Source: a virus. Taken from it: DNA of 55,743 bases. A program made the translations under genes and the position numbers. Below are positions 1 to 55,743 of this stretch, one piece after another; the first letter of the stretch is position 1, and each line of letters opens with the position of its first letter. The DNA lies in IMG/VR virus record IMGVR_UViG_3300020201_000023, positions 1 through 55,743 of that record; one strand, given 5' to 3'. The notes below the pieces were generated by a model. The model saw nothing but the letters and a program-made list of their open reading frames with translations, searched no databases and was not told the DNA's origin.

Positions 1-344
1 CTGCGCGCCGTGCCCCTCGCGAGCACGGCGCGCAGCACGGCGACGGTCGGCCGCTCCGCGCGTATCTCGTCGGCGATGGCGTCGGCCTGCGCCTGCACTG
101 CGCGGCTCCATGCGTCGGAGCCGGCCCACCGTTCGGCGGCGGTAGACGCGCCGCGCATCCTCGCGACGGCGGCGGCGATCGGCCAGTCGTCGGCACGCGG
201 ACCGGACCACGGCGCGTCGGACGCCTTGCGCTCGTCGTCGTCGAGGCGCGCTACTCGAGCGACGCGCGCTAGCCACACGCGGTCGAGCATGACGACAGGG
301 CGCGGCGGCGTGGCGAGCGTCGGCGAGAAGGGCGGCGGTGTCAT
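1..344 (-). CDS. Hypothetical protein, 5' part of a gene that crosses the circular join
   Basis: Starts with ATG at 344, overlapping the stop of the cytosine methyltransferase by four bases, and runs off the left end. Because bases 8-106 are repeated at 55634-55732, the frame continues at the right end and stops at 55518, giving 150 aa in phase. The product is Ala/Arg-rich and soluble, with a Pro-rich start (MTPPPFSPTLATPP) and a Trp-containing middle (WSGPRADDWP). No family recognised. Bases 1-7 do not belong to it (see the fold-back finding). It is the last gene of the overlapping methyltransferase chain. Confidence 0.75.
   Translation of the reverse strand, partial: MTPPPFSPTLATPPRPVVMLDRVWLARVARVARLDDDERKASDAPWSGPRADDWPIAAAVARMRGASTAAERWAGSDAWSRAVQAQADAIADEIRAERPTVAVLRAVLARGTAR
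8..106. repeat. Left copy of the 99-bp terminal direct repeat
   Basis: Identical to 55634-55732. One copy is redundant: the genome is a circle, or circularly permuted, and was opened here. Ninety-nine bases is a length an assembler word size would produce, so it is more likely an assembly overlap than a biological terminal repeat. The gene through it reads continuously when the copies are merged. Confidence 0.95.
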
Positions 345-1432
345 TCGAGCCCGTCCACGTATGCGATGCGCTCACCGATCCACCGCAGCACGGGCACGGC
401 GATCGAGTTGCCTAGCGCCGCGTATCGCGGCCCGTCCTTCGCGCCAGGGATCGCCGTGTAGTCGTCGGCGAATCCCATCAGCCGCTCGCACTCGCGCGGC
501 GTCAGTCGCCGGACGCGGGCGGATTCGAACACGCCCATCCCTTCCGTTTTGCGTCCGAGCGCAGGCGAGACCGCGCCCGAAATCGGGTCTTGCTGGCGAT
601 GAAATGCGATCGCAGGTGCGTGCGAGGTTTTGCCGAGGGTGGGTGCAGGGTCGCCCGCCTCCGGTCGCGATCGATTCGTCGCGCTCGTGATCTGCGTCGA
701 GTCGAACGGTATCAGAGTCTCTAGCGATGCGTCGTGGTGTCGGCCCTCGCGCGTAGTCAGCGTTTGCGCGACTATGTGACCTGTTGCGGCTCCATGAGCT
801 CCGGGGTCATGGCCACCGCTTCGAGCGCGGCCATCAAGGCATCCGGCAACGTCCGCCCGCGCCTTTCGGACCGGCGCAGAATCCCGGCGCATGCTCGCGG
901 CGTCAAATAGTACCGCGGCGGCACGCTGCCAGAGTCCTCGATCGTGGCCGACAAGGAACACGCGACGGCGACGCTGGGCGACTCCGAAGTGCTGAGCGTC
1001 CAGCACTCGCCAGGCGAACCCATACCCGAGCTCTGCCAGCCCCCCGGCGAAGGCTCCCAGCGCCCGTCCGCCGTCCGATGACAGGACGCCGGGGACATTC
1101 TCCCAAACGATCCAGCGGGGGCGTGCTCGCGCAGCAAGTCGCAGAAACTCGAGCGATAGAGAGCCGCGATCTCCATCCATGCCAGCTCGAAGGCCGGCGA
1201 CGGAGAAGTCCTGACAGGGCGTTCCGCCCATGAGAAGGTCAATGCCTGCACTCTGTGCCTCCGTGATCTTTGTGAAGTCGCCGAGATTCGGCACGTTGGG
1301 GTAGTGGTGAGCGAGCACGCGCGATGGGAACGGCGCGATCTCCGACTGAAACGCGCACGTCCAGCCGAGCGGATGCCACGCTGCCGCGTCAGCACCGATG
1401 CCGCTGCACACGCTTCCGTAGACGAGCGTCAC
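341..1432 (-). CDS. DNA (cytosine-5) methyltransferase
   Basis: A 363-aa C5-cytosine methyltransferase that would transfer a methyl group from S-adenosylmethionine to cytosine in a short DNA site. Visible motifs in order: SAM-binding motif I (GSVCSGIGADAAAW, about 6-19), catalytic motif IV with Pro-Cys (GGTPCQDFS, Cys73), motif VI (ENVPG, 111-115), motif VIII (QRRRRVFLVG, 153-162), a target-recognition stretch of about 130 residues, and motif X (GNSIAVPV near 341). The GTG start at 1432 overlaps the upstream stop (GTGA) and places motif I at the N-terminus; longer in-frame starts add a non-homologous leader. Probably protects phage DNA from host restriction. No cognate endonuclease is seen. 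Confidence 0.95.
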   Translation of the reverse strand: MTLVYGSVCSGIGADAAAWHPLGWTCAFQSEIAPFPSRVLAHHYPNVPNLGDFTKITEAQSAGIDLLMGGTPCQDFSVAGLRAGMDGDRGSLSLEFLRLAARARPRWIVWENVPGVLSSDGGRALGAFAGGLAELGYGFAWRVLDAQHFGVAQRRRRVFLVGHDRGLWQRAAAVLFDAASMRRDSAPVRKARADVAGCLDGRARSGGHDPGAHGAATGHIVAQTLTTREGRHHDASLETLIPFDSTQITSATNRSRPEAGDPAPTLGKTSHAPAIAFHRQQDPISGAVSPALGRKTEGMGVFESARVRRLTPRECERLMGFADDYTAIPGAKDGPRYAALGNSIAVPVLRWIGERIAYVDGLE

Positions 1433-1611
1433 GCGCAGCGCTCCGCCCGCAGGATGCGCGCATACGCGGCGCGGCCCCACGCGTCACGCGCCGCCGTCAT
1501 CGCGTCGGCGTCCGCAGCGCACACGGGACCGATGGCGCGCACGCGTAGGATGCGATCCGCGCGGCGGCGCATCTCGACGGCGTAGGCGGCGCGGAGAGCG
1601 GCGGCGGTCAC
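1429..1611 (-). CDS. Small hypothetical protein (60 aa)
   Basis: GTG start at 1611 overlaps the stop of the upstream methyltransferase (GTGA), and its own stop overlaps the start of the cytosine methyltransferase. Mostly helical, Ala/Arg-rich, with CAADADAMTAARDAWGRAAY resembling the AADA...AAR segments in neighbouring small proteins at 3.5-5.8 kb. Function unknown; it may be a degenerate member of that family. Confidence 0.7.
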   Translation of the reverse strand: MTAAALRAAYAVEMRRRADRILRVRAIGPVCAADADAMTAARDAWGRAAYARILRAERCA

Positions 1612-2579
1612 GGCAGCACCTCTTGCGCGAGCCGCTTGGCGGCGACCTCGCAGTAGCGTTCTTCACGTTCGATCATAATGCCGCGCCTCCCTAAGTTTTT
1701 GGCGGCACGCATCGCGGTTCCGCTTCCGCCGAACGGGTCGAGAACGACATCGCCAGGCCGAGAACTAACGCGGATAATCTGCGCGAACATCGCCTCCGGC
1801 TTCTGCGTCGGATGTTGCCGTTGCCGTCCCGGAGTCTGGAAGCGCCACACGTCGCCCCACTGCTCGGAAGTGGTTGCAAAGAACGGGCGGCGCAGGTCTT
1901 CGTACTCGCGGCGCAGGTATTCTCCTCCGCCTGCGTTTAGGCAAGCGCGGATCGTGGCGTAGTGCTCGGCGGTAGGAAGCGCCCACTGCACCGACGAGAA
2001 CCAGTGCCCCGCCATATCCGTTGCTGTTGCATCATTGATCTGCTTGCGAGCAACACCGGCGCGTGCCCGTTCGCCGTCGAGGTACGCGCGGATCGGTTCA
2101 AACACAAAGCCGCGCACCTCGTCGCACTTGCTGACGTACCCCGCCTCGCCCTTGGCGAGATTGTCGGCGCCGTAGCACTCAGCGACGACGATGCGCTCGG
2201 TCTGCCCGGTCCAGTAAGTTCGCAGCCCTGGCACCTCGGGCTTGCCGCCGGGCGTCGTCTTGTCCCACACGACCGAAGCGATAACCGCAAGATGCGCTCG
2301 CACCACGCCCTCGACGCGCGCAGACATCTGCGGCGACGAGAAGGCGTAAAGCGTAGCGTTGTCGCGCATGAGCGGGCACGCGAGCGCCACCCAGGAATCA
2401 AACCACGCGAGAAATTCGCCGTCCGTCTCCCACTGGTTGTCCCATTCCGCGTCGATGACCCCGTGGTAGGGCGGGTCAGCGATCACGAGAGACACGGACG
2501 CGGCTGGCAACGCGGGCAGAATCCCCATCGCGTCGCCGTGGTAAATGGTGATTCCGCCGTGGTCGTAGTAGGGAGTCAA
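1608..2579 (-). CDS. DNA N4/N6 methyltransferase, beta order (paralogue 1)
   Basis: A 323-aa amino-methyltransferase of the type that methylates N6 of adenine or N4 of cytosine. The catalytic motif DPPYHG comes first (about residue 36) and the SAM-binding motif DPFGGSGTAMRAAKN last, the order of the beta class. A TTG start at 2579 overlapping the upstream TGA is chosen because the protein then begins LTPYYDHGGITIYHGDA, matching residue for residue the start of the paralogue at 4063-4701. A GTG two codons upstream is possible. The C-termini of the two paralogues are also nearly identical, including at DNA level. Confidence 0.9.
   Translation of the reverse strand: MTPYYDHGGITIYHGDAMGILPALPAASVSLVIADPPYHGVIDAEWDNQWETDGEFLAWFDSWVALACPLMRDNATLYAFSSPQMSARVEGVVRAHLAVIASVVWDKTTPGGKPEVPGLRTYWTGQTERIVVAECYGADNLAKGEAGYVSKCDEVRGFVFEPIRAYLDGERARAGVARKQINDATATDMAGHWFSSVQWALPTAEHYATIRACLNAGGGEYLRREYEDLRRPFFATTSEQWGDVWRFQTPGRQRQHPTQKPEAMFAQIIRVSSRPGDVVLDPFGGSGTAMRAAKNLGRRGIMIEREERYCEVAAKRLAQEVLP
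1613..1664. repeat. Direct repeat A, copy 1 (methyltransferase 3' end)
   Basis: Fifty-two bases identical to 4068-4119. They encode the shared C-terminus (ERYCEVAAKRLAQEVL) of the two beta-type methyltransferases. Perfect identity including third codon positions suggests recent duplication or gene conversion. Confidence 0.9.
2529..2578. repeat. Direct repeat B, copy 1 (methyltransferase 5' end)
   Basis: Fifty bases matching 4651-4700 with one difference. They encode the shared N-terminus (TPYYDHGGITIYHGDA) of the two beta-type methyltransferases, in the same orientation. Confidence 0.9.
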
Positions 2580-3214
2580 GACCACGCCCCCGACCAGTGC
2601 TCGAGCTCGACCAGCGGGCGCCGCCCTTGTCGTCGCGCCTGGAACTCGACGACCACGAAATCGCTCTTTGCGCCGCCGGCGGCGAGCTCGCCCTCGAACC
2701 GCGGACGCGTCGACAGGATGACGATGCGCGTCACCTCGACGCACGCCCAGAGCTCCGCCCCGCGGGTTGCGCCGGCGAGCGTGGCGAGCCTCACGAGGGC
2801 AACAACGCGCGGCGCGAACTGGATCGCATGCGCGAGAAACTCGCCGTCGAGGCCGTTCTCGTAGGGTGGATTCTGCACCACGAGATCGGCCGGCATGATG
2901 TCGCCGGGCCGCAGGTCCAGGAACGAGCCCGGGGTCACGCGCCCAAGATTCTCGGCTTCGAGCGCGGCGACGTATCGCGGATCGAGCTCGACGGCGTCGA
3001 CGCGGAAAGCGCCAGCAGCGAGGCACGCGCGACGCAGCGCACCACCGCCCGCCGACGGTTCGAGCACGCGCCGCCCTCGCACGTCCGCCCACTCCGCGAT
3101 GCGCTCAGCGAGCCGCGGCGGGGTGAAGTATTGCGAGAGTCGCTTCGCTCGATCGGTGTCGCCGGGCGCAGCGATCGGGATCAAGGCGTCGAGATCGAAG
3201 AGCGAGAGCGTCAC
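2576..3214 (-). CDS. DNA adenine-N6 methyltransferase-like protein, gamma order
   Basis: A 212-aa protein with SAM-binding segment RRVLEPSAGGGAL (about 48-60) followed by the catalytic motif NPPYENG, the order of gamma-class N6-adenine methyltransferases. YFTPPRLAERIAEWA before motif I is typical of type I/IIG-like methylases. The short C-terminal part leaves little room for a separate target-recognition domain. GTG start overlaps the upstream stop (GTGA). Likely role: phage DNA modification. Specificity cannot be read from sequence. Confidence 0.88.
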   Translation of the reverse strand: MTLSLFDLDALIPIAAPGDTDRAKRLSQYFTPPRLAERIAEWADVRGRRVLEPSAGGGALRRACLAAGAFRVDAVELDPRYVAALEAENLGRVTPGSFLDLRPGDIMPADLVVQNPPYENGLDGEFLAHAIQFAPRVVALVRLATLAGATRGAELWACVEVTRIVILSTRPRFEGELAAGGAKSDFVVVEFQARRQGRRPLVELEHWSGAWS

Positions 3215-3507
3215 GGCTCCGCTCCCGCCTCAAGCCGCGCCAGCCGCTCCTCGCGCGCGACAGTGCACGCGCTGCGGTCGCCGAGAGCCGCGAGCAGATC
3301 GCGCAGCACGCGTGCCCTGTCGAGTGCGCGCGCGCGCTGCCGCGAAGGACGCGCCGGCAGCATACTGGCGTCCGCTTCGTCGAGCGCGTGCTCGAACAGC
3401 GACAGCAGCATCGGCACCACGCCGCTGTCGACAGCGCGCGTGTGCAGGTATGCGAGGTCGCCGGTGAGGGCGAGTTGCGACGACGCACCGAAGAGGTCGC
3501 CGGTCAC
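3211..3507 (-). CDS. Hypothetical protein (98 aa)
   Basis: GTG start at 3507 overlaps the upstream stop (GTGA), preceded by GGTGG, which also encodes the end of the previous protein. The product is helical; the middle (LLSLFEHALDEADASMLP) and C-terminal half (ARVLRDLLAALGDRS) look like helical hairpins. No domain recognised. It sits between a small Cys-containing gene and the gamma methyltransferase. Confidence 0.75.
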   Translation of the reverse strand: MTGDLFGASSQLALTGDLAYLHTRAVDSGVVPMLLSLFEHALDEADASMLPARPSRQRARALDRARVLRDLLAALGDRSACTVAREERLARLEAGAEP

Positions 3508-3833
3508 GTCGCCACCTTCGCGCGTGCGATGCGCTTCTCGCTGAACTGCGTTTTGCCGCACATCCGCCGCCGTGCGACTTCGATCGTCGTACGCTGCCGC
3601 CGTGCTTCCCCGGCGCACAGCGTGAGAGCGCGTGCGAGGTGGACGGTCCACGCCATCGGCGGGGCGGCGGTCGGCCGCGCGCTCACCACGGCGTACGCGT
3701 CGGCGAGCGCGATTGCCTCCTGCGCGCGCACGGCCACGCTCCGCGCCGCGAGCGCGTCCGCGGCCATCTCGATGCCGAGGGCGCGTGAGCATATCGCGCA
3801 CGCGTGGCACCACCCGCAGCGCGGCGCGGTCAC
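3504..3833 (-). CDS. Hypothetical protein with N-terminal Cys cluster and LADAY segment (109 aa)
   Basis: Starts RCGWCHACAICSRALG (three C-x2-C steps, a possible zinc site), followed by MAADALAARS and IALADAYAVVSARP, the pattern recurring in the genes at 3830, 4698 and 4910. Ends IARAKVAT; the codons of that tail contain the GGTGG used as ribosome-binding site for the next GTG. GTG start with 4-base overlap. Function unknown. Confidence 0.75.
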   Translation of the reverse strand: MTAPRCGWCHACAICSRALGIEMAADALAARSVAVRAQEAIALADAYAVVSARPTAAPPMAWTVHLARALTLCAGEARRQRTTIEVARRRMCGKTQFSEKRIARAKVAT

Positions 3834-4066
3834 GTCGCCACCTTGTCGCGTGCCGTGTTATACGCCGCCAGCGCGTCGACAACCCGCGCTTGACTGTCGT
3901 GCTCGGTCGAAGCGTTGTAGTCCCCCAGCAGTCGCGCGACTGCGACGGCGAGCACATCAGCAGCGCACATCGCGGCGCGCGCATTCGCCGTGGCGCGCGA
4001 CAAACCAGCGTCACGTCGTCGCCCGCATTCGTAGCACGTGCAGGCGGGGCGGTCGGGAAGCGTCAC
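3830..4066 (-). CDS. Hypothetical protein with Cys pair and AAD...AAYNTAR module (78 aa)
   Basis: Starts with CTCYECGRRRDA, a possible zinc knuckle, then MCAADVLAVAVARLLGDYNAS and ALAAYNTARDKVAT. It shares the AAD...AAY-AAR layout and the KVAT ending with the genes on each side. GTG start overlapping the stop of the beta methyltransferase. A duplicated-module protein of unknown function. Confidence 0.75.
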   Translation of the reverse strand: MTLPDRPACTCYECGRRRDAGLSRATANARAAMCAADVLAVAVARLLGDYNASTEHDSQARVVDALAAYNTARDKVAT

Positions 4067-4701
4067 AGCAGCACCTCTTGCGCGAGCCGCTTGGCGGCGA
4101 CCTCGCAGTAGCGTTCTTCGATCTCAATCCCCACCGCAAAGCGCCCTAGATCCTTCGCAGCGCGGAGCGTCGAACCGCTCCCAGCAAACGTGTCCAAGAC
4201 CACGCCAGCGGGACACTTGCTGATAAGTGCGTGCATGAGCGCGACCGGCTTTTCGTGCGGATGGACGCGACCGTTTGCGGCCGTCGACTGCACAGGCGCA
4301 AAACACAGAACATCGGAGGTGCGAGCGCCAACAAAGCCGTGCCCGATAACATATATTTCCTGGTGCGACGGCTTCCACGGGATTGCTAGATCCCCCATCC
4401 CAAGGGCTCCTTTCGTGTCCCACACGAGCAGCGCGCGCGTTGCGGACGGGCGAGGAACTCGCCAGGTGCCGAAGAGCAGCGCCGACCACTCCGGCAGCAG
4501 CGCGAGTACGCCATCCCTCGCCGACGTGTCCTTGTCTCCTTGGATCGAGCGAGGCAGCACACCGTAGGCCCCTGATCTGTAGTCGATTCCGTACGGCGGA
4601 TCGCTCACTAGGACGCCCGGAGCGAGCCCGATGGAAGGCAGCACTTCAAGCGCGTCGCCGTGGTAAATGGTGATTCCGCCATGGTCGTAGTAGGGAGTCA
4701 C
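4063..4701 (-). CDS. DNA N4/N6 methyltransferase, beta order (paralogue 2)
   Basis: A 212-aa compact amino-methyltransferase. DPPYGIDY (about residue 37) is the catalytic motif IV, and LDTFAGSGSTLRAAKDLG near the C-terminus is SAM-binding motif I, i.e. beta order. About 110 residues shorter than its paralogue at 1608-2579, with the difference in the middle where target recognition lies, while both ends are almost identical. The two probably recognise different sites. GTG start with 4-base overlap and an embedded GGTGG upstream. Confidence 0.92.
   Translation of the reverse strand: MTPYYDHGGITIYHGDALEVLPSIGLAPGVLVSDPPYGIDYRSGAYGVLPRSIQGDKDTSARDGVLALLPEWSALLFGTWRVPRPSATRALLVWDTKGALGMGDLAIPWKPSHQEIYVIGHGFVGARTSDVLCFAPVQSTAANGRVHPHEKPVALMHALISKCPAGVVLDTFAGSGSTLRAAKDLGRFAVGIEIEERYCEVAAKRLAQEVLL
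4068..4119. repeat. Direct repeat A, copy 2
   Basis: Identical to 1613-1664; see that entry. It lies at the 3' end of the shorter beta-type methyltransferase gene. Confidence 0.9.
4651..4700. repeat. Direct repeat B, copy 2
   Basis: Matches 2529-2578 with one mismatch. It lies at the 5' end of the shorter beta-type methyltransferase gene. Confidence 0.9.
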
Positions 4702-4913
4702 GTCGCCACCTTCGCGCGTGCCGCGGCGTACGCGTCAGCGAGTGTGATCGCGACCTCGTCGCACCCGTCGGCGACCCACGCCGCAAGCGCGTCGGCTGCG
4801 ATGACGCACGCGCACAGGTCGGACACGTGCTTGCGCAGGTCGCGCTCCAGGTCGCGCAGTTCTGCGTCGAGTTGCTCGTCGGTCTCGGGCAACGGCGCCT
4901 TGCGCGCGGTCAT
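4698..4913 (-). CDS. Hypothetical small protein with AADALAAW...LADAYAAAR module (71 aa)
   Basis: ATG at 4913 overlaps the upstream stop (ATGA). An acidic coiled-coil-like first half (TDEQLDAELRDLERDLRKHV) is followed by CVIAADALAAWVADG and ITLADAYAAARAKVAT. The second half is the clearest copy of a module repeated in at least four consecutive genes. The N-terminal MTARK recalls the MTARQRRR family at 48.6-49.6 kb. Function unknown. Confidence 0.75.
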   Translation of the reverse strand: MTARKAPLPETDEQLDAELRDLERDLRKHVSDLCACVIAADALAAWVADGCDEVAITLADAYAAARAKVAT

Positions 4914-5815
4914 CGCTTCGCCTCCGCGCGTGCTTCCGCGCATGCGTCGGAGAGGAGCTCTATCATCAGCTTCCCGATGACGGTCAGGTGCGGGTCATAC
5001 CAGTAGTCACCGCCGTGCAGATATTGGAGCAGGTCGCGCGCTTCGTCTGCTCGCACGATAGGCGCCAGTCCTTGCCAGTCTGTGCGGAAGCGTGTGAGCG
5101 CCGCGTCGACGAGCGGCGACACGCCGAGCGCGACCCAGAAGCCGGCCGGGCCGTCCGTGGAGCGTGCCGCGTTGTACGCGTCAGCGAGCCGGCCGCCTTC
5201 CGTGTCTCTCCACTCGCCGTCGTCGGTGTAGAGGTCGCCGGTCTCGCGCGTCCACCCGAGGAACGCATCCGCCGCCGCCACGCATACCCGCATCGCCGTG
5301 AACGCCTCGTGCGCGTCGACTCGCGCTCGCGTCGCGTCGAGCGATATCTGGTCGCGGTCGCGGCGCAGCGTCTCGAGCTCGGCGCGCAGGTCGCGCACCG
5401 TGTCGCGCAGTTCGCACGCCTCGTCGTCGAGGCAGATCCACGCCCACGACCCGCCGCGGCGCTTGATGCGCAGCCCGTCGCCGGGGTCGCCCGGTCCGCC
5501 GCAGTCCGCGCAAACGCCGGGGCACACGGGCACCTCCGGCGCGGGCACAGCGACGAAAGCGTCCGCCGCCGTCGTGGCGGTGAGAGCCGTCATGCATTTC
5601 GCGCACATGCGACCCGGCATCGCCTGGCACGCTGTGCTCGCGCAGCCCACCACCTGCACGGTGCTCACGCGCTCGTCGCCTTCGCACACGGTGATGCGCG
5701 TCGCCGTCAGCGCCCTCGCCATCGCGTGGTACCGCTCCGGCGCAGCGTCGTACGTCGCGCGCGCTACGGCGATGCCGCCGGCTTCGAGTGGCTGGTCTTC
5801 TACGGTCTCAGTCAT
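4910..5815 (-). CDS. Hypothetical zinc-ribbon/coiled-coil protein with LADAY module (301 aa)
   Basis: Starts at the ATG at 5815 (ATGA overlap), giving MTETVEDQ. Contains a CASTACQAMPGRMCAKC segment and a second cluster CPGVCADCGGPGD, both possible zinc sites, then a charged coiled coil (RDTVRDLRAELETLRRDRDQ), the repeated module (CVAAADAFLGW...GGRLADAYNAARS) and a C-terminal region with a Trp/Tyr-rich loop (GGDYWYDPHL). Largest of the unknown genes here. The module suggests a common partner for these products. Confidence 0.78.
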   Translation of the reverse strand: MTETVEDQPLEAGGIAVARATYDAAPERYHAMARALTATRITVCEGDERVSTVQVVGCASTACQAMPGRMCAKCMTALTATTAADAFVAVPAPEVPVCPGVCADCGGPGDPGDGLRIKRRGGSWAWICLDDEACELRDTVRDLRAELETLRRDRDQISLDATRARVDAHEAFTAMRVCVAAADAFLGWTRETGDLYTDDGEWRDTEGGRLADAYNAARSTDGPAGFWVALGVSPLVDAALTRFRTDWQGLAPIVRADEARDLLQYLHGGDYWYDPHLTVIGKLMIELLSDACAEARAEAKR

Positions 5816-6318
5816 GGTCGCCTCCAGAAAGCATTGCGCCCGCCATCTGCACACTCGACGCGCACCCACTCCGCCCGCACGGCGCGCGCGTAATCCTCGC
5901 CCGTCGGCGCCCCCCAATGTTCCGCCGCGCAAGCGCCGTCGCCGCCGGCCCGTGCCGCCTCAACAGCGCGCCGGTACACGCCCGCCAGTCGCGCCGACGG
6001 GCGCCCGCCGGGAAGCGCGAGGATGCGTGCCTGACGCGCGCTAGGCGAGCGCGATCGGTGAACAGCGCAGTAGACGCGCGCCATCGACGCGACGCGCATC
6101 CCGTGCGCAGCGGCGCGACGCTCGAGCACGTCGAGTATCGCGGACCAATCAACGCCACGCTCGTCTTCGGCGACGAGACATCGCGCGACGTCCGCCACGT
6201 CGGCGACGGTCGGGCGAGATTGAGCGAGCACGCGTTCACCGGTGCAGTCGAGGCAGCTCGCGAGGCCGATGCACACCGCGATCGCCGCGAGGACGAGGTC
6301 GTCGATGCCGCGCGTCAC
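5812..6318 (-). CDS. Hypothetical protein with N-terminal hydrophobic segment and possible lipobox (168 aa)
   Basis: GTG start at 6318 with GTGA overlap. Residues 8-21 are hydrophobic and end in LASC (Cys22), compatible with a lipoprotein signal, although the n-region has only one Arg. The rest is soluble, Arg-rich and helical (MARVYCAVHRSRSPSARQAR). No enzyme motif recognised. If exported it would be the only clear envelope protein in this cluster besides the gene at 6545. Confidence 0.65.
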   Translation of the reverse strand: MTRGIDDLVLAAIAVCIGLASCLDCTGERVLAQSRPTVADVADVARCLVAEDERGVDWSAILDVLERRAAAHGMRVASMARVYCAVHRSRSPSARQARILALPGGRPSARLAGVYRRAVEAARAGGDGACAAEHWGAPTGEDYARAVRAEWVRVECADGGRNAFWRRP

Positions 6319-6548
6319 GCCTCGCCTCCCGCGCTCGTGTAGCGGATCGCGCTGTCATCCGCGCGCCGCCGCGGTGCAGGCTGCGCGTCACGGCGCGTCG
6401 CATCGCCAGCGCGGAGAGCGCGCCACAGCGAGACGCCGAGGTCACGCGCGGCGCCAGCGAGGCAGCGTGCGTGGTAGTCGAGCTCGCCGGCATACTCGGC
6501 GGCAGCGGCGAGGTGGACGGCGCGGAGGCGCGTGCGCGTGCGCGTCAT
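6315..6548 (-). CDS. Hypothetical basic protein (77 aa)
   Basis: ATG at 6548 overlaps the upstream stop (ATGA). Strongly basic N-terminus (MTRTRTRLRAVHL) and Arg-rich tail (RDAQPAPRRRAD). Helical middle (AAAAEYAGELDYHARCLAGAARDLG). No recognised family. Supported by overlaps at both ends. Confidence 0.65.
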   Translation of the reverse strand: MTRTRTRLRAVHLAAAAEYAGELDYHARCLAGAARDLGVSLWRALRAGDATRRDAQPAPRRRADDSAIRYTSAGGEA

Positions 6549-6826
6549 CGCAGCATCGCCAGCAGCACGAGCGCCGTCAGAACGAGCACGAGGCCAGCGG
6601 ACGCGACGAACGCGCGACCGTCGGCACGGTGGACCTCACGCGCCAGTTTCGCGCGAGACGAATCGCCAGCGGCGGCGCGCGCGCGCTCGGCGTCGAGCCT
6701 GTCGGTCAGGCCGGTGACATCGGACTCCGCCGCCTCCAGATCCGCAAGCGCCTCGGCGAGTTCCGCCTCGAGTTCGCGCCACTGCCGGCGCGTGCGGCGC
6801 GCGGGCTTCGCTTCGGCGGCGTTCAC
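6545..6826 (-). CDS. Tail-anchored coiled-coil membrane protein (93 aa)
   Basis: A charged heptad-rich segment from about 15 to 70 (ELEAELAEALADLEAAESDV) followed by one C-terminal transmembrane segment (AFVASAGLVLVLTALVLLAML, about 72-92), with two residues after it. Such topology would place the coiled coil in the cytoplasm. GTG start with GTGA overlap. Function unknown; superinfection exclusion or membrane tethering are possibilities, not evidence. Confidence 0.7.
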   Translation of the reverse strand: MNAAEAKPARRTRRQWRELEAELAEALADLEAAESDVTGLTDRLDAERARAAAGDSSRAKLAREVHRADGRAFVASAGLVLVLTALVLLAMLR

Positions 6827-7119
6827 AGCGGCACCTCGACAAACACGAGTTGCGGCCCCGCCTCGGCGTCAGCAGCGGTCGCGAGGCGCATCGCCAGCAC
6901 ATGCCAGAGCATGACGACGGTGACGAGGCCATGGAGTTCCTGCGCCATGTGCGGCAGGCCGGCGCGCTCGGCGTCAACGACACGCTCTGCCAGCGCGTTC
7001 GCGCTGCGCGCCGCATAACTCGCGATGTCAACAGCGATAGCCGCGCGCACGTCAGGGACGACCTGCGCCCACGCGGCGGCAAAGTCCGCGAGTTCCGCCG
7101 GCAGGTCGGCGGCGGTCAC
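6823..7119 (-). CDS. Hypothetical helical protein (98 aa)
   Basis: GTG start at 7119 chosen because it forms the GTGA overlap with the upstream stop and follows a GGTGG ribosome-binding sequence; longer in-frame starts have neither. Ala-rich helices (ELADFAAAWAQVVPDVRAAI) and a hydrophobic helix (MAQELHGLVTVVMLWHVLAM). No recognised domain. Confidence 0.72.
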   Translation of the reverse strand: MTAADLPAELADFAAAWAQVVPDVRAAIAVDIASYAARSANALAERVVDAERAGLPHMAQELHGLVTVVMLWHVLAMRLATAADAEAGPQLVFVEVPL

Positions 7120-7406
7120 TTCGCCACCGCCTTCCGCGCAGACTTGCCGCCGTGAAGCGCAGCGAGGGCGCGATGCACGTTGGCGCCGTCGGGCGGAAGC
7201 GCCGCCGCGTCGTTGCGCGGAGACGGCAGCAGCCAGACGGCATGGTCGAGGTATCCGGCGATCGTGCCGCCGTAGTCGGCGACGAGTTCCGCGAGGCGGT
7301 CTTTCGTCGACTGCTTGACGAGCGCGTAGATGACAGGGGGACGGTGCCCCACGGTGGACGGTCGCGTATTCGCTCGCGCACTCGGGCGCTTCTTCGGTGT
7401 GCTCAT
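7116..7406 (-). CDS. First gene of the leftward chain: small DNA-binding-like protein (96 aa)
   Basis: Start MSTPKKRPSAR at 7406, with GGTGGA five bases upstream. Very basic N-terminus, then VIYALVKQSTKDRLAELVADYGGTIAGYLDHAV, which reads like a ribbon-helix-helix fold (strand, helix, turn, helix), and a basic C-terminus (GGKSARKAVAK). As first gene after the divergent promoter region it may regulate that region. RHH assignment is by pattern only. A start at 7430 is possible but overlaps the promoter-like motif. Confidence 0.72.
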   Translation of the reverse strand: MSTPKKRPSARANTRPSTVGHRPPVIYALVKQSTKDRLAELVADYGGTIAGYLDHAVWLLPSPRNDAAALPPDGANVHRALAALHGGKSARKAVAK

Positions 7407-7417
7407 GCGTCCACCAT

Positions 7418-7443
7418 CTATCAGACGCACGGCGCATGCGCAA
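7418..7443 (-). promoter_or_regulatory. Candidate leftward early promoter
   Basis: On the minus strand TTGCGC (7438-7443) is followed after 14 bases by TGATAG (7418-7423). Read as -35/-10 the best hexamers are TTGCGC and TAGATG at 17-base spacing. The same TTGCGC...TGATAG pair, with 13-base spacing, occurs rightward at 8069-8093. Very short leader before the 7406 start. Match to sigma-70 consensus is only moderate. Confidence 0.4.
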
Positions 7444-7844
7444 GCGCTATCTTGCGAGTGCCCACGGGCGCTACGCTTGGGAGGGAGCGAGGCGACGGAT
7501 CACCCCCTCTTTCCCCCGAGGCTTCTACGCCTTCGAGAGAAGAGGGTGGATGCGCTGCGCCCGTGTCGGTCGCTCGGCAGACCTGCTGATCACCCGACGC
7601 ACATCCGCAGACGCACGCCGCGCACCACACTCCCTGTCTCACGGCGCCAGCAGATCTAAGCGCGCACGCGAGCGGAGCGCCGAGTCTGATTCAGCGGTCC
7701 GGTGCAGTGGTGACGTCGTGGCTATTCGGCCCGGACGTCTCTCGTCGTCCCTCATCGCTTGCGCGTAGGACGAGCGAGCCCGCGAGAGTGATGCTCCCGT
7801 CGGCTATCGAGGCCGACCCGTCCTCACTACACGACGAGCGCGCA

Positions 7845-7860
7845 CTGCGCAAGTGCGCAG
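7845..7860. promoter_or_regulatory. Perfect dyad CTGCGCA-AG-TGCGCAG, candidate operator
   Basis: Seven-base arms separated by two bases, overlapping a second dyad with arms GCGCACT and AGTGCGC. The word TGCGCAAG also occurs at 7437-7444, at the leftward promoter-like motif. Typical size for a dimeric repressor site; no repressor was identified. Confidence 0.45.
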
Positions 7861-8068
7861 GATACACCTCCGCCGCTGCTCGAACAGCGGAGAGGCTGGC
7901 CACGCGCGGCGGTCGGTACTCCGGGAGGAGAGTTCCGATCGCGATTGCTCGCGGTTGCGTCGACTCTGCTTGCTGCCGGCTAGCAGTCAAGCGCGCGCGC
8001 AAGCGTGAAACAAAATGATACAAAACGTTGCACTTTGTGGCAATCGGCACGCATACGCAAAATAAATC

Positions 8069-8096
8069 TTGCGCGCAGTCGTGGACCTGATAGTGT
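8069..8096 (+). promoter_or_regulatory. Candidate rightward early promoter
   Basis: TTGCGC (8069-8074), then TGATAGTGT (8088-8096). With TAGTGT as -10 the spacing is 16. It sits just downstream of the AT-rich patch and just upstream of the leader hairpin at 8096-8136. Shares its two half-motifs with the leftward candidate. Confidence 0.4.
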
Positions 8097-8136
8097 CTCT
8101 CTTGTCAGGCGGACGGGCCGCCGACGCGACGAGAGA
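8096..8136 (+). promoter_or_regulatory. Leader hairpin upstream of first rightward gene
   Basis: Inner stem GGCGG/CCGCC closing the loop ACGGG (8108-8122), inside an outer stem TCTCTC/GAGAGA (8096-8101 with 8131-8136). The same inner hairpin with loop ACGGG occurs in the leader at 16478-16492, suggesting a shared mRNA 5' structure. Confidence 0.55.
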
Positions 8137-8145
8137 GACGACACC

Positions 8146-8376
8146 ATGGCAACCGAGAAAGAGCTGACCGAGAAAGAGACCGCCAGCCACACAAAAAACA
8201 TTACACACAAACTTACAAACAGTCCCGGCTTCGTGCTGCGCCTGCGCGCGCAGTACCTCGACGCGGTGCGCGCGCACGACGTCGCCAACACGACCGAGAG
8301 CTTCCTCGCGATGTGCGCGGCCGGCGCGCTACTGACAAGCGACGAGCGCGACGCGGCGCATTCGGTGTGGCTGTGA
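8146..8376 (+). CDS. First rightward early gene, hypothetical (76 aa)
   Basis: ATG at 8146 after a GAGAGAGACGACACC leader. The N-terminus is charged (ATEKELTEKETASH), the rest (FVLRLRAQYLDAVRAHDV...SFLAMCAAGALLTSDERD) is helical and could be a small regulator. An in-frame start at 8005 is rejected because it lies upstream of the promoter-like motif. Its stop overlaps the next GTG. Function unknown. Confidence 0.7.
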   Translation: MATEKELTEKETASHTKNITHKLTNSPGFVLRLRAQYLDAVRAHDVANTTESFLAMCAAGALLTSDERDAAHSVWL

Positions 8377-8726
8377 CCCCGCGCTGCGAAGCGAACGTCG
8401 TCTGGGAACTGGCAACGCAACTGATGTTGGCGACGTCACCGAGCAGCGCGGTCGGTGTGGCGGCGCGTGCGGCGCACCTCGCGGCGATCGAGGCGGAGCG
8501 CGCGTGCGCGTGCGCGGCGCATCCGGCCGGCGAGGCGGCGCCCGTCGATGCGCGTGACCTGCACCAGCGCCGGTACGCCGAACTGCGGGCGGCGAAGGCT
8601 GCGCGTGTCGAGGCGCACGGCGGCGCGTGCTTCGGCGTGTGTTGCCTCGGGCAATCGAAGGCGGCGCGCGCAGCACACCGGGTCGTTGACGCCGCGCAAG
8701 ACGCGGTTGACGAGGTTACACGATGA
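8373..8726 (+). CDS. Hypothetical protein with CxC and CC clusters (117 aa)
   Basis: GTG start at 8373 forms the GTGA overlap. N-terminal helix (CEANVVWELATQLML), central ERACACAAH and later GGACFGVCCLGQSKAARAAH, giving six cysteines. Possibly metal-binding. No family recognised. The stop overlaps the next ATG. Confidence 0.7.
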   Translation: MTPRCEANVVWELATQLMLATSPSSAVGVAARAAHLAAIEAERACACAAHPAGEAAPVDARDLHQRRYAELRAAKAARVEAHGGACFGVCCLGQSKAARAAHRVVDAAQDAVDEVTR

Positions 8727-9229
8727 CGATCACCAAGACCGACACCTCGTGCCCATACGGGCACCCGCACACTGCTGGTCCGTGCGACGCGTGCCAGGCA
8801 CGCGCACACCGGGCGGCGGCGGCGCGCGTGGAGACCCGCGCTGAGGTGGTGAGTGGGGCGTCGTGGGACGCACTCGTCGCGGAGTACGGCGGCGACGGGC
8901 GCGGCATCACTCGCGCGGAGTTGGAGGCGAGCGTCGAAGAGCGACGCTCTTCCGCCGTGGCGATGGCCGTCGCCGACCTCGCGCGCGCTCAGTCGCGTAT
9001 CGCGCAGCCGGTGTGCGGTCACTGCCGCGCGGCGTGGTCCGCCGAGTGCGAGTGCCGGCGCGTGGCGGCGCGCGTGGCGGCGACGCCGGACGTCGAGGGG
9101 TACGCGACCGGGCTCGAACGGTTCGCGGCTGCGCTGCGGATGTACGCGCCTCGCGGCGGCGCGCAGGTGATGACGGTGCAGCAGTGCGCGGAACTCGCGA
9201 CCGGGCGCAGCATGGAGGTAGAGGCATGA
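8723..9229 (+). CDS. Hypothetical protein with two possible zinc knuckles (168 aa)
   Basis: N-terminal CPYGHPHTAGPCDACQARAH and central CGHCRAAWSAECECRR are Cys/His clusters that could bind zinc. Between them lies a helical Ala/Glu-rich stretch. ATGA overlap at the start, ATGA at the end. Early-region position suggests host takeover or DNA metabolism, without direct evidence. Confidence 0.72.
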   Translation: MTITKTDTSCPYGHPHTAGPCDACQARAHRAAAARVETRAEVVSGASWDALVAEYGGDGRGITRAELEASVEERRSSAVAMAVADLARAQSRIAQPVCGHCRAAWSAECECRRVAARVAATPDVEGYATGLERFAAALRMYAPRGGAQVMTVQQCAELATGRSMEVEA

Positions 9230-9558
9230 GCGACGAAGAGCAGCGCATCGAGCACAGCGACCGCGTGGCGGCGCTCGCGGTCGACGCGGAGGAGCGGGCG
9301 ACGGCGCTTGCGTGGGAGATGATGGACGAGCGACGCGAGCGGGTAGCGCTGCTGCTGCGCGACGAGCCGGAGCGCGCGGCGTGGGTCGAGGTGCTCGGCG
9401 ACGACGTGCGCGACCACGCAGCAGACATCGCGCGTAATGCGATTCGCGGCGACACGACGCGCGACGACGATGCGCGTGAGGCGCTCGCGGACTGGCTGCG
9501 GGAAGAGGCGGGGCGAATCGTGGATGAGTGGCTGACGAAGAGGGGAGTGTTCACATGA
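9226..9558 (+). CDS. Hypothetical acidic helical protein (110 aa)
   Basis: ATG at 9226 with ATGA overlap. Almost entirely helical and strongly acidic (MSDEEQRIEHSDRVAALAVDAEERA), with no hydrophobic segment or cysteine cluster. Acidic early proteins can act as DNA mimics, but nothing in the sequence proves it. Confidence 0.72.
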   Translation: MSDEEQRIEHSDRVAALAVDAEERATALAWEMMDERRERVALLLRDEPERAAWVEVLGDDVRDHAADIARNAIRGDTTRDDDAREALADWLREEAGRIVDEWLTKRGVFT

Positions 9559-9842
9559 AGACCGCGAAGCTAATGGGCAAAAAGACGTCGATGGACGGCG
9601 CAGTGCAGCGGCGCCACTACCGCCTATCGGAGCCGATCGCACCGCGCGACTGGCCCGGAGGCGAGTCGTCAGACCATGTCATCGTGTCCGCGTCGGCCGT
9701 CTCGGGCACGCCTGAGACGTACATTTTCACTGCTGACGCGAGTGGCAATATCAAGTCTTGGGTCGAATGCGACGGGTCGTTCCGCGGCGCGCTCGACCAT
9801 GACGAAGCGCTGCGCCGCGCGGGCTACGAGGTGGCGTCGTGA
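9555..9842 (+). CDS. Hypothetical protein (95 aa)
   Basis: ATG at 9555 overlaps the upstream stop. Basic start (MKTAKLMGKKTSMDGAVQRR), then a predicted beta-rich middle (SSDHVIVSASAVSGTPETYIFTADASGNI) and a short helix. Less GC-biased amino-acid use than its neighbours. No recognised family. Confidence 0.7.
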   Translation: MKTAKLMGKKTSMDGAVQRRHYRLSEPIAPRDWPGGESSDHVIVSASAVSGTPETYIFTADASGNIKSWVECDGSFRGALDHDEALRRAGYEVAS

Positions 9843-10036
9843 GCGACCACTACGAGGAACGGCGCGCTCGACGCGAGCGCATTGCGACGGCGTGCCTGGC
9901 CGGAATACTGTCGAGCGACGACGACGGCGGCGTAGACGCGGCAGCCGATTGGGCGCTGCGATACGCCGACGCGCTGATCGCCGTGCTCGACGCGCCGCCG
10001 CCGATGCGTCACCTGCCGACCGGCGGTGCCGAATGA
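9839..10036 (+). CDS. Small hypothetical protein (65 aa), tail MRHLPTGGAE
   Basis: GTG start at 9839 in a GTGA overlap. Helical with an acidic centre (SSDDDGGVDAAADWALRYADAL). Its last ten residues nearly repeat at the end of the next gene (RHLSNGGAE), so the two 3' ends look duplicated. Unknown function. Confidence 0.68.
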   Translation: MSDHYEERRARRERIATACLAGILSSDDDGGVDAAADWALRYADALIAVLDAPPPMRHLPTGGAE

Positions 10037-10221
10037 ACACCGAAGCGCGGCTAAGAACTCGAATCGATGCGCTGCGCTCAGCTCTGCTGCGTGTGGAACT
10101 GGCGCCGCGTGTGCCCGCGGGCGTCGAGCATATCGCGTTCGCTGCGATCGCCGACGACGACGCTGCGATCGTTCGCGACGCCCTCGCCGAGCGTCACCTC
10201 TCGAACGGCGGTGCCGAATGA
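10033..10221 (+). CDS. Small hypothetical protein (62 aa), tail RHLSNGGAE
   Basis: ATG at 10033 (ATGA). Helical N-terminus (TEARLRTRIDALRSALLRVE) and an acidic middle (AIADDDAAIVRDALAE). Shares its 3' end with the previous gene. Unknown function. Confidence 0.68.
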   Translation: MNTEARLRTRIDALRSALLRVELAPRVPAGVEHIAFAAIADDDAAIVRDALAERHLSNGGAE

Positions 10222-10469
10222 GCGCGACGCCGGAACAAGAGGCGGAAGAGTGTGTGCTTGTCGAGGCCGCGGTGCACGCATCGCACGCCGCAAGGCGGTC
10301 GCTGGGTGCTTTGCGCGACGCGTTGTTCTCGACGCTTCCCGATCGATTGGAGCGATTGGAGCGCGCGGGTCTCGATTACGCCCGGCTCTCGGACAAATCG
10401 GACGAGGCGCAGGAGGCGTGGCTCGTCGTTCGACGGCGCAACGACGCGCTGCGCACGGTGTCGCGATGA
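10218..10469 (+). CDS. Hypothetical helical protein (83 aa)
   Basis: ATG at 10218 (ATGA overlap). Two long helices by pattern (EQEAEECVLVEAAVHASHAARR and LPDRLERLERAGLDYARL). No recognised domain. Stop overlaps the next ATG. Confidence 0.68.
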   Translation: MSATPEQEAEECVLVEAAVHASHAARRSLGALRDALFSTLPDRLERLERAGLDYARLSDKSDEAQEAWLVVRRRNDALRTVSR

Positions 10470-10741
10470 CCGCCGAGACGATCGCGCCGGTGATGGTGCT
10501 CGGCGTCGTGTGCGCGCACCGGTCCGACGCGTACGGGACGCGTACGTGGGCGGGCGAATCGGCGGCTGGGCTGACGATGCATCTGACGCGCGATCTCGAC
10601 TACTGCTGGCTGACAGTGTTCCTCGGCGCTCACGTGCTCTCGCAGGGGCGCGGCGCGACCGTCGACGAAGCGGAGGCGGCGTGCGAGCGGCGGGCGATGG
10701 AGCGGCAAGCGCTGCTCGCGCACGTGCGGAGGGTGACGTGA
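10466..10741 (+). CDS. Hypothetical protein (91 aa)
   Basis: ATG at 10466 (ATGA). Beta-rich core (VMVLGVVCAHRSDAYGTRTW, YCWLTVFLGAHVLSQG) followed by a C-terminal helix with charged residues (ATVDEAEAACERRAMERQ). The strand-strand-helix layout recalls small alpha/beta regulators, but no match is certain. Precedes the recombination genes. Confidence 0.68.
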   Translation: MTAETIAPVMVLGVVCAHRSDAYGTRTWAGESAAGLTMHLTRDLDYCWLTVFLGAHVLSQGRGATVDEAEAACERRAMERQALLAHVRRVT

Positions 10742-11217
10742 TGCGTCCGCTCTACCAGATCGCGCCGGAGTACGCGGCGCTCGCGGAAGCGCTCGACGAC
10801 GGCGAGGACTGCGCGGCGCAACTCGCGGCGGTCACTGGCGATCTCACGCACAAAGTGAACGGCCTTGTCCATGTGCTCGCGGCGCTTGGCGCGGAAGTCG
10901 ACGTCATCCGCGCGGAGGAGCAGCGTCTCGCCGAGCGGCGGCGCGTGCGCGAGTCGCGCGTCGAGTCGTTGCGCGAGTACCTGCGCACGAACATGGACGC
11001 GTCGAACATAGCGAAGATTGCGACGGGCACGCATACGATTACGGTTGCCGATGGCGCGGCGCGCGTCATCATCGAGGACGAGGGGGCGGTGCCGGCGGAG
11101 TACACGCGGACGCGCGTCGAGATCGACAAGCGCGCTATTTTGGCGGCAATGAAGAGTGACGGGGAGTGCGTGCCGGGGACGCGGGTAGAGCGCAGCCGAG
11201 CGCTGCGGATCAAGTGA
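10741..11217 (+). CDS. Siphovirus Gp157-like protein
   Basis: A 158-aa protein matching from memory the Gp157 family found beside phage recombination genes: short N-terminal helix (LYQIAPEYAALAEALDDGE), a long charged coiled coil (VIRAEEQRLAERRRVRESRVESLREYLRTN), then a beta-rich C-terminus with EYTRTRVEIDKRAILAAMKSDGE. ATG at 10741 fits the GGAGGG at the right distance; GTG at 10738 is alternative. Followed by RecT and SSB, the usual context. Some members are named host nuclease inhibitors, on thin evidence. Confidence 0.82.
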   Translation: MRPLYQIAPEYAALAEALDDGEDCAAQLAAVTGDLTHKVNGLVHVLAALGAEVDVIRAEEQRLAERRRVRESRVESLREYLRTNMDASNIAKIATGTHTITVADGAARVIIEDEGAVPAEYTRTRVEIDKRAILAAMKSDGECVPGTRVERSRALRIK

Positions 11218-11236
11218 TAGCAAAGGGAGATCAGAC

Positions 11237-12118
11237 ATGACGAATGAACTGGCGACGAGAGCGGCTGGATTGGACATGGCGGACACGCTGCCGGACGTGG
11301 AGCGATTGGCGGCTACGCTCATCCGGGCGGGCGGCGGATTCATCCCGGCGCACTTCAAGACCCCGGGGCAGATCGCGGCGGTGATTCTCGCCGGCCGTGA
11401 ACTCGGCGTTCCACCGATGGTGTCGCTCCGGGTGTTCTTCCTGGTCGACGGAAAACTGGGGATGGATGCCGCGTTTGTTCTCGGGCGCATGATTGTCGCC
11501 GGCATCGTGTGCGAGTGGATGCACTCCGACGACACGCGAGCGACGCTGCGTGTAACCCGCGCGGGCACGGCGCCGTACCTGTCGACGTTCACGCGGGAGG
11601 ACGCGCAACGGGCGGGGCTCTGGGGGCGTGGGCCGTGGAGCAAGTACCCGCAGGCGATGTTGCGCGCTCGTGCGGCGACGGCAGCGGCACGCGCCTACGC
11701 GCCTGACGTTTTCAGCGGCGCCGTCTACACCGCGGAGGAGTTGCGCGGCGGCGACGAAGAGCACGCACCGCAGGCGGCTCCGCAGCGCATCGAGAGCGTG
11801 GCGGCGGCGGTCGTCGCGTCGTCGGGCGCTGACGTGCCGGCGCTGCCGAGCGCTACCGAGCGGCTGCTCGAGGCCATCGCGGTTGCCGGCAGCGAAGTCG
11901 AACTCCAGCAGATCAAGGAGCTCGGCGTCAACCCCGCGTGGAAGACCATGACGAGCGACGAACGCGACGACGTCAAGGTGTGGTTCAACAAGGCGCGCGT
12001 TCGCATCGCCGCGATCAATCGCGCGGCCGTCGAGGCGATGGAGCGCGACGCGGCGGACGACGGCGGCGGTTATCTGGCAGGCGACGCAGACAGCGGCGCA
12101 GAGGAGGTAGCGCGATGA
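11237..12118 (+). CDS. RecT-type single-strand DNA annealing protein
   Basis: A 293-aa protein with the phage RecT-family core: FIPAHFKTPGQIAAVILAGRE, a central GKLGMDAAFVLGRMIVAG region, and FTREDAQRAGLWGRGPWSKY followed by QAMLRARAATAAARAYAPDV, the hallmark C-terminal helix. It would anneal complementary strands during recombination-dependent replication or repair. The C-terminal third is a linker and helical tail. Good ribosome-binding site AGGGAGATC before ATG. Lies between Gp157-like and SSB genes; no partner exonuclease recognised. Confidence 0.92.
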   Translation: MTNELATRAAGLDMADTLPDVERLAATLIRAGGGFIPAHFKTPGQIAAVILAGRELGVPPMVSLRVFFLVDGKLGMDAAFVLGRMIVAGIVCEWMHSDDTRATLRVTRAGTAPYLSTFTREDAQRAGLWGRGPWSKYPQAMLRARAATAAARAYAPDVFSGAVYTAEELRGGDEEHAPQAAPQRIESVAAAVVASSGADVPALPSATERLLEAIAVAGSEVELQQIKELGVNPAWKTMTSDERDDVKVWFNKARVRIAAINRAAVEAMERDAADDGGGYLAGDADSGAEEVAR

Positions 12119-12582
12119 GCGACATGAGCAATTGGAGTGGCACCGGCAGGCTCGGCAAAGACCCCGAAGTGCGCAAACTGCCGAACGGCGACGACGTGTG
12201 CAACTTCAGGATCGCCGTCAACGGCTTCAAGAAGGACGACCCGGCGACGTGGATCGGAGTGTCGCTCTTCGGCAAGAACTGCGCGGTCGCGCGGTATCTG
12301 CACAGGGGCAGTCGCATCGCCGTAACCGGGCGACTGAGCGTGCGGGAGTACGAACGGCGCGACGGCACGAAGGGCACCGACGTCGAGGTGCGCGCGAACG
12401 ACGTGACGCTACTCGACGCCAAGGGCAGCGGCGGCGGCGACACTGGCACGCATCGGCAGCGCGGCGAGGATGCGGGGTTCGCCGACGACTTCCCGCCCGA
12501 CGACTTCTTCGGCAACCGCGGCGGGAGTGGCGGCGCTGGCGCGGACGACGAAATTCCCTTTGCTCCGTGGGATCTGCCGTGA
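12115..12582 (+). CDS. ssb: Single-stranded DNA-binding protein
   Basis: A 155-aa SSB. OB-fold segments: NWSGTGRLGKDPEVRKLPNG, VCNFRIAVNGF, WIGVSLFGKNCAVARYLHRG, RIAVTGRLSVREYERRDG, TDVEVRANDVTLL. A Gly-rich linker leads to an acidic tail containing DDEIPF. Unusually the protein does not end at IPF but continues six residues (APWDLP), whereas the usual SSB tip that binds partner proteins is terminal. ATG overlaps the RecT stop, so the two are translationally coupled. Confidence 0.95.
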   Translation: MSDMSNWSGTGRLGKDPEVRKLPNGDDVCNFRIAVNGFKKDDPATWIGVSLFGKNCAVARYLHRGSRIAVTGRLSVREYERRDGTKGTDVEVRANDVTLLDAKGSGGGDTGTHRQRGEDAGFADDFPPDDFFGNRGGSGGAGADDEIPFAPWDLP

Positions 12583-12642
12583 CCTGACCTCTCGCGCGTC
12601 ACCGACCATAACCCCCCCCTTGGGTGACGCGCAGTCGGCCTT

Positions 12643-12687
12643 GCTCCCTCGGCCGCAGGTGACGTGTGTCGCCAGAGGGAGCGCTTT
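12643..12687 (+). terminator. Hairpin after ssb with short T run
   Basis: Stem GCTCCCTC/GAGGGAGC (12643-12650 with 12675-12682) enclosing a second stem GGTGAC/GTCGCC (12658-12663 with 12668-12673, one G-T pair), followed by GCTTTTGC. Looks like a factor-independent terminator with a weak T tract, ending the recombination operon. It could be partial, because genes downstream are on the same strand. Confidence 0.55.
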
Positions 12688-12688
12688 T

Positions 12689-12765
12689 GCCCTGAATCGA
12701 ACCGGATGAGAGCCGGCCGGACGCGGTCGGTACGGTAGTGGGTTCGACTCCCACAAGGGGCGCCA
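12689..12765 (+). ncRNA. tRNA-like segment: T-arm and NCCA end
   Basis: GTGGG-TTCGACT-CCCAC (12738-12754) is a textbook T-arm, followed by AAGGGGC, G and CCA (12763-12765). Taking GCCCTGA at 12689 as the 5' acceptor strand gives 77 nt with the T-arm exactly in register, but only five of seven acceptor pairs form and no regular D-arm or anticodon arm can be drawn. A degenerate tRNA, tRNA 3'-end fragment or structured leader of the next gene are all possible. Confidence 0.4.
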
Positions 12766-12789
12766 CGGACACCGAAAGAGGAGAACGCG

Positions 12790-13008
12790 ATGGCAAGCAC
12801 GACCGATTACGCGGCAGCGCTGGCGAGGTTGGAGGCGTGGGTGGCGGAGTCCGGCGACCGGAGCGCGACGCTGCGTCAATCCGGCGGCGTGTGCGAATGC
12901 TCGCTCGAGCGCGAGGGATGGCGAACGATATACTGGAGCGCCGTCACGCTCACCGAGGCTATTACGCGCGCGCTCGACGCGATGGCGCAAGAGGTGGCGA
13001 ATGTCTGA
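12790..13008 (+). CDS. Hypothetical protein (72 aa)
   Basis: Good ribosome-binding site (AGAGGAG) before ATG at 12790. Helix-strand-strand-helix pattern: YAAALARLEAWVAESGD, then SATLRQSGGVCECSLEREGWRTIYWSAV, then a helix. Unknown function. First gene after the terminator and tRNA-like segment. Overlaps the next start by eight bases. Confidence 0.72.
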   Translation: MASTTDYAAALARLEAWVAESGDRSATLRQSGGVCECSLEREGWRTIYWSAVTLTEAITRALDAMAQEVANV

Positions 13009-13978
13009 CGAATCGGAGCCGGTGTGCGCGGGGCTGACGTGCATCCGCCACGAGTTTGCGCTGCGGCAGCGCGTGGACGCGCTCACGGCGAAACTCGCGG
13101 AGGCTGGCGACGTCATCAACAGCGCGCGCGCGGCCTACGAGGACGACCTGCGGAAGCGCGACGAACTCGCCGGAGACCGCGCGCGCCGCATGGACGCGGA
13201 ACTCGAGTCGGCGTATGCCGCTCGCGACGACGCGCGCAGCGACCGCGGCGTGTGGAAGGGGCGCGCGCTCGTGGCGGAGGTGGCCGGAGGCTTCGTCGAC
13301 GCGCGGCGAGTACGCGAGGCGGAGGCGGAGTGTGATGGCTGGCGACTGCGCTGCGAGAGGGCGGAATCGTTGCGCGGCTCGCTCGCTGCGGAACTGGAGG
13401 CGATGCGGGCCGAGCGCGACGAGGCGCGAGCGCCCGGTGTGTCTTTTGAGCGCGAGGGGGACGGGCGCTGGATCGCTGGCGTGGACGCGCTGCCTGGTGT
13501 GCTCGTGTACGGTGCGACGCGTGCGGAAGCGCTCGCGTCGGTCCAAGCGCTTGCGCGCAGCGTCATCGCGGAGCGCGACGAATGGCGAAAGCGCGCTCTC
13601 GCTGCCGAGGCGACTGCGCCGTCAACGGAAGCAACGGCAGCGGCGACAATCTCCGACTCGGTGAGCGCGCGCATCGCAGGATGCCTCAACTCGATGACGC
13701 GGGAGCGCGATGCGTGGAAGGAGCGCGCCGAGGCAGCAGAGGCCGCGATCACGTGGACGAAGCTCGAGCGCGACGATTCCGCCGACCGCGAGCGGCTGGC
13801 CATCGCCGAGTGGCATCGGGTGCGCGACGAGCGCGACGCGCTGGTGCCTCGGGTGCGCGACGGGTGGGACGCGGAGCACACCGCGCTGCGCCGCGAGCTC
13901 GAGCACGTACGCAAGGACCGCGACGCACTGCGAACGCGTTTGACCGCGACGTTCAAGGCGCTGACGGGTGAGCCGTGA
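13001..13978 (+). CDS. Coiled-coil protein with embedded HicB-like domain (325 aa)
   Basis: Long charged coiled coils (about 20-145 and 195-320) flank a block at about 146-193, VSFEREGDGRWIAGVDALPG and YGATRAEALASVQALARSVI, that reads like a HicB antitoxin fold (strand-strand-helix, with PGVLVYGATRAEAL). HicB normally neutralises the HicA ribonuclease. No HicA-type neighbour was seen, so here the domain may act as an RNA or toxin decoy (inference). ATG at 13001 overlaps the previous gene. Confidence 0.75.
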   Translation: MSDESEPVCAGLTCIRHEFALRQRVDALTAKLAEAGDVINSARAAYEDDLRKRDELAGDRARRMDAELESAYAARDDARSDRGVWKGRALVAEVAGGFVDARRVREAEAECDGWRLRCERAESLRGSLAAELEAMRAERDEARAPGVSFEREGDGRWIAGVDALPGVLVYGATRAEALASVQALARSVIAERDEWRKRALAAEATAPSTEATAAATISDSVSARIAGCLNSMTRERDAWKERAEAAEAAITWTKLERDDSADRERLAIAEWHRVRDERDALVPRVRDGWDAEHTALRRELEHVRKDRDALRTRLTATFKALTGEP

Positions 13979-14274
13979 TCTGCCCCTGCTATTCGCGTGA
14001 GCGACGGTGTGACGACTGCCAGCGCCATGAGGACGAGCGCGCTGCGGATGAGGCAAAGACCGACCTTGCCGCCGAGGCAGCTTTGTTTGAGGCATCGGCC
14101 GTCATCTTCGACGACCCCCACGACGATTCACCGCAGGATGAGGCTGACCTGCAACGCGAAGAGCGCGCTGCGGATGCGGCAAAGACCGCTGCAGTCGCGT
14201 GCGCTCGCGATAACCCGCGCCTGCCCCGACGCGAGCGCCGACGACTCGACCGGGCGCAGAGGAGATCGTCGTGA
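13975..14274 (+). CDS. Hypothetical Cys-headed charged protein (99 aa)
   Basis: GTG start in a GTGA overlap. N-terminal CPCYSRERRCDDCQRHEDE is a possible zinc site. Two copies of a short unit, DERAADEAKTDLA and EERAADAAKTAAV, show internal duplication. Basic C-terminus (RLPRRERRRLDRAQRRS). Unknown function. Confidence 0.7.
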   Translation: MICPCYSRERRCDDCQRHEDERAADEAKTDLAAEAALFEASAVIFDDPHDDSPQDEADLQREERAADAAKTAAVACARDNPRLPRRERRRLDRAQRRSS

Positions 14275-14591
14275 AGACAGGCAACCGAGTCTGCGTCGAC
14301 TGCGGCGCCTCGTCAGGACACATGATCAGGTGCGAGCCGTGCTGGGAGAAGGCGCAGGCGCACGCCGTCGTCATCGTCGCTGTCGGCGCATCTGTCACCG
14401 TCTCACGGCGTGAGCGCATCGCGATTGCGGTCCTCGCTCCGGTCGACGCAGACGCGCTCTTCGTGTGCGGTGCGCTCTGCGATCACGGCTCGGAGTGCCT
14501 TCTGCTGCGCGGACACATCCCGCAAGACAGACACGAGACGCAGCATGGATGCGTTTTCTTCGATCCGGCACTGACGGGCGGTGAGTCGTGA
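14271..14591 (+). CDS. Hypothetical zinc-finger-like protein (106 aa)
   Basis: GTG start in a GTGA overlap. N-terminal CVDCGASSGHMIRCEPCWEKA is a four-Cys zinc site. A second region has VCGALCDHGSECLLLRGH and a final HGCVFFD, reminiscent of phage proteins that begin with a treble-clef finger. No function assigned. Confidence 0.72.
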   Translation: MKTGNRVCVDCGASSGHMIRCEPCWEKAQAHAVVIVAVGASVTVSRRERIAIAVLAPVDADALFVCGALCDHGSECLLLRGHIPQDRHETQHGCVFFDPALTGGES

Positions 14592-15202
14592 AAGAGCGCC
14601 CCATTCTGTTTTCCGCGCCGATGGTCCGCGCGATCCTCAGCGACGTGAAGACTCAGACGCGGCGCGTGGTCTCCGCGCGTCACGAAAGCCTGTACGAGTG
14701 CGACGGCAGCGCGCTCTATCGCGACGTGCGCCACGGCGACCCCGTGCCCGTGTCGTGCCCATACGGATCGCCCGGCGACGTGCTGTGGGTGCGGGAGACT
14801 TGGGGCCTATTCGACCGCGAGGCGATCGGCGGAGAGAAGGGCTACGGCGTAGCGTGGCGCGCGACGCACCCGAGCCTCGACGACGGCGCCGAGTGGATCG
14901 ACGGCCCTGTCGACTACCCGGCGACGATCAAGGCGTCCGAGAAGTGGCGCCCGTCGATTCACATGCCGCGGTGGGTCTGCCGTCTGCGACTGCGCGTTAC
15001 GTCGGTGCGCGCCGAGCGGCTGCACGACATCTCGGAGGCGGATGCTCGCGCGGAGGGCGTGGGGCCGCTGGGCGTCGACGAGGACGACTACACGCACGCC
15101 GCGAAGTTCCGCGCGCTGTGGGACTCGATCAACGGCAAGCGCTTCCCGTGGTCGAGCGGACCGCGCGTGTGGGCAATTTCTTTTGAAAGGATTGTGCCGT
15201 GA
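14588..15202 (+). CDS. Conserved phage protein, ASCH-like fold
   Basis: A 204-aa protein of a family common in phage early regions: MKERPILFSAPMVRAILSDVKTQTRR at the start, GDVLWVRETWG in the middle, PSIHMPRWVCRLRLRVTSVR, and a final FRALWDSINGKRFPW with a WAISFERI strand. The pattern fits ASCH-domain proteins (beta-barrel, putative RNA or modified-base binding). Exact role not known. GTG start with 4-base overlap; stop overlaps the HNH-like gene. Confidence 0.8.
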   Translation: MKERPILFSAPMVRAILSDVKTQTRRVVSARHESLYECDGSALYRDVRHGDPVPVSCPYGSPGDVLWVRETWGLFDREAIGGEKGYGVAWRATHPSLDDGAEWIDGPVDYPATIKASEKWRPSIHMPRWVCRLRLRVTSVRAERLHDISEADARAEGVGPLGVDEDDYTHAAKFRALWDSINGKRFPWSSGPRVWAISFERIVP

Positions 15203-15768
15203 TGCCGTGGCCAAAAGGAAAGAAACTCTCGCCAGAACAGATCGCAAAGCGAGTCGCCAGCGCGATGGCGTCTGGCAGGAAAAGGCGCAAGCCCGTGGCG
15301 CCAGGGCTTTGGGCTTGTACTGGATGCGGCGGGCATCTCACGCCTGACAGATTCTACCCAACAGAAACCAACACCAGCAAACTGACCTCTCGTTGTCGCG
15401 CCTGCCACGGAAGGCAATCAATCGCCACCCGCGACCCCGACAAGACCAGGAAGAACGGGAGAGAGTCTTCACGCCGCGCTCGGCTGGAGCGGCCGGAAGA
15501 AATCAGACGACGTGAGCGCGCGCGCAGCCTGGCTCGTCCGCGAGGTATTGAAACCGAAGCGCGGCGCCTCCTGAATGTTGCCGTCAAGTCTGGGAAAATG
15601 GCTCGTCCATGCCAGTGCTCTAAGTGCCTTTCGCCGGGCAAGATTCAAGGGCACCATGAGGATTATAGCAGGCCTTTCGACGTAGTATGGTTGTGCGTTC
15701 AATGTCACGCAGATAGGCACCGTGAGATTCGAGCGATTCCGTTCAAGCGGATCGGCGGTGAGGCGTGA
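15202..15768 (+). CDS. HNH-type zinc protein, possible homing or phage endonuclease
   Basis: A 188-aa protein. First zinc pair CTGC (39-42) with CRAC (65-68); second block CSKC (139-142), HH at 151-152, CVQCHADRH (165-173), giving the strand-turn-helix spacing of an HNH/treble-clef nuclease (GHHEDYSRPFDVVWLC). Basic N-terminus and middle suit DNA binding. Codon use is visibly less GC-rich than the neighbours, a sign of later acquisition. ATG at 15202 shares a base with the previous stop; GTG at 15199 is alternative. Confidence 0.78.
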   Translation: MPWPKGKKLSPEQIAKRVASAMASGRKRRKPVAPGLWACTGCGGHLTPDRFYPTETNTSKLTSRCRACHGRQSIATRDPDKTRKNGRESSRRARLERPEEIRRRERARSLARPRGIETEARRLLNVAVKSGKMARPCQCSKCLSPGKIQGHHEDYSRPFDVVWLCVQCHADRHREIRAIPFKRIGGEA

Positions 15769-16199
15769 CCCGCCTGGACCGCGCGCGCATCGCGCTGGCG
15801 TACGAGTACCTGCGTTACCGGTCGCGCTTCGACGGCGACCGCACATGGAGGGCAGTCAGCCACTCCGAAGCCTGGGGAAGTGTCGACAAGTCCGCGGGCG
15901 CGCTGCCGTACCTGCTGCGCAAGATGGTCGCCGCGGAACTCTACGTCGGCGACGCGCGCATCCTCCGCGCACGTCTCGCGCTGTACCTGCGCGCGCTGAT
16001 TCGGGCGTACGCGACTGACGAATGGGGAGACGCTGACCTCGGTCCGCGGCGCCCTGCCGTAGACGTGACCGGCGTCTGCGCGGACTGCGGATGGCGTACC
16101 GGCGACCCGGAGCCGGACCCGCCGTGCAAGGGCGGACCGTCCACGCGCCGCATCCGCCCGCTCTGGGAGAGCGCACCGGCGCACCGGGTGGCGACGTGA
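15765..16199 (+). CDS. Hypothetical protein with C-terminal Cys pair (144 aa)
   Basis: GTG start in a GTGA overlap with the HNH-like gene. Mostly helical (RLDRARIALAYEYLRYRSRF, LRARLALYLRALIRAYATDE), then CADCGWRTGD and PPCKGG, a possible zinc knuckle near the C-terminus. Ends HRVAT, with GGTGGCGACGTGA at its 3' end acting as ribosome-binding and start sequence of the next gene. Confidence 0.7.
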   Translation: MTRLDRARIALAYEYLRYRSRFDGDRTWRAVSHSEAWGSVDKSAGALPYLLRKMVAAELYVGDARILRARLALYLRALIRAYATDEWGDADLGPRRPAVDVTGVCADCGWRTGDPEPDPPCKGGPSTRRIRPLWESAPAHRVAT

Positions 16200-16405
16200 C
16201 CTGCGGCGACTGCGGCGCGGCTAGGCCCGAGAAGACGTCCGCGCGCTGCCGTGCGTGCTACCGCGCTAGCGTCGCCAACCCCGCCGCCGCCGCCGTCGCG
16301 GCCCTGCTGGCGAAGATCGACGCGAGCGCGTGCATGGGCGATTGCTGCGACGGCGACGCCGTGCGGCTGCTGGCGCATCGCGTGCGCGAGGCGGTGGCGA
16401 CGTGA
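16196..16405 (+). CDS. Small zinc-finger-like protein (69 aa)
   Basis: GTG start at 16196 in a GTGA overlap. CGDCGAARPEKTSARCRACYRA is a compact four-Cys ribbon. The C-terminal helix (AAAAVAALLAKIDASACMGD...VREAVAT) again ends in the KVAT-like tail seen in the left cluster. Last gene before the 16.4-kb promoter region. Confidence 0.7.
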   Translation: MTCGDCGAARPEKTSARCRACYRASVANPAAAAVAALLAKIDASACMGDCCDGDAVRLLAHRVREAVAT

Positions 16406-16434
16406 GCGCCTAATCTATTTTCGCGGCGCCTGAT

Positions 16435-16459
16435 AATAATCGTTGACGTGCCGATTATT
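16435..16459. promoter_or_regulatory. Perfect 8-bp inverted repeat AATAATCG/CGATTATT, candidate operator over a promoter
   Basis: Arms at 16435-16442 and 16452-16459 with a 9-base spacer that holds TTGACG (16443-16448), a good -35 match. CATATC follows 17 bases later, a weak -10. AT-rich in a GC-rich genome. A dimeric regulator bound here would cover the -35 box of the gene at 16515. Confidence 0.6.
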
Positions 16460-16477
16460 CAAGCGCATATCTATTGA

Positions 16478-16492
16478 GTCGGACGGGCCGAC
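16478..16492 (+). promoter_or_regulatory. Leader hairpin GTCGG-ACGGG-CCGAC
   Basis: Five-base stem with loop ACGGG, 22 bases upstream of the start at 16515 and just after the promoter-like sequence. Same loop and closing pairs as the leader hairpin at 8108-8122. Confidence 0.5.
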
Positions 16493-16514
16493 CCACTGGC
16501 ACACGGAGAAGACC

Positions 16515-17057
16515 ATGACCAATACCAAGAAGATCCTTTCGACGAACGCCAAGAACGCAGCGCGGCGCGCGGCTCGTGGCGCAGCAAAGCAAAAACGACT
16601 CTCTCAGCAGGAAGAACAGTGGAGGGAAGCGGCTCGACGCCGTGGTGAGCATTTCGTGCTCGTGGCCAATGTCGAGGCCGTGACCGTGACCGAGAAGACC
16701 GTCGCGCCCATGAAGCCGCGGGCGCGGGCAGCGCTGGTCAAAGCGCTGGTGACTGAGACGGCGCACGAACTCGCGCCGGGCGCAACGGCACGCGTGATCG
16801 CGAAGCGGATCGCGAAACAGTCCAGCGCCTTCCGCACGGCCCTCGCCGCCGCGCTGAACATCGCATTGCCCGCGAATGCGACGGCGCGCGCGAACGCCGC
16901 GACGCTGGCTCAGGCAGCGCTCGTCGCTGTCATCGGGGGGCGGAAGAACGCTGACCTCCTCGCGCTGGTGCTGGTGCAGGGCGCGACGCTGGCTCAGCTC
17001 GTCAAGCTGTCGAACGCGACGGCGACACCTATCGGATCGTCAAGCGCTGACCTCTGA
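16515..17057 (+). CDS. Basic Ala/Lys-rich hypothetical protein under its own promoter (180 aa)
   Basis: ATG at 16515 with CGGAGAAG upstream. Very basic N-terminus (NTKKILSTNAKNAARRAARG, then KQKRLSQQEEQWREAARRRG), one beta-like segment (HFVLVANVEAVTVTEKTVAP), then Ala-rich helices (ARAALVKALVTETAHELAPG, AALNIALPANATARANAATL). Histone-like composition in the first third suggests nucleic-acid binding. Having its own operator-covered promoter and hairpin leader marks it as separately regulated. No family recognised. Confidence 0.75.
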   Translation: MTNTKKILSTNAKNAARRAARGAAKQKRLSQQEEQWREAARRRGEHFVLVANVEAVTVTEKTVAPMKPRARAALVKALVTETAHELAPGATARVIAKRIAKQSSAFRTALAAALNIALPANATARANAATLAQAALVAVIGGRKNADLLALVLVQGATLAQLVKLSNATATPIGSSSADL

Positions 17058-17107
17058 CGCAGGCAGGGCGCATCCCACCGGGTGCGCCTATGCGTGCGGC
17101 AGACGGC
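17053..17107 (+). repeat. 55-bp structured repeat, copy 1
   Basis: Identical to 17354-17408 and lies between a stop and the next start in both cases. Folds as one long interrupted hairpin: TCTG/CAGA, ACGCA/TGCGT and GGCGCATCC/GGGTGCGCC around the loop CACC. No T run, so not a classic terminator. Confidence 0.85.
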
Positions 17108-17137
17108 CCTACGACCACCGAAGAAAGACCAGCCACC

Positions 17138-17350
17138 ATGAGCACGTACACCAAGATCGACGCATCGCAGGTGCCCGGCAGCTTCCGCTTCGACGTATCA
17201 CGCTCCGCCGCCGGGCAGATCGTCGAGGTCGCCTACGGTGGCCCCATGGCGCACCGCGGAGAGCACGACGGCACCGCGTGGAAGCGCGTCACGGACCGCG
17301 GCGAGCCTCTCGGGTCGCCGGCGCGCGTCACCTACTACCGCCGCCGCTGA
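17138..17350 (+). CDS. Hypothetical protein (70 aa)
   Basis: ATG at 17138 (MSTYTKIDASQVPG); the longer frame from 17090 would start inside the structured repeat. Predicted beta-rich small domain (GSFRFDVSRSAAGQIVEVAY, GTAWKRVTDRG, ARVTYYRRR). Bracketed by the two copies of the 55-bp repeat. Function unknown. Confidence 0.72.
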   Translation: MSTYTKIDASQVPGSFRFDVSRSAAGQIVEVAYGGPMAHRGEHDGTAWKRVTDRGEPLGSPARVTYYRRR

Positions 17351-17353
17351 CCA

Positions 17354-17408
17354 TCTGACGCAGGCAGGGCGCATCCCACCGGGTGCGCCTATGCGTGCGG
17401 CAGACGGC
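17354..17408 (+). repeat. 55-bp structured repeat, copy 2
   Basis: Identical to 17053-17107; see that entry. It lies between the genes at 17138 and 17425, so the gene and one repeat form a unit of about 300 bases. Confidence 0.85.
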
Positions 17409-17424
17409 ACGAGAGGAGACGACC

Positions 17425-17643
17425 ATGGAGCGACACATCTACATCGTATCGGGCGAGGGCGAGCGCGGCACCGCGACGCTGTGGACCGGCAAGACCGTGC
17501 GCGCACTACGCGCCGCCGTTACCCGCGCACGCGCAGGCGGCGACCGATGGGCGCGCATCGCCGTCCGCGACGGGGTCGACGCTGAACTCGGCGCGTACGA
17601 GTGTCTTTCGGAGGCGGAGGCGCTCGACCTCCGCGGCGCGTGA
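17425..17643 (+). CDS. Hypothetical protein (72 aa)
   Basis: GAGGAGACGACC precedes ATG at 17425. Strand-helix-strand pattern (HIYIVSGEGERGTATLWTGK, VRALRAAVTRARAGGDRWAR, IAVRDGVDAELGAYE). No recognised family. Stop overlaps the next GTG. Confidence 0.72.
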   Translation: MERHIYIVSGEGERGTATLWTGKTVRALRAAVTRARAGGDRWARIAVRDGVDAELGAYECLSEAEALDLRGA

Positions 17644-17873
17644 CCGCCCCCAAGCGCGGCCGCGGCCGCCCGCAACTCGCCGAGGCGGACCGGCGCACGC
17701 GGCTGCCGGTGCTGCTCACGGCGGCGGAGCGCGCGGAGATCGACGCGGCGGCCGGCGACGCGGGAGCGTCTACGTGGCTGCGCGGCGTCGGGCTGCGGGC
17801 GGCGAGGGCGAGGACGGAGGCGCAATCGGCGCTTGACGCGCTCCTGGCCGCTGCGGTCGAGGCGGCGCGATGA
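17640..17873 (+). CDS. Small DNA-binding protein: AT-hook and ribbon-helix-helix-like (77 aa)
   Basis: GTG start in a GTGA overlap. PKRGRGRPQ near the N-terminus is an AT-hook-like motif. RRTRLPVLLTAAERAEIDAA and DAGASTWLRGVGLRAAR follow the strand-helix-helix order of plasmid/phage ribbon-helix-helix proteins. Likely transcriptional regulator or nucleoid binder; target unknown, the 16.43-kb dyad being one candidate. Confidence 0.72.
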   Translation: MTAPKRGRGRPQLAEADRRTRLPVLLTAAERAEIDAAAGDAGASTWLRGVGLRAARARTEAQSALDALLAAAVEAAR

Positions 17874-18076
17874 GGACGCGATTCACCGTCGGGCTCGACG
17901 GCACTCCGCACCGGCTCGACTACGACGCGCCCAACGCTCGCACGGCGGCGGAGCGATGCGTCGAGAACCTCGTCGTGGACGGCCATTGGGAAGACGAGGA
18001 ACTCCCGGAACTTGTCTACGTGACTGTCAGCGACGCGCTCACGGGGACGCAGGCGCGATTCTGCGTCGACATCTAG
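17870..18076 (+). CDS. Hypothetical protein (68 aa)
   Basis: ATG at 17870 overlaps the previous stop. Beta-helix-beta pattern (RFTVGLDGTPHRLDYDAPN, ARTAAERCVENLVVDGHWED, LPELVYVTVSDALTGTQARF). Acidic. No recognised family. Confidence 0.7.
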   Translation: MRTRFTVGLDGTPHRLDYDAPNARTAAERCVENLVVDGHWEDEELPELVYVTVSDALTGTQARFCVDI

Positions 18077-18114
18077 TGGGAGGTGTCCGTGTCGGCGATT
18101 CGAATGGAGCCGCT

Positions 18115-18396
18115 ATGACCGACAGCCGATACGAGAAGATGCGCCACGCGCTCGGCTGCGCGCGGTACAACCAGGGGTGGAAGAAGCCGTACCGCAACCA
18201 CTACGCGGCCGGAGGCGACGACGAGCGGGTGTGGGATGGGCTCGTCGCCGATGGTCTCGCGCGGCGCGTGCGCGAAGGGTGCGACCTCACCGGCGGCTGC
18301 CCGCTCTACGTCGTCACCGCAGACGGCGAGGCGGCGGCGCTCGCGGGGATCGTCTTCAAGCGCCGGTGGGGATACGGGACGCCGGTGAACCCCTGA
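18115..18396 (+). CDS. Hypothetical protein (93 aa)
   Basis: GGAG six bases before ATG at 18115. Starts SRYEKMRHALGCARYNQGWK, contains RNHYAAGGDDERVWDGLVAD and a winged-helix-like second half (GLARRVREGCDLTGGCPLYV, TADGEAAALAG). Small phage proteins of this kind are common and mostly unassigned. Confidence 0.7.
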   Translation: MTDSRYEKMRHALGCARYNQGWKKPYRNHYAAGGDDERVWDGLVADGLARRVREGCDLTGGCPLYVVTADGEAAALAGIVFKRRWGYGTPVNP

Positions 18397-18498
18397 ACGA
18401 CGAAAAGCCCGCCGCCCCTGCCGGTTAGGCAGAGACGACGGGCTGACGGGCGCGTAGAGGATGACGCTGCCGAGGTAGGTCTACGTAGAGGAGCGACG
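18397..18498 (+). other. Intergenic two-level hairpin and repeated leader words
   Basis: AGCCCG/CGGGCT close over an inner CTGCC-GGTTA-GGCAG hairpin. No T run follows. The word GTAGAGGA then occurs twice about 35 bases apart, the second as ribosome-binding site of the gene at 18499. Possibly an RNA stability or attenuation element. Confidence 0.4.
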
Positions 18499-18888
18499 AT
18501 GAAAAAGCCACTCACGATGACGCGCGAGCAAGAGGGACGGATCCGCGACATCGCGGATGACATGGGAATGGAGTACGGCGACGAGATCCGCGACCTGCTG
18601 GCGGAGATCGACGCGCTGCGCGAAGGCGTGCCGCGAACGGACCCGCGCCCGTTGGCGGGCGGGCGCATATCGCGGACGAGTTGCCCGAGCGGGTACGCCT
18701 CGCTGCATGCGGTGGGAGGCGACGTCCGGTACTTGCTCGGCGACGTGAACGTCGGATGCCGCGGCGAACTCGCGGCGCATGGCATGCTGCTGCGTCAAGG
18801 GCAGCGCTGCGACGTGCGGTTCGGCGAGCACGTCGCGCTGGCCTGGCAGGGCAATACGCCGGGCACGATGGTGGAGCACGAAGGCTAA
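18499..18888 (+). CDS. Last rightward gene, hypothetical (129 aa)
   Basis: AGAGGAGCG precedes ATG. Charged helical N-terminus (TREQEGRIRDIADDMGMEYG, RDLLAEIDALREGV), then a beta-rich Gly region (YASLHAVGGDVRYLLGDVNV, CDVRFGEHVALAWQGNTPGT). Its TAA overlaps the TAG of the endolysin on the other strand (18885-18888), so the two transcription units converge here without spacer or visible terminator. Confidence 0.72.
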   Translation: MKKPLTMTREQEGRIRDIADDMGMEYGDEIRDLLAEIDALREGVPRTDPRPLAGGRISRTSCPSGYASLHAVGGDVRYLLGDVNVGCRGELAAHGMLLRQGQRCDVRFGEHVALAWQGNTPGTMVEHEG

Positions 18889-19580
18889 GCGCCTGACGCG
18901 ATGGCGCTGCGCATGCGCTCCCAGGACCACGCGGCCGGCCCTGGATCCCACGGTGCGCCCCTCGCCGAGCGGCTGGCCGGATGCGCGTCGCTGTGCGTGA
19001 CGACGTGCTCGCGGTCGACGGGGATGCCGTGCCTGTCGGCGATGTCGAGCGTGAGCCGCGCGAGCGTCGCCCAGCACTCCGGCGACCACGGGCCGCGCGC
19101 GCCCGCGAGAGGCGGCACGACCTCCACGCCGATGCTTGAGCGGTTGCACGACCCGTCACGCCACAGCAGCCCGCCAGCGAGCGCGTGCGGCGATTCGAGC
19201 TCGGGCCACCGCTCGCCCCACCAGCGCAGGCCGGCCGTCATCCACCGGGCGCGTGGGCGCGCGTAGACGGCATTGCCGGCGCCGCCGACGTGGCGAGCGC
19301 TGAGCGCTTCGGGCACGACCTGCACGCACTGCCCGAGTTGCCCGACGACGTAGTGCGCCGAGTCCTGCATGATCGTCGCGTAGATGCGGACCGCGGTATC
19401 GAACGGCGAGTCATCGCCCTTGCGCGTGCCCTCGCGAACGAAGCGCGATATCGGTCCGCTGCCCGTCGTGTGGAACACGGTCGCGGCCGGCGGCATCGGG
19501 CGCTCGTCGCAGAGCCCGCGCCGGAAGCCGAGCCCGGCGACGAAGCGCGTGGCGATCGGCGAGTCGACGGCGTGCGTCAT
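18885..19580 (-). CDS. Endolysin, N-acetylmuramoyl-L-alanine amidase (amidase_2 type)
   Basis: A 231-aa zinc amidase expected to cut the bond between N-acetylmuramic acid and the stem peptide. Family landmarks: ATVFHTTGSG with first metal His37, VVGQLGQCVQVVP (71-90 region), SSIGVEVV with Glu153, and VVTHSDAH (His196) followed by WDPG (Asp212), the usual third-ligand position. No signal peptide, so it would need a holin. Last gene of the leftward late unit; ATGA overlap with the preceding small gene. No separate wall-binding domain. Confidence 0.9.
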   Translation of the reverse strand: MTHAVDSPIATRFVAGLGFRRGLCDERPMPPAATVFHTTGSGPISRFVREGTRKGDDSPFDTAVRIYATIMQDSAHYVVGQLGQCVQVVPEALSARHVGGAGNAVYARPRARWMTAGLRWWGERWPELESPHALAGGLLWRDGSCNRSSIGVEVVPPLAGARGPWSPECWATLARLTLDIADRHGIPVDREHVVTHSDAHPASRSARGAPWDPGPAAWSWERMRSAIASGA

Positions 19581-19747
19581 CGGCTCGCCTCGTACGCAGC
19601 AACAGCCTCGGCCAGCGTCCGCATCGCCGCGCGCTCAGTCGCTCGCGGTACGCCGTCGCGCTCGACGACACGGACGTACGCCTGCGCCGCGCGCACGACC
19701 GGACCCATGCGGGCGACCACGCTACCGCGGACGTCGCCGATGCTCAT
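19577..19747 (-). CDS. Small hypothetical protein in the lysis region (56 aa)
   Basis: ATG at 19747 and stop at 19577 both in 4-base overlaps. Helical, Ala/Arg-rich (VARMGPVVRAAQAYVRVVER, ERAAMRTLAEAVAAYEASR). No membrane segment. Position between a holin-like gene and the endolysin suggests a lysis accessory, with no other evidence. Confidence 0.65.
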   Translation of the reverse strand: MSIGDVRGSVVARMGPVVRAAQAYVRVVERDGVPRATERAAMRTLAEAVAAYEASR

Positions 19748-19932
19748 CGGAGCCGCAGTCCGCGCGGGAGGTCGGCGCCGAATACAGTCGCGAGGATCCA
19801 AAGGATCACTGCGGCGATGAGCAGCAACTGCGCCGCGCGCCGGTAGCGAGCGTCGATCGGAATGAGGTCGATGAGCGCAGCGATCACGCCCACGACGATG
19901 ATGACGACGACGATCGTCAGGATGACGGTCAT
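19744..19932 (-). CDS. Holin-like two-helix membrane protein (62 aa)
   Basis: Two transmembrane segments, about 3-23 (VILTIVVVIIVVGVIAALI) and 33-51 (AAQLLLIAAVILWILATVF), joined by a short loop containing LIPIDARYRR, with a basic C-terminus (PRGLRLR). This resembles small phage membrane proteins with a conserved IP-x(4-5)-R loop, often placed in lysis cassettes. ATG at 19932 overlaps the upstream stop. Best holin candidate with 20746. Confidence 0.75.
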   Translation of the reverse strand: MTVILTIVVVIIVVGVIAALIDLIPIDARYRRAAQLLLIAAVILWILATVFGADLPRGLRLR

Positions 19933-20234
19933 CGCTGCGACTCCGGCGGCGTCGTGTCGTGCCGCGCCGTGGACTCGTCATCGCGCGACGGCTTCGCGTC
20001 GACTGCGGCATCGACCGCGGCGTCCTGCGCAGCGACGCGCGAATCGAGTGAGGGCACGCGCCTGATGCGGTCGACGATTTGCTGACGCGTCAGCCCTGCC
20101 TTGGCCATGGTCGCCGAGACGCCAAGCGCCGCCTGCAGGATGGCGACGACGTCGCGCACGGGACCGTGCGGCAGTCCGAGCACGGCAGTGGCGGCAATGT
20201 CTGCGCCCGTGCGCAGTGTGTCGGCGAGGGTCAT
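19929..20234 (-). CDS. Hypothetical lysis-region protein (101 aa)
   Basis: ATG at 20234 (ATGA). Helical first half with an amphipathic stretch (GADIAATAVLGLPHGPVRDV), then LTRQQIVDRIRRVPSLDSRV and a charged tail with DAAVDAAVDAK. No signal peptide or clear membrane segment. Function unknown. Confidence 0.68.
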   Translation of the reverse strand: MTLADTLRTGADIAATAVLGLPHGPVRDVVAILQAALGVSATMAKAGLTRQQIVDRIRRVPSLDSRVAAQDAAVDAAVDAKPSRDDESTARHDTTPPESQR

Positions 20235-20749
20235 GGCGCACCCGCAAAGGATGCGAGCATCGGCGGCGGCGCAGGCACGTCGAGCCCCAGCGCCCGCCCG
20301 ACAGCGGACCACGCGCCCCACGCTGAGACGACGCGACGAGCGAGCACGAGCCAGCGCGGCACGTCGTCGAGGTCGCCGGCGGCCGCGAGAACGAGCACGT
20401 CGACCCAGGCGCCATGCGTGAGCCGCAGCGCCTCGAATGTGGCGAGCGCAGGCTCGTAGCGCAGGCGCACGGCAGCGACGGCGGCTTGCGCGTCCTCGCG
20501 GTACGCGGTGTCTGCGTGCGCCGCGTCGAGGTCGCGCTGCCGCGCGGAGAGCAACTCGCCGCCGCTGGCGGTCACTGCGACGCCGACGGCGTCAGCGGCT
20601 GCCGCGTGTACCTGTAGATCGGACGTGCCGCAGCCGGAGATACACGCCGCGGCCGTGACGATGACCATCGCCAGCAGCCACGCGACGCACGCGCCGATCA
20701 GGGCACGCCGTCGCGTCTGCGCGGAGACGACGCCCACGAGCGATGTCAC
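20231..20749 (-). CDS. Membrane-anchored or lipoprotein-like protein (172 aa)
   Basis: GTG at 20749 in a GTGA overlap. A basic stretch QTRRR then a hydrophobic segment (about 16-37) ending ISGC (Cys40), a lipobox-compatible site. The mature part is helical (LLSARQRDLDAAHADTAYRE, AQAAVAAVRLRYEPALATFE) and would lie in the periplasm. Could serve as outer-membrane spanin partner or another envelope function. Both lipidation and role are inference. Confidence 0.65.
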   Translation of the reverse strand: MTSLVGVVSAQTRRRALIGACVAWLLAMVIVTAAACISGCGTSDLQVHAAAADAVGVAVTASGGELLSARQRDLDAAHADTAYREDAQAAVAAVRLRYEPALATFEALRLTHGAWVDVLVLAAAGDLDDVPRWLVLARRVVSAWGAWSAVGRALGLDVPAPPPMLASFAGAP

Positions 20750-21054
20750 TGCGGCTCCGCGGGCGGCAGCGTCTCGCGCGGCACGTCGGGCGTGGTGACG
20801 GTGGACTCGCCGCCGACGCGGACGATCGCGATCGGCGTCGCGCCTTCGAGCACAGCGACGGCCTCGGCCTCGGTCGGCGGCAGCTTGCGAGCGCTCTGGA
20901 GCACGGCGGCGATGATGACGGCGACGATCGCTAGCGTCTGGTGTACCCACGTCGGGGTATCCGGCGGCAGCACGGGCAGCACGGCGGCGATCACCATGCC
21001 GAGCGTCAGCAGCCATCCGGCGATGATGGTCGGCGTCACTTTGATCTTGCTCAT
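20746..21054 (-). CDS. Holin-like two-helix membrane protein (102 aa)
   Basis: AAGGAG before ATG at 21054. Transmembrane segments at about 9-28 (TIIAGWLLTLGMVIAAVLPV) and 38-52 (HQTLAIVAVIIAAVL) with a short Pro-rich loop, then an acidic/Pro-rich tail (RETLPPAEPQ). Size and topology fit a phage holin of the two-helix type. The in-frame start at 21093 lacks a ribosome-binding site. Confidence 0.72.
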   Translation of the reverse strand: MSKIKVTPTIIAGWLLTLGMVIAAVLPVLPPDTPTWVHQTLAIVAVIIAAVLQSARKLPPTEAEAVAVLEGATPIAIVRVGGESTVTTPDVPRETLPPAEPQ

Positions 21055-21097
21055 TCGGTCATCTCCTTCGCGCGCGAGTCCAGCCCGCGCCAATCGG

Positions 21098-21439
21098 TCA
21101 CTTGCTGCCGTGCATCAGCGTCGCGAGAAAGCGCCTCGCCATCGCGAGTTCGCTGCGCGCCATCTCGGCTTCCGCGCGCGCCAACTGTAGCGCGAGCACG
21201 CACTCCGAGCACTCGGTGCGCAGCCGGTCGCGTTCGTCGTCGTCGTCGTCGCGGTCTGCGTCGCGCGCCGACAGCGCCTTGTCACGCGCGGTCTCGGCCT
21301 TGTCAGCGCGCGCGTTGGCGCGGTCAACTTCATCGGCGCGTGTTTTGGCGCGGCCGGTGAGATGCCCCGCGAGCCAGCGCACGACGACGGCGGTGGACGG
21401 TGCGCCCGCGAGCAGCGCGACCAGTTGCCAAATGCTCAC
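21098..21439 (-). CDS. Spanin-like protein: N-terminal membrane anchor and coiled coil (113 aa)
   Basis: GTG at 21439. One N-terminal membrane segment (about 3-26, IWQLVALLAGAPSTAVVVRW) followed by a long charged coiled coil rich in Arg/Asp/Lys (EVDRANARADKAETARDKAL, DRDDDDDERDRLRTE). This is the layout of inner-membrane spanin subunits in Gram-negative phages. A short gap to the upstream gene. Assignment by topology only. Confidence 0.6.
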   Translation of the reverse strand: MSIWQLVALLAGAPSTAVVVRWLAGHLTGRAKTRADEVDRANARADKAETARDKALSARDADRDDDDDERDRLRTECSECVLALQLARAEAEMARSELAMARRFLATLMHGSK

Positions 21440-21443
21440 GGGG

Positions 21444-21809
21444 TCAACTCTCCTCGCGGCGTGTGTCCCTCGCCATCGCGAGTTCGCGCCGGCACTCGCG
21501 CAAGTCATGCTCGACGCGCTCGCGCCGCGTTTTCTCGGCGTGCAGCGAATCGGCGAACGACTGGAGCTCTGCATCGCGCCGCTGCCGGTCGAGGCTGCGT
21601 ACGTGCTCGAGTCCCTTGACCAGCACGTCGCGCGTGGCGTCGTCCTCCGGGATGGCGCGCGCGACGGCGGCAGCGAGCGTGATGTCGACGCCGCCGAGGA
21701 TGATGAGGCGGCGCACGCACTCGCCGACCGACACCAGCGCGGCGTCAGCGGCAACGAGCACGGCGACCGATGGCGTCGGGCGGCGCGGTGGCCGTGAGAT
21801 TGGAGACAT
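21444..21809 (-). CDS. Coiled-coil protein in the lysis region (121 aa)
   Basis: GGAGGCGCC before ATG at 21809. Basic Pro-rich N-terminus (SPISRPPRRPTPS), a hydrophobic helical stretch (VAVLVAADAALVSVGECVRR), LIILGGVDITLAAAVARAIP, then a coiled coil (DRQRRDAELQSFADSLHAEK, RRERVEHDLRECRRELAMAR). The MARDTR/CRREL end resembles the coiled coil of the next gene. Function unknown; may pair with it. Confidence 0.62.
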   Translation of the reverse strand: MSPISRPPRRPTPSVAVLVAADAALVSVGECVRRLIILGGVDITLAAAVARAIPEDDATRDVLVKGLEHVRSLDRQRRDAELQSFADSLHAEKTRRERVEHDLRECRRELAMARDTRREES

Positions 21810-21828
21810 GGCGCCTCCGGTGGTGCGA

Positions 21829-22356
21829 CTACCATCCCGCCGACTCGATGCCGCCCGCGCCCCACCATCCGGCGCGCTTGTGCAGCCGATCGGCGTCGCC
21901 GAGAGACGTGCGGCCGAGCCAGTGCACCGCCTCATGCGCGATGACGCTGCGCTGCACTTCGGGCGTCTCGTACCCGCTGACCCATATCATCACGCGATAC
22001 GTGTTGGTGAGCGACGCCAGCGGATCGACGATGTCGCCCTCCCACGTAGTGACGCCGGCCGCGCAGCCCCATCGGCATCCGCCCGCCGCCTGCCTCTCGG
22101 GCGTGCCGCAGTACGGTCCGCGCGATGTGCAGTACGCGGACATCGTCGGCTCCGTCACGCGCACGACGACCATGCGGCTCGCGCGCTCTTCGCGACTGCG
22201 AGCGGAGTATGGGTGCCCCGCGAGCCGCCACGCTCCGATGACGGCATCGACGATGGCGAGGTCGCTGGCACGCGGTGGGCGCTCGGCTCCAAGCGGCAGA
22301 CTCTGCACGCACGACGATGCGCACAGCAGCGCGAGGATGGCGGCGACGCGGTTCAC
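21829..22356 (-). CDS. Secreted metalloprotease-like lipoprotein (175 aa)
   Basis: GTG at 22356 (GTGA overlap). N-terminal signal (RVAAILALLCASSC, Cys16) suggests export, possibly lipidation. HEAVHWLG (His141, Glu142, His145) is an HExxH zinc-protease motif; a further His/Asp region follows (TSLGDADRLHKRAGW). Six cysteines between 76 and 98 suggest disulfides in the periplasm. A phage-encoded exported metallopeptidase could help lysis or modify the envelope. The third metal ligand is not identified. Confidence 0.7.
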   Translation of the reverse strand: MNRVAAILALLCASSCVQSLPLGAERPPRASDLAIVDAVIGAWRLAGHPYSARSREERASRMVVVRVTEPTMSAYCTSRGPYCGTPERQAAGGCRWGCAAGVTTWEGDIVDPLASLTNTYRVMIWVSGYETPEVQRSVIAHEAVHWLGRTSLGDADRLHKRAGWWGAGGIESAGW

Positions 22357-22679
22357 GCCTTGTCGATCGGATTGACGCCCGCCATCACGCTCCAGAGACC
22401 GCCTAGTGACGTTGTGATCTCCGCCTCGGTCGGCGCTGCCACGTCGACGAAGTTGCCGATCAGTGCGATAGCCTGCGCGAACGGCCCCACGTAGCCCGCG
22501 GAGCGATCGGAGAGCACCGAGGTCGCGAGGTTGCTGCGCTTCGCGTCGACGTTCGGCTTCGTCGTTGCGGCCTCGCCCGCGACATTGACCGCCGCCTTGA
22601 CAGCAAGGAGCTGTACGTTGGTCCGGAAAGGGCCGCTTGCAATGAGTGCCTGGGCTTGTGCGAGATTCGGGATTGCCAT
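22353..22679 (-). CDS. Conserved small virion-region protein (108 aa)
   Basis: AAAGGTAATAGACC before ATG at 22679. IPNLAQAQALIASGPFRTNV, then LLAVKAAVNVAGEAATTKPN and a C-terminal IALIGNFVDVAAPTEAEITT. Soluble, low in Arg compared with neighbours. Small proteins beginning like this occur beside tail genes of other phages, from memory without a named role. Confidence 0.68.
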   Translation of the reverse strand: MAIPNLAQAQALIASGPFRTNVQLLAVKAAVNVAGEAATTKPNVDAKRSNLATSVLSDRSAGYVGPFAQAIALIGNFVDVAAPTEAEITTSLGGLWSVMAGVNPIDKA

Positions 22680-22697
22680 GGTCTATTACCTTTCGTA

Positions 22698-23504
22698 CTA
22701 CGCGACGGAAATGCTGCTGAGACTGCCGATCAGTCGTTCACACTGTTGCATCTCTCCGGCGGTAAGCGCTCGATTGAAGAGCAAGAACTTCGTGAACCCG
22801 CCAGCCCAGCCCAGCGACGGACCAGCGCGCGCGCCGATGTGCAGATTCAGGTTGCCAAAAGTGTTGCCGTTGTCGTTGTTTGTGATGACCGTTGGCGTGA
22901 CCACAACGCCGTCGCGGCGGATGAGCGACGCTTCACCAGACGCCAGGGATTTGTCGAGCACGGTGGAAAGCACACGCGCGGTCGCCAGCGTTTCGGCTAT
23001 CGAGTAGCTGCTGACCCCGACGTCCCCGCGTAGGTAGTTCGCAAAAATCGTGGCGGTGACATACAGCTCGAACGCGACAGCCGACACGCCGGGGTTGGGG
23101 CCGTAGTCGCAGACGATCGCCGTCCCTGTGTTGGTGTCGATGGCTCCCAGGATCATCGTCACCGCAGACACGCCCGAGATCTGAGACAGCGTCGCGCTGG
23201 AGGAAAGGATTTGCGAGCCGTTCAGCGACACCGTAGGCCGGCCGTTGACCGCCGTGTCTCGCGTCGCGTTGCCGTTGAAAACGTAGCCGTTGACGCGCGA
23301 GGCGATTGACGTGAACGCGCCGGCGGCGACGTCGCGCGCATCGAGGTCGATGACCAGGCCGCTGATAGACGCCGGGTTGAACTCCGGTGTACCACCACCT
23401 CCGCCGCCGCGCCGCACGCTCCCGCGCCCGCCTCCGCGCCGACTCATCGCCGCACGCGCACGCAGCGCCGCAGGCACGTCGGCGTCGAGGTGCACGCGAT
23501 TCAC
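22698..23504 (-). CDS. LamG/concanavalin-like domain protein, receptor-binding candidate (268 aa)
   Basis: GTG at 23504 (GTGA). A short basic Gly-rich segment (SRRGGGRGSVRRGGGGGG) is followed by a jelly-roll pattern: ISGLVIDLDARDV, GYVFNGNATRDTAVNGRPTV, SAVTMILGAIDTNTGTAIVC, NNDNGNTFGNLNLHIGARAG and the closing KFLLFNRALTAGEMQQCERL typical of LamG-like lectin domains. Such domains sit at phage tail tips and bind sugars. Location downstream of tail-tip genes supports a receptor-binding or fibre role. Confidence 0.75.
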   Translation of the reverse strand: MNRVHLDADVPAALRARAAMSRRGGGRGSVRRGGGGGGTPEFNPASISGLVIDLDARDVAAGAFTSIASRVNGYVFNGNATRDTAVNGRPTVSLNGSQILSSSATLSQISGVSAVTMILGAIDTNTGTAIVCDYGPNPGVSAVAFELYVTATIFANYLRGDVGVSSYSIAETLATARVLSTVLDKSLASGEASLIRRDGVVVTPTVITNNDNGNTFGNLNLHIGARAGPSLGWAGGFTKFLLFNRALTAGEMQQCERLIGSLSSISVA

Positions 23505-23683
23505 TGCGCCACCGCAACCGCGACGACGAACGCGAACGCGACGAGAGCGAACGCGGCGACGCGCATCGCCGACGAGCGGCGCACGACGTCCCACGCGCAG
23601 TAGACGGTGAGCTCCGCGTGCGCGTCGAACGGCGCGAGCGGAAGCGCGACGGCGAGAGCGGCGAGAGCGCGGAGCGTGCGCAT
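23501..23683 (-). CDS. Small membrane protein (60 aa)
   Basis: ATG at 23683 shares a base with the previous stop (TGATG). N-terminal hydrophobic segment ending DAHA (signal-peptide-like, cleavage near 23) and a C-terminal membrane segment (VAAFALVAFAFVVAVAVA). The mature protein would be a short C-tail-anchored peptide. Unknown function. Confidence 0.65.
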   Translation of the reverse strand: MRTLRALAALAVALPLAPFDAHAELTVYCAWDVVRRSSAMRVAAFALVAFAFVVAVAVAQ

Positions 23684-24072
23684 CAGATTACACCGGGGCC
23701 GTTCGAGAGGTACCAGCGGAACGTGCCCGCGCTCGCCGAGATGACCTTGAACGAGCGCCGCAGCGGGCCGGCGCGCAGCGAAATCACGCCCGGCTGATAC
23801 GGCCCCATCGTTCGCGTCGCGCCCGAGACTGCCGCGATCACCGGGTCGGTGACGGTGCCGGGCGACGTCTCCGACCCGTTCGCGCTGAACGTCAGGAAGA
23901 ACACAACGTCGCAGCCGATCGAGATGAACCCCGCCGGCGCGGCCGGAGTGCCGAGAATGCCAGTGGTCTGAATCGCGCTCGCCGTGGCGGCGACGAGTGC
24001 GACGCAGTTGATCGCGGCCTCTGTCGGCGGCGAGTAGTCGCTGTCTTGCTCTACTATCCGGGATGATGTCAT
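23683..24072 (-). CDS. Putative tail-associated small protein (129 aa)
   Basis: CAGGAG before ATG at 24072. Beta-rich, Ser/Thr/Gly-rich: AAINCVALVAATASAIQTTG, FISIGCDVVFFLTFSANGSE, VISLRAGPLRRSFKVISASA, TFRWYLSNGPG. Composition matches virion surface proteins. Located between tip proteins and the LamG protein. Function not recognised. Confidence 0.68.
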   Translation of the reverse strand: MTSSRIVEQDSDYSPPTEAAINCVALVAATASAIQTTGILGTPAAPAGFISIGCDVVFFLTFSANGSETSPGTVTDPVIAAVSGATRTMGPYQPGVISLRAGPLRRSFKVISASAGTFRWYLSNGPGVI

Positions 24073-24105
24073 GTCAGCTCCTGCGCCGTGGCGCGGTGGT
24101 GGTGG

Positions 24106-25134
24106 TCACTCTGCGGCGCACGCGCTGGCAACGTAAAACGTGCCGGCTGCGCCCGTGCGCCGAAACTCAATCGTGAAAGTCGAGTTCGCGAACGTGCCGC
24201 CCGGCAGCCCGCTCGCGACCGTGAGGTCTTCGCAAGCGAACGACAGCGACGTCGTGTACCAAGCGAACGTCGTACCGGGGTCCGTGACGGTCAGTGTCAC
24301 GCTAGCCGCAGTCGCGTTGTTCGTGATTCGGATCTCGCCGTCCGTGGTGGCGTTGCTCGCGCGGCACAAAAACGAGAATCCAACGGAGCGAGCCGTGTCC
24401 GCCGCTAGAATCTTGCGCGTGAGGATGTGCCCCTGAATGAGCATCGGGACGAACGACCCGACGGAGTCGCCCCAGCAATCCGTGATGTTGTCCGGGCGCG
24501 CATACCCGAGGTAAGTGCGCCGGAGCAGCGCGCCGGTGCCAGCCATTCGTTCGTGCGCGTCGAAGATGCCGCCGAGCGAATTGTTCTCGCGTGCGTCGAT
24601 TGGCTCGCGCGCCCACGCGCTGGTCATCTCGACGCCGCGGTCGGTGGCGTCGAGCGCCAGCACGGCGCGCGGCGATTCGTGGCACGAGATGCCCGAGATA
24701 CGAGCGCCGCCGGACCCGGCGCCGTTGACGATCGTCAGCGTGAGCGTTTGCAGCGCGCTGCTCTTGGCGGTGAGATCCTCGAGATATTCGATCGGCACGG
24801 CGTCGGACGGCGACGCGGGGACGTCGACAGTTCTGGACGCCATCGCGCCGGCCGATATCGTCGCAGTCCCGCCTCGCGTGTCGCCGATGATGTAGATGCG
24901 CCACACGCGGCGCACCGAGCGCCCGTTCGGCGAGACGCGGTATTGAAAGGTCTTGGTCGCGCCGGCCGCAATCGCCTGGTCTGGGTCGTACGCGGGCACG
25001 AGCACGTCGCCTTGGCCGAGGCACCAGTTGGCGAGCTCTACGCCAGTGAGCCAGGTACGCGAGCGCACCGCGCGACCGCTGACGACGTCGGCCTCGCGCA
25101 CGATGCTGCGGCGGCGTGGGACTGATGCGGTCAC
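24106..25134 (-). CDS. Putative tail-tip/fibre protein (342 aa)
   Basis: GTG at 25134 in a GTGA overlap. After a basic N-terminus it is beta-rich with repeated Thr/Ser/Gly stretches (TKTFQYRVSPNGRSVRRVWR, GGTATISAGAMASRTVDVPA, AASVTLTVTDPGTTFAWYTT), typical of minor tail or fibre proteins. No enzymatic motif seen. Stop is followed by a 33-base gap. Confidence 0.68.
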   Translation of the reverse strand: MTASVPRRRSIVREADVVSGRAVRSRTWLTGVELANWCLGQGDVLVPAYDPDQAIAAGATKTFQYRVSPNGRSVRRVWRIYIIGDTRGGTATISAGAMASRTVDVPASPSDAVPIEYLEDLTAKSSALQTLTLTIVNGAGSGGARISGISCHESPRAVLALDATDRGVEMTSAWAREPIDARENNSLGGIFDAHERMAGTGALLRRTYLGYARPDNITDCWGDSVGSFVPMLIQGHILTRKILAADTARSVGFSFLCRASNATTDGEIRITNNATAASVTLTVTDPGTTFAWYTTSLSFACEDLTVASGLPGGTFANSTFTIEFRRTGAAGTFYVASACAAE

Positions 25135-25769
25135 AGCGGCACCTGCTCTGCGGCGTACGCTTGCGTGCAGAACGCGGCGCCTGCGACAGCGGAAAACGCC
25201 CAGACTTCGATCACGACCATCACGGCGGCGACGCTTCCGGGGCTGCCGGAGTTCACACCGTCGACGATGGCGAGCGACGTCGCGAGAAACGACGCATCAA
25301 GCGTCAGCGTGGTCTTCGCCACCGTCGGGTCGCGCCATGCGTTCGTCGCCGACGTGAACGCCGCCGTCTCGAGGATGTTCGCGCCGATCGTCGTCGCCTG
25401 CATCTCGATACTCGCGGACGACGGGAGGCACGCGCCGATGCGCAGTCGGCTGGACGCGACGCCGTCACTTCGTCCGCCGACGCGCGCGCGAATCGGATAC
25501 GGCAGCCCGTCGGAGCCGACGAGCAGCGGGAACGGGCCGAAACTGTAGAGCCGCTGCCACTCGCTCGCGACGCCGACCTTGACGCCGATGCCGCCCGTCG
25601 TCGTGCTCAGCGGAGGGAACGAGACGAGCACGCGCGAGCGCGAATCGGCCAGCGCGTTGAGATTGTTCGCAAGCGTGCGCATGGTGCTCGTCGCGCACGC
25701 AGTGCCGCTAACGGCAGCGGCGCCGGCGGGCACGCCGTCGATCTGACCGAGTTCGGATGCCGTCGCCAA
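25131..25769 (-). CDS. Putative minor tail protein (212 aa)
   Basis: TTG start at 25769 chosen because GGAGG lies at the correct distance and no ATG or GTG is nearby. Beta-rich: RVLVSFPPLSTTTGGIGVKV, WQRLYSFGPFPLLVGSDGLP, SSASIEMQATTIGANILETA, KTTLTLDASFLATSLAIVDG. Position after the large tip protein and coupling to the next gene support a tail role. Confidence 0.68.
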   Translation of the reverse strand: MATASELGQIDGVPAGAAAVSGTACATSTMRTLANNLNALADSRSRVLVSFPPLSTTTGGIGVKVGVASEWQRLYSFGPFPLLVGSDGLPYPIRARVGGRSDGVASSRLRIGACLPSSASIEMQATTIGANILETAAFTSATNAWRDPTVAKTTLTLDASFLATSLAIVDGVNSGSPGSVAAVMVVIEVWAFSAVAGAAFCTQAYAAEQVPL

Positions 25770-25813
25770 AGTGCCTCCGTTGCGCGCTCGCGGCGCCGTG
25801 TCACGATTCGCGG

Positions 25814-26089
25814 ATGAAGACGACGACGTTCGCGATGATGGTACTGGCGGCGGCGATGATGGGTGCGTGCGACGATCGCGTTCGCGTGCCCGTGGAGCGC
25901 GAGGACGCTGGCGCGATGCGAGACGCCGCGCCTCGCCCGTCCTATTGCTGCGACAGCGCGCGCTCGATCTGCCAGCCGATTGAGGGAAGCGTACTGCGCA
26001 CGGACTGCGTCAGCTGCACCCCCGGCGGCGGCTGCAACGGCGGGTGCTACATGGATAGCGGGTCGGCGAAGTGCGCGCTCGCCTACTAG
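25814..26089 (+). CDS. Cys-rich lipoprotein encoded against the late operon (91 aa)
   Basis: The only convincing plus-strand gene between 18.9 and 55.7 kb. MKTTTFAMMVLAAAMMGAC is a clear lipoprotein signal (lipobox MGAC, Cys19). An Asp/Ala-rich linker (DREDAGAMRDAAPRP type) leads to a small domain with eight cysteines (CCDSARSIC, CVSC, CNGGC, KC). Sits in the 316-base space between two late genes and overlaps the end of the 26086 gene by four bases. No strong ribosome-binding site. Likely an independently expressed accessory gene, for example in superinfection exclusion (inference). Confidence 0.75.
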   Translation: MKTTTFAMMVLAAAMMGACDDRVRVPVEREDAGAMRDAAPRPSYCCDSARSICQPIEGSVLRTDCVSCTPGGGCNGGCYMDSGSAKCALAY

Positions 26090-28734
26090 CTCGCGAACTG
26101 CCGCGCGGCCTTGTTGCCCGTGCCGAACGCGATTAGCCCGGCGGCAGTGGCGATGTAGCAGTATGCCTGCTGCGACGTCGTCGCTACCGCCGCGACTCCG
26201 TACTCGAGATTGAGCGTGCCGCCCGGCGTGGCGCCCGATATCGTGCCGATCGTGATCGTCCGCGTCGCGACGTTGACGGCCGTAACCGTGGCGGTGATCT
26301 CGCTTGGACCCGTGGTGTTGTATTGCCGCAGGATGACGCGGTCGCCGACGAGCCACGCCGACGCGGTCGCATATCCACCCGGCTGCACCGCATCGAGCAG
26401 CACGTCGCGCGTCACGCCTGCCGACACGCTGGTCACGCGCGAACTCGGAGCGTAGCCGGCGATCCGCAACTGAGTCGCGAAGATGGTGAGCTCGACGCAC
26501 GATTGCGAAGGCTTCACCTGCCGGCCGATGACGAAGCCCGAGACGGCGGAGATGCCGCGCCCGCCGTCCACGGCGTCGGGCAGCTGAGAGATGGTCACGC
26601 TGACCTGCGCGCCGATCGTCGCGTTGATGGCGTCGAGCGGGCACATGACAGTGATCGACGTGTACGCCGCGCCGAGAGAGCCGAGCCATCCTTGCGCGAG
26701 CGCGACGACGTCCGCCGTCGGCATCGTGGAGTCGCCGAGAAACGCCTCGGAGCGCGGCTCGATCTTCATCACGAACGGCAGCGGCTGCCGGCTCAGCGCG
26801 GCCGAGTCGCGCACGTTGAACGAATCGCCAATGTGCTTGCCAGTCAGCACGTCGAAGCCCGACTTGACCGCAATCGTGTTGACGAGTCCGAACGCCGACG
26901 GCTCGTATCCGGGGCGCTGTTTGCCGCTGAGATTCTTGCTCGCGTTGATCGCGTACGTACCCGCTTCGGTCGCCGCGCCGATGCGGAACTCGACAGCGGT
27001 CCAGGCGCCGGTCGTTGTAATCGACGGCACCATGCCGAGCAGTTTCAACTCCTCGGCGATCATCTTGCTCAGCGAGAAGTCGGACGACCCTCCGTAGAAG
27101 CGCTGGTCAACCCACGCACGGCCGAGCGCGACGGCGTCGACGTTGGCGGCCGTCGTGAGGTAGTCGATGTGATTCGTCGTAACCATCGGCGAACGGCCGA
27201 GCGGCGCTTCGTCGGGCGCCTCGAGCGCAAGCGTGGCCATGAAGTCGCCGAAGTTCCCGGCGCTGACGTAGGTGCGGGCGACCTGCACCGTCGGAGCGAT
27301 GTCGCGCGTCCAGATGCGTTGCGAGGCACCGCTGCTGGACTGGGCGATCGTCGCTGCGCGCGTCGTCGAGTTCCACGCGGTCACTCGGTACACCATACCC
27401 CTACTGAACGCGCTGCCGGACCCGTCCGCCCACTCGATGTAGAGCGCATCGCCGACGCGCAAGGACGTAGTGCCGCCCATGTACAGCACGTCAGCACGAC
27501 CAGAGCCGCCGCCGCTGCGCCCTGGAGTCCCGGTAAAGTAGCCGCCGACAAACCCACGCGGCACAGTGCCAGCGCCGACGATAGGGTACGTCGCCGGGAT
27601 CTGATATGTGGTGTTCGCGGCAACGGTGGTCACGGCTGCGCCGGTCGTTGTGTTGTAGTAAAAGTCACGCCCGCTGATCGTCGGGTCAAGCGGACCACCG
27701 CAAACTACGCTGAGCCACAGATTCGACGCCGCGGTGGTGTAGAGCAGCCCCCACGCGCCGTCTACAGTGGGCACCGCGACGAGCCGCGGCGCTGCGCCTC
27801 CAGCCACGTTGAGCGCGTTGGCGCCCCATCCGGCGGTCGCCGTTGTAACCGCTGCGTTGAACGCGGCGCACCACGCGTCTTGCGTCTCGTAGAAGGCTGG
27901 CGGAAACGGGACCGTCGCGGTGTCAGTTGACGGCGCGCTGACGTTTGTGGTGTTGGTGAGCCGGGTAATGCGCAGCGTCGGCGCCGTCGTCGAGTTGTAG
28001 ACGATGCCGCGCAGCGTCGCCGGGTCTTGCAGGTCAGTCGACATCGACTGGTCGAGGATGCTCGTGACGCTGCCGATCGGCAGATCCCACGACGTCAGTC
28101 CGCGGATGCGCGGCTCTCCGCAGATGCCGCGCCACACGAGCGTCCCGTCGCCGGTCTCGCCGTCGCCGTATGCGTAGACCGCCGCGATCAGCCCCTTGAT
28201 CGACGGCCGGCCGTTGAACGCGCCGACGTCCTCGGTCGTCACCTCGGGGCGCGAGAGGTTGAGTCCAGGATTGTAGATGTGCGACTGAGCGAGCGTCTGC
28301 CGGTATCCGCGCGTCACCGTCGGCGCGAAGGTACCGCCGCCGCTCGTGATGAGCATGCACTCTTGACCGACGAAGAGAACATCGCCGTTCGCCGTGTCCG
28401 TGCTGACGAGCGGTATCGCGACGGCCGCCGCGTTGATCGACGACGACAGGTAGTTGACCTTCGTCGGCTGCCTCACGAACGAGTCGCCGACGCGGTGCGC
28501 GCCGTCCTCGACGATCGACGCGGTGAAGCCGGTCCCGGAGAGCTTGCCGACGGCGGGGTCGAGTCGCTCGCCCCATTGAATGCTCTTGGCGTCGAGCCCG
28601 GCGACGCGGATGCGGCCGTCCGTGCTCGCGCCGACGAGCCGCGTGGAGCTCACCACCTCGATCGGGTGCCCGAGTATCATCAGGCGGAACGCGGTCGCGC
28701 CACTGCCCGTCTCGACGACGCGAGCCCAGGTCAC
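26086..28734 (-). CDS. Large tail-tip/baseplate hub protein (882 aa)
   Basis: The largest gene. Beta-rich with many Thr/Ser/Gly segments, SDFSLSKMIAEELKLLGMVP in the middle and GRQVKPSQSCVELTIFATQL late. Size, composition and position (third gene after the tape measure) fit the central tip or hub protein of siphoviral tails, which carries the fibre attachments. GTG start at 28734 in a GTGA overlap with the upstream tail gene. No catalytic motif was recognised. Confidence 0.75.
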   Translation of the reverse strand: MTWARVVETGSGATAFRLMILGHPIEVVSSTRLVGASTDGRIRVAGLDAKSIQWGERLDPAVGKLSGTGFTASIVEDGAHRVGDSFVRQPTKVNYLSSSINAAAVAIPLVSTDTANGDVLFVGQECMLITSGGGTFAPTVTRGYRQTLAQSHIYNPGLNLSRPEVTTEDVGAFNGRPSIKGLIAAVYAYGDGETGDGTLVWRGICGEPRIRGLTSWDLPIGSVTSILDQSMSTDLQDPATLRGIVYNSTTAPTLRITRLTNTTNVSAPSTDTATVPFPPAFYETQDAWCAAFNAAVTTATAGWGANALNVAGGAAPRLVAVPTVDGAWGLLYTTAASNLWLSVVCGGPLDPTISGRDFYYNTTTGAAVTTVAANTTYQIPATYPIVGAGTVPRGFVGGYFTGTPGRSGGGSGRADVLYMGGTTSLRVGDALYIEWADGSGSAFSRGMVYRVTAWNSTTRAATIAQSSSGASQRIWTRDIAPTVQVARTYVSAGNFGDFMATLALEAPDEAPLGRSPMVTTNHIDYLTTAANVDAVALGRAWVDQRFYGGSSDFSLSKMIAEELKLLGMVPSITTTGAWTAVEFRIGAATEAGTYAINASKNLSGKQRPGYEPSAFGLVNTIAVKSGFDVLTGKHIGDSFNVRDSAALSRQPLPFVMKIEPRSEAFLGDSTMPTADVVALAQGWLGSLGAAYTSITVMCPLDAINATIGAQVSVTISQLPDAVDGGRGISAVSGFVIGRQVKPSQSCVELTIFATQLRIAGYAPSSRVTSVSAGVTRDVLLDAVQPGGYATASAWLVGDRVILRQYNTTGPSEITATVTAVNVATRTITIGTISGATPGGTLNLEYGVAAVATTSQQAYCYIATAAGLIAFGTGNKAARQFAS

Positions 28735-29591
28735 AGCGCCACCGTCGCGTCGATGTATCGCGCCATGAACGGCAGCGTCCAGTGACCGTCAAAGTCGGGC
28801 GTGACGCGCTCCGGCTTCCACGACGCGGTTTCCTCGCGCATCTTGTAGAGGTCGCCTTCGCCCTTCACCGACGCGACGCGGTCGATGAGCAGATACGGCA
28901 GCGAGGCGCGGACGTGCTTGTAGAAGTCCTCCCACGACCACCACACTTTGGTGCTGGCGCCAACGTCGACGCGGCGCACGGGAGCGCCGCCGACAGCCGC
29001 CGCTGCGTTCCACGCCGCGTTCGTCGGCCCGGTGGGCGACTCCATCGGCTGCGACCAATCGCGGTACGTCGCGATCCTGTCGGGATACGTCGAGTAAGCG
29101 CTGCCGTCGTCGGCTTCCGCGTAATCGATCTTGCCGGGCGCCTCGAAGGTGCCGGAGTCGCGCGACTGGCCGCCGATGACGCTGATGCACGTGTACTTCG
29201 GGCGCTTCGTCGAGAGGTAAAAAATCTGACCCGACAGGCTCGCCTCGAAGCCGAAGATGTCGCGCAGTTCGGCGCCGAGGAGCCCGTGCCAGGTGACGGA
29301 AAACGTCGACGCGCACGACAGTAGATATTGGTTGTTTGCCGGCGAATACGTCACGACGAGCCCGCCCGCGACCATCGCCACGACAGCAGCGCGCCACGAC
29401 GCGAGCGCGACGCCGTCGACCGTCTGCGATGACGGCCGCGCGGTGTCGCCGTGTAGATACATGCCAGCCGTGAATCCCGCCGTGCCCGTCAGCGTGCCGC
29501 CGCCGAAGGTCGCACCGTTGACGCCGGCCGTGACGGCGCCGAGGTTCATGCGGCCGAAGTCCCACGCGGCAGAGTAGAGGTCGCGCGGCAT
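28731..29591 (-). CDS. Putative distal tail protein (286 aa)
   Basis: ATG at 29591 shares a base with the tape-measure stop (TGATG). First gene downstream of the tape measure, where distal tail proteins usually lie. Gly/Thr-rich N-terminal half (GAVTAGVNGATFGGGTLTGT), then mixed alpha/beta with Trp-rich segments (WWSWEDFYKHV, DFDGHWTLPFMARYI). The assignment rests on gene order. Confidence 0.65.
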   Translation of the reverse strand: MPRDLYSAAWDFGRMNLGAVTAGVNGATFGGGTLTGTAGFTAGMYLHGDTARPSSQTVDGVALASWRAAVVAMVAGGLVVTYSPANNQYLLSCASTFSVTWHGLLGAELRDIFGFEASLSGQIFYLSTKRPKYTCISVIGGQSRDSGTFEAPGKIDYAEADDGSAYSTYPDRIATYRDWSQPMESPTGPTNAAWNAAAAVGGAPVRRVDVGASTKVWWSWEDFYKHVRASLPYLLIDRVASVKGEGDLYKMREETASWKPERVTPDFDGHWTLPFMARYIDATVAL

Positions 29592-30964
29592 CAGGCAGCC
29601 CTCCGAGACGTGGACGCGCCGATGGCGTCAACAAGCATGTCGCCGAGTTGCTCGCGGTCGGCCGCGTAGACCAGCGCCGAGCTGCCCCAATTGATGTTGT
29701 AGACGTCGCCGCCGCGACCGCCGCCGGCGTCCGCTGACGATATCGGCCCTGCGCCCGCGCCCGATGTTGCCGGCGCGCTCGCGCCGCCACCGCCACCGCC
29801 CGCGGCTGCGCCAGCCTTGACGCCTGCGATCACGAACATCGCAGCAGCCGCTGTGTGTGCGATGCCCTGCGGGATGTTGAACGACGCATAGGAAGCGACG
29901 GCCTGCGCGGTCGACAGCGCGGCGCCGATGATCGACTCGATGATCGCGGCCTGCGCCTTGATCTTGACCTTCTCTTTCTCGCTCTTGCGCGAGCCTTCGA
30001 GAGACGCGTCGACCGCCGACGTAACGACGTTCATCGCGCCCATCGTCGCGGACTGGATGTCGGCGACGACTGACGCGGCCTTCTCGCGCGCCTCGACTTC
30101 GCGGTCGATCGCGCGTCGCACACCTTCGACGCGGCGCTCTTCGTCGGCGATCGACTGGTCGACGATGCGCTGATTCTCGACTTCTCCGTCTTGCTTGATC
30201 AGGTCGAGTTTCGCCTGATGTGCGGCGGCGGCCTCTTCGGCGGCGAGTGCGGCCTCGGCCGCTTGCTCCGCTGCCTTGTTCGCCATGTCTTTGCTGGCGT
30301 CGTTTTCGGGCGCGCGAGCCCCGCCACCGCCGCCACCGCGACGACGACTTGGGTCACCGAGCCCGGCCTCTTCCGATAGCAGCGCGATCCGGCGAAGCGT
30401 CGCAGCGTTGCGCTCGGCGTCGGCTCTCGCGAGGTCCGCGCGGACCGTGTCGAGCGCCGCTTGCCGGTTGTCGTACGCCGACCCCGCGCGCTCTTCTGCG
30501 GTCTGCTCCTCGAGGGCTAGCCCGCGCTGCTGGTCGCGATACCGGGCGCTCGCCGCCGTGACAGTGTCCTGCGCTATGGCGGCGCGCTCGAGCGCTGCGG
30601 TGTGCGCGGACCACAGCGCCGTCGCCGCTGTCACTGCCGCCGACACGATGCCGATCGCGATGCCGACCGGGCCGAGCCCCGCGGTGGCGAGCGACTGGAT
30701 TGACCCGAGCGCCTGGCCGACCACGCCGACCGTCTGCCCGAGCCCGGAGTTCATCCGGCCGATCGTGCCGGCGACGAGCCCCACCGTGGAACCGAACTGC
30801 CCGACGCCGGCACCGGCCGTGCGCATCGCCGCGCCGGCCGAAGTCGCCGCCGCCGCCGCCGCCCTTGACGACGCGGCGTTGGCCGTGCTTGCGGCGGTGA
30901 CCGCGTTGAACGCAGCGCTCGCGCCGTCGTCCTTGTAGACAATGCGTCCGACGACGTCGTTCAT
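29591..30964 (-). CDS. Tail tape measure protein (457 aa)
   Basis: Ala-rich helical protein with hydrophobic stretches (GLGPVGIAIGIVSAAVTAAT, AAIIESIIGAALSTAQAVAS), a Gly-rich break (RRRGGGGGGARAP), a long coiled coil with EKAASVVADIQSATMGAMNV, and a Gly-rich C-terminus. It would set tail length and pass into the host membrane. At 457 aa it predicts a short tail, about 70 nm at 1.5 angstrom per residue. ATG overlaps the stop of the chaperone extension (ATGA). Confidence 0.85.
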   Translation of the reverse strand: MNDVVGRIVYKDDGASAAFNAVTAASTANAASSRAAAAAATSAGAAMRTAGAGVGQFGSTVGLVAGTIGRMNSGLGQTVGVVGQALGSIQSLATAGLGPVGIAIGIVSAAVTAATALWSAHTAALERAAIAQDTVTAASARYRDQQRGLALEEQTAEERAGSAYDNRQAALDTVRADLARADAERNAATLRRIALLSEEAGLGDPSRRRGGGGGGARAPENDASKDMANKAAEQAAEAALAAEEAAAAHQAKLDLIKQDGEVENQRIVDQSIADEERRVEGVRRAIDREVEAREKAASVVADIQSATMGAMNVVTSAVDASLEGSRKSEKEKVKIKAQAAIIESIIGAALSTAQAVASYASFNIPQGIAHTAAAAMFVIAGVKAGAAAGGGGGGASAPATSGAGAGPISSADAGGGRGGDVYNINWGSSALVYAADREQLGDMLVDAIGASTSRRAA

Positions 30965-31260
30965 CTTGCGCCCTCTCTTACGATACGCGCCAGCCGCTCA
31001 GCTTCGACCTTTGCGCGCAGGTCCACGAGTTCAATGTGCGACTGAACCAATGAGATCATCTCGGCAGCCTCGACGACGACGGCAAGTTGGTCATCGACGT
31101 CCACCGCGCCGGCTAGCACGCGGCGGCGCAGCGTCATGGCCGCTTGGATGACAGGGTCTTCGTACGTGCGCCACGGACACGTCTGCGGCTCCGCGCTAGC
31201 GTCGATGCGGATGCGCGTACGCAGCCTCGGAATCTGCGCGCCGACGCCGGAGAGCGCTGC
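30961..31260 (-). CDS. Second tail-assembly-chaperone segment, -1 frame
   Basis: Frame is open well upstream and ends at 30961, but has no usable start until an internal ATG at 31137. It reads as protein (VGAQIPRLRTRIRIDASAEP, QLAVVVEAAEMISLVQSHIE) and overlaps the 3' end of the 31260-31931 gene in the -1 frame, just before the tape measure. That is the standard layout of tail chaperones made by programmed -1 frameshifting. No canonical slippery heptamer was identified. Coordinates give only the non-overlapping part. Confidence 0.6.
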   Translation of the reverse strand, partial: AALSGVGAQIPRLRTRIRIDASAEPQTCPWRTYEDPVIQAAMTLRRRVLAGAVDVDDQLAVVVEAAEMISLVQSHIELVDLRAKVEAERLARIVREGAR

Positions 31261-31931
31261 TACGTGGACAGGGCGCCGCTCTCCGCCGCCGCAGTCGCAT
31301 CCCCAGGCGTCTCGGACGGCTCGAGCACCGTCGGGCTCGATGTTGGCGAAGTCAAGTCCGCGTCGGTGGTCGGCGTGCGTGACACTTCCGCCGCGAGGGT
31401 GCCCGCAAGGTACTGGAGTTGCTGCGCCAGAGCGTGCGTTGAGGTAAGCGGCAGCGGCGCAAAGGCCACGCCGAAAGGGCCGACGCGACTCCGGTTGTAG
31501 GCCACCGCGCCGATCTCGTAGAGCGTCTCGACGCCTACGCGCTCGGCCAGGTAGTCGAGCGCGACGTCGTCGAACGGCTGCCCGTGTGCCGGCGGGAAGA
31601 CCGTCGTCGCATCGGTCGCGAGAGGCGGCGAGAGGTCGGCGCGGACAAGGGCGTACGCGAGCGCATGGAGCCATCGCGCCTCCGCCGTCGGCAGCGAGTC
31701 GCACTGCACGCGCTCGAAGGCGCGCAGTGGGCGCAGCGTGAACGTCGACGCGCGTTTGAGCGGTCGCACTTTGACGAGCGCCGGGTCGCGCGAGCCGTAG
31801 CCGGCGGGCTTGCCGAAGTGCGTGTCGTAGTCGCTGCGCGCGAGTCCGTAGCCCATGGCGACGACGTCGATCGCAGGGTCGAAACTGACGTAGCAGGTGA
31901 GTTGTTTGGCGGGGTCTTGTTCGTGATTCAT
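31260..31931 (-). CDS. Tail assembly chaperone, first frame (223 aa)
   Basis: GGAGGCGCACC precedes ATG at 31931. Alpha/beta N-terminal part (CYVSFDPAIDVVAMGYGLAR), a helical middle (TAEARWLHALAYALVRADLS, YLAERVGVETLYEIGAVAYN) and a low-complexity Thr/Pro/Ser tail from about residue 188. Position between tube protein and tape measure marks it as the chaperone that coats the tape measure. The low-complexity tail may be replaced by the -1 frame product in a fraction of chains. Confidence 0.72.
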   Translation of the reverse strand: MNHEQDPAKQLTCYVSFDPAIDVVAMGYGLARSDYDTHFGKPAGYGSRDPALVKVRPLKRASTFTLRPLRAFERVQCDSLPTAEARWLHALAYALVRADLSPPLATDATTVFPPAHGQPFDDVALDYLAERVGVETLYEIGAVAYNRSRVGPFGVAFAPLPLTSTHALAQQLQYLAGTLAAEVSRTPTTDADLTSPTSSPTVLEPSETPGDATAAAESGALST

Positions 31932-31970
31932 TCGGTGCGCCTCCTCAAGCGCAGTCGATGTCGGCAGTTC

Positions 31971-33239
31971 TCAGAAGACGTGCATGCGCAGTGCGGAGCG
32001 GCCGAGGTCGGTCGCCACGGCGATGCTCGAGTCGTTGCGGCCGGCCCACGAGACCGTCAGCCCGTAGAGGTCGGCGGCGTCGGTGCGCGTCGGCACCGCC
32101 GAGATCTGCGCTGTCGGCGCGGTGAGCAGCACGATACCGCTCGTGGTCATGCCGATCTGCTGATGGATGAGCAAGTCCGCACGCGCCGCGTCCTGCGTGA
32201 GCCAGTTCAGCGCGTCGTCGCCGTACGCCACAAACTTCCCCGAGACGGCGCGCGAGCGGCTGCGCTTCCACCCGATCAGGTTGCTCGACTGCAGCCCATC
32301 GGGCGACGTGATCGGAGTGACCGCAATGCCCGGCGTCCACGTGCTCGACTGGTGCGGAACGAGCGTGCGCGTCGTGCTGCCGACGACGCCGACGAGGAGC
32401 TCGGAGCCCATGTGGACGATCGGCGAGAATCCGGGAATCGACGCGGGCGCCGCAAGCGTCAGCGTCGACGTGCGCAGCCACGACGCGCCGGTGAGCGTGA
32501 CCGGCAACTTGGCGATCGCGCCGGTCGTGATGTCGATCGCGAACGTGCCTTGCGAGCCGAGCACGACGTATTCATCGCCGGCCTCGACGCCCTCGGTGAG
32601 CCACTGGAGCGTCGTCAGGTTGGACGCGATGCCCTCGATGCAGTGGAACGTCGTCGGCCAAAACACCTGCGCCCCGGTGGCGGGCGCCGTGCTGTGCGCG
32701 ATCTTCGGCACCACCGCCGAGGCCGTGAACGACAGAATCTCGCGCGCCTCGATGGTACCGTTCGGCATCACGACGGCGTAAGCGCCGCCAGCGAGCGCGA
32801 AGTTCGTCCCGTGGTTCGTCGTGATCGGAACGTTCGTTGCCGTCGGCGTGCCCGTCGTCAGCGTCAGCGCGTTCAGCGCCGTCGTGCCCTGATACACGCC
32901 GCCCATCAGCCGAGACAGCAGCCGGTGTAGCCCCCACGTCGAGCTCGTCAGGAAACCCGGCGACGCGAGCCCGTTGCACGCGTTGCCGGTGCCGGCGAGG
33001 TACGCCGTGAATCCAAGCGTGCTCGACTTCTTGCCGAGCAACATCTTGCTGTCGGTGAACGCGTGGACGAACTGCTGCATCACCTCGGGCTCGAGATGGT
33101 CTTGCAGCCCGACGAACGTGCCGGTCCCCTCGACGATCGGGAGGTCGATGAAGTTCGCTTGGGTGCCCGATTCGGACACGCAAAACACGGCCTCGTTGGA
33201 GACGCGGAGTCGGCCAATCTTGCTGATCTCGGTTGCCAT
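31971..33239 (-). CDS. Major tail (tube) protein (422 aa)
   Basis: AGGAG before ATG at 33239. Beta-rich: DLPIVEGTGTFVGLQDHLEP, KSSTLGFTAYLAGTGNACNG, STWGLHRL, AREILSFTASAVVPKIAHST, TTGAIAKLPVTLTGASWLRT. Abundant Thr/Gly and location just upstream of the chaperone pair identify it as the tail tube protein. Longer than many tube proteins, so it probably has an extra surface domain. No sheath gene follows, supporting a non-contractile tail. Confidence 0.78.
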   Translation of the reverse strand: MATEISKIGRLRVSNEAVFCVSESGTQANFIDLPIVEGTGTFVGLQDHLEPEVMQQFVHAFTDSKMLLGKKSSTLGFTAYLAGTGNACNGLASPGFLTSSTWGLHRLLSRLMGGVYQGTTALNALTLTTGTPTATNVPITTNHGTNFALAGGAYAVVMPNGTIEAREILSFTASAVVPKIAHSTAPATGAQVFWPTTFHCIEGIASNLTTLQWLTEGVEAGDEYVVLGSQGTFAIDITTGAIAKLPVTLTGASWLRTSTLTLAAPASIPGFSPIVHMGSELLVGVVGSTTRTLVPHQSSTWTPGIAVTPITSPDGLQSSNLIGWKRSRSRAVSGKFVAYGDDALNWLTQDAARADLLIHQQIGMTTSGIVLLTAPTAQISAVPTRTDAADLYGLTVSWAGRNDSSIAVATDLGRSALRMHVF

Positions 33240-33249
33240 GCGCGAACTC

Positions 33250-33828
33250 CTACGTCGTCGACTCGGTCGTGACGACCGTGCCTGTAAAGACGTTCTGAAT
33301 TTGGAAGAGACCGCCGCCGGCCGTCTGCCCCGACTGCGGCGCGTCGTCGCGTACGACAGACCACCCGGCGCCGGTCAGATAGCCGCCCACGATGCCGGTC
33401 GAGTCAACGGCTGTCTGCGACGGTGGAGTAACCGTGGCCGCGAGCTTGCCGGGCCAGATGAAAGCGACGGTGATTGCGTGCGCGACGGCATCGGCTCTCT
33501 CTTTCGGCGACGAGTAGGACTCGGCTCCGAGTGCCTGCGTGGTGAGCAAATACGTGAGCGTGATGGTCACGTCGATGCCGATGATGACCATCGGCCCCGG
33601 ACCCATGATCGCGTCAGGCGACGGTGGGTATGCGATGGCGATTAGCGCGAGCCCGTTCGTCAGTCCGCCCACCGCGTGAGCGAGGACTCGCCCCGATATC
33701 GTCTCGTCAGTGGCGCCCTCGGCGATGTCGCACGACAGCAGCCCGACGGGGATTGCGCGGACGCCGGTGATGTCGCCCTCGAGCACTTGCCGGATGCACT
33801 TGCGGATTGCGGAGGATTGCAGCGGCAT
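33250..33828 (-). CDS. Putative tail terminator/connector protein (192 aa)
   Basis: ATG at 33828, two bases after the previous stop. AIRKCIRQVLEGDITGVRAI at the N-terminus, then alternating strands (AIMGPGPMVIIGIDVTITLT) and AVAHAITVAFIWPGKLAATV. Position immediately upstream of the tube gene and size match tail-completion proteins. No sequence motif confirms it. Confidence 0.6.
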   Translation of the reverse strand: MPLQSSAIRKCIRQVLEGDITGVRAIPVGLLSCDIAEGATDETISGRVLAHAVGGLTNGLALIAIAYPPSPDAIMGPGPMVIIGIDVTITLTYLLTTQALGAESYSSPKERADAVAHAITVAFIWPGKLAATVTPPSQTAVDSTGIVGGYLTGAGWSVVRDDAPQSGQTAGGGLFQIQNVFTGTVVTTESTT

Positions 33829-33829
33829 G

Positions 33830-34150
33830 TCAGCGATTGGCGATCGTGATAGACACGCTGCGCTCGTAGATGCGGCCCGGCGCAACGTCGCCCGATGCGC
33901 GGCAGGTAACGAGATAACTCTCGCCCGCGCGGCCGTTCGCTAGCCAGATGGTCGCCGTGGAAATGTTGAACGTCGGCGCGTACGGAGCGCCGAGGGCCAC
34001 GGCGTTGATAAGCGCGGTGCCGGTGGTCCCCGCCGCGCCTTGGAGCGAGATGGTCCACGTGGCGTCGGCCAGGTTCTCCGGCGGCGCGATGTCCTCAAAT
34101 TTGATCGAGTAGTCGAGCACGTCCGCGGGGTCTTTGACTGGCCAGAACAT
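33830..34150 (-). CDS. Small beta-sandwich virion protein, fibre-tail-adaptor-like (106 aa)
   Basis: AGGGGG before ATG at 34150. MFWPVKDPADVLDYSIKFED followed by ATWTISLQG..., TATIWLANGRAGESYLVTC, RIYERSVSITIANR. This KDPxAVLDY start and strand order are familiar from phage proteins annotated as fibre-tail adaptors (recalled, not searched). Lies among head-tail joining genes. Confidence 0.7.
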   Translation of the reverse strand: MFWPVKDPADVLDYSIKFEDIAPPENLADATWTISLQGAAGTTGTALINAVALGAPYAPTFNISTATIWLANGRAGESYLVTCRASGDVAPGRIYERSVSITIANR

Positions 34151-34151
34151 A

Positions 34152-34319
34152 CTACCCCCTAACCGTACGCGACTGCGCCGCGATGACGACCGCTCGAGAT
34201 GCTGCCGGCGCCGTAGTCGCCCGCGACTGCGCGGCGACTGATGCTGCTCGCGATTCGCCCGGCGACGACACTGCGCGCGACTGGCGCTGCGTGCGCTGCG
34301 TGCGGGACGCATCGGGCAT
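34152..34319 (-). CDS. Small repetitive protein with QSR/ESR repeats (55 aa)
   Basis: AGGGGACGAGC before ATG at 34319 and the stop just before the next ribosome-binding site. The product is a run of about nine-residue units, each holding [QEA]-S-R-[AT] (SPGESRAAS, VAAQSRATT, APAASRAVV, IAAQSRTV). Shorter than most tracks would call. Such repeats may be structural or merely GC-driven; kept because start, stop and ribosome-binding site fit the operon. Confidence 0.5.
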   Translation of the reverse strand: MPDASRTQRTQRQSRAVSSPGESRAASVAAQSRATTAPAASRAVVIAAQSRTVRG

Positions 34320-34329
34320 GCTCGTCCCC

Positions 34330-34860
34330 TTACGCCGTGCGGCCGGTCGTGATGTAGGTGCCGACGGCGCGCGCGAGTCGGTCGAACACGAGCGCACTCG
34401 GGCCGATTTCGATCAGCGTGCCGGCGATGGTGAACGGCAAGAACGCGCGCGCCGGAATCTTCGTCGTCCACGGCGTGCCAGCGGGGCGCGTGCCGCTCTT
34501 GCGTTTCAACGTGCCGCTCTTCGTCGCGCCGAAGTTCTGCGCCCCGGCGTATGGCACGTTGGTGCCGATGGTGAGGTCCATCCGACCGGCGGTGACAGAG
34601 TTGCCGTCACGCAGCGCGCCGGTATCTTCGAGCGGCTTGCTGCTGCCGCGCCGCCGCTTGTCGATCGTGCTCTGCGCCAATGGCTTCCACGGCGTGCCGT
34701 CCGGGCCGCGCGAGTTGCGGAACGAATCGCGGATTAGCCGCAGTATCATCTCCGACTGCGCGCGCAGCACGGGGCCGAGATCCTTCGCGCGCGCGGACAT
34801 CTCGCGCAGCGCCTTCGCCGCGTCGTCAGGCGACTGGCCGGGCGCGAAGGTGATCGTCAC
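34330..34860 (-). CDS. Mu gpG-like tail completion/virion morphogenesis protein (176 aa)
   Basis: GTG start at 34860 (GTGA overlap). KDLGPVLRAQSEMILRLIRD, then NSRGPDGTPWKPLAQSTIDK and LEDTGALRDGNSVTAGRMDL, VPYAGAQNFGATKSGT and IPARAFLPF are landmarks of the phage virion morphogenesis family (Mu gpG / P2 gpS type), needed to complete the tail and join it to the head. Confidence 0.85.
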   Translation of the reverse strand: MTITFAPGQSPDDAAKALREMSARAKDLGPVLRAQSEMILRLIRDSFRNSRGPDGTPWKPLAQSTIDKRRRGSSKPLEDTGALRDGNSVTAGRMDLTIGTNVPYAGAQNFGATKSGTLKRKSGTRPAGTPWTTKIPARAFLPFTIAGTLIEIGPSALVFDRLARAVGTYITTGRTA

Positions 34861-35339
34861 GAGAAGCCGGCCAGCCCCGCGCGAGTGAACCGCGGCTGCA
34901 AGTCGGTGTTCGTGTCGTCGACCGCGAGCCCGCCGCTGCCGTTGGCGATCTCGCCGCCAGCCGAGCCGCCGAGCGGGTCACGCTCGAGCCCCGGCAAGTT
35001 GATGCGCGGCGCGTTCGGCGCGTCCACATAGAGTTTCTCGCTCGCCTGCCCGACGGTGCGCCCGACGTTGACGTCGCGGCCGTAGCCGAAGGCAAGGATG
35101 GTGAACTCGTCGAAGGCCATCGCGACAAGCGCAACGAACGCCGCGCCGCTCGACGGCTCCGGCCCGGTCGCCGTGACCGTCGAGTAGCCGCCGCGATTCG
35201 CCGCCGCGACGACCTCCGCGTCAGCGCGTGCGATCCACGCGTCGATCGCGGAGGCGTCGCCGAGCGATGCGAGTTTCGCCGCGCCAGTGACCGCGCCGCC
35301 GAACATCGCTGTGATGTGTGCCGGCGTGAGAAATGCCAT
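34857..35339 (-). CDS. Mu gp36-like head-tail joining protein (160 aa)
   Basis: GGAGGTC before ATG at 35339. FLTPAHITAMFGG at the start, then helical blocks ending AMAFDEFTILAFGYGRDVNV. This resembles the DUF1320/Mu gp36 family, placed between capsid and tail genes. Stop overlaps the gpG-like start. Confidence 0.75.
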   Translation of the reverse strand: MAFLTPAHITAMFGGAVTGAAKLASLGDASAIDAWIARADAEVVAAANRGGYSTVTATGPEPSSGAAFVALVAMAFDEFTILAFGYGRDVNVGRTVGQASEKLYVDAPNAPRINLPGLERDPLGGSAGGEIANGSGGLAVDDTNTDLQPRFTRAGLAGFS

Positions 35340-35354
35340 GACGCGACCTCCGGG

Positions 35355-35603
35355 TCAGCCGACGAGAGTGAACGTACCCGGTGCGCCGTCTTCGCTGAGA
35401 TCGGCGCCGCAGGTGAACACGATGCCGCTCGGCTTCGTGACCTCGACCGTGCAGCCGCCGTCTGGTCCGGCCCAATCGCCGACGCCGCGCAGGACGCCGG
35501 GATAGGGGCCGTTGCCGGCCGGCCCGGTGTACATGATGGACGCGCCGATCACGAGCTCGGTGACGCCGTGGTGGAGCTTCGATGCGGTCTTGCTCTTGCT
35601 CAC
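35355..35603 (-). CDS. Small beta-rich virion-region protein (82 aa)
   Basis: GTG at 35603 in a GTGA overlap. SKSKTASKLHHGVTELVIGA, then GVGDWAGPDGGCTVEVTKPS and a Gly-rich end. Possible SH3-like barrel. Lies between the 35600 gene and the gp36-like gene. Function unknown. Confidence 0.68.
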   Translation of the reverse strand: MSKSKTASKLHHGVTELVIGASIMYTGPAGNGPYPGVLRGVGDWAGPDGGCTVEVTKPSGIVFTCGADLSEDGAPGTFTLVG

Positions 35604-36121
35604 TTGCCACCGTCCTTGCGCGCCGCACGCTCTGCTGCGATCGCCTTGGCGACCTCGTCGCGGATGATCGCCGCGACGTCCGGCGTGATGCCGCGCGCCC
35701 CGACAGCCGCAGTCGCAGCCGCCTCCGCGTCTGCGCGCTTGGCTTCCATCGTCGTCGAGTCGAGGCTGCCGATCGGGCGCAGCGACGTGATCGGCAGAAG
35801 CTCGCGGCGCATGTCGTCGCGGAAACTCTGCGACACGCTTCCGGGGTATTGCTCGGGAAGCCGGCCCTTCGCCGCGCCGACCCACTCGGCCATCATGCGC
35901 GCGTGACGATCGACGGCTGCGCGGTGCGCGTCCTCCTGCGTCTCGAGCAGCGCGACGAGCCGCGGGTAGTCGGCCGCGTAGATGCGCACCTCGTGCACGC
36001 CACTCGGGTAGATGACGCCGTCCGGCAGCGCCTGCCCCATGTGACCGGGGCGGATGGTAACTTCCACGAGCATCCGCGGCTCGTTCGCTCGCGGGTCGAC
36101 CTTGATCATTTGCGTCTGCAT
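35600..36121 (-). CDS. Hypothetical protein downstream of the capsid gene (173 aa)
   Basis: GAGGAGATGAGAC before ATG at 36121. VLVEVTIRPGH-type strands (MLVEVTIRPGHMGQALPDGV), a Val/Ile segment (VHEVRIYAADYPRLVALLET), and an Ala/Lys-rich C-terminal helix (AKAIAAERAARKDGGK). Gene order suggests a head-tail connector or capsid accessory. Confidence 0.65.
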   Translation of the reverse strand: MQTQMIKVDPRANEPRMLVEVTIRPGHMGQALPDGVIYPSGVHEVRIYAADYPRLVALLETQEDAHRAAVDRHARMMAEWVGAAKGRLPEQYPGSVSQSFRDDMRRELLPITSLRPIGSLDSTTMEAKRADAEAAATAAVGARGITPDVAAIIRDEVAKAIAAERAARKDGGK

Positions 36122-36181
36122 GTCTCATCTCCTCTTGATGGCGCTGCGAATATCAGCGGGGCCACGTACCGGAATTGCACC

Positions 36182-36248
36182 GGCGCGCGATTGCTCGCGC
36201 CTTGCGTGGCTTGGAAGGCGACGCGCTCACGCCGAAGCGGAGCGCGTC
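36182..36248 (-). terminator. Two stable tetraloop hairpins after the major capsid gene
   Basis: In the minus-strand RNA, GACGCGCTC-CGC-TTCG-GCG-T-GAGCGCGTC (36220-36248) forms a 12-bp stem with one bulge and a UUCG tetraloop. It is followed by GGCGCGA-GCAA-TCGCGCGCC (36182-36201) with a GNRA-type GCAA loop. No T run follows, so a classic terminator is unlikely; better read as mRNA stabilisers or partial terminators that set capsid-versus-connector levels. Confidence 0.6.
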
Positions 36249-36254
36249 AGTTGC

Positions 36255-37226
36255 TCAGAGTACGCCCGCGTAGACGCTAGGCCAGCCGTAGCCGCCGATC
36301 TGGCCGTCCGCGAGCAGACCGAACGTGAACGAGTCATTCATGATGACGCTGTCGCTGTTCATGTCCGTGTTGATCTGCGACGTGGGCGCCATGCCCTCGA
36401 GCCACGCCAACGGCTTGACGCCGCCGGGAGCGTCGCCGACGAGGTACCAGTAATCGTCCTGCACACCCGACAAGCGGTTGTCGATGATGAGCGTGACGAC
36501 GCCGTTGTTGATGTTGGTGATGCCCGCCGCCGCGACGATGGTGCCAGTCTCCGCGCCCGCGTTGTTGACGTACGCGCCGCGGATGTCCGTGCCGGTGATC
36601 TCGAGTCCGACCTTGCGCAGTTTCGGCCCGACGACGAGGTAGCGCGGCGTGACGCCGTACGGGTCGCCGCCCTCGCGGACGTACGAGTTCATCGCCAGGT
36701 ACGCGGCGTCGAAGGTCTGCTGCGTCAGCGCCGACGTGGTGAGGTTGCTCTGCGTCGCGCCGGCCAGGCCGTTCGGGTGCGACGCCGAGAACAGCGCCAC
36801 GCCGTCGATGCCAAGCGGGCCAGCACCCGCGTTGCTCACGAGCGCCTGGTGCATGATGACGTCGCGGTAGCTCTGCGCTTGCGTGAGGTAGCGCGACACG
36901 CGGGACGAGATCAGTCCGATGTTGTCATACTGGAAATCGAGCCGCGGGATCTTGAGCAGCGGCGGCGTGTACCGCGTGAGCTCGAGTCGCAGCACGTAGG
37001 CGCGCGAGACGCCCGTCACGCGTGCGCCCTGCCACTCTTCCCACTGCCCGATGAAGTCGTCGGCCGCGAGAATCGCCGACTTGCCACCCGCAGGGATGGT
37101 GTCGGCGAAGATGTTGACCAGCGGGTCGTTGCCCGTGTTCACGAACATCTCGCCCACCTTCGTCTCGAAGGTGGTGACGATCGCGTTGAGCGCGTCCTGA
37201 TTGATTACGTGCGATGATTCGGCCAT
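36255..37226 (-). CDS. Major capsid protein, Mu gpT-like (323 aa)
   Basis: CAGGAGATC before ATG at 37226. Sequence landmarks: an N-terminal helix (INQDALNAIVTTFETKVGEM), a central block with DDFIGQWEEWQGARV and LTRYTPPLLKIPRLDFQYDN, then NGLAGATQSNLTTSALTQQT, TPRYLVVGPKLRK and DDYWYLVGDAPGGVKPLAWL. This is the Mu gpT family with an HK97-like fold. Position after protease/scaffold and decoration genes agrees. Confidence 0.9.
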   Translation of the reverse strand: MAESSHVINQDALNAIVTTFETKVGEMFVNTGNDPLVNIFADTIPAGGKSAILAADDFIGQWEEWQGARVTGVSRAYVLRLELTRYTPPLLKIPRLDFQYDNIGLISSRVSRYLTQAQSYRDVIMHQALVSNAGAGPLGIDGVALFSASHPNGLAGATQSNLTTSALTQQTFDAAYLAMNSYVREGGDPYGVTPRYLVVGPKLRKVGLEITGTDIRGAYVNNAGAETGTIVAAAGITNINNGVVTLIIDNRLSGVQDDYWYLVGDAPGGVKPLAWLEGMAPTSQINTDMNSDSVIMNDSFTFGLLADGQIGGYGWPSVYAGVL

Positions 37227-37262
37227 GTCTGATCTCCTGTTGTTTCTGTGTCAGCGGTCAGA

Positions 37263-37685
37263 TCAGATCGAGGCCGCCACGCGGACGGCGATCCATGCCT
37301 GAGTTGCGCTGACGAATTCGGTCACGTTGCCGACCTTGACGTCGTTCGTCGCGGCCGCAGCCGTGGTGACGCCATCGTTGTCGAAGATGACGGCGGGCGA
37401 GTTGACGACAGCCGCGAGCGTCGCGTTGCACGTCATCAACTCCTCGTGACCCCACTTGAAGTAGACGCGGGTGCCGGCGGGCGCGGCGGTGACGGTCTTG
37501 GTGCAGATTCCGACGAAGCCGCACGAGGCGGTGTCCGCGCCGTTGAGCGCGAGTCCGGTGGCGGTCGTGATCATCACGAGGGCGCCCTCGAAGATGGTCT
37601 GCGAGGTCGTGCACACTGCCGAGCCGTAGCTCGGGAATGCGTCATTGCGGGTGCGTCGTGCGGTGCTGATCGTGAGTACGGCCAT
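37263..37685 (-). CDS. Head decoration-like protein (140 aa)
   Basis: CAGGAGATAGACC before ATG at 37685. Beta-rich, Thr/Ala-rich: AVCTTSQTIFEGALVMITTA, GVTTAAAATNDVKVGNVTEF, AWIAVRVAAS. In Mu-like phages a protein of this size lies between scaffold/protease and capsid and decorates the shell. Function inferred from order and composition. Confidence 0.72.
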   Translation of the reverse strand: MAVLTISTARRTRNDAFPSYGSAVCTTSQTIFEGALVMITTATGLALNGADTASCGFVGICTKTVTAAPAGTRVYFKWGHEELMTCNATLAAVVNSPAVIFDNDGVTTAAAATNDVKVGNVTEFVSATQAWIAVRVAASI

Positions 37686-37716
37686 GGTCTATCTCCTGGT
37701 GAAATGCCGGCCGCGC

Positions 37717-38595
37717 TCAGGCGTCCGAGGTGCGAGTGGTGTGAGCGGTTTGGAGCGACTCGGCGCGCGCCAGTGCGGCGGCGCCCTTGAAGCCCTCGCC
37801 GCGCGCGATGTCGAGGAACATCGTGGACTGCGGAGTCGACGGCGCCGCGCTCAGCTTCGCGGGCGCTGCGGCCTTGTTGCCGGACGCGACCTGCCCGGCG
37901 GGCGGCAGCACGGGAGTCCGCGTGTCGTACGAGTCGAGCGCGATGGACTCGTCACGCGCCGACAGCGCCGTGAAAGTCGCGCGCTCGGACTCGCCCGCCT
38001 TGCCCTCGCCGAGCAGCCGCGAGAACGAAGCCGCGATGCGCGTCTCAGTCTCCGCTGCCGTGCGCTTGGCCAGGTCGGCCGTGAGCGTCGCAATCTGCGT
38101 CGCCTGCGCGTTGGCGCGGCCGGTGAGCTCCACGATGCGGCTGCGGTCTGCGTCGCGCGCGAGCGCTGCGGCGGCTGCCGGTGCGTCGGACGACGTGCCC
38201 GACGCATCGGTGCCCGACAGCAGCGCGACGAGCGCGTCGCCGTTGGCCTCGACGGCCGCGAGCAGCGCCGGTGCGTCCATGCCCGTCAGCGTCATCAGCT
38301 TGTCGACGAGCATCGCGGCGCCGGTGTCGACCTCTTCGGCGACGTCGTCGTAGACCATGCCGTCCATGAGCGCGAAGTGCTTTTTCACGACCGAGAGCGC
38401 GTGAGACATCTTCGCCTCGTCGCTCGGCGCGTCTGCCGCTGCCATCGCGGGCGGCGCTTCGTCGGCGAGGGCCGATGCGAGCGCAACGAGCGCGTCGAGC
38501 GTCGCCTTGATCTTCTCGGGCGAACTGCCCTTCTTCATGCCGAGCGCGGCGGATACCGCGTCGAGCACCTTGTTCGGATCGTTGGGGTTTGCCAT
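37717..38595 (-). CDS. Nested scaffold protein (292 aa), same frame as the protease
   Basis: Internal ATG at 38595 (MANPNDPNKVLDAV, residue 196 of the protease) is preceded by AAAGGA at a good distance. It begins exactly where the protease domain ends. This matches the Mu I/Z and lambda C/Nu3 arrangement, in which protease and scaffold share a C-terminus. Not proven without protein data. Confidence 0.7.
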   Translation of the reverse strand: MANPNDPNKVLDAVSAALGMKKGSSPEKIKATLDALVALASALADEAPPAMAAADAPSDEAKMSHALSVVKKHFALMDGMVYDDVAEEVDTGAAMLVDKLMTLTGMDAPALLAAVEANGDALVALLSGTDASGTSSDAPAAAAALARDADRSRIVELTGRANAQATQIATLTADLAKRTAAETETRIAASFSRLLGEGKAGESERATFTALSARDESIALDSYDTRTPVLPPAGQVASGNKAAAPAKLSAAPSTPQSTMFLDIARGEGFKGAAALARAESLQTAHTTRTSDA

Positions 38596-39180
38596 GAGAG
38601 TCCTTTGCGTAGGTCGCGCGGGAGCCCCGACGCGAGAGAGTGTGATCGGCGTCATGCCGGGAAGAAACGGCGACGGCGTCAGGCCGATCTCGAAGATCTC
38701 GCCTCGGCCAGACGGCTCGCCGGTGACGCGGTCGATGGGCGCGAAGTCGATGACGACCGAGCAGAAGCGCTGCTTGCCGGTCTTGATCTTGTCGGCCGCG
38801 TCGTCGGTCCATTCGACCAGCGCCCACAGTTCGGCGCCGCGCACTTCGAACGCCTGAATCCATCCGGCGGCGTCGATCGCGTGGCCCATGTCGTGCCGCG
38901 GATGCCCGTAGAGAAACGGCACCGGCTGCTCGTCGGCGTCGAAGATTCGGATGACGTCCGCGAACACCTCGGCCGTGAACTCGAACGCGCCCATCGGGTG
39001 CCCGTGCCACTCCGACTCATACGCGCACTCGACCCACGACAGCGGCGCGGAGTCGGCGAGCACCTGGCACTTCATGCGCGCGCGGTCCGCGGGCGAGCCG
39101 GTGAACTTCGGGAGCACGCTGCCGCGGAGCGCAACAAGGCGTCGGCCGTCGAATGCGACAGCGGGTGAACGGTTGGCCAT
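37717..39180 (-). CDS. Mu gpI-like prohead protease with C-terminal scaffold (487 aa)
   Basis: ATG at 39180. The first 190 residues match the Mu-like protease family (EWHGHPMGAFEFTAEVFADV, PFLYGHPRHDMGHAIDAAGW, GKQRFCSVVIDFAP, GLTPSPFLPGMTPI). The rest is an Ala/Ser-rich helical scaffold region with coiled-coil segments (TGRANAQATQIATLTADLAK). Cleavage would mature the capsid and remove the scaffold. An internal start at 38595 probably gives the scaffold alone. Confidence 0.88.
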   Translation of the reverse strand: MANRSPAVAFDGRRLVALRGSVLPKFTGSPADRARMKCQVLADSAPLSWVECAYESEWHGHPMGAFEFTAEVFADVIRIFDADEQPVPFLYGHPRHDMGHAIDAAGWIQAFEVRGAELWALVEWTDDAADKIKTGKQRFCSVVIDFAPIDRVTGEPSGRGEIFEIGLTPSPFLPGMTPITLSRVGAPARPTQRTLMANPNDPNKVLDAVSAALGMKKGSSPEKIKATLDALVALASALADEAPPAMAAADAPSDEAKMSHALSVVKKHFALMDGMVYDDVAEEVDTGAAMLVDKLMTLTGMDAPALLAAVEANGDALVALLSGTDASGTSSDAPAAAAALARDADRSRIVELTGRANAQATQIATLTADLAKRTAAETETRIAASFSRLLGEGKAGESERATFTALSARDESIALDSYDTRTPVLPPAGQVASGNKAAAPAKLSAAPSTPQSTMFLDIARGEGFKGAAALARAESLQTAHTTRTSDA

Positions 39181-39199
39181 GCGGCCTCCTATCGGGTAG

Positions 39200-40024
39200 T
39201 CAGCGAACGAAGGACGAAGCGCCGAATCCCGGCGTCAGCTCGAAGCCGGCCGGGATGCTCGTCGAGATGACGATGCCCTCTTCGTCGACCTCCTCTTGCG
39301 AGTAGGTCACGACGCTGCACCGGCACTGAAAGCCGCACGGTGGGAACACACCGGCGAAGGTCGTGTCGTCCGCGCGCCACGTCACGCCGTCCATCGGCGC
39401 ATGCGTCGCGCGCACTCGCGTATCCTGCACCGTGCGGTACTGCCGATAAGGTCGCGCCGCGATGACGTCCGGCGACTGCATCTGCGCGTATCGACCGGCG
39501 CCGTACGCGCTCGCGACTTGCGTCCGATACACGTTCTCGAGGTAACTTGGGTCAGCCGGCGAGATGCCGAGCGCGACGGCGTCGGCGACCACCGCGTCGC
39601 GGAACTCGCGCAGAGTGCCGCCCTTCTCGAGCGTGCGTGTCAGTTGGTCGATCGCCGTCTGCGATATCGTGTCGAGTTGGTCGTCGCTGTAGATGGCCGC
39701 GCGCCGGCGGTACGCGCCGAGCACTTCGTCGAGCAGCGCCGGGTCTCCGCCGCGCGTGCGCCAGAACGCAACCGCCTCGGCGAACGACAGCCGCAGGAAC
39801 GCCGGCCGCATGTCGAGCGCGAGGAGCCGCGTACCAGCGTCAGGCGCGAGTTCGACGAGCCGCACGAACATTTGGCCCGCGAGGTCGGCGAGCACCATCG
39901 GCTCGTACGTGAGCGCCTCGATCGCCGCGTCGCCGCGGAACGTCTCGACGGCCGCGCGCACCGCCTCGGGTCCGCCCTCCGCCGCCGCCGCGATAGCCTC
40001 GCGCATCGGCGCGAAGGCGCCCAC
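39200..40024 (-). CDS. MuF-like minor head protein (head morphogenesis family)
   Basis: C-terminal half carries the MuF hallmark: a helix with YRTQVASAYGAGRYAQM, then YRQYRTVQDTRVRATHAPMD, GVTWRADDTTF and PPCGFQCRCSVVTYS. Before it is FLRLSFAEAVAFWRTRGGDP and a helical region. The start is uncertain: GTG at 40024 or ATG at 40006, neither with a good ribosome-binding site. The same frame stays open and protein-like back to the G7 tract at 40200-40207 inside the portal gene, suggesting a frameshift or an indel (see finding). Confidence 0.78.
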   Translation of the reverse strand: MGAFAPMREAIAAAAEGGPEAVRAAVETFRGDAAIEALTYEPMVLADLAGQMFVRLVELAPDAGTRLLALDMRPAFLRLSFAEAVAFWRTRGGDPALLDEVLGAYRRRAAIYSDDQLDTISQTAIDQLTRTLEKGGTLREFRDAVVADAVALGISPADPSYLENVYRTQVASAYGAGRYAQMQSPDVIAARPYRQYRTVQDTRVRATHAPMDGVTWRADDTTFAGVFPPCGFQCRCSVVTYSQEEVDEEGIVISTSIPAGFELTPGFGASSFVR

Positions 40025-40047
40025 CGCGGCGATCGTCGTGCGTGCTG

Positions 40048-41643
40048 CTAGCTCGTAGGGCCGGCCGATCGTGGCACGCGCGCGAACCTGCGCGGGCTCG
40101 TCGGCGAGAGAGAGGACGTCGGCGAAGTCGGGGTGTGCGTCGACAAGGCCGGCATCCCACCCGCCGAGAGAGGCGATGTCGGGAAAGGGGAAGCCGCGGG
40201 CGCCCCCCCGGACGCGGGCGTAGCAGGGGCCGCAGGCGTCGACGCTGCCGGAGTCGGCTCCGATGCGGACAGCGCCGAGAAGCCGTAGGCAGGCGCCGCC
40301 GTGGCGGGTACGTAGAACTGATCGCCGCCCTCGGCGAGAGGCGGGAGTCCGTTGCCCGCGAGCATCTGATCGTAAGTGACGCGGCCCGTCGCCGCGACAT
40401 GCGGCGTCACCGCGACGGCGTTGTCGAACACGCTCGCGATGACCGGCATCGGCACTGCCGGATCGAAGCGATTGTAGACCGCGATCGTGCGCGCGACGTC
40501 GCGAGTGAAACTCCCCCACATCAGCGTCGCGTCGAGCTCCGAGCCTTCGACGCGGATGCCGTCCTTGACCTCGTCGCTCGCGCGTGAGCCGTTCGGCCCG
40601 CTGCGCATCAGGTCGGGAGCGACGCCGATCGCCGTGGTAATCTCTTCGTTCGCCGCGTCACGCAGCGTCGACCAGATAGGCGTGCTGCCGCTGGCCTTCG
40701 GGTCATGCACCGTGAGCGTCGTCGCGCCGCTGAGCACAGCTACGGAGTCGGTCGTGATGCGCTGCGCGTCTTCGAGCAGTTCCTGCCGCTGCCCCTTCGT
40801 CGCGTCGGCGCTCGTCTGCACGACGAGCAGCGGATTACCGAAGCGCTCGGCCCCGATCAACCACATCGCCCAGCCGTTGATCTTGAACGCCCAGTAGTAG
40901 ATCGCCGCCTGGAACTCGCCCTGGTCCTGCGGACGCCCTTGCTCGGTCCACGGGATGTGCACGAGGAACCGCGCGCGCCTCTGCTCGGGCGTGTCGTCGC
41001 GGCAGTACGCCGGATCATCCTTCGAAGTCGTGACGGTGTTGATCCACGCGAGGTCGGCGTTTCTCACCGACAGCGTCCAGTCGCGCTCCCACCGCAGCTC
41101 GCGCGTGAGCACCTGCACAGGCGTCGGCAGCCATGCGCCCTTGCGCCGCTCCCATACGAGCTCGTGCACGGACACGCCCATGCCGACGGCGTCGAGCACG
41201 CGCATGAGCAGCGTCTCGAGGCCGTCGATGCCGACGAGCCAATCGGACATCATCTTCGCCAGGCGCTCGGCCTCCGCCTTGTGGCGCGGGTCCGTGTCCG
41301 GCGGCGCCTTGCACGTCCACGCGCGGCCCGCGACCGCGTTGCGCCGGATGCCGTATGCGCGCCTCACCGTGGGGTCGCGCTTCGCCTGCGTGATGAGGTC
41401 GGACCACATCTCGAGGCGGCCGAACTCGAGGTCACGCAGCGCCGCCGAAATGCGCGCAGGCGTGACGGGCTGTAGCGACTTGTTCGCGAGCTGATACAGG
41501 TCGCGCTGCCGCGTCACTTGACCGCGCGGCGCCTGCGCCTGCGTGACCTGTATGCCAGGCTGCGGCATCGGCTGCGCCTGGACAATGGCGAGCTTTGCCG
41601 GCGCAGTCGTGTGCGCGAGCGAGCGGCGGGCTTTGCGTGACAT
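40048..41643 (-). CDS. Portal protein, Mu gp29/DUF935 family (531 aa)
   Basis: GGAGG before ATG at 41643. Family segments: RDLYQLANKSLQPVTPARIS, RLEMWSDLITQAKRDPTVRR, GRAWTC, MGVSVHELVWERRKGAW, FKINGWAMWLIGAERFGNPL and GVAPDLMRSGPNGSRASDEV. It forms the DNA entry ring. From about residue 450 it is Ala/Pro/Ser/Thr-rich. The part after the G7 tract (40200-40207) reads as low-complexity while the -1 frame reads as protein, so the annotated C-terminus may be wrong or one of two products. Confidence 0.88.
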   Translation of the reverse strand: MSRKARRSLAHTTAPAKLAIVQAQPMPQPGIQVTQAQAPRGQVTRQRDLYQLANKSLQPVTPARISAALRDLEFGRLEMWSDLITQAKRDPTVRRAYGIRRNAVAGRAWTCKAPPDTDPRHKAEAERLAKMMSDWLVGIDGLETLLMRVLDAVGMGVSVHELVWERRKGAWLPTPVQVLTRELRWERDWTLSVRNADLAWINTVTTSKDDPAYCRDDTPEQRRARFLVHIPWTEQGRPQDQGEFQAAIYYWAFKINGWAMWLIGAERFGNPLLVVQTSADATKGQRQELLEDAQRITTDSVAVLSGATTLTVHDPKASGSTPIWSTLRDAANEEITTAIGVAPDLMRSGPNGSRASDEVKDGIRVEGSELDATLMWGSFTRDVARTIAVYNRFDPAVPMPVIASVFDNAVAVTPHVAATGRVTYDQMLAGNGLPPLAEGGDQFYVPATAAPAYGFSALSASEPTPAASTPAAPATPASGGAPAASPFPTSPLSAGGMPALSTHTPTSPTSSLSPTSPRRFARVPRSAGPTS

Positions 41644-41654
41644 GAGCCCTCCGG

Positions 41655-43202
41655 CTATCGAGTATTCCAGCCGTGCGCCGATGGTCGGGCGCCGCCGTAC
41701 GTGTCGCGCAGGTCCGCCGTGCTTCGGCGTCCTGCGGTGGCGATCTCTGGCATGCTGTTTCCGGCGAGTTCGTCGTGCCCTGCCGCCGCTGCGTCGATGT
41801 CGTCGTCGTCTTCGTCGCCGCTGCCGGTGAACGAGGTCAGGTGGTCGATGAACTCTGCAAGCCACGGAGCGCCGGCCGGCAGAAGAACTCGACCACCGTT
41901 GTACGACTCGCTGAACGGCAGTGCGCGCACGAGTTTGTCGGCGACGGCTGCCATGATGTTGACGCCCGTGACGCCGGCCCCTTGGGGCGCTGGCGCCGTG
42001 AGGTAGTCAGTCGTTCCGCGTTCCGTGCCGGCGACGTACGCCCGTATGCGAGCCTGCGGGCGAGTCGCCTTCTTGGCGGCGATGCGCGCGCCGAACGCTG
42101 GCGCCGTGACATGCACGCTGATTCGGTCGCGGATGTAGTAACGCGCAGTCGGCCCGCGCCCCTCGCGCGCGAACTCGATCAACACGCTTGCATCGCTCGT
42201 CGTCTTGGCCGTGTAGGCGAAGTCCGCGCCGAATGCGTGCGGCATCTGGTCGAGCCGCTCGCGCATCGTGACAGGGTCGTAGGTGACGTATTCGTCGCGG
42301 AAGACCTGCGAGCCCTCGGGCCTCGGCGACCCCATGTACAGCGACCACCACGCGACGACGTTGGCCTTCTTCGCGGCCAGCAACTCACGCGAGAACTCGG
42401 CCTCCCAGAGCGGGTCGCCGTTGTCGTTCTCCGCGGGGAGGTGTACATGCTGAAAGGCTCGCGAGCCAGACAGCGACGAAGAGAGCTTGCCAGACTTCAG
42501 CAGCCCGATCAGGTCATGGACCATCCACCGTGTGTGCCAGACGAATATCGATGTCGAGTCGCGGGCGCGAGCCTCGACGACGTCAGTCCAGAACTCCGAC
42601 ACCACACGCTGCCACGCCTTGCTTCGCGCGTGCTTGCGGTCTGGGTACGGGTCATCGAGCAGGATGATGTCGGCAGGCCGGCCAGTGAATCCCTGCGCCA
42701 CACCGCATGCGACGACGCCGCCGCCGGCCGTCGTCGACCACTCGCCCTTGGCGTCCGTGTCGTCGCTGATCGCGACCCCTGCGTCGCGCGCCCACTGCCG
42801 CATCTTCGCCGACTTGGTCTCCGCCAGCGTCGCCGAGCTCGACGCGTAGACGATGCGCAGATGCGGGAAGCGCAGAAGCGTCGCGACTACCCACGCGCAA
42901 ACCGTGTCGGTTTTGGCGTGCTGCGGAGGTGCATGGCATGTGGCCCGCGTGGGGCGCACCCATGATTCCTCCAACACCGTGACCATCGGCGCGAGATGAT
43001 CGGGCCTGGTGTATCGGCTGTTTAGCCGAGGGATTAGGTCCATCGTCGACAGCGCAGCGAGCGGGTTCGACTCCGGCTTCGCCGCCGCTGCCGCCGCCTC
43101 CATCGCCGCAAGTTCCGCCCGCGCCATCTGCCGCAAGATGTTGCGCGGCGAGTCCGGCTTGGCGCGCGTCTTCGCGGCGATGCTCCGCGAGACGTAGCCC
43201 AT
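41655..43202 (-). CDS. Terminase large subunit (515 aa)
   Basis: ATG at 43202 (MGYVSRSIAA) with GACGAGGTC upstream. ATPase: Walker A-like APPQHAKT (91-98), Walker B DIILLDDP (178-185), and a coupling segment FVWHTRW. Nuclease: HAFGADFAYTAKTTSDASVL with the first catalytic Asp. It cuts and pumps DNA into the prohead through the portal encoded next. The C-terminal region ends with an acidic patch (GSGDEDDDDIDAAA). Confidence 0.9.
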   Translation of the reverse strand: MGYVSRSIAAKTRAKPDSPRNILRQMARAELAAMEAAAAAAKPESNPLAALSTMDLIPRLNSRYTRPDHLAPMVTVLEESWVRPTRATCHAPPQHAKTDTVCAWVVATLLRFPHLRIVYASSSATLAETKSAKMRQWARDAGVAISDDTDAKGEWSTTAGGGVVACGVAQGFTGRPADIILLDDPYPDRKHARSKAWQRVVSEFWTDVVEARARDSTSIFVWHTRWMVHDLIGLLKSGKLSSSLSGSRAFQHVHLPAENDNGDPLWEAEFSRELLAAKKANVVAWWSLYMGSPRPEGSQVFRDEYVTYDPVTMRERLDQMPHAFGADFAYTAKTTSDASVLIEFAREGRGPTARYYIRDRISVHVTAPAFGARIAAKKATRPQARIRAYVAGTERGTTDYLTAPAPQGAGVTGVNIMAAVADKLVRALPFSESYNGGRVLLPAGAPWLAEFIDHLTSFTGSGDEDDDDIDAAAAGHDELAGNSMPEIATAGRRSTADLRDTYGGARPSAHGWNTR

Positions 43203-43214
43203 GCGGTGACCTCG

Positions 43215-43454
43215 TCAGTCCGTAGTCTCGACGCGGACCTCGACGCGGTCGCAGTCGGTGATCCACATGCACATCACGCGGCCGTCGACCTCGCACTCGG
43301 CGAGGTGCTTCCACCCGTCAGCGCAGGCGACCGTCTCGGTGATGCGCCCGAACAGCGGCGAGAAGTGCTTCTTGTAGCGGACCCACTGGCCGACAGCGAA
43401 GCGCGGCGGCGCGGGTGGCGTTGCGTCGGCGATGGCGATGGCGATGGCGTTCAT
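43215..43454 (-). CDS. Hypothetical SH3-like protein (79 aa)
   Basis: ATG at 43454 in an ATGA overlap (MNAIAIAIADATPPAPP). Beta-rich body, AVGQWVRYKKHFSPLFGRIT and AECEVDGRVMCMWITDCDRV, like small SH3-type barrels. Function unknown; lies just upstream of the terminase. Confidence 0.7.
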   Translation of the reverse strand: MNAIAIAIADATPPAPPRFAVGQWVRYKKHFSPLFGRITETVACADGWKHLAECEVDGRVMCMWITDCDRVEVRVETTD

Positions 43455-43711
43455 GGTGTCCGCCAAGCGGCGAACGACTTCGGCCAGTCCGCGCCGTACT
43501 CGATGCCCGCCGGACCGTCACCACCGGACGCCAACATTGGGCGCGGGTCGAACCACTCCGGCAGCCGCGCACGTACCTCGGCGCTCGCGTCGATCGTCAC
43601 CGACAGCGCGCGGATGTCGATCCTGCGGATCTCGCCGGCAAGGTCGTCGCCGTCGATCACCGCGCCTCCGCTGACGCTGTCCCACCTGACGGTCACAGGG
43701 TTCTTGGTCAT
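43451..43711 (-). CDS. Hypothetical protein (86 aa)
   Basis: GAGGAGGGCGG before ATG at 43711 (MTKNPVTVRWDSVSG). Beta-rich start, DLAGEIRRIDIRALSVTID, then RARLPEWFDPRP. First gene after the tRNA-like gene; the longer frame from 43747 would begin inside the tRNA-like sequence. Confidence 0.7.
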   Translation of the reverse strand: MTKNPVTVRWDSVSGGAVIDGDDLAGEIRRIDIRALSVTIDASAEVRARLPEWFDPRPMLASGGDGPAGIEYGADWPKSFAAWRTP

Positions 43712-43744
43712 GGTGTCCGCCCTCCTCAAGGCGTATCCCGTCGG

Positions 43745-43812
43745 CACACCATCTAGGAATCGAACCTAGCGAGTCAGGTTTTGGAGGCCCGACAGCGCCC
43801 AGCGCCTGATGT
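43745..43812 (-). tRNA. tRNA-Trp-like gene, anticodon CCA, reduced D-arm (68 nt)
   Basis: Minus-strand sequence starting ACATCAG at 43812. The T-arm CTAGG-TTCGATT-CCTAG is perfect. The anticodon loop CTCCAAA holds CCA (43784-43782) with U33 and A37. Acceptor pairs ACATCA with TGGTGT (one G-T); the seventh pair is G-A. The D-arm is only GCGC-TGG-GCGC, lacking the usual GG loop, and the anticodon stem has one C-A mismatch at the loop edge. 3' CCA is not encoded. A reduced or decayed tRNA that may or may not be charged. Confidence 0.55.
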
Positions 43813-43860
43813 AAAACTGCCCCAGAAGTATGCGCTGAGGCGCCGCCTTGAAGTCACGAC

Positions 43861-43892
43861 CGTATCACGTCGTGCGATTGCGCGCCCGTCAA
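43861..43892 (-). promoter_or_regulatory. Weak promoter candidate upstream of the tRNA-like gene
   Basis: TTGACG (43887-43892) and TGATAC (43862-43867) on the minus strand, spacing 19. The region 43813-43960 holds no gene. The -35 is good, the -10 is poor. Confidence 0.3.
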
Positions 43893-43960
43893 TGCTGGAC
43901 CCGCCCGCGTCGCCGCGCGCGAATCCGTTACCGTGCCCACGCATGGCGGGTCGGCGTAAG

Positions 43961-44143
43961 TCAGTGCTGCGCCGGCACGTCGTCCGCAGGCGCGTCCAGC
44001 AGTTCGACCGCACGCGCACGCTCATCCGGCGACAGCGCGCGCCACGCGGAGACGTTGGCGGCAGCATCGGCGAGCACCCGCTCAGCGTCGCCACGCTCGC
44101 CGATGTAGCGCACGACTCGCCGCCAGAACGACGCGCGGCGCAT
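43961..44143 (-). CDS. Small helical protein after terminase small subunit (60 aa)
   Basis: ATG at 44143 shares one base with the upstream stop. Basic N-terminus (MRRASFWRRVVRYIGER) and an acidic second half (LSPDERARAVELLDAPADDV). Unknown; may assist packaging by position. Confidence 0.65.
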   Translation of the reverse strand: MRRASFWRRVVRYIGERGDAERVLADAAANVSAWRALSPDERARAVELLDAPADDVPAQH

Positions 44144-44646
44144 CAGTGCTGGACCTCCGCGCCATCAGCCGGCGCGTCGTCGTCCTCAGACAGCGCCGCC
44201 ATCAGCGCCGCGAAGTGCTCCGGCGGCAGCACGCGGCGGGCGACGACGATGACCGCCTGCGACGCGTCGTGCTGCGCCTTCACGATGACCGTCGTCGACG
44301 GCGCGAACATCTCCGGCGACACGCTCTCCATGAGCCGCACGCGCGCTTTCCAGTCGCGGACCTCGCAGCCCTCGAACCCCGGCTTCGACTCGAGGCGCAC
44401 TTCGTCGAAGAGCGCACCGAGCCCGACAGCCTGTGCGCGCGCGACCTCTTCGCAGAACGTTGCGTAAGGCTCCTGCCCCGTCGCGCCCCACTGCTGCCAC
44501 CGACTCAGGTCCGACGCCGTCACGCCTTCGATTGCCGCCGCGAGCGGAAGCGGCTTGCCGGTGCGCAACTGGACGCACACCGCCTCAATCATCGACGGCG
44601 TGCACTTCGTCGGTCGCCCGATGCGCGGTCGCAGCGCGTCAGCCAT
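44143..44646 (-). CDS. Terminase small subunit-like protein (167 aa)
   Basis: GAGGTGACG before ATG at 44646 (GTG at 44649 also possible). RIGRPTKCTPSMIEAVCVQL, AAAIEGVTASDLSRWQQWGA is the N-terminal helix-turn-helix pattern of small terminase subunits (GRPTKxT...RW), which recognise phage DNA. The C-terminal part is helical and acidic (LSEDDDAPADGAEVQH). Five short genes then lead to the large subunit. Confidence 0.82.
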   Translation of the reverse strand: MADALRPRIGRPTKCTPSMIEAVCVQLRTGKPLPLAAAIEGVTASDLSRWQQWGATGQEPYATFCEEVARAQAVGLGALFDEVRLESKPGFEGCEVRDWKARVRLMESVSPEMFAPSTTVIVKAQHDASQAVIVVARRVLPPEHFAALMAALSEDDDAPADGAEVQH

Positions 44647-44650
44647 CACG

Positions 44651-44848
44651 TCACCTCACAATCGGCTGCGGCTGCTCAAACTCGTTCGCATCGGACCAAT
44701 CCCGCGTCGGGCAGTGCGGCGCAGCGTCGCTTGCTGCGCATGCCGGCGAGTGCCCCGTGTTTTCGTCGCCACGCCGCTCATCGTGTCGGCCGCGGGAAGA
44801 GAGCCACTCCTGCGCATCCATCGGCCGATGGTCGTGCACGTCAGCCAC
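44651..44848 (-). CDS. Small hypothetical protein (65 aa)
   Basis: GTG at 44848 overlaps the upstream gene by eight bases; the overlap word TGGCTGA also occurs at the next upstream junction. Polar, no hydrophobic core, CAASDAAPHC in the middle. Probably disordered. Function unknown. Confidence 0.55.
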   Translation of the reverse strand: MADVHDHRPMDAQEWLSSRGRHDERRGDENTGHSPACAASDAAPHCPTRDWSDANEFEQPQPIVR

Positions 44849-45008
44849 GGTCGCCCGCCTTCGCTCGCAACGCCGCGTCGCGTGCCTCGATGAGCGCCGC
44901 GAACCGCCGCTGTTCCGCTTCCGGCCGCTGCGCCATCGCGCGCTGCACGAACGCGTCGATCTCCGCCGCGAGCGCCTTCACGCCGTCGTCCGGTTCCGCG
45001 TCAGCCAT
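44841..45008 (-). CDS. Small helical protein (55 aa)
   Basis: ATG at 45008 (MADAEPDDGVKALAAE), eight-base overlap with the upstream stop. One long helix with charged residues (FVQRAMAQRPEAEQRRFAAL). Shorter than usual gene-call limits, but both ends fit the chain. Confidence 0.6.
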   Translation of the reverse strand: MADAEPDDGVKALAAEIDAFVQRAMAQRPEAEQRRFAALIEARDAALRAKAGDRG

Positions 45009-45192
45009 ACGTGCCGCACCGGATATGCCGCGCAACCATCCACCGCACCCGCTCGCTCGCCCATCGCGCCGCGAAGTCGTCGCCGGCCTGCGCTGCCGCG
45101 GCGTGCTCACGCGTGAGCGCCGACAGCGCGCCGTAGTAGGACCGCATGCGCGCATCCGCCGCGTTCCAGTCGATCACGTCAGGTGTCGCCAT
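45001..45192 (-). CDS. Small hypothetical protein (63 aa)
   Basis: GGAGGCGAGC before ATG at 45192 (MATPDVIDWNAADARM). Helical with aromatic residues (MRSYYGALSALTREHAAAAQ, ARWASERVRWMVARHIRCG). First gene of the packaging block; the 212 bases upstream hold no accepted gene. Confidence 0.65.
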   Translation of the reverse strand: MATPDVIDWNAADARMRSYYGALSALTREHAAAAQAGDDFAARWASERVRWMVARHIRCGTYG

Positions 45193-45404
45193 GCTCGCCT
45201 CCACGACGCTGTCAGCGGTTGACGCGCTTGCACGCATCCTCGCCGCTCGGGTCGCCTCCTGCACCGCGTGAGTGCCGGTGGGGTGGTTCGTCGCCCCTCG
45301 CCCGCCGGTCCACCCCCAGGGTAGAGTTATGCCCTAGCCGCGGCGGTATGTCTCGTGTCAGAACGCGCCATCCGTTGCCATCCGTTGCCATCTCATGCCG
45401 CGGG

Positions 45405-45569
45405 CTACTTGCGCGCCTTCCACATCGCGAGCCCCTTTTCGAGCAGATGCCGCACCGCATCCGCCTGCGTGAACTGGATTCCGTGCGCCGACTCCATGCC
45501 GACCCGGTGCGCCTCGATTCGAGAGAGCAGCTCCGCCGATACGCGCACGGTCACTTTTTGGTCGTTCAC
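45405..45569 (-). CDS. Ribbon-helix-helix regulator (54 aa)
   Basis: GTG start at 45569, stop at 45405; too short for most gene tracks. NDQKVTVRVSAELLSRIEAH followed by GMESAHGIQFTQADAVRHLL is the strand-helix-helix order of the Arc/MetJ fold, which dimerises and binds DNA with the N-terminal strand (KVTVRV). Lies directly downstream of the fifth tRNA-minihelix element, so it may control that region. The ribosome-binding site (AAAGGCGG) is weak. Confidence 0.72.
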   Translation of the reverse strand: MNDQKVTVRVSAELLSRIEAHRVGMESAHGIQFTQADAVRHLLEKGLAMWKARK

Positions 45570-45618
45570 TCGCTACCGCCTTTCGCGCATCGTACTACAC
45601 CCGCCGCGCCCGTCCGAT

Positions 45619-45660
45619 TGGTCCGCGCACCCGGTACTTGATCCGGATGCGCGGAGTACT
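45619..45660 (-). ncRNA. tRNA-minihelix-like hairpin, element 5
   Basis: Minus-strand RNA: 12-bp stem (45643-45654 with 45623-45634, one G-U), 8-nt loop AUCAAGUA, then ACCA at 45622-45619 and AUC. On the plus strand the G-U pair would be an A-C mismatch, so the transcribed strand folds better. Preceded by AAGGGAAGUACU. Nearest to the RHH gene; no array follows it. Confidence 0.6.
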
Positions 45661-45671
45661 TCCCTTGGTTC

Positions 45672-45734
45672 GCCTTGCCGCGCCGCGCCTAGCCCGGCCT
45701 TGCCACGCCCAGCCTAGCCCGGCCGCGCCTGGCC
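45672..45734 (-). repeat. GGCNN pentanucleotide array G (13 units)
   Basis: On the plus strand NNGCC repeats in strict five-base phase; the NN pairs vary freely. Joins minihelix element 1 (right) to the GAACCAAGGG box before element 5 (left). Non-coding: TAG codons occur and no ribosome-binding site is present. Confidence 0.85.
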
Positions 45735-45739
45735 ATGAT

Positions 45740-45780
45740 TGGTCGCTGGCGGAAGCATTGAACCTCCGCCAGCGGTACTA
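45740..45780 (-). ncRNA. tRNA-minihelix-like hairpin, element 1
   Basis: 12-bp stem CGCTGGCGGAGG/CTTCCGCCAGCG (45763-45774 with 45744-45755, one G-U), 7-nt loop UUCAAUG matching the T-loop pattern, then ACCA at 45743-45740. Preceded by AAGGGUAGUACC. Confidence 0.65.
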
Positions 45781-45790
45781 CCCTTGGTTC

Positions 45791-45843
45791 GCCTTGCCAC
45801 GCCTCGCCAGGCCTCGCCATGCCACACCACGCCAAGCCTCGCC
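45791..45843 (-). repeat. GGCNN array F (11 units)
   Basis: Strict five-base period with one changed unit (ACC for GCC on the plus strand). It touches the stop codon of the gene at 45843-46346, so the array begins immediately after that gene. Confidence 0.85.
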
Positions 45844-46346
45844 TAGTCTTTCTTCTCGGGGAGTGCCGCCGGCACATCGACCGCGAGGAATTTGCGCTTG
45901 CGAACGAGCACGCTCAGCGCGCCGATCTTCGCCAACGAGTTCAGTTGCATCGCCGCCGCGCCGGCGTCGAGCTTGCTCCGGTCCACGTTCACGAGCAACG
46001 CCGCGCTCGACTTCATGCCCTTGCGCACGCTGCTCTCGAGTTTGTCGCGCCCGTGCGTGATCTGGTCCACCGGCGACAGGACTTCGTAGCCTTTGCCGGG
46101 CACGCTCTTGATGTCGATGTGGTGCTCGGTGAGCAGCGCGTTGCGCAGCCCGTCCATCTGCGAACAGTAGCGAAGCTCGAGCCGCTGATGGTCGGCTGAC
46201 GTGATGAGCTCGTCCGGCTTGGGCGTCCTGATCCGCAGTTGCGACCTCAGCCATTCGTGCGTGTAGATCGTCCCCGGCGAATGGTCGCCTTCGATGATGA
46301 TCTTCGCCACCGCAAGATAGTCCGGATAGAGTTCTGTGTCTGCCAT
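45843..46346 (-). CDS. Conserved phage protein of unknown function (167 aa)
   Basis: Strong ribosome-binding site AGGAGG before ATG at 46346. VAKIIIEGDHSPGTIYTHEW, LRIRTPKPDELITSADHQRL, LRNALLTEHHIDIKSVPGKG, then KLESSVRKGMKSSAALLVNV and VLVRKRKFLAVDVPAALPEK. The first half reads as a winged-helix-like domain. A phage family seen elsewhere next to the 190-aa protein type encoded upstream (from memory). Flanked on both sides by GGCNN arrays and minihelices. Confidence 0.8.
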   Translation of the reverse strand: MADTELYPDYLAVAKIIIEGDHSPGTIYTHEWLRSQLRIRTPKPDELITSADHQRLELRYCSQMDGLRNALLTEHHIDIKSVPGKGYEVLSPVDQITHGRDKLESSVRKGMKSSAALLVNVDRSKLDAGAAAMQLNSLAKIGALSVLVRKRKFLAVDVPAALPEKKD

Positions 46347-46387
46347 TCGCCGCCTCCTGTTGATTCGGACCCGTGTCCCCTTGGTTC

Positions 46388-46460
46388 GCCTCGCCAGGCC
46401 GTGCCACGCCTCGCCGCGCCCCGCCTCGCCCCGCCCTGCCGCGCCGTGCCCGGCCGCGCC
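46388..46460 (-). repeat. GGCNN array E (15 units)
   Basis: Fifteen NNGCC units in phase on the plus strand, between minihelix element 2 and the GAACCAAGGG box that precedes the 46346 gene. Confidence 0.85.
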
Positions 46461-46461
46461 T

Positions 46462-46504
46462 TGGCCGCCAGCGGAGGTATCGAGCCTCCGCTGGCGGGTA
46501 CTGC
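46462..46504 (-). ncRNA. tRNA-minihelix-like hairpin, element 2
   Basis: Perfect 13-bp stem (46485-46497 with 46465-46477), 7-nt loop CUCGAUA, then CCA at 46464-46462 directly after the last paired G. Preceded by AAGGGCAGUACC. The strongest of the five. Confidence 0.7.
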
Positions 46505-46513
46505 CCTTGGTTC

Positions 46514-46586
46514 GCCTTGCCTGTCCGCGCCACGCCAGACCTCGCCATGCCGCGCCTCGCCCCGCCGTGCCGAGCCTCGCCCAGCC
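46514..46586 (-). repeat. GGCNN array D (15 units)
   Basis: Starts right after the 190-aa gene; two of the fifteen units have a changed core base. Ends at the GAACCAAGGG box of element 2. Confidence 0.85.
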
Positions 46587-46591
46587 TAGTC

Positions 46592-47164
46592 CTAGATCAC
46601 CTCGAACCGTCCGAAGCGCGGACGATACTGGCCGATCCCTTCGTATTGCCCCGCCGACTTCGCGTAGTCTCGGAGCTGCTCTTCACTCACCAGCGCCGGG
46701 TCGAAGAAGAGCGGACACGACACTTCCCACTCGGGGAAGACCGCACGCGTGCGCAGCAACGCACCGCCGCCGTTGTTCTTGATCGCGCGCTTGTCGACGT
46801 AGCGGCCTGACGCCCACATCGCCTCCAGCGTGCGCGGCCCATCGTACTTGATGGCGCACTTGTCATCGACGTTCTGGATCGCGCGGTTGACCGTCATGCC
46901 CATCTTCGTCAGCTTCGCGCCGTTGCGAATGCACCGCGTGATGTTCCACCCAGGGATGAAAGGGCCGACCTTGTCGTCGAAGCTCTGCGCCATCGCCATG
47001 CGCCATTCGATGTGCTGGATCTCGAGCTTCTGGTCGTCCGACTTCTTGCGGACGTCGGTGAGCTTTTTCAGCTCGCGCGAGATGGGGTGGAACGGGTCGA
47101 GTCCCACCGTGCCAGTCGGCATCATCGGCGCAGTCCCGCGAATCTTCAGCTGCATGATTTCCAT
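46592..47164 (-). CDS. Conserved phage protein with C-terminal Gly/Arg-rich motif (190 aa)
   Basis: AGGAAGA before ATG at 47164 (a second ATG nine bases on is possible). MQLKIRGTAPMMPTGTVGLD, PISRELKKLTDVRKKSDDQK, FIPGWNITRCIRNGAKLTKM, LRTRAVFPEWEVSCPLFFDP and the ending GQYEGIGQYRPRFGRFEV mark a widespread phage family without assigned function. The terminal Gly-rich loop recalls RAMP-type RNA-binding folds, a speculative link. The gene sits between minihelix/GGCNN modules. Confidence 0.8.
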   Translation of the reverse strand: MEIMQLKIRGTAPMMPTGTVGLDPFHPISRELKKLTDVRKKSDDQKLEIQHIEWRMAMAQSFDDKVGPFIPGWNITRCIRNGAKLTKMGMTVNRAIQNVDDKCAIKYDGPRTLEAMWASGRYVDKRAIKNNGGGALLRTRAVFPEWEVSCPLFFDPALVSEEQLRDYAKSAGQYEGIGQYRPRFGRFEVI

Positions 47165-47242
47165 GTGTCGTCTTCCTGTCCGCCCGTGAGGGCCATTGCG
47201 TTGTCCGTCCTACGTCGGCCCCATGGCCCCTTGGTTCGCGTT

Positions 47243-47285
47243 GCCGGGCCGGGCCCCGCCTCGCCAAGCCCGGCCACGCCGAGCC
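47243..47285 (-). repeat. GGCNN array C (9 units)
   Basis: Nine units in phase between minihelix element 3 and the GAACCAAGGG box upstream of the 190-aa gene. Bases 47165-47242 hold that box and the gene's leader. Confidence 0.85.
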
Positions 47286-47290
47286 TCGAT

Positions 47291-47338
47291 TGGCCGACGC
47301 GCGGGGTATTGAGCCCCACGCGCCGGGTGCTTCCCTTG
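47291..47338 (-). ncRNA. tRNA-minihelix-like hairpin, element 3
   Basis: 13-bp stem (47314-47326 with 47294-47306, two G-U pairs that are A-C mismatches on the plus strand), 7-nt loop CUCAAUA, then CCA at 47293-47291 and AUC. Preceded by AAGGGAAGCACC. Confidence 0.65.
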
Positions 47339-47342
47339 GTTC

Positions 47343-47400
47343 GCCTGGCCAAGCCCGGCCCCGCCATGCCTCGCCACGCCCCGCTGCGCCAAGCCTCGCC
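47343..47400 (-). repeat. GGCNN array B (12 units)
   Basis: Twelve units in phase, one with GCT for GCC on the plus strand, between minihelix elements 4 and 3. Confidence 0.85.
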
Positions 47401-47405
47401 GTGAT

Positions 47406-47450
47406 TGGTCACCACCGCAGGTATTGAGCCCGCGGTGGCGATACTTCCCT
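47406..47450 (-). ncRNA. tRNA-minihelix-like hairpin, element 4
   Basis: 12-bp stem (47429-47440 with 47410-47421, two G-U pairs on the coding-strand RNA only), 7-nt loop CUCAAUA, then ACCA at 47409-47406 and AUC. Preceded by AAGGGAAGUAU. Upstream-most of the five in transcription order. Confidence 0.65.
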
Positions 47451-47451
47451 T

Positions 47452-47549
47452 GCCTTGCCACGCCAGGCCCCGCCCGGCCGAGCCGTGCCCCGCCGTGCCC
47501 AGCCCAGCCCAGCCACGCCTCGCCATGCCACGCCGAGCCCTGCCACGCC
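47452..47549 (-). repeat. GGCNN array A (20 units)
   Basis: Twenty uninterrupted NNGCC units on the plus strand, the longest array, starting about 60 bases after the stop of the 47608 gene and ending at a variant of the GAACCAAGGG box. On the coding-strand RNA it is GGN3 repeated, a sequence able in principle to form two-tier G-quadruplexes. Confidence 0.88.
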
Positions 47550-47607
47550 TCACTCCGACTCCAACCATCTAGCGCGTCCGCGATGCGCCGTCAAGCGCGG
47601 CTGCATC

Positions 47608-48657
47608 TTATTTCGCAGATAGTACGACGCGCGCCCGAGGCACCGTGTCCGCCATCCGCCACGCATCGATCTCCGCGCGCACCGCTTCGACCGTCGAAGT
47701 GTGCCGGCGTTTTCGAACCGGCAGCGGGTCGACTTCCCGATCGGCGAGCCGGATGGCCGTGCGGTGCGATACCCGCGCGTAATCGGCGATTGCCTTCCAT
47801 CCGAAGAGATCCGTGAGCGGTCCATGAGACATCGTCGTGTACCTCCGGTCGAGCGGTACCAGCCCGCGCGAATGCAGCCGTGCAAACATCTCGCGCAGCC
47901 CCGAGCTTTGCAGCTCGGCGACGTGCGGCTCCGACACATGGCGGCCGAACACGCGCGAGGCGTGCGCGGCAACCTGCTCCAGTCCCGGCAGGTCGTACGG
48001 CTTGAACATGTCGCCGGCCTCGCGCGCCGGTCGGCCTCGCACTGACACGCGCGCCGCCGGCTTCTGCCGTGTCGGATCCCAGACGCCGCCGCCTTCGTTG
48101 CGCCCCTTGATCGCCGTGTGCGACTGCAACGGCGCGAAGTCGCCCTCGATGCCGAACACCGCCCAGAGCACGACTCGCCGCGCTTGGTCGCCGGTGAGCT
48201 CGAGCGTGGAAGTCGCGATCGTCGCGCACCAGCCCGAGGCGAACACGAGCGCCCAATCGCGTTCGACGAACACGACGCGTTCAGCCGCGCGCTGCCCTGC
48301 GTCGCCTACCGCCGTCGTCGACACGCAGCCGCCCGTTGCGTCGTCGCCAATCTTCCAGCACGACCTCAGCGGCGCCCCGTCGAGTCGCGTGTCGATGACG
48401 GCTTGGAGCGCCTGCCGCACGCCGCGGAACTCCGGGCGCGTGCTCTCTCCGCGCTGCTCGCGGCGCTTCATTGCGATCGCCTCGACGGTCGCGCGGTAGT
48501 TCTCCGCGTCGCACTCGGCGGCGCTCACCTCGCGATACGGAAGCGGAGCGAGCGACTCGGCGAGACGCGTCTCGAGGATGATGGACTCGACGTCGTCGAG
48601 CGCCGCCCCGTCGGTGAGCAGCGCCCGCACGTCCACGACCCATCGCGAGCGCGTCAC
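47608..48657 (-). CDS. Hypothetical protein with C-terminal helix-turn-helix (349 aa)
   Basis: GTG at 48657 in a GTGA overlap. N-terminal and central parts are unrecognised (WVVDVRALLTDGAALDDVES, ERVVFVERDWALVFASGWCA, DQARRVVLWAVFGIEG). The C-terminal 55 residues, LTDLFGWKAIADYARVSHRT, AIRLADREVDPLPVRKRRHT, VRAEIDAWR, look like an excisionase/MerR-type winged HTH. Could be a replication initiator or transcription factor. Last gene before the GGCNN region. Confidence 0.72.
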   Translation of the reverse strand: MTRSRWVVDVRALLTDGAALDDVESIILETRLAESLAPLPYREVSAAECDAENYRATVEAIAMKRREQRGESTRPEFRGVRQALQAVIDTRLDGAPLRSCWKIGDDATGGCVSTTAVGDAGQRAAERVVFVERDWALVFASGWCATIATSTLELTGDQARRVVLWAVFGIEGDFAPLQSHTAIKGRNEGGGVWDPTRQKPAARVSVRGRPAREAGDMFKPYDLPGLEQVAAHASRVFGRHVSEPHVAELQSSGLREMFARLHSRGLVPLDRRYTTMSHGPLTDLFGWKAIADYARVSHRTAIRLADREVDPLPVRKRRHTSTVEAVRAEIDAWRMADTVPRARVVLSAK

Positions 48658-48809
48658 AGGCGCACCCGCTCGATGACGATCACCGGCTCGACGGCGTACG
48701 CCTCGACTCTGAACGCCTGCACGAAGAGCGCCTCTGTGATCACGCTGCTCGCGTAGTTGATGCGCCACGGGCTAGCCCGCCGCGCCCGCCTCCGTTGCCG
48801 CGCGGTCAT
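48654..48809 (-). CDS. MTARQRRR-family small protein, copy 4 (51 aa)
   Basis: ATG at 48809 (ATGA overlap). Starts MTARQRRRARRASPW; the rest is a helix and strands (NYASSVITEALFVQAFRVEA, EPVIVIERVRL). One of four consecutive genes sharing the basic leader. Function unknown. Confidence 0.68.
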   Translation of the reverse strand: MTARQRRRARRASPWRINYASSVITEALFVQAFRVEAYAVEPVIVIERVRL

Positions 48810-49066
48810 CGCGTCACCTTCCCGGTAAACGAAGCCATCACGGCGTCGTCCGCAGGCTCGACAGTGACGAACGTCGGCGACCACCGCGGGTCATCGACGT
48901 ACCACACATCCGACGTGGTGCCGCGCGCCGCGAGGCGCTGCTGCGACTCCATCGCGATCTGCTCGTACGCCCGTTCCGCAGTGGCAAACTGGCTGGCCGT
49001 CATCTTCACCGGCGGTCTCTTGCTCTTGCTCATGCGCATCGCTCGCCTCCGTTTCCGCGCCGTCAT
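48806..49066 (-). CDS. MTARKRRR-family small protein, copy 3 (86 aa)
   Basis: ATG at 49066 overlaps the upstream stop by one base. Starts MTARKRRRAMRMSKSKRPP; a helix (TASQFATAERAYEQIAMESQ) follows and it ends ASFTGKVTR, close to the SFTGKVQR ending of copy 1. Member of the tandem family. Likely nucleic-acid binding by charge only. Confidence 0.68.
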   Translation of the reverse strand: MTARKRRRAMRMSKSKRPPVKMTASQFATAERAYEQIAMESQQRLAARGTTSDVWYVDDPRWSPTFVTVEPADDAVMASFTGKVTR

Positions 49067-49377
49067 CACACGCGCACCAGCGCCGAGACCAGCACCAGGC
49101 CACCAGGCTCGTGCTCGACGCTCTCGATCGTGTAGTGAGCGCCGAGATAGTCGAAGCGCATCAGCGCCAGTTGCGTGCGCTCTTTGACGGTTAGATCCCA
49201 CGCGCTGCCGTGCGTGCGTGATCCGGGCTGTGCGGCCCGTGCTCTTGCGATCGCGGCGTCCATCGACTCGCGCGAGAGCGCCGACGACCAGCGGCTTCCG
49301 TACATGTCTTTCGTGGTCGTCCACGGCGCGAGCACGCTTCGCGCGCGCCTTTGCCGTCGTCGCTGCCGCGCGGTCAT
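49066..49377 (-). CDS. MTARQRRR-family small protein, copy 2 (103 aa)
   Basis: ATG at 49377 (ATGA overlap). Starts MTARQRRRQRRARS, shares SRESMDAAIA with copy 1, then has an additional beta-rich half (RFDYLGAHYTIESVEHEPGG, LVLVSALVRV). Longest of the family. Confidence 0.7.
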   Translation of the reverse strand: MTARQRRRQRRARSVLAPWTTTKDMYGSRWSSALSRESMDAAIARARAAQPGSRTHGSAWDLTVKERTQLALMRFDYLGAHYTIESVEHEPGGLVLVSALVRV

Positions 49378-49586
49378 CGCTGCACCTTCCCGGTAAACGA
49401 CGTGGTGCCGCGCGGGAGGTCACCGGGCCAGCCGGCTCGCACGATCGCGATCGCGGCGTCCATCGACTCACGAGAGAGCACGGACACGGCAAGGTTGGAG
49501 TACGTGTCCGACGAGTTCCGGGCCGGGCGATCGAACTGGAACCACTGCTCCATGCGCTTCGCCTTGCGTCGTTGCCGCGCGGTCAT
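49374..49586 (-). CDS. MTARQRRK-family small protein, copy 1 (70 aa)
   Basis: ATG at 49586 (ATGA overlap). Starts MTARQRRKAKRMEQWFQ, contains VLSRESMDAAIAIVRAGWPG and ends TTSFTGKVQR. Shares both the leader and the SRESMDAAIA block with copy 2, showing tandem duplication. Confidence 0.7.
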   Translation of the reverse strand: MTARQRRKAKRMEQWFQFDRPARNSSDTYSNLAVSVLSRESMDAAIAIVRAGWPGDLPRGTTSFTGKVQR

Positions 49587-49873
49587 CGCTGCACCTCGGT
49601 TGCTTTCATGCTGTCGTCCATCAGCGCCACGCGCCGCGCGCGCCGCTCCTTGTCGAACGTCGCACGGTCGTACGCGAGCCCATTGCAACCGCGATACAAA
49701 GTCCACATGTGAAAGTCGGCGTTGTCGGCGAGACGCCTTGCGCGTGCGGCGACGCGGCGTGCGTGGCGGTTGGGCCAGCGCATCGGGTCGTCGACAATGA
49801 TGCGGCGCCGTTGGTTGGGCGCCGCCGACTGGGCCGCTATCCTCTCAGGCAGAGAAAGGCACGCCCATCTCAC
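49583..49873 (-). CDS. Hypothetical basic protein (96 aa)
   Basis: GTG at 49873 in a GTGA overlap; a later ATG at the MRWPNRHARRVAARARR segment is possible. Arg-rich with FHMWTLYRGCNGLAYDRATF and KERRARRVALMDD. Function unknown. Confidence 0.65.
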   Translation of the reverse strand: MRWACLSLPERIAAQSAAPNQRRRIIVDDPMRWPNRHARRVAARARRLADNADFHMWTLYRGCNGLAYDRATFDKERRARRVALMDDSMKATEVQR

Positions 49874-50037
49874 GACATCACCCGCTCGCGCTTCAGAGCC
49901 GCTCGATTGACGCGCGACAGCCGCATCGCCGGCACCGTGCGCCCCGCGCAGTTCCCCGGCTCGCGTTGCTCGGCCGCCGAGTTGCACGCTGATTGCGGCG
50001 TCCACTCAGCGCAGCCGACGCATGCCGCCGCGCTCAC
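49870..50037 (-). CDS. Small Cys-rich protein (55 aa)
   Basis: GTG at 50037 and TGA at 49870, both in 4-base overlaps. Product begins SAAACVGCAEWTPQSACNSA and contains NCAGRTVP, four cysteines that could hold zinc. Below normal gene-call length but required by the overlap chain. Confidence 0.65.
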   Translation of the reverse strand: MSAAACVGCAEWTPQSACNSAAEQREPGNCAGRTVPAMRLSRVNRAALKRERVMS

Positions 50038-50318
50038 GACACCACCCAATCACTCGCCGCCGCCAAAACCTGCGCCTCCGCGTAGTCGTACTCTTCGACG
50101 ATGATGTCGCGCCGCCGCATTTCGTCGCGGTGCTCGGCTACGAGTTCCTCCGCCTCGCACGGCGGATACGTCACCCACGCATCGCACGCGACCGGCAGCG
50201 TGCGCACGACTTCGCCGCGTCCGCTCGCGAGCATCTGCACGGCGTCCTCTTCGGTCTCCGCGCGCACTTTGACCTCGACTACCTTGGTCTCGATTCGGTG
50301 CATCGTGTACGTGTTCAT
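50034..50318 (-). CDS. Hypothetical protein (94 aa)
   Basis: ATG at 50318 (ATGA). Beta-alpha start (YTMHRIETKVVEVKVRAETE, DAVQMLASGRGEVVRTLPVA) like a small phage DNA-metabolism accessory, then an acidic helix (EEYDYAEAQVLAAASDW). No family assigned. Confidence 0.68.
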   Translation of the reverse strand: MNTYTMHRIETKVVEVKVRAETEEDAVQMLASGRGEVVRTLPVACDAWVTYPPCEAEELVAEHRDEMRRRDIIVEEYDYAEAQVLAAASDWVVS

Positions 50319-50515
50319 CGCGTCGCCTCCCTTCGCAGCGGACATTCTTGCGGCACGCCGCTCTCGGCTTCGGCGGCGTCGAGGAACCACGGCGAGCCGC
50401 AACCATCCATCATCGGGTGCACACACTCGTAATGTGGCGCGGTTCCCCGCCGAGCGCAGTAGTAGCAGCGCGTGCACGACTCGACGATCGGCAGTCTGCG
50501 CGGCGGCGTTGTCAC
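50315..50515 (-). CDS. Small Cys/His protein (66 aa)
   Basis: GTG at 50515 (GTGA). RLPIVESCTRCYYCARRGTA, HYECVHPMMDG and CPLRRE resemble the Cys-containing cores of the two paralogues at 52214 and 52504 (RLPVIA-C-x2-C ... C-x-H ... CPMRGA). Probably a third, shortened member. Likely zinc-binding. Confidence 0.68.
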   Translation of the reverse strand: MTTPPRRLPIVESCTRCYYCARRGTAPHYECVHPMMDGCGSPWFLDAAEAESGVPQECPLRREATR

Positions 50516-50955
50516 TTCGTCCTCCGCTTGCTCGCGCGCGCATCCGGCAGCGCGTCGGTCTTCTTCGCGCGCGTGCGCTTCGGTTTGCCGAGCGGCTCGA
50601 ATATCCCGGTGACGTCCAGCACCTCGACGACCACGACAGGCCCGCGCGCATCCACGGGATACGACCTCACGCGGCCATCGCGTATCTGAGAATCGTCGAG
50701 ATACGCAATCCCGTTAATTGCGTCGGATACAATCTTCCCGCCGTTGTCCCAATCCCACCTGCGTGCGTCTGGCACGTAAACGCGCACGTCGAGCGATACC
50801 GCCCCCGTCAACAGCGGCACCCCCGCCGCTCGCGCAGCCGCTTGGACGACGCGCCGATACGCCGCACGGTCCGCGGCCGTGTACGTGTGTCCGCTCGCCG
50901 ATCGCTGCGCGCGCTTCCACGGCACGATGCGGCCCGGTACCGTGAACGTCGTCAC
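50512..50955 (-). CDS. RusA-type Holliday junction resolvase (147 aa)
   Basis: GTG at 50955 (GTGA). TFTVPGRIVPWKRAQRSA at the start and the RusA core RRWDWDNGGKIVSDAINGIA, YLDDSQI, with acidic residues Asp68, Asp70, Asp78, Asp87/88 and Lys74, which bind metal and cut four-way junctions. RusA enzymes resolve branched phage DNA before packaging. C-terminal tail is basic (KRTRAKKTDALPDARASKRR). Confidence 0.9.
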   Translation of the reverse strand: MTTFTVPGRIVPWKRAQRSASGHTYTAADRAAYRRVVQAAARAAGVPLLTGAVSLDVRVYVPDARRWDWDNGGKIVSDAINGIAYLDDSQIRDGRVRSYPVDARGPVVVVEVLDVTGIFEPLGKPKRTRAKKTDALPDARASKRRTK

Positions 50956-51317
50956 GCCGGCACCGTCTTGCGCGCCGCGTACTCCGCACGTGACCTGCCC
51001 TGCCGCGCCACTCGAGCGCACCGCGGACCGCAGTAGGCCGAGTGCCCCGCGCGCAGCGGGCGCAGGTACATCGTCCGGCAGCGCTTGCACGGCCGCGGCG
51101 GCTCGTCGCGCAGTTTGCCGCGCCACTCCGCCGACAGCGCGCCGACGTCGATCGGCGTCTCGCGCGCGACCGGCAGCGCTTTGCTGCATGTGCGCGACGC
51201 GAGCGGCCACGCCTTCGACGTGCCGCATCCGAGGCAGCGGACGATCGGCGCGCAGTCGTCTTCCGGCCCGAGTCGCCCGCCGTCTACCCACACGTGTCCG
51301 AGCTCGTCGCGTCTCAT
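50952..51317 (-). CDS. Zinc-ribbon protein, paralogue of 51314-51682 (121 aa)
   Basis: ATG at 51317 (ATGA). HVWVDGGRLGPEDD, then CLGCGTSKAWP and a second cluster CKRCRTMYLRP...YCGPRCARVA, a C-x2-C...C-x3-C arrangement. Same layout as the next gene upstream, so the two arose by tandem duplication. Function unknown. Confidence 0.72.
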   Translation of the reverse strand: MRRDELGHVWVDGGRLGPEDDCAPIVRCLGCGTSKAWPLASRTCSKALPVARETPIDVGALSAEWRGKLRDEPPRPCKRCRTMYLRPLRAGHSAYCGPRCARVARQGRSRAEYAARKTVPA

Positions 51318-51682
51318 GTCGCCGCCTCCTTCGCCGCTCGCTTCGCCGCCGTTGCCGCTCGCTCTCGCTCGGCGTGCCTGACGTTCCACGCCTTCCGCGC
51401 GCACTCTGGCGCGCAGTACCGCGACGCGCCGTGCTTCGAATGATACTCCGCCGCGCACACGCCGCATACGCGATTCGGCACCGCGCCGACGACGATCGCC
51501 GCGAACGGCTTCCGCCACCGCGTGCTGCGCACCGCCTCCGCGTCGACTCGCTCTTCCGCCGCGATCGCCCCGCACTTCGCCTCCGCCTCCGGCCACGTCT
51601 TGCCGACGCCGCACGTCGCGCACACGTAGCGGCGCGTGCCGTCGTCCATCGTGCCGGCAGGCTCCCAGATGTGCTTGGTCAC
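51314..51682 (-). CDS. Zinc-ribbon protein, paralogue of 50952-51317 (122 aa)
   Basis: GTG at 51682 (GTGA). HIWEPAGTMDDGTRRYVCATCGVGKTWPEAE aligns with the paralogue's N-terminus in position of Trp, Cys pair and TxWP. The second cluster is RVCGVCAAEYH...YCAPECARKAW. Basic C-terminal helix (ERERAATAAKRAAKEA). Confidence 0.72.
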   Translation of the reverse strand: MTKHIWEPAGTMDDGTRRYVCATCGVGKTWPEAEAKCGAIAAEERVDAEAVRSTRWRKPFAAIVVGAVPNRVCGVCAAEYHSKHGASRYCAPECARKAWNVRHAERERAATAAKRAAKEAAT

Positions 51683-51888
51683 GACGCTGCCCTTCGCCGC
51701 TCGGCCGCGAGCACTTCGTTCGCGAGCCGCCCCGCGCGCGCGTTCCCCGTTGTCGCCGCAGGCTTCATCCGCAGGCTCGACGGCGCCACCGGCATGTCCA
51801 GCGGATTCGCCGCGACGTGACACGCCGCGCACGGCAGCGGAAAGAGGCGGTGCGCGGCGCAGTGCGGTGGCAGTTGGCCGCGACTCAC
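51679..51888 (-). CDS. Small protein with CAACH motif (69 aa)
   Basis: GTG at 51888 (GTGA). CAAHRLFPLPCAACHVAAN is a Cys/His-rich block reminiscent of a haem or zinc CxxCH motif, but no signal peptide is present. Then SSLRMKPAATTGNARAGRLA and a basic end. Unknown. Confidence 0.65.
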   Translation of the reverse strand: MSRGQLPPHCAAHRLFPLPCAACHVAANPLDMPVAPSSLRMKPAATTGNARAGRLANEVLAAERRRAAS

Positions 51889-52217
51889 TGCGACACCAGC
51901 CGCGGCAACAGCGCCGACCGCTGCGCGGTATCGCCTGCGACGTACTCCGCCGCGAGTTTCGCCGGCACGCGCACCCAGCAGCGGGCGGCGAGATACCACG
52001 TGTGCTCCTCAATATAAATGCAGTACAGGGCAGACGCGAGAATCTCGCACTCACCGACGGCGGTGAGTCGCAGTACCGCCACGTGACTATCCTCGAGCCC
52101 CACGATGAGGTCACCGACGCGCCATCGCTTGGCGCGCACGATCTCGGCCGGCTCCTTCGAGTACCAGCCGAGGGTGCAACGGCGCGGCCCCTTGCAGCGC
52201 GGGTGATGGCGGCTCAC
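51885..52217 (-). CDS. Hypothetical beta-rich protein (110 aa)
   Basis: GTG at 52217 (GTGA). An N-terminal Cys/Arg segment (HHPRCKGPRRCTLGW), then RAKRWRVGDLIVGLEDSHVA, CEILASALYCIYIEEHTWYL and ARCWVRVPAKLAAEYVAGDT, suggesting a small barrel. Function unknown. Confidence 0.68.
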   Translation of the reverse strand: MSRHHPRCKGPRRCTLGWYSKEPAEIVRAKRWRVGDLIVGLEDSHVAVLRLTAVGECEILASALYCIYIEEHTWYLAARCWVRVPAKLAAEYVAGDTAQRSALLPRLVSQ

Positions 52218-52507
52218 TGCGCGCCTCGCATCGGACACCACGAAGGCGGCGGGCGCGTCGCATCGACAGCGCGGCCCGTCGCGTGATTTTGCGCGGCGTC
52301 CGGATGCTCGCACCAGTCGTCGTCGTCTTCCACGGTCGCGCACCACGCGCAGTGGTTGCACATCGCGATCACCGGCAGGCGGCGCGGCACGACCGTCGCA
52401 GAGATCGCGGCACGCAGCGCGTCGATCACGGCAAACGCTTCGCGCAGCATCGCGCCGTTCGGCCGCATCGCCGCCCGTCGCAAGCACGCCTCGCGGTCCG
52501 GCTTCAC
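52214..52507 (-). CDS. Cys-rich paralogue 1 (97 aa), MKPDREA family
   Basis: GTG at 52507 (GTGA). KPDREACLRR, GAMLREAFAVIDALRAA, RRLPVIAMCNHCAWCATVED, DWCEHPD and PPSWCPMRGA align with the next gene almost block for block. The Cys pairs probably bind zinc. Function unknown. Confidence 0.74.
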   Translation of the reverse strand: MKPDREACLRRAAMRPNGAMLREAFAVIDALRAAISATVVPRRLPVIAMCNHCAWCATVEDDDDWCEHPDAAQNHATGRAVDATRPPPSWCPMRGAQ

Positions 52508-52782
52508 TTCGCACCTCGCATCGGGCACCACGAGGGCGGGTCGCCGTCGTCGAGGATGTCCCGCCAGCGAGCGAAGGCGCCGTGGGTGCACATCGCAGGC
52601 GACTCGACGTCGTTGTCCGCCTCGACGAAGTACGCGCAGTCCACGCACGTCGCGATCACCGGCAGGCGGCGCAGCGCGTCGACCTCGTCGAAGACCTCGC
52701 GCAGCATCGCGCCGGTCAGCTGCACCCACGGCCCCGACGGCGCCGAGACTCTGCGCAGATACGCCTCGCGGTCCGGCTTCAT
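52504..52782 (-). CDS. Cys-rich paralogue 2 (92 aa), MKPDREA family
   Basis: ATG at 52782 (ATGA). KPDREAYLRR, TGAMLREVFDEVDALRRLPV, IATCVDCAYFVEADND, MCTHGAF and PPSWCPMRGA. Shares start, core and end with the gene at 52214, so this is a tandem duplication. Cys2...Cys...Cys pattern suggests a small zinc fold. Confidence 0.74.
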   Translation of the reverse strand: MKPDREAYLRRVSAPSGPWVQLTGAMLREVFDEVDALRRLPVIATCVDCAYFVEADNDVESPAMCTHGAFARWRDILDDGDPPSWCPMRGAK

Positions 52783-53006
52783 CGCGCGCCTCGCCACCGA
52801 GCGCACATCGCCGCTTCCGCCGCCCGCATCTGCGCCGCGCTATGTCGTACACGAGCGGACGGCGACGCGATGAGTCGCGCCATGCCAGGCATCTCCACTC
52901 CAGTGGCGCGGTAGTATGCCTCGAGCGCAAGCGCCTGCATCGTGTACACCCCTGGACCATACAGGGCCGCCGGCTCGAACCCGATATATTCGTCGCGCTT
53001 CGTCAT
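52779..53006 (-). CDS. Hypothetical protein (75 aa)
   Basis: ATG at 53006 in an ATGA overlap with the helicase stop (MTKRDEYIGFEPAAL). LYGPGVYTMQALALEAYYRA, then MARLIASPSARVRHSAAQMR. Helical; unknown role next to the replicative helicase. Confidence 0.7.
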   Translation of the reverse strand: MTKRDEYIGFEPAALYGPGVYTMQALALEAYYRATGVEMPGMARLIASPSARVRHSAAQMRAAEAAMCARWRGAR

Positions 53007-54307
53007 CGCTTCCACCCTCCTTGATGCGGGCTCTCCGGCACTTCGCAATCAACCATCATCCCGCCGTAACTCCGAGAGAAAGCCATCCGCAGTCCGTTGC
53101 TTCCGTTCTTCCCCTTGGCGACCTTCGCCGACACAATCGCGTCGTCGCGCTCCTCGGTACGCCACAGCACGATCACGAGGTCCGACATGTTCGCGAGGTC
53201 TTGCGAGTCGCGAAGGTCGTACTTCGTCGGCTCGCGGTTCGCGTTCTTCTCCATCGTGATTTGCGACGCCGCGATGCCGGGCACGCCGAGCCGCCCGATC
53301 GCCGACTTGAACCGCTGCCCGACCGTCGTCACCGCGCCGCGCGCGTTGTCCGTGCGCGTGCTGCACTCGACCGCGCCGACGTAGTCCAGCATCACCACGT
53401 CGCAACCCTCGCTGCGCACCATGCGCGCTACCTCGCGCGTCACGTCCGCGTCAGTCGCGCCAGGGATGTAAGACACCACGATGCCAGACCGCTCCGGCAT
53501 TGCGCGGCGCGCATCGATCGCGCGGCCCATGCGCCCAATCATGTCCGGGTCAGTCGCCGCTTCCTTGCTGCGAATCATCGAGCCAGGCACGCGGGCCTCG
53601 CGCGCAAGGATGCGATCCTCGATGACGCGCCGCGGATCCTCGACCGAGATATATCCGGGGCGGTACCCGAGCGCGGCCTGCCGTAGCGCAATGTCGAGCA
53701 GCAGCGACGACTTGCCCACGTTCGTGGCCGCGCCGACGATCATCAACTCGCCAGGGCCGATGCCGGTGATCGCGCAGTCGAGCGCCTCGATGCCGGTCGG
53801 GATGAGCCCCTCGGTTGCCGTCGGTGTCATCACGCGGATCGTCGCGCTCTCAATCGCCTCGAGCTGCGTGAAACGATCGACTCGGTCCGCCGAGTGCGCC
53901 TCGAGAGCCGCCGCCAGGTGGACCGTCGCCGCCTCGCCGTCCTCGCGCTCGAGCGCCGACATGGCCAGCCGTGCGTGCTCGCGGCGCCTGCGCAGCGTCG
54001 CCAGCGCCATCACGCGCTCGTGCAGCGTCGGCACGTTCACGAGCAGCGCGCCGCCTGTGGCGAGCTCGTAGACGCCGACCTCGCCGCCGCTGACGTCGAG
54101 CCGCCCAACGCGCCGAAGGTGCGCGATGATGCTCGCCTCCGAGACACGCAGGCGCGCGGTGAGCACGTCCCGCATCGCGTCGGCGATGGCCTCATGCGCT
54201 GGCGTCGACCACGCGTCCGGCGGGCACAGGTGCGCGTCAATGCACCGCGGGTCCGCCAGCATCGCCGCGAGCAGCGCCTTCTCCGCCTCGGCGTCAGAGA
54301 GGCTCAC
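53003..54307 (-). CDS. Replicative DNA helicase, DnaB family (434 aa)
   Basis: GTG at 54307 in a GTGA overlap with the upstream gene. N-terminal domain (SLSDAEAEKALLAAMLADPR) and RecA-like domain with Walker A GAATNVGKS (192-200), Walker B VVMLDYV (304-310), and a C-terminal block SQITMEKNANREPTKYDLRD...LANMSDLVIVLWRTEE. It would unwind DNA at the phage fork as a hexamer. Preceded by a likely loader. No primase domain or gene was recognised. Confidence 0.93.
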   Translation of the reverse strand: MSLSDAEAEKALLAAMLADPRCIDAHLCPPDAWSTPAHEAIADAMRDVLTARLRVSEASIIAHLRRVGRLDVSGGEVGVYELATGGALLVNVPTLHERVMALATLRRRREHARLAMSALEREDGEAATVHLAAALEAHSADRVDRFTQLEAIESATIRVMTPTATEGLIPTGIEALDCAITGIGPGELMIVGAATNVGKSSLLLDIALRQAALGYRPGYISVEDPRRVIEDRILAREARVPGSMIRSKEAATDPDMIGRMGRAIDARRAMPERSGIVVSYIPGATDADVTREVARMVRSEGCDVVMLDYVGAVECSTRTDNARGAVTTVGQRFKSAIGRLGVPGIAASQITMEKNANREPTKYDLRDSQDLANMSDLVIVLWRTEERDDAIVSAKVAKGKNGSNGLRMAFSRSYGGMMVDCEVPESPHQGGWKR

Positions 54308-55146
54308 AGGACCACCCGCGGACGCTCGGGAGGCGGCGGAGCGGGCAGCGCTGACGCCCAGTTCGCGCACCACACCATCGGGTCAACCGACTTCTGCGAC
54401 GCGAGCCATCCGGCAAACGCGCGCCGGGCGACCTCGCAAGGGTTCAAGTTTTGAGCAGCCGCGAAGGACATGATATGCGCCGCGGTCTCCGCCGCTTGCC
54501 GCTGGTGATGCCGCGCCGACGGAATGCGCCATTCGGTGCCGCGCACGTCGAGCACGGCGCGCTCGAGGTCGCGGGTGTTGAAGTTGACCGCGCCCGGCTC
54601 CGGGAATCGGAGCGACTCGTCCACCACCAGCGCCAACGGCGCGATCGAAACGAGGGGTTGGGGATTGGGAAGGGAAGGGGAAGGGGAAGGGGAAGGGGAT
54701 CCCAGGGCGCGCGCGCGTGGCGGCGACTCGCGTGCGACATTTGCCGATGTCGAAAGCGAGTCGCACGCGACATCCGGCAGTGTCGCGGCAATGTCGCACG
54801 CGACATCAACATCAAGTGCCGCTCTTTTCGCTGCGATCTTCGTCCTGTCGTTCTCTTTCTTGTGTGCCCGCTGCTCTGGTGTTGGGTTCCACTTGTTGAA
54901 GTTGTGGAACCGGAAACACTCGGCCTCCTGGTGCCACAGCCCGTGCTTCACGAGCAGCGCGGCGCCCTTCATGTCGGCTTCCGGGAACACGTCGAGGGGC
55001 ACCGCGCCGTCGAGTGCCGCGTCGTCCAGGCACCACGACCACCAGTAGACCCAGACGCCAAGCGCTTCTCGGCCAGCCTTCTCTCGACGAAGCGCCCGCA
55101 CCTTTTCGTGCCGGTGAAACTTGTCGTCCATCTTCCCCCAGGGCAT
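54304..55146 (-). CDS. Replication protein, helicase-loader/initiator-like (280 aa)
   Basis: ATG at 55146 shares a base with the upstream stop (MPWGKMDDKFHRHEKVRAL). The N-terminal domain, DKFHRHEKV...ALGVWVYWWSWCLDDAALDG, VFPEADMKGAALLVKHGLWH and FRFHNFNKWNPTPEQRA, follows the winged-helix pattern of phage replisome-organiser proteins. A variable linker with SPSPSPSPSLPNPQ separates it from a C-terminal helical part. Direct coupling to the DnaB gene supports a loader role. Initiator function is an alternative. Confidence 0.78.
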   Translation of the reverse strand: MPWGKMDDKFHRHEKVRALRREKAGREALGVWVYWWSWCLDDAALDGAVPLDVFPEADMKGAALLVKHGLWHQEAECFRFHNFNKWNPTPEQRAHKKENDRTKIAAKRAALDVDVACDIAATLPDVACDSLSTSANVARESPPRARALGSPSPSPSPSLPNPQPLVSIAPLALVVDESLRFPEPGAVNFNTRDLERAVLDVRGTEWRIPSARHHQRQAAETAAHIMSFAAAQNLNPCEVARRAFAGWLASQKSVDPMVWCANWASALPAPPPPERPRVVL

Positions 55147-55406
55147 CAGCGCGCCTTCGGTGCGCGCGGCACGCGGACGCCTGGCGCGACCACACCTCTC
55201 GCGATCGCACCCTCGGGCGTGATAAGACCCGCGGAAATCAGAGGGTTCACCGCCCGCATTGGCAACTGGAAACCGGACAAGATGCAAACGAAGTTGAGGA
55301 GGTCGTCAGCTCCGACCACCTCATCAGCGCACAGCGACTGCATCGCAGACAGCGCAAGCGGGGTAAGTAGTGGACGCACGCGCGTCATTGGGTCATCATG
55401 AGCCAT
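55146..55406 (-). CDS. First gene of the replication block, hypothetical (86 aa)
   Basis: AGAGG eight bases before ATG at 55406 (MAHDDPMTRV), downstream of a promoter and leader hairpin. Helical with AMQSLCADEVVGADDLLNFV, ILSGFQLPMRAVNPLISAGL, and a basic end (APGVRVPRAPKAR). Could be a winged-helix-like regulator of replication. Longer frame to 55511 crosses the promoter and is rejected. Confidence 0.72.
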   Translation of the reverse strand: MAHDDPMTRVRPLLTPLALSAMQSLCADEVVGADDLLNFVCILSGFQLPMRAVNPLISAGLITPEGAIARGVVAPGVRVPRAPKAR

Positions 55407-55431
55407 CGGAAAGCCTCTATCTTTCTGGTCT

Positions 55432-55468
55432 AGGCTCGGGCGTTCGCGCGCCGCGAGCCTGCTTTTTT
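55432..55468 (+). terminator. Rightward terminator / leftward leader hairpin
   Basis: On the plus strand AGGCTCG-GGCG-TTCGCG-CGCC-G-CGAGCCT (55432-55460, 11 pairs with one bulged G) followed by GCTTTTTT, a canonical factor-independent terminator. No rightward gene is nearby. In the leftward transcript from 55483-55511 it lies in the 5' leader of the 55406 gene, where it could stabilise or regulate the mRNA. It may also block stray rightward transcription. Confidence 0.75.
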
Positions 55469-55482
55469 CTGGCGTGGTTTGT

Positions 55483-55511
55483 ACAATACACGCCCATTGT
55501 GAGCGTGTCAA
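55483..55511 (-). promoter_or_regulatory. Sigma-70-like promoter for the replication genes
   Basis: Minus strand TTGACA (55506-55511), 17-base spacer, TATTGT (55483-55488). Perfect -35, four of six in the -10, optimal spacing; the best promoter match noticed in the genome. Transcription would begin near 55476, run through the leader hairpin and into the 55406 gene, helicase and beyond. Confidence 0.75.
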
Positions 55512-55517
55512 CGCGCA

Positions 55518-55743
55518 TCATCCGCGCCCGTGCGCAATCGCCGCCGCGCGCATCGCCAGCCCGGCGACGAGCTCGACGCGCCCGCCTGCCGGCACGCCGC
55601 CTGTCTGCCCCGCGAGCCACGTCAGATCGGCGTCCGTGCCCCTCGCGAGCACGGCGCGCAGCACGGCGACGGTCGGCCGCTCCGCGCGTATCTCGTCGGC
55701 GATGGCGTCGGCCTGCGCCTGCACTGCGCGGCGCGTCTACCGC
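55518..55743 (-). CDS. 3' part of the gene crossing the circular join
   Basis: Continuation of the gene starting at 344: after the repeated segment the frame reads RGTDADLTWLAGQTGGVPAGG and ends AAAIAHGRG with TGA at 55518-55520. An isolated 68-aa frame starting at 55724 is an artefact of opening the circle. The last eleven bases are not part of the true gene. Function unknown. Confidence 0.75.
55634..55732. repeat. Right copy of the 99-bp terminal direct repeat
   Basis: Identical to 8-106. See the left-copy entry. Confidence 0.95.

Follow-up and report, generated by a model that had tools for sequence, protein, structure and literature searches.

Five hairpins that resemble the acceptor/T half of a tRNA lie between genes on the minus strand of a viral genome record of 55,743 nt (IMG/VR IMGVR_UViG_3300020201_000023, analysed as a whole and called the window here), and they raise the question of which RNA they belong to and what they do in it. 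A first-pass annotation, made from the letters of the DNA, took them for punctuation marks in the mRNA of an ordinary operon. This part of its reading had to be given up: the elements instead come after the guide arrays of a VIPR locus and mark the boundaries of the guides.

A VIPR locus with seven guide arrays

VIPR (Viral Interference Programmable Repeat) is a RAMP-based system, described in 2026 as ancestral, in which DNA is bound under the guidance of GGY/NN vrRNAs; besides the Vipr protein it comprises a vap gene and the vrRNAs, which consist of 9-16 GGY/NN repeats with a structured 3' tail and read DNA with a one-base skip (main text of PMC13142463). In the window, a (GGC NN)n pentamer array, absent from the first-pass annotation, lies directly 5' of every long hairpin (Table 1). 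The order on the minus strand is v1-v2-v3, vipr, v4-v5, the vap1-like gene and v6-v7, and the seven arrays have 9-20 units each, with v1 lying above 16 units. Across the array-bearing loci the dinucleotide of the units is nearly free, such that all 16 dinucleotides are seen, while the commonest substitute for GGC inside the arrays is GGT, hence GGY/NN. The GGC-NN arrays of the window and of related loci open in several frames, giving spurious ORFs of the ARRGQARHG type, which are a likely source of false hypothetical proteins.

The profile of the protein family encoded at 46592-47164 matches PDB 36pp_D, "SUSP1 Vipr protein", with an E-value of 8e-40, and the same profile matches CRISPR Csm5 weakly. 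The window protein falls into phrog_4652, the family of SUSP1 Vipr, to which it is 29% identical, and the best PDB matches of its AlphaFold2 model (pLDDT 96) are Csm3/Cas7 folds (RAMPs), in line with Vipr as a RAMP-family protein of G-loop/RRM fold. The product of 45843-46346 belongs to phrog_5926, the family of the gene after vipr in SUSP1 (BLASTP against the SUSP1 gene, 8e-6). A TRAP-like ring protein, a candidate binder for repeats with a period of five, was dropped after the Vipr homology was found. Among 121 loci, made up of the window, L009 (a phage record of 198 kb) and viral loci retrieved by the array pattern alone, 88 encode the Vipr family; conversely, 59 of 80 loci retrieved by the protein alone carry sense GGY arrays, and the GGY runs in these 80 loci number 184 in sense and 2 in antisense orientation, with none in a Markov control. 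The locus was filed as VIPR because it combines a Vipr homologue, a vap1-like neighbour and GGC-NN arrays, and by homology and arrays this identity is almost certain; within VIPR it was assigned to the SUSP1/vap1 kind. The terminase is about 26% identical to those of known phages, mostly actinophages, and the phage is far from known ones.

By analogy with SUSP1, as set out in the main text of PMC13142463, Vipr would coat the GGC repeats of the window vrRNAs, and the variable NN pairs would specify gapped DNA targets. A search of viral contigs for natural targets under the 1-nt-skip rule gave no match for v4 and v7 (11 units) and three chance-like matches for the v5 core, in which the four remaining units are mismatched, while v7 (10 units) had one chance-like match in genomes, in a Clostridiales MAG with the next unit mismatched. 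Re-derivation of the skip rule inside the retrieved loci gave no signal. Elsewhere in the window, a 54-aa protein is encoded just downstream of v7 (45405-45569) with a weak match to the phage transcriptional repressor family phrog_4738, and a short GGGAAG hexamer repeat of 5.7 copies lies at 54667-54699.

Table 1. Predicted features of the VIPR locus in the window.
Feature	Position	Strand	Details or basis
vipr gene, RAMP/Cas7-like predicted guide-RNA-binding protein, 190 aa	46592..47164	-	profile, PHROG, model
vap1-like accessory gene, 167 aa	45843..46346	-	phrog_5926, BLASTP
vrRNA v1 guide array, 20 GGC-NN units	47450..47549	-	
v1 hairpin	47406..47441	-	12 bp 47410-47440, loop CUCAAUA, ACCA 47406-47409
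vrRNA v2 guide array, 12 units, one imperfect	47341..47400	-	
v2 hairpin	47291..47326	-	12 bp 47295-47325, loop CUCAAUA, GCCA
vrRNA v3 guide array, 9 units, final unit ahead of vipr	47241..47285	-	
v3 short tail, 4-bp hairpin GGCC-AUGG-GGCC	47217..47228	-	sequence
vrRNA v4 guide array, 14 units, one GGT and one GGA	46517..46586	-	
v4 hairpin	46462..46497	-	12 bp 46466-46496, loop CUCGAUA, GCCA
vrRNA v5 guide array, 15 units, final unit ahead of vap1	46386..46460	-	
v5 short tail, 4-bp hairpin GGAC-ACGG-GUCC	46367..46378	-	identical AAGGGGACACGGGTCCGAAT in L009
vrRNA v6 guide array, 11 units, begins within vap1 stop codon	45789..45843	-	
v6 hairpin	45740..45775	-	12 bp 45744-45774, loop UUCAAUG, ACCA
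vrRNA v7 guide array, 13 units, cluster-terminal	45670..45734	-	
v7 hairpin	45619..45655	-	12 bp 45623-45654, 8-nt loop AUCAAGUA, ACCA

Geometry of the long hairpins

All five minus-strand hairpins that the first-pass annotation had listed within 45619-47450 were found in place. Its stem length of 12-13 bp agrees with 12 unbroken pairs counted from the loop in every hairpin and a thirteenth possible in four of the five, its count of six G-U pairs was reproduced, and CCA indeed follows directly 3' in all five, where the base before it, left open as N, is a purine (R-CCA). The loops share the core UCRA (U55 C56 R57 A58), while positions 54 and 60 deviate from the T-loop UUCRANY, such that U54/Y60 is absent. 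The helices begin with C+1-G72 and not with the usual G, and no helix contains a D-loop-like insert with GG. Immediately ahead of the stem the hairpins have the lead-in AAGGGNAGYA in common, which is extended to CCAAGGG in four and GCAAGGG in the fifth; neither this lead-in nor the two array ends with a 4-bp hairpin (47217-47228 and 46367-46378) figure in the first-pass annotation. A search of viral contigs with the exact lead-in GGCGAACCAAGGGNAGTA gave three matches, taken as chance. No tRNA or tmRNA gene was found in the window with ARAGORN and Rfam, and an Rfam search with the hairpins themselves matched no family.

When 45560-47600 was shuffled with preservation of dinucleotides and scored for hairpins of at least 12 bp with a loop of 6-8, the mean was 0.05 and the maximum 2 in 200 shuffles, compared with 5 observed, which rules out a chance origin. 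At the same threshold and with G-U allowed, one of the five hairpins is detected on the plus strand, since G-U turns into A-C there. Strong hairpins within non-coding RNA could be RNase III sites or, lying between genes, attenuators or terminators; however, no U-tract stands 3' of any of them, CCAAU or CCAAG comes next in all five, and an intrinsic terminator was rejected. Helices of 12-13 bp are short substrates for RNase III, and neither function needs a conserved loop and CCA, so that both are most unlikely here.

Selection on the RNA and relatives of the hairpin

L009, the Vipr of which is 73% identical to that of the window, has the same array order, two long hairpins and short tails, and both of its long hairpins keep 12 bp followed by R-CCA. 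One further hairpin, with CTA instead of CCA, is found in a prophage-like contig (L140). In the alignment of these eight hairpins (five from the window, two from L009 and one from L140), 94.8% of the cells are paired and double-sided changes occur in 11 of 13 pairs, while the covariation score is 0.734, as compared with 0.264 for shuffled alignments and 0.09-0.14 for slid structures, although part of this signal stems from the way the hairpins were chosen, since five of the eight come from the list of the first-pass annotation, to which those of L009 and L140 do not belong. The covariation supports the earlier proposal that selection acts on the structure of the RNA. A covariance model recovers these eight and gives nothing else convincing in about 1.5 Mb of other loci, so that the window form of the hairpin is rare.

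Fuller tRNA mimics in other VIPR loci

The comparison with a tRNA acceptor/T minihelix, which the first-pass annotation had drawn, is strengthened by unrelated VIPR loci that hold fuller acceptor/D-loop/T-arm mimics at the position of the hairpin. These have an acceptor of 5-7 bp, an insert of 9-12 nt, a T-stem of 6-7 bp and the loop UUCRANY, and their carriers are mainly actinophages, those identified being MakoManhole, LittleE, Trine and prophiBWHA-1. They are interspersed in the vrRNA arrays (L132 1650-3142, L133 4749-6390, L224 3872-4933, L186 3779-3919 and others), with 19 near arrays, all in sense orientation, in 157 kb as against 7 in 2.16 Mb elsewhere, and several of these 7 themselves sit in VIPR loci. 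GG stands in the insert of all 27 distinct fuller elements, mostly at positions 4-5, without having been asked for in the search; GG is what a D-loop requires for docking on the T-loop in the elbow (PMC4810234). Stem covariation is very strong over 18 ungapped copies, in which pairing was itself a selection criterion. An Rfam search of the fuller elements returned no family and no tRNA or tmRNA match, and what did match in their loci were miRNA models with low scores, which were put down to chance. The window elements lack the insert but carry R-CCA, which the fuller ones are without; judged by position, helix length and loop core, which both have in common, they are a reduced form, a term that does not imply descent. 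Other recurrent spacer hairpins stand in the arrays of L111 (3330-4252), L024 and L041, e.g. GGTCAAGGTAAGGCGAG...CTCGC... and ACACACTGCATCTC..., and are possibly further tail types.

Both R-CCA and the acceptor/T geometry would also suit hairpins that remain uncleaved and recruit tRNA-binding proteins (EF-Tu, the CCA-adding enzyme or a synthetase) or act as tRNA decoys, since several proteins of this sort bind minihelices or act on them (PMC11221534). However, the CCA of the window hairpins is internal and followed by AAU, so that 3' processing would be needed first to free it, and a position at the boundaries of guide arrays suits processing or tail roles better; we consider recruitment very improbable.

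Placement along the arrays

In the window and L009, units with another unit after them carry the long hairpin in six of six cases, while cluster-terminal units carry a short 4-bp tail in five of six, the exception being v7 with its long hairpin (Fisher exact p about 0.008, calculated by hand and indicative only, because the copies are related). The short tails covary between the window and L009, where they lie at about 6940-6951 and 7535-7546, and AAGGGGACACGGGTCCGAAT, which closes the last L009 array, is identical to the v5 tail. Furthermore, most of the other loci with tRNA-like elements have none between the last array and vipr. With such a pattern, a role at boundaries or in processing is more likely than that of a tail required by every guide. 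In other VIPR loci (L138-L150, L081), the lead-in AAGGGTAGTACC or AAGGGAAGTACC is seen without a long hairpin at array ends that adjoin vipr or another ORF.

The hairpin could nevertheless be retained as a permanent structured 3' tail of the vrRNA, which protects the end and docks Vipr/Vap, so that the tRNA likeness would be incidental and other nucleases would mature the guides. Indeed, according to the main text of PMC13142463 the vrRNAs of SUSP1 keep an invariable structured tail, which stays in the mature vrRNA of about 100 nt; the window hairpin stands exactly at the tail position, and the CCAAGGG lead-in is also present in the short-tailed units. By contrast, the stem sequences vary, R-CCA at exactly 12 bp is left unexplained, and the last units ahead of vipr and vap1 carry a 4-bp tail instead, which indicates that the 12-bp helix is dispensable on some guides. 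Inspection of the window tails by eye revealed no pseudoknot of the SUSP1 type. On balance, we think a permanent tail rather doubtful, though a serious candidate.

A possible route of guide separation

RNase P uses 12 bp as a ruler and RCCA as an anchor, and accepts hairpins of acceptor, T-stem and T-loop as substrates (PMC11143913, PMC11221534). From the likeness of the window elements to tRNA ends, the phage may cut its guides apart by means of the tRNA-processing machinery of the host. Host enzymes would recognise the tRNA-like minihelices at the 3' boundaries of the vrRNAs, RNase P would cut at the 5' side of the helix and tRNA 3'-end enzymes would act at the CCA, and the tandem transcript would thereby be cut into single vrRNAs. 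We infer the cleavage, as well as the enzymes assigned to it. Several features run counter to such processing, namely the missing insert, the absence of U54/Y60, C+1-G72, the lack of an Rfam match and the long hairpin on v7. In four of the five hairpins N-1 is able to pair with N73, so that the cleavage site of RNase P can shift. The statement as a whole, that a VIPR locus carries tRNA-like boundary elements for tRNA-type processing of its vrRNA arrays by the host, has in our judgement an even chance of being right. The wider proposal of a class of VIPR arrays with tRNA-like guide separators in fuller and reduced forms, released by host RNase P and tRNA 3'-end enzymes, is put forward tentatively, at a little under even.

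Comparison with known systems

If true, tRNA-like spacers across many phage loci would offer a concrete route of guide maturation that dispenses with a nuclease of the phage, and would be a counterpart in nature of the tRNA-spaced guide arrays engineered for genome engineering. As covarying RNA elements they also serve as a marker in the annotation of VIPR loci, the arrays of which otherwise surface as spurious repeat-peptide ORFs. The tRNA-like domain of tmRNA consists of an acceptor, a D-loop without a D-stem and a T-arm. The fuller elements, mainly of actinophages, share this plan; unlike tmRNA, they are much shorter, occur in many copies inside guide arrays and match no tmRNA or tRNA family of Rfam. 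The model substrates of RNase P (PMC11143913, PMC11221534) resemble the window hairpins in their stacked helix of 12 bp, a 7-nt loop with the T-loop core and R-CCA, whereas the window hairpins, as putative substrates, differ in C+1-G72, in non-canonical positions 54 and 60 and in their natural setting among the guide arrays of a phage.

Within VIPR, the arrays in the main text of PMC13142463 are single, tandem, staggered or interspersed with hammerheads; this main text treats the separation of tandem guides through the hammerhead arrays only, together with sRNA data for a few systems, and nowhere mentions hairpin, tRNA, RNase P or CCA. The hammerhead-interspersed arrays are alike in that a structured RNA between tandem vrRNAs could separate them; there it is a self-cleaving ribozyme, while the tRNA-like element of the window would rely on host enzymes. 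With type II VIPR of SUSP1, as presented in the same main text, the window shares the Vipr and vap1 families, GGY/NN arrays flanking vipr, the viral genome, several vrRNA units and a structured element at their 3' ends. The tails of SUSP1, however, are pseudoknots, while the window has a T-arm-like minihelix of 12 bp with R-CCA and, ahead of vipr and vap1, a separate short tail.
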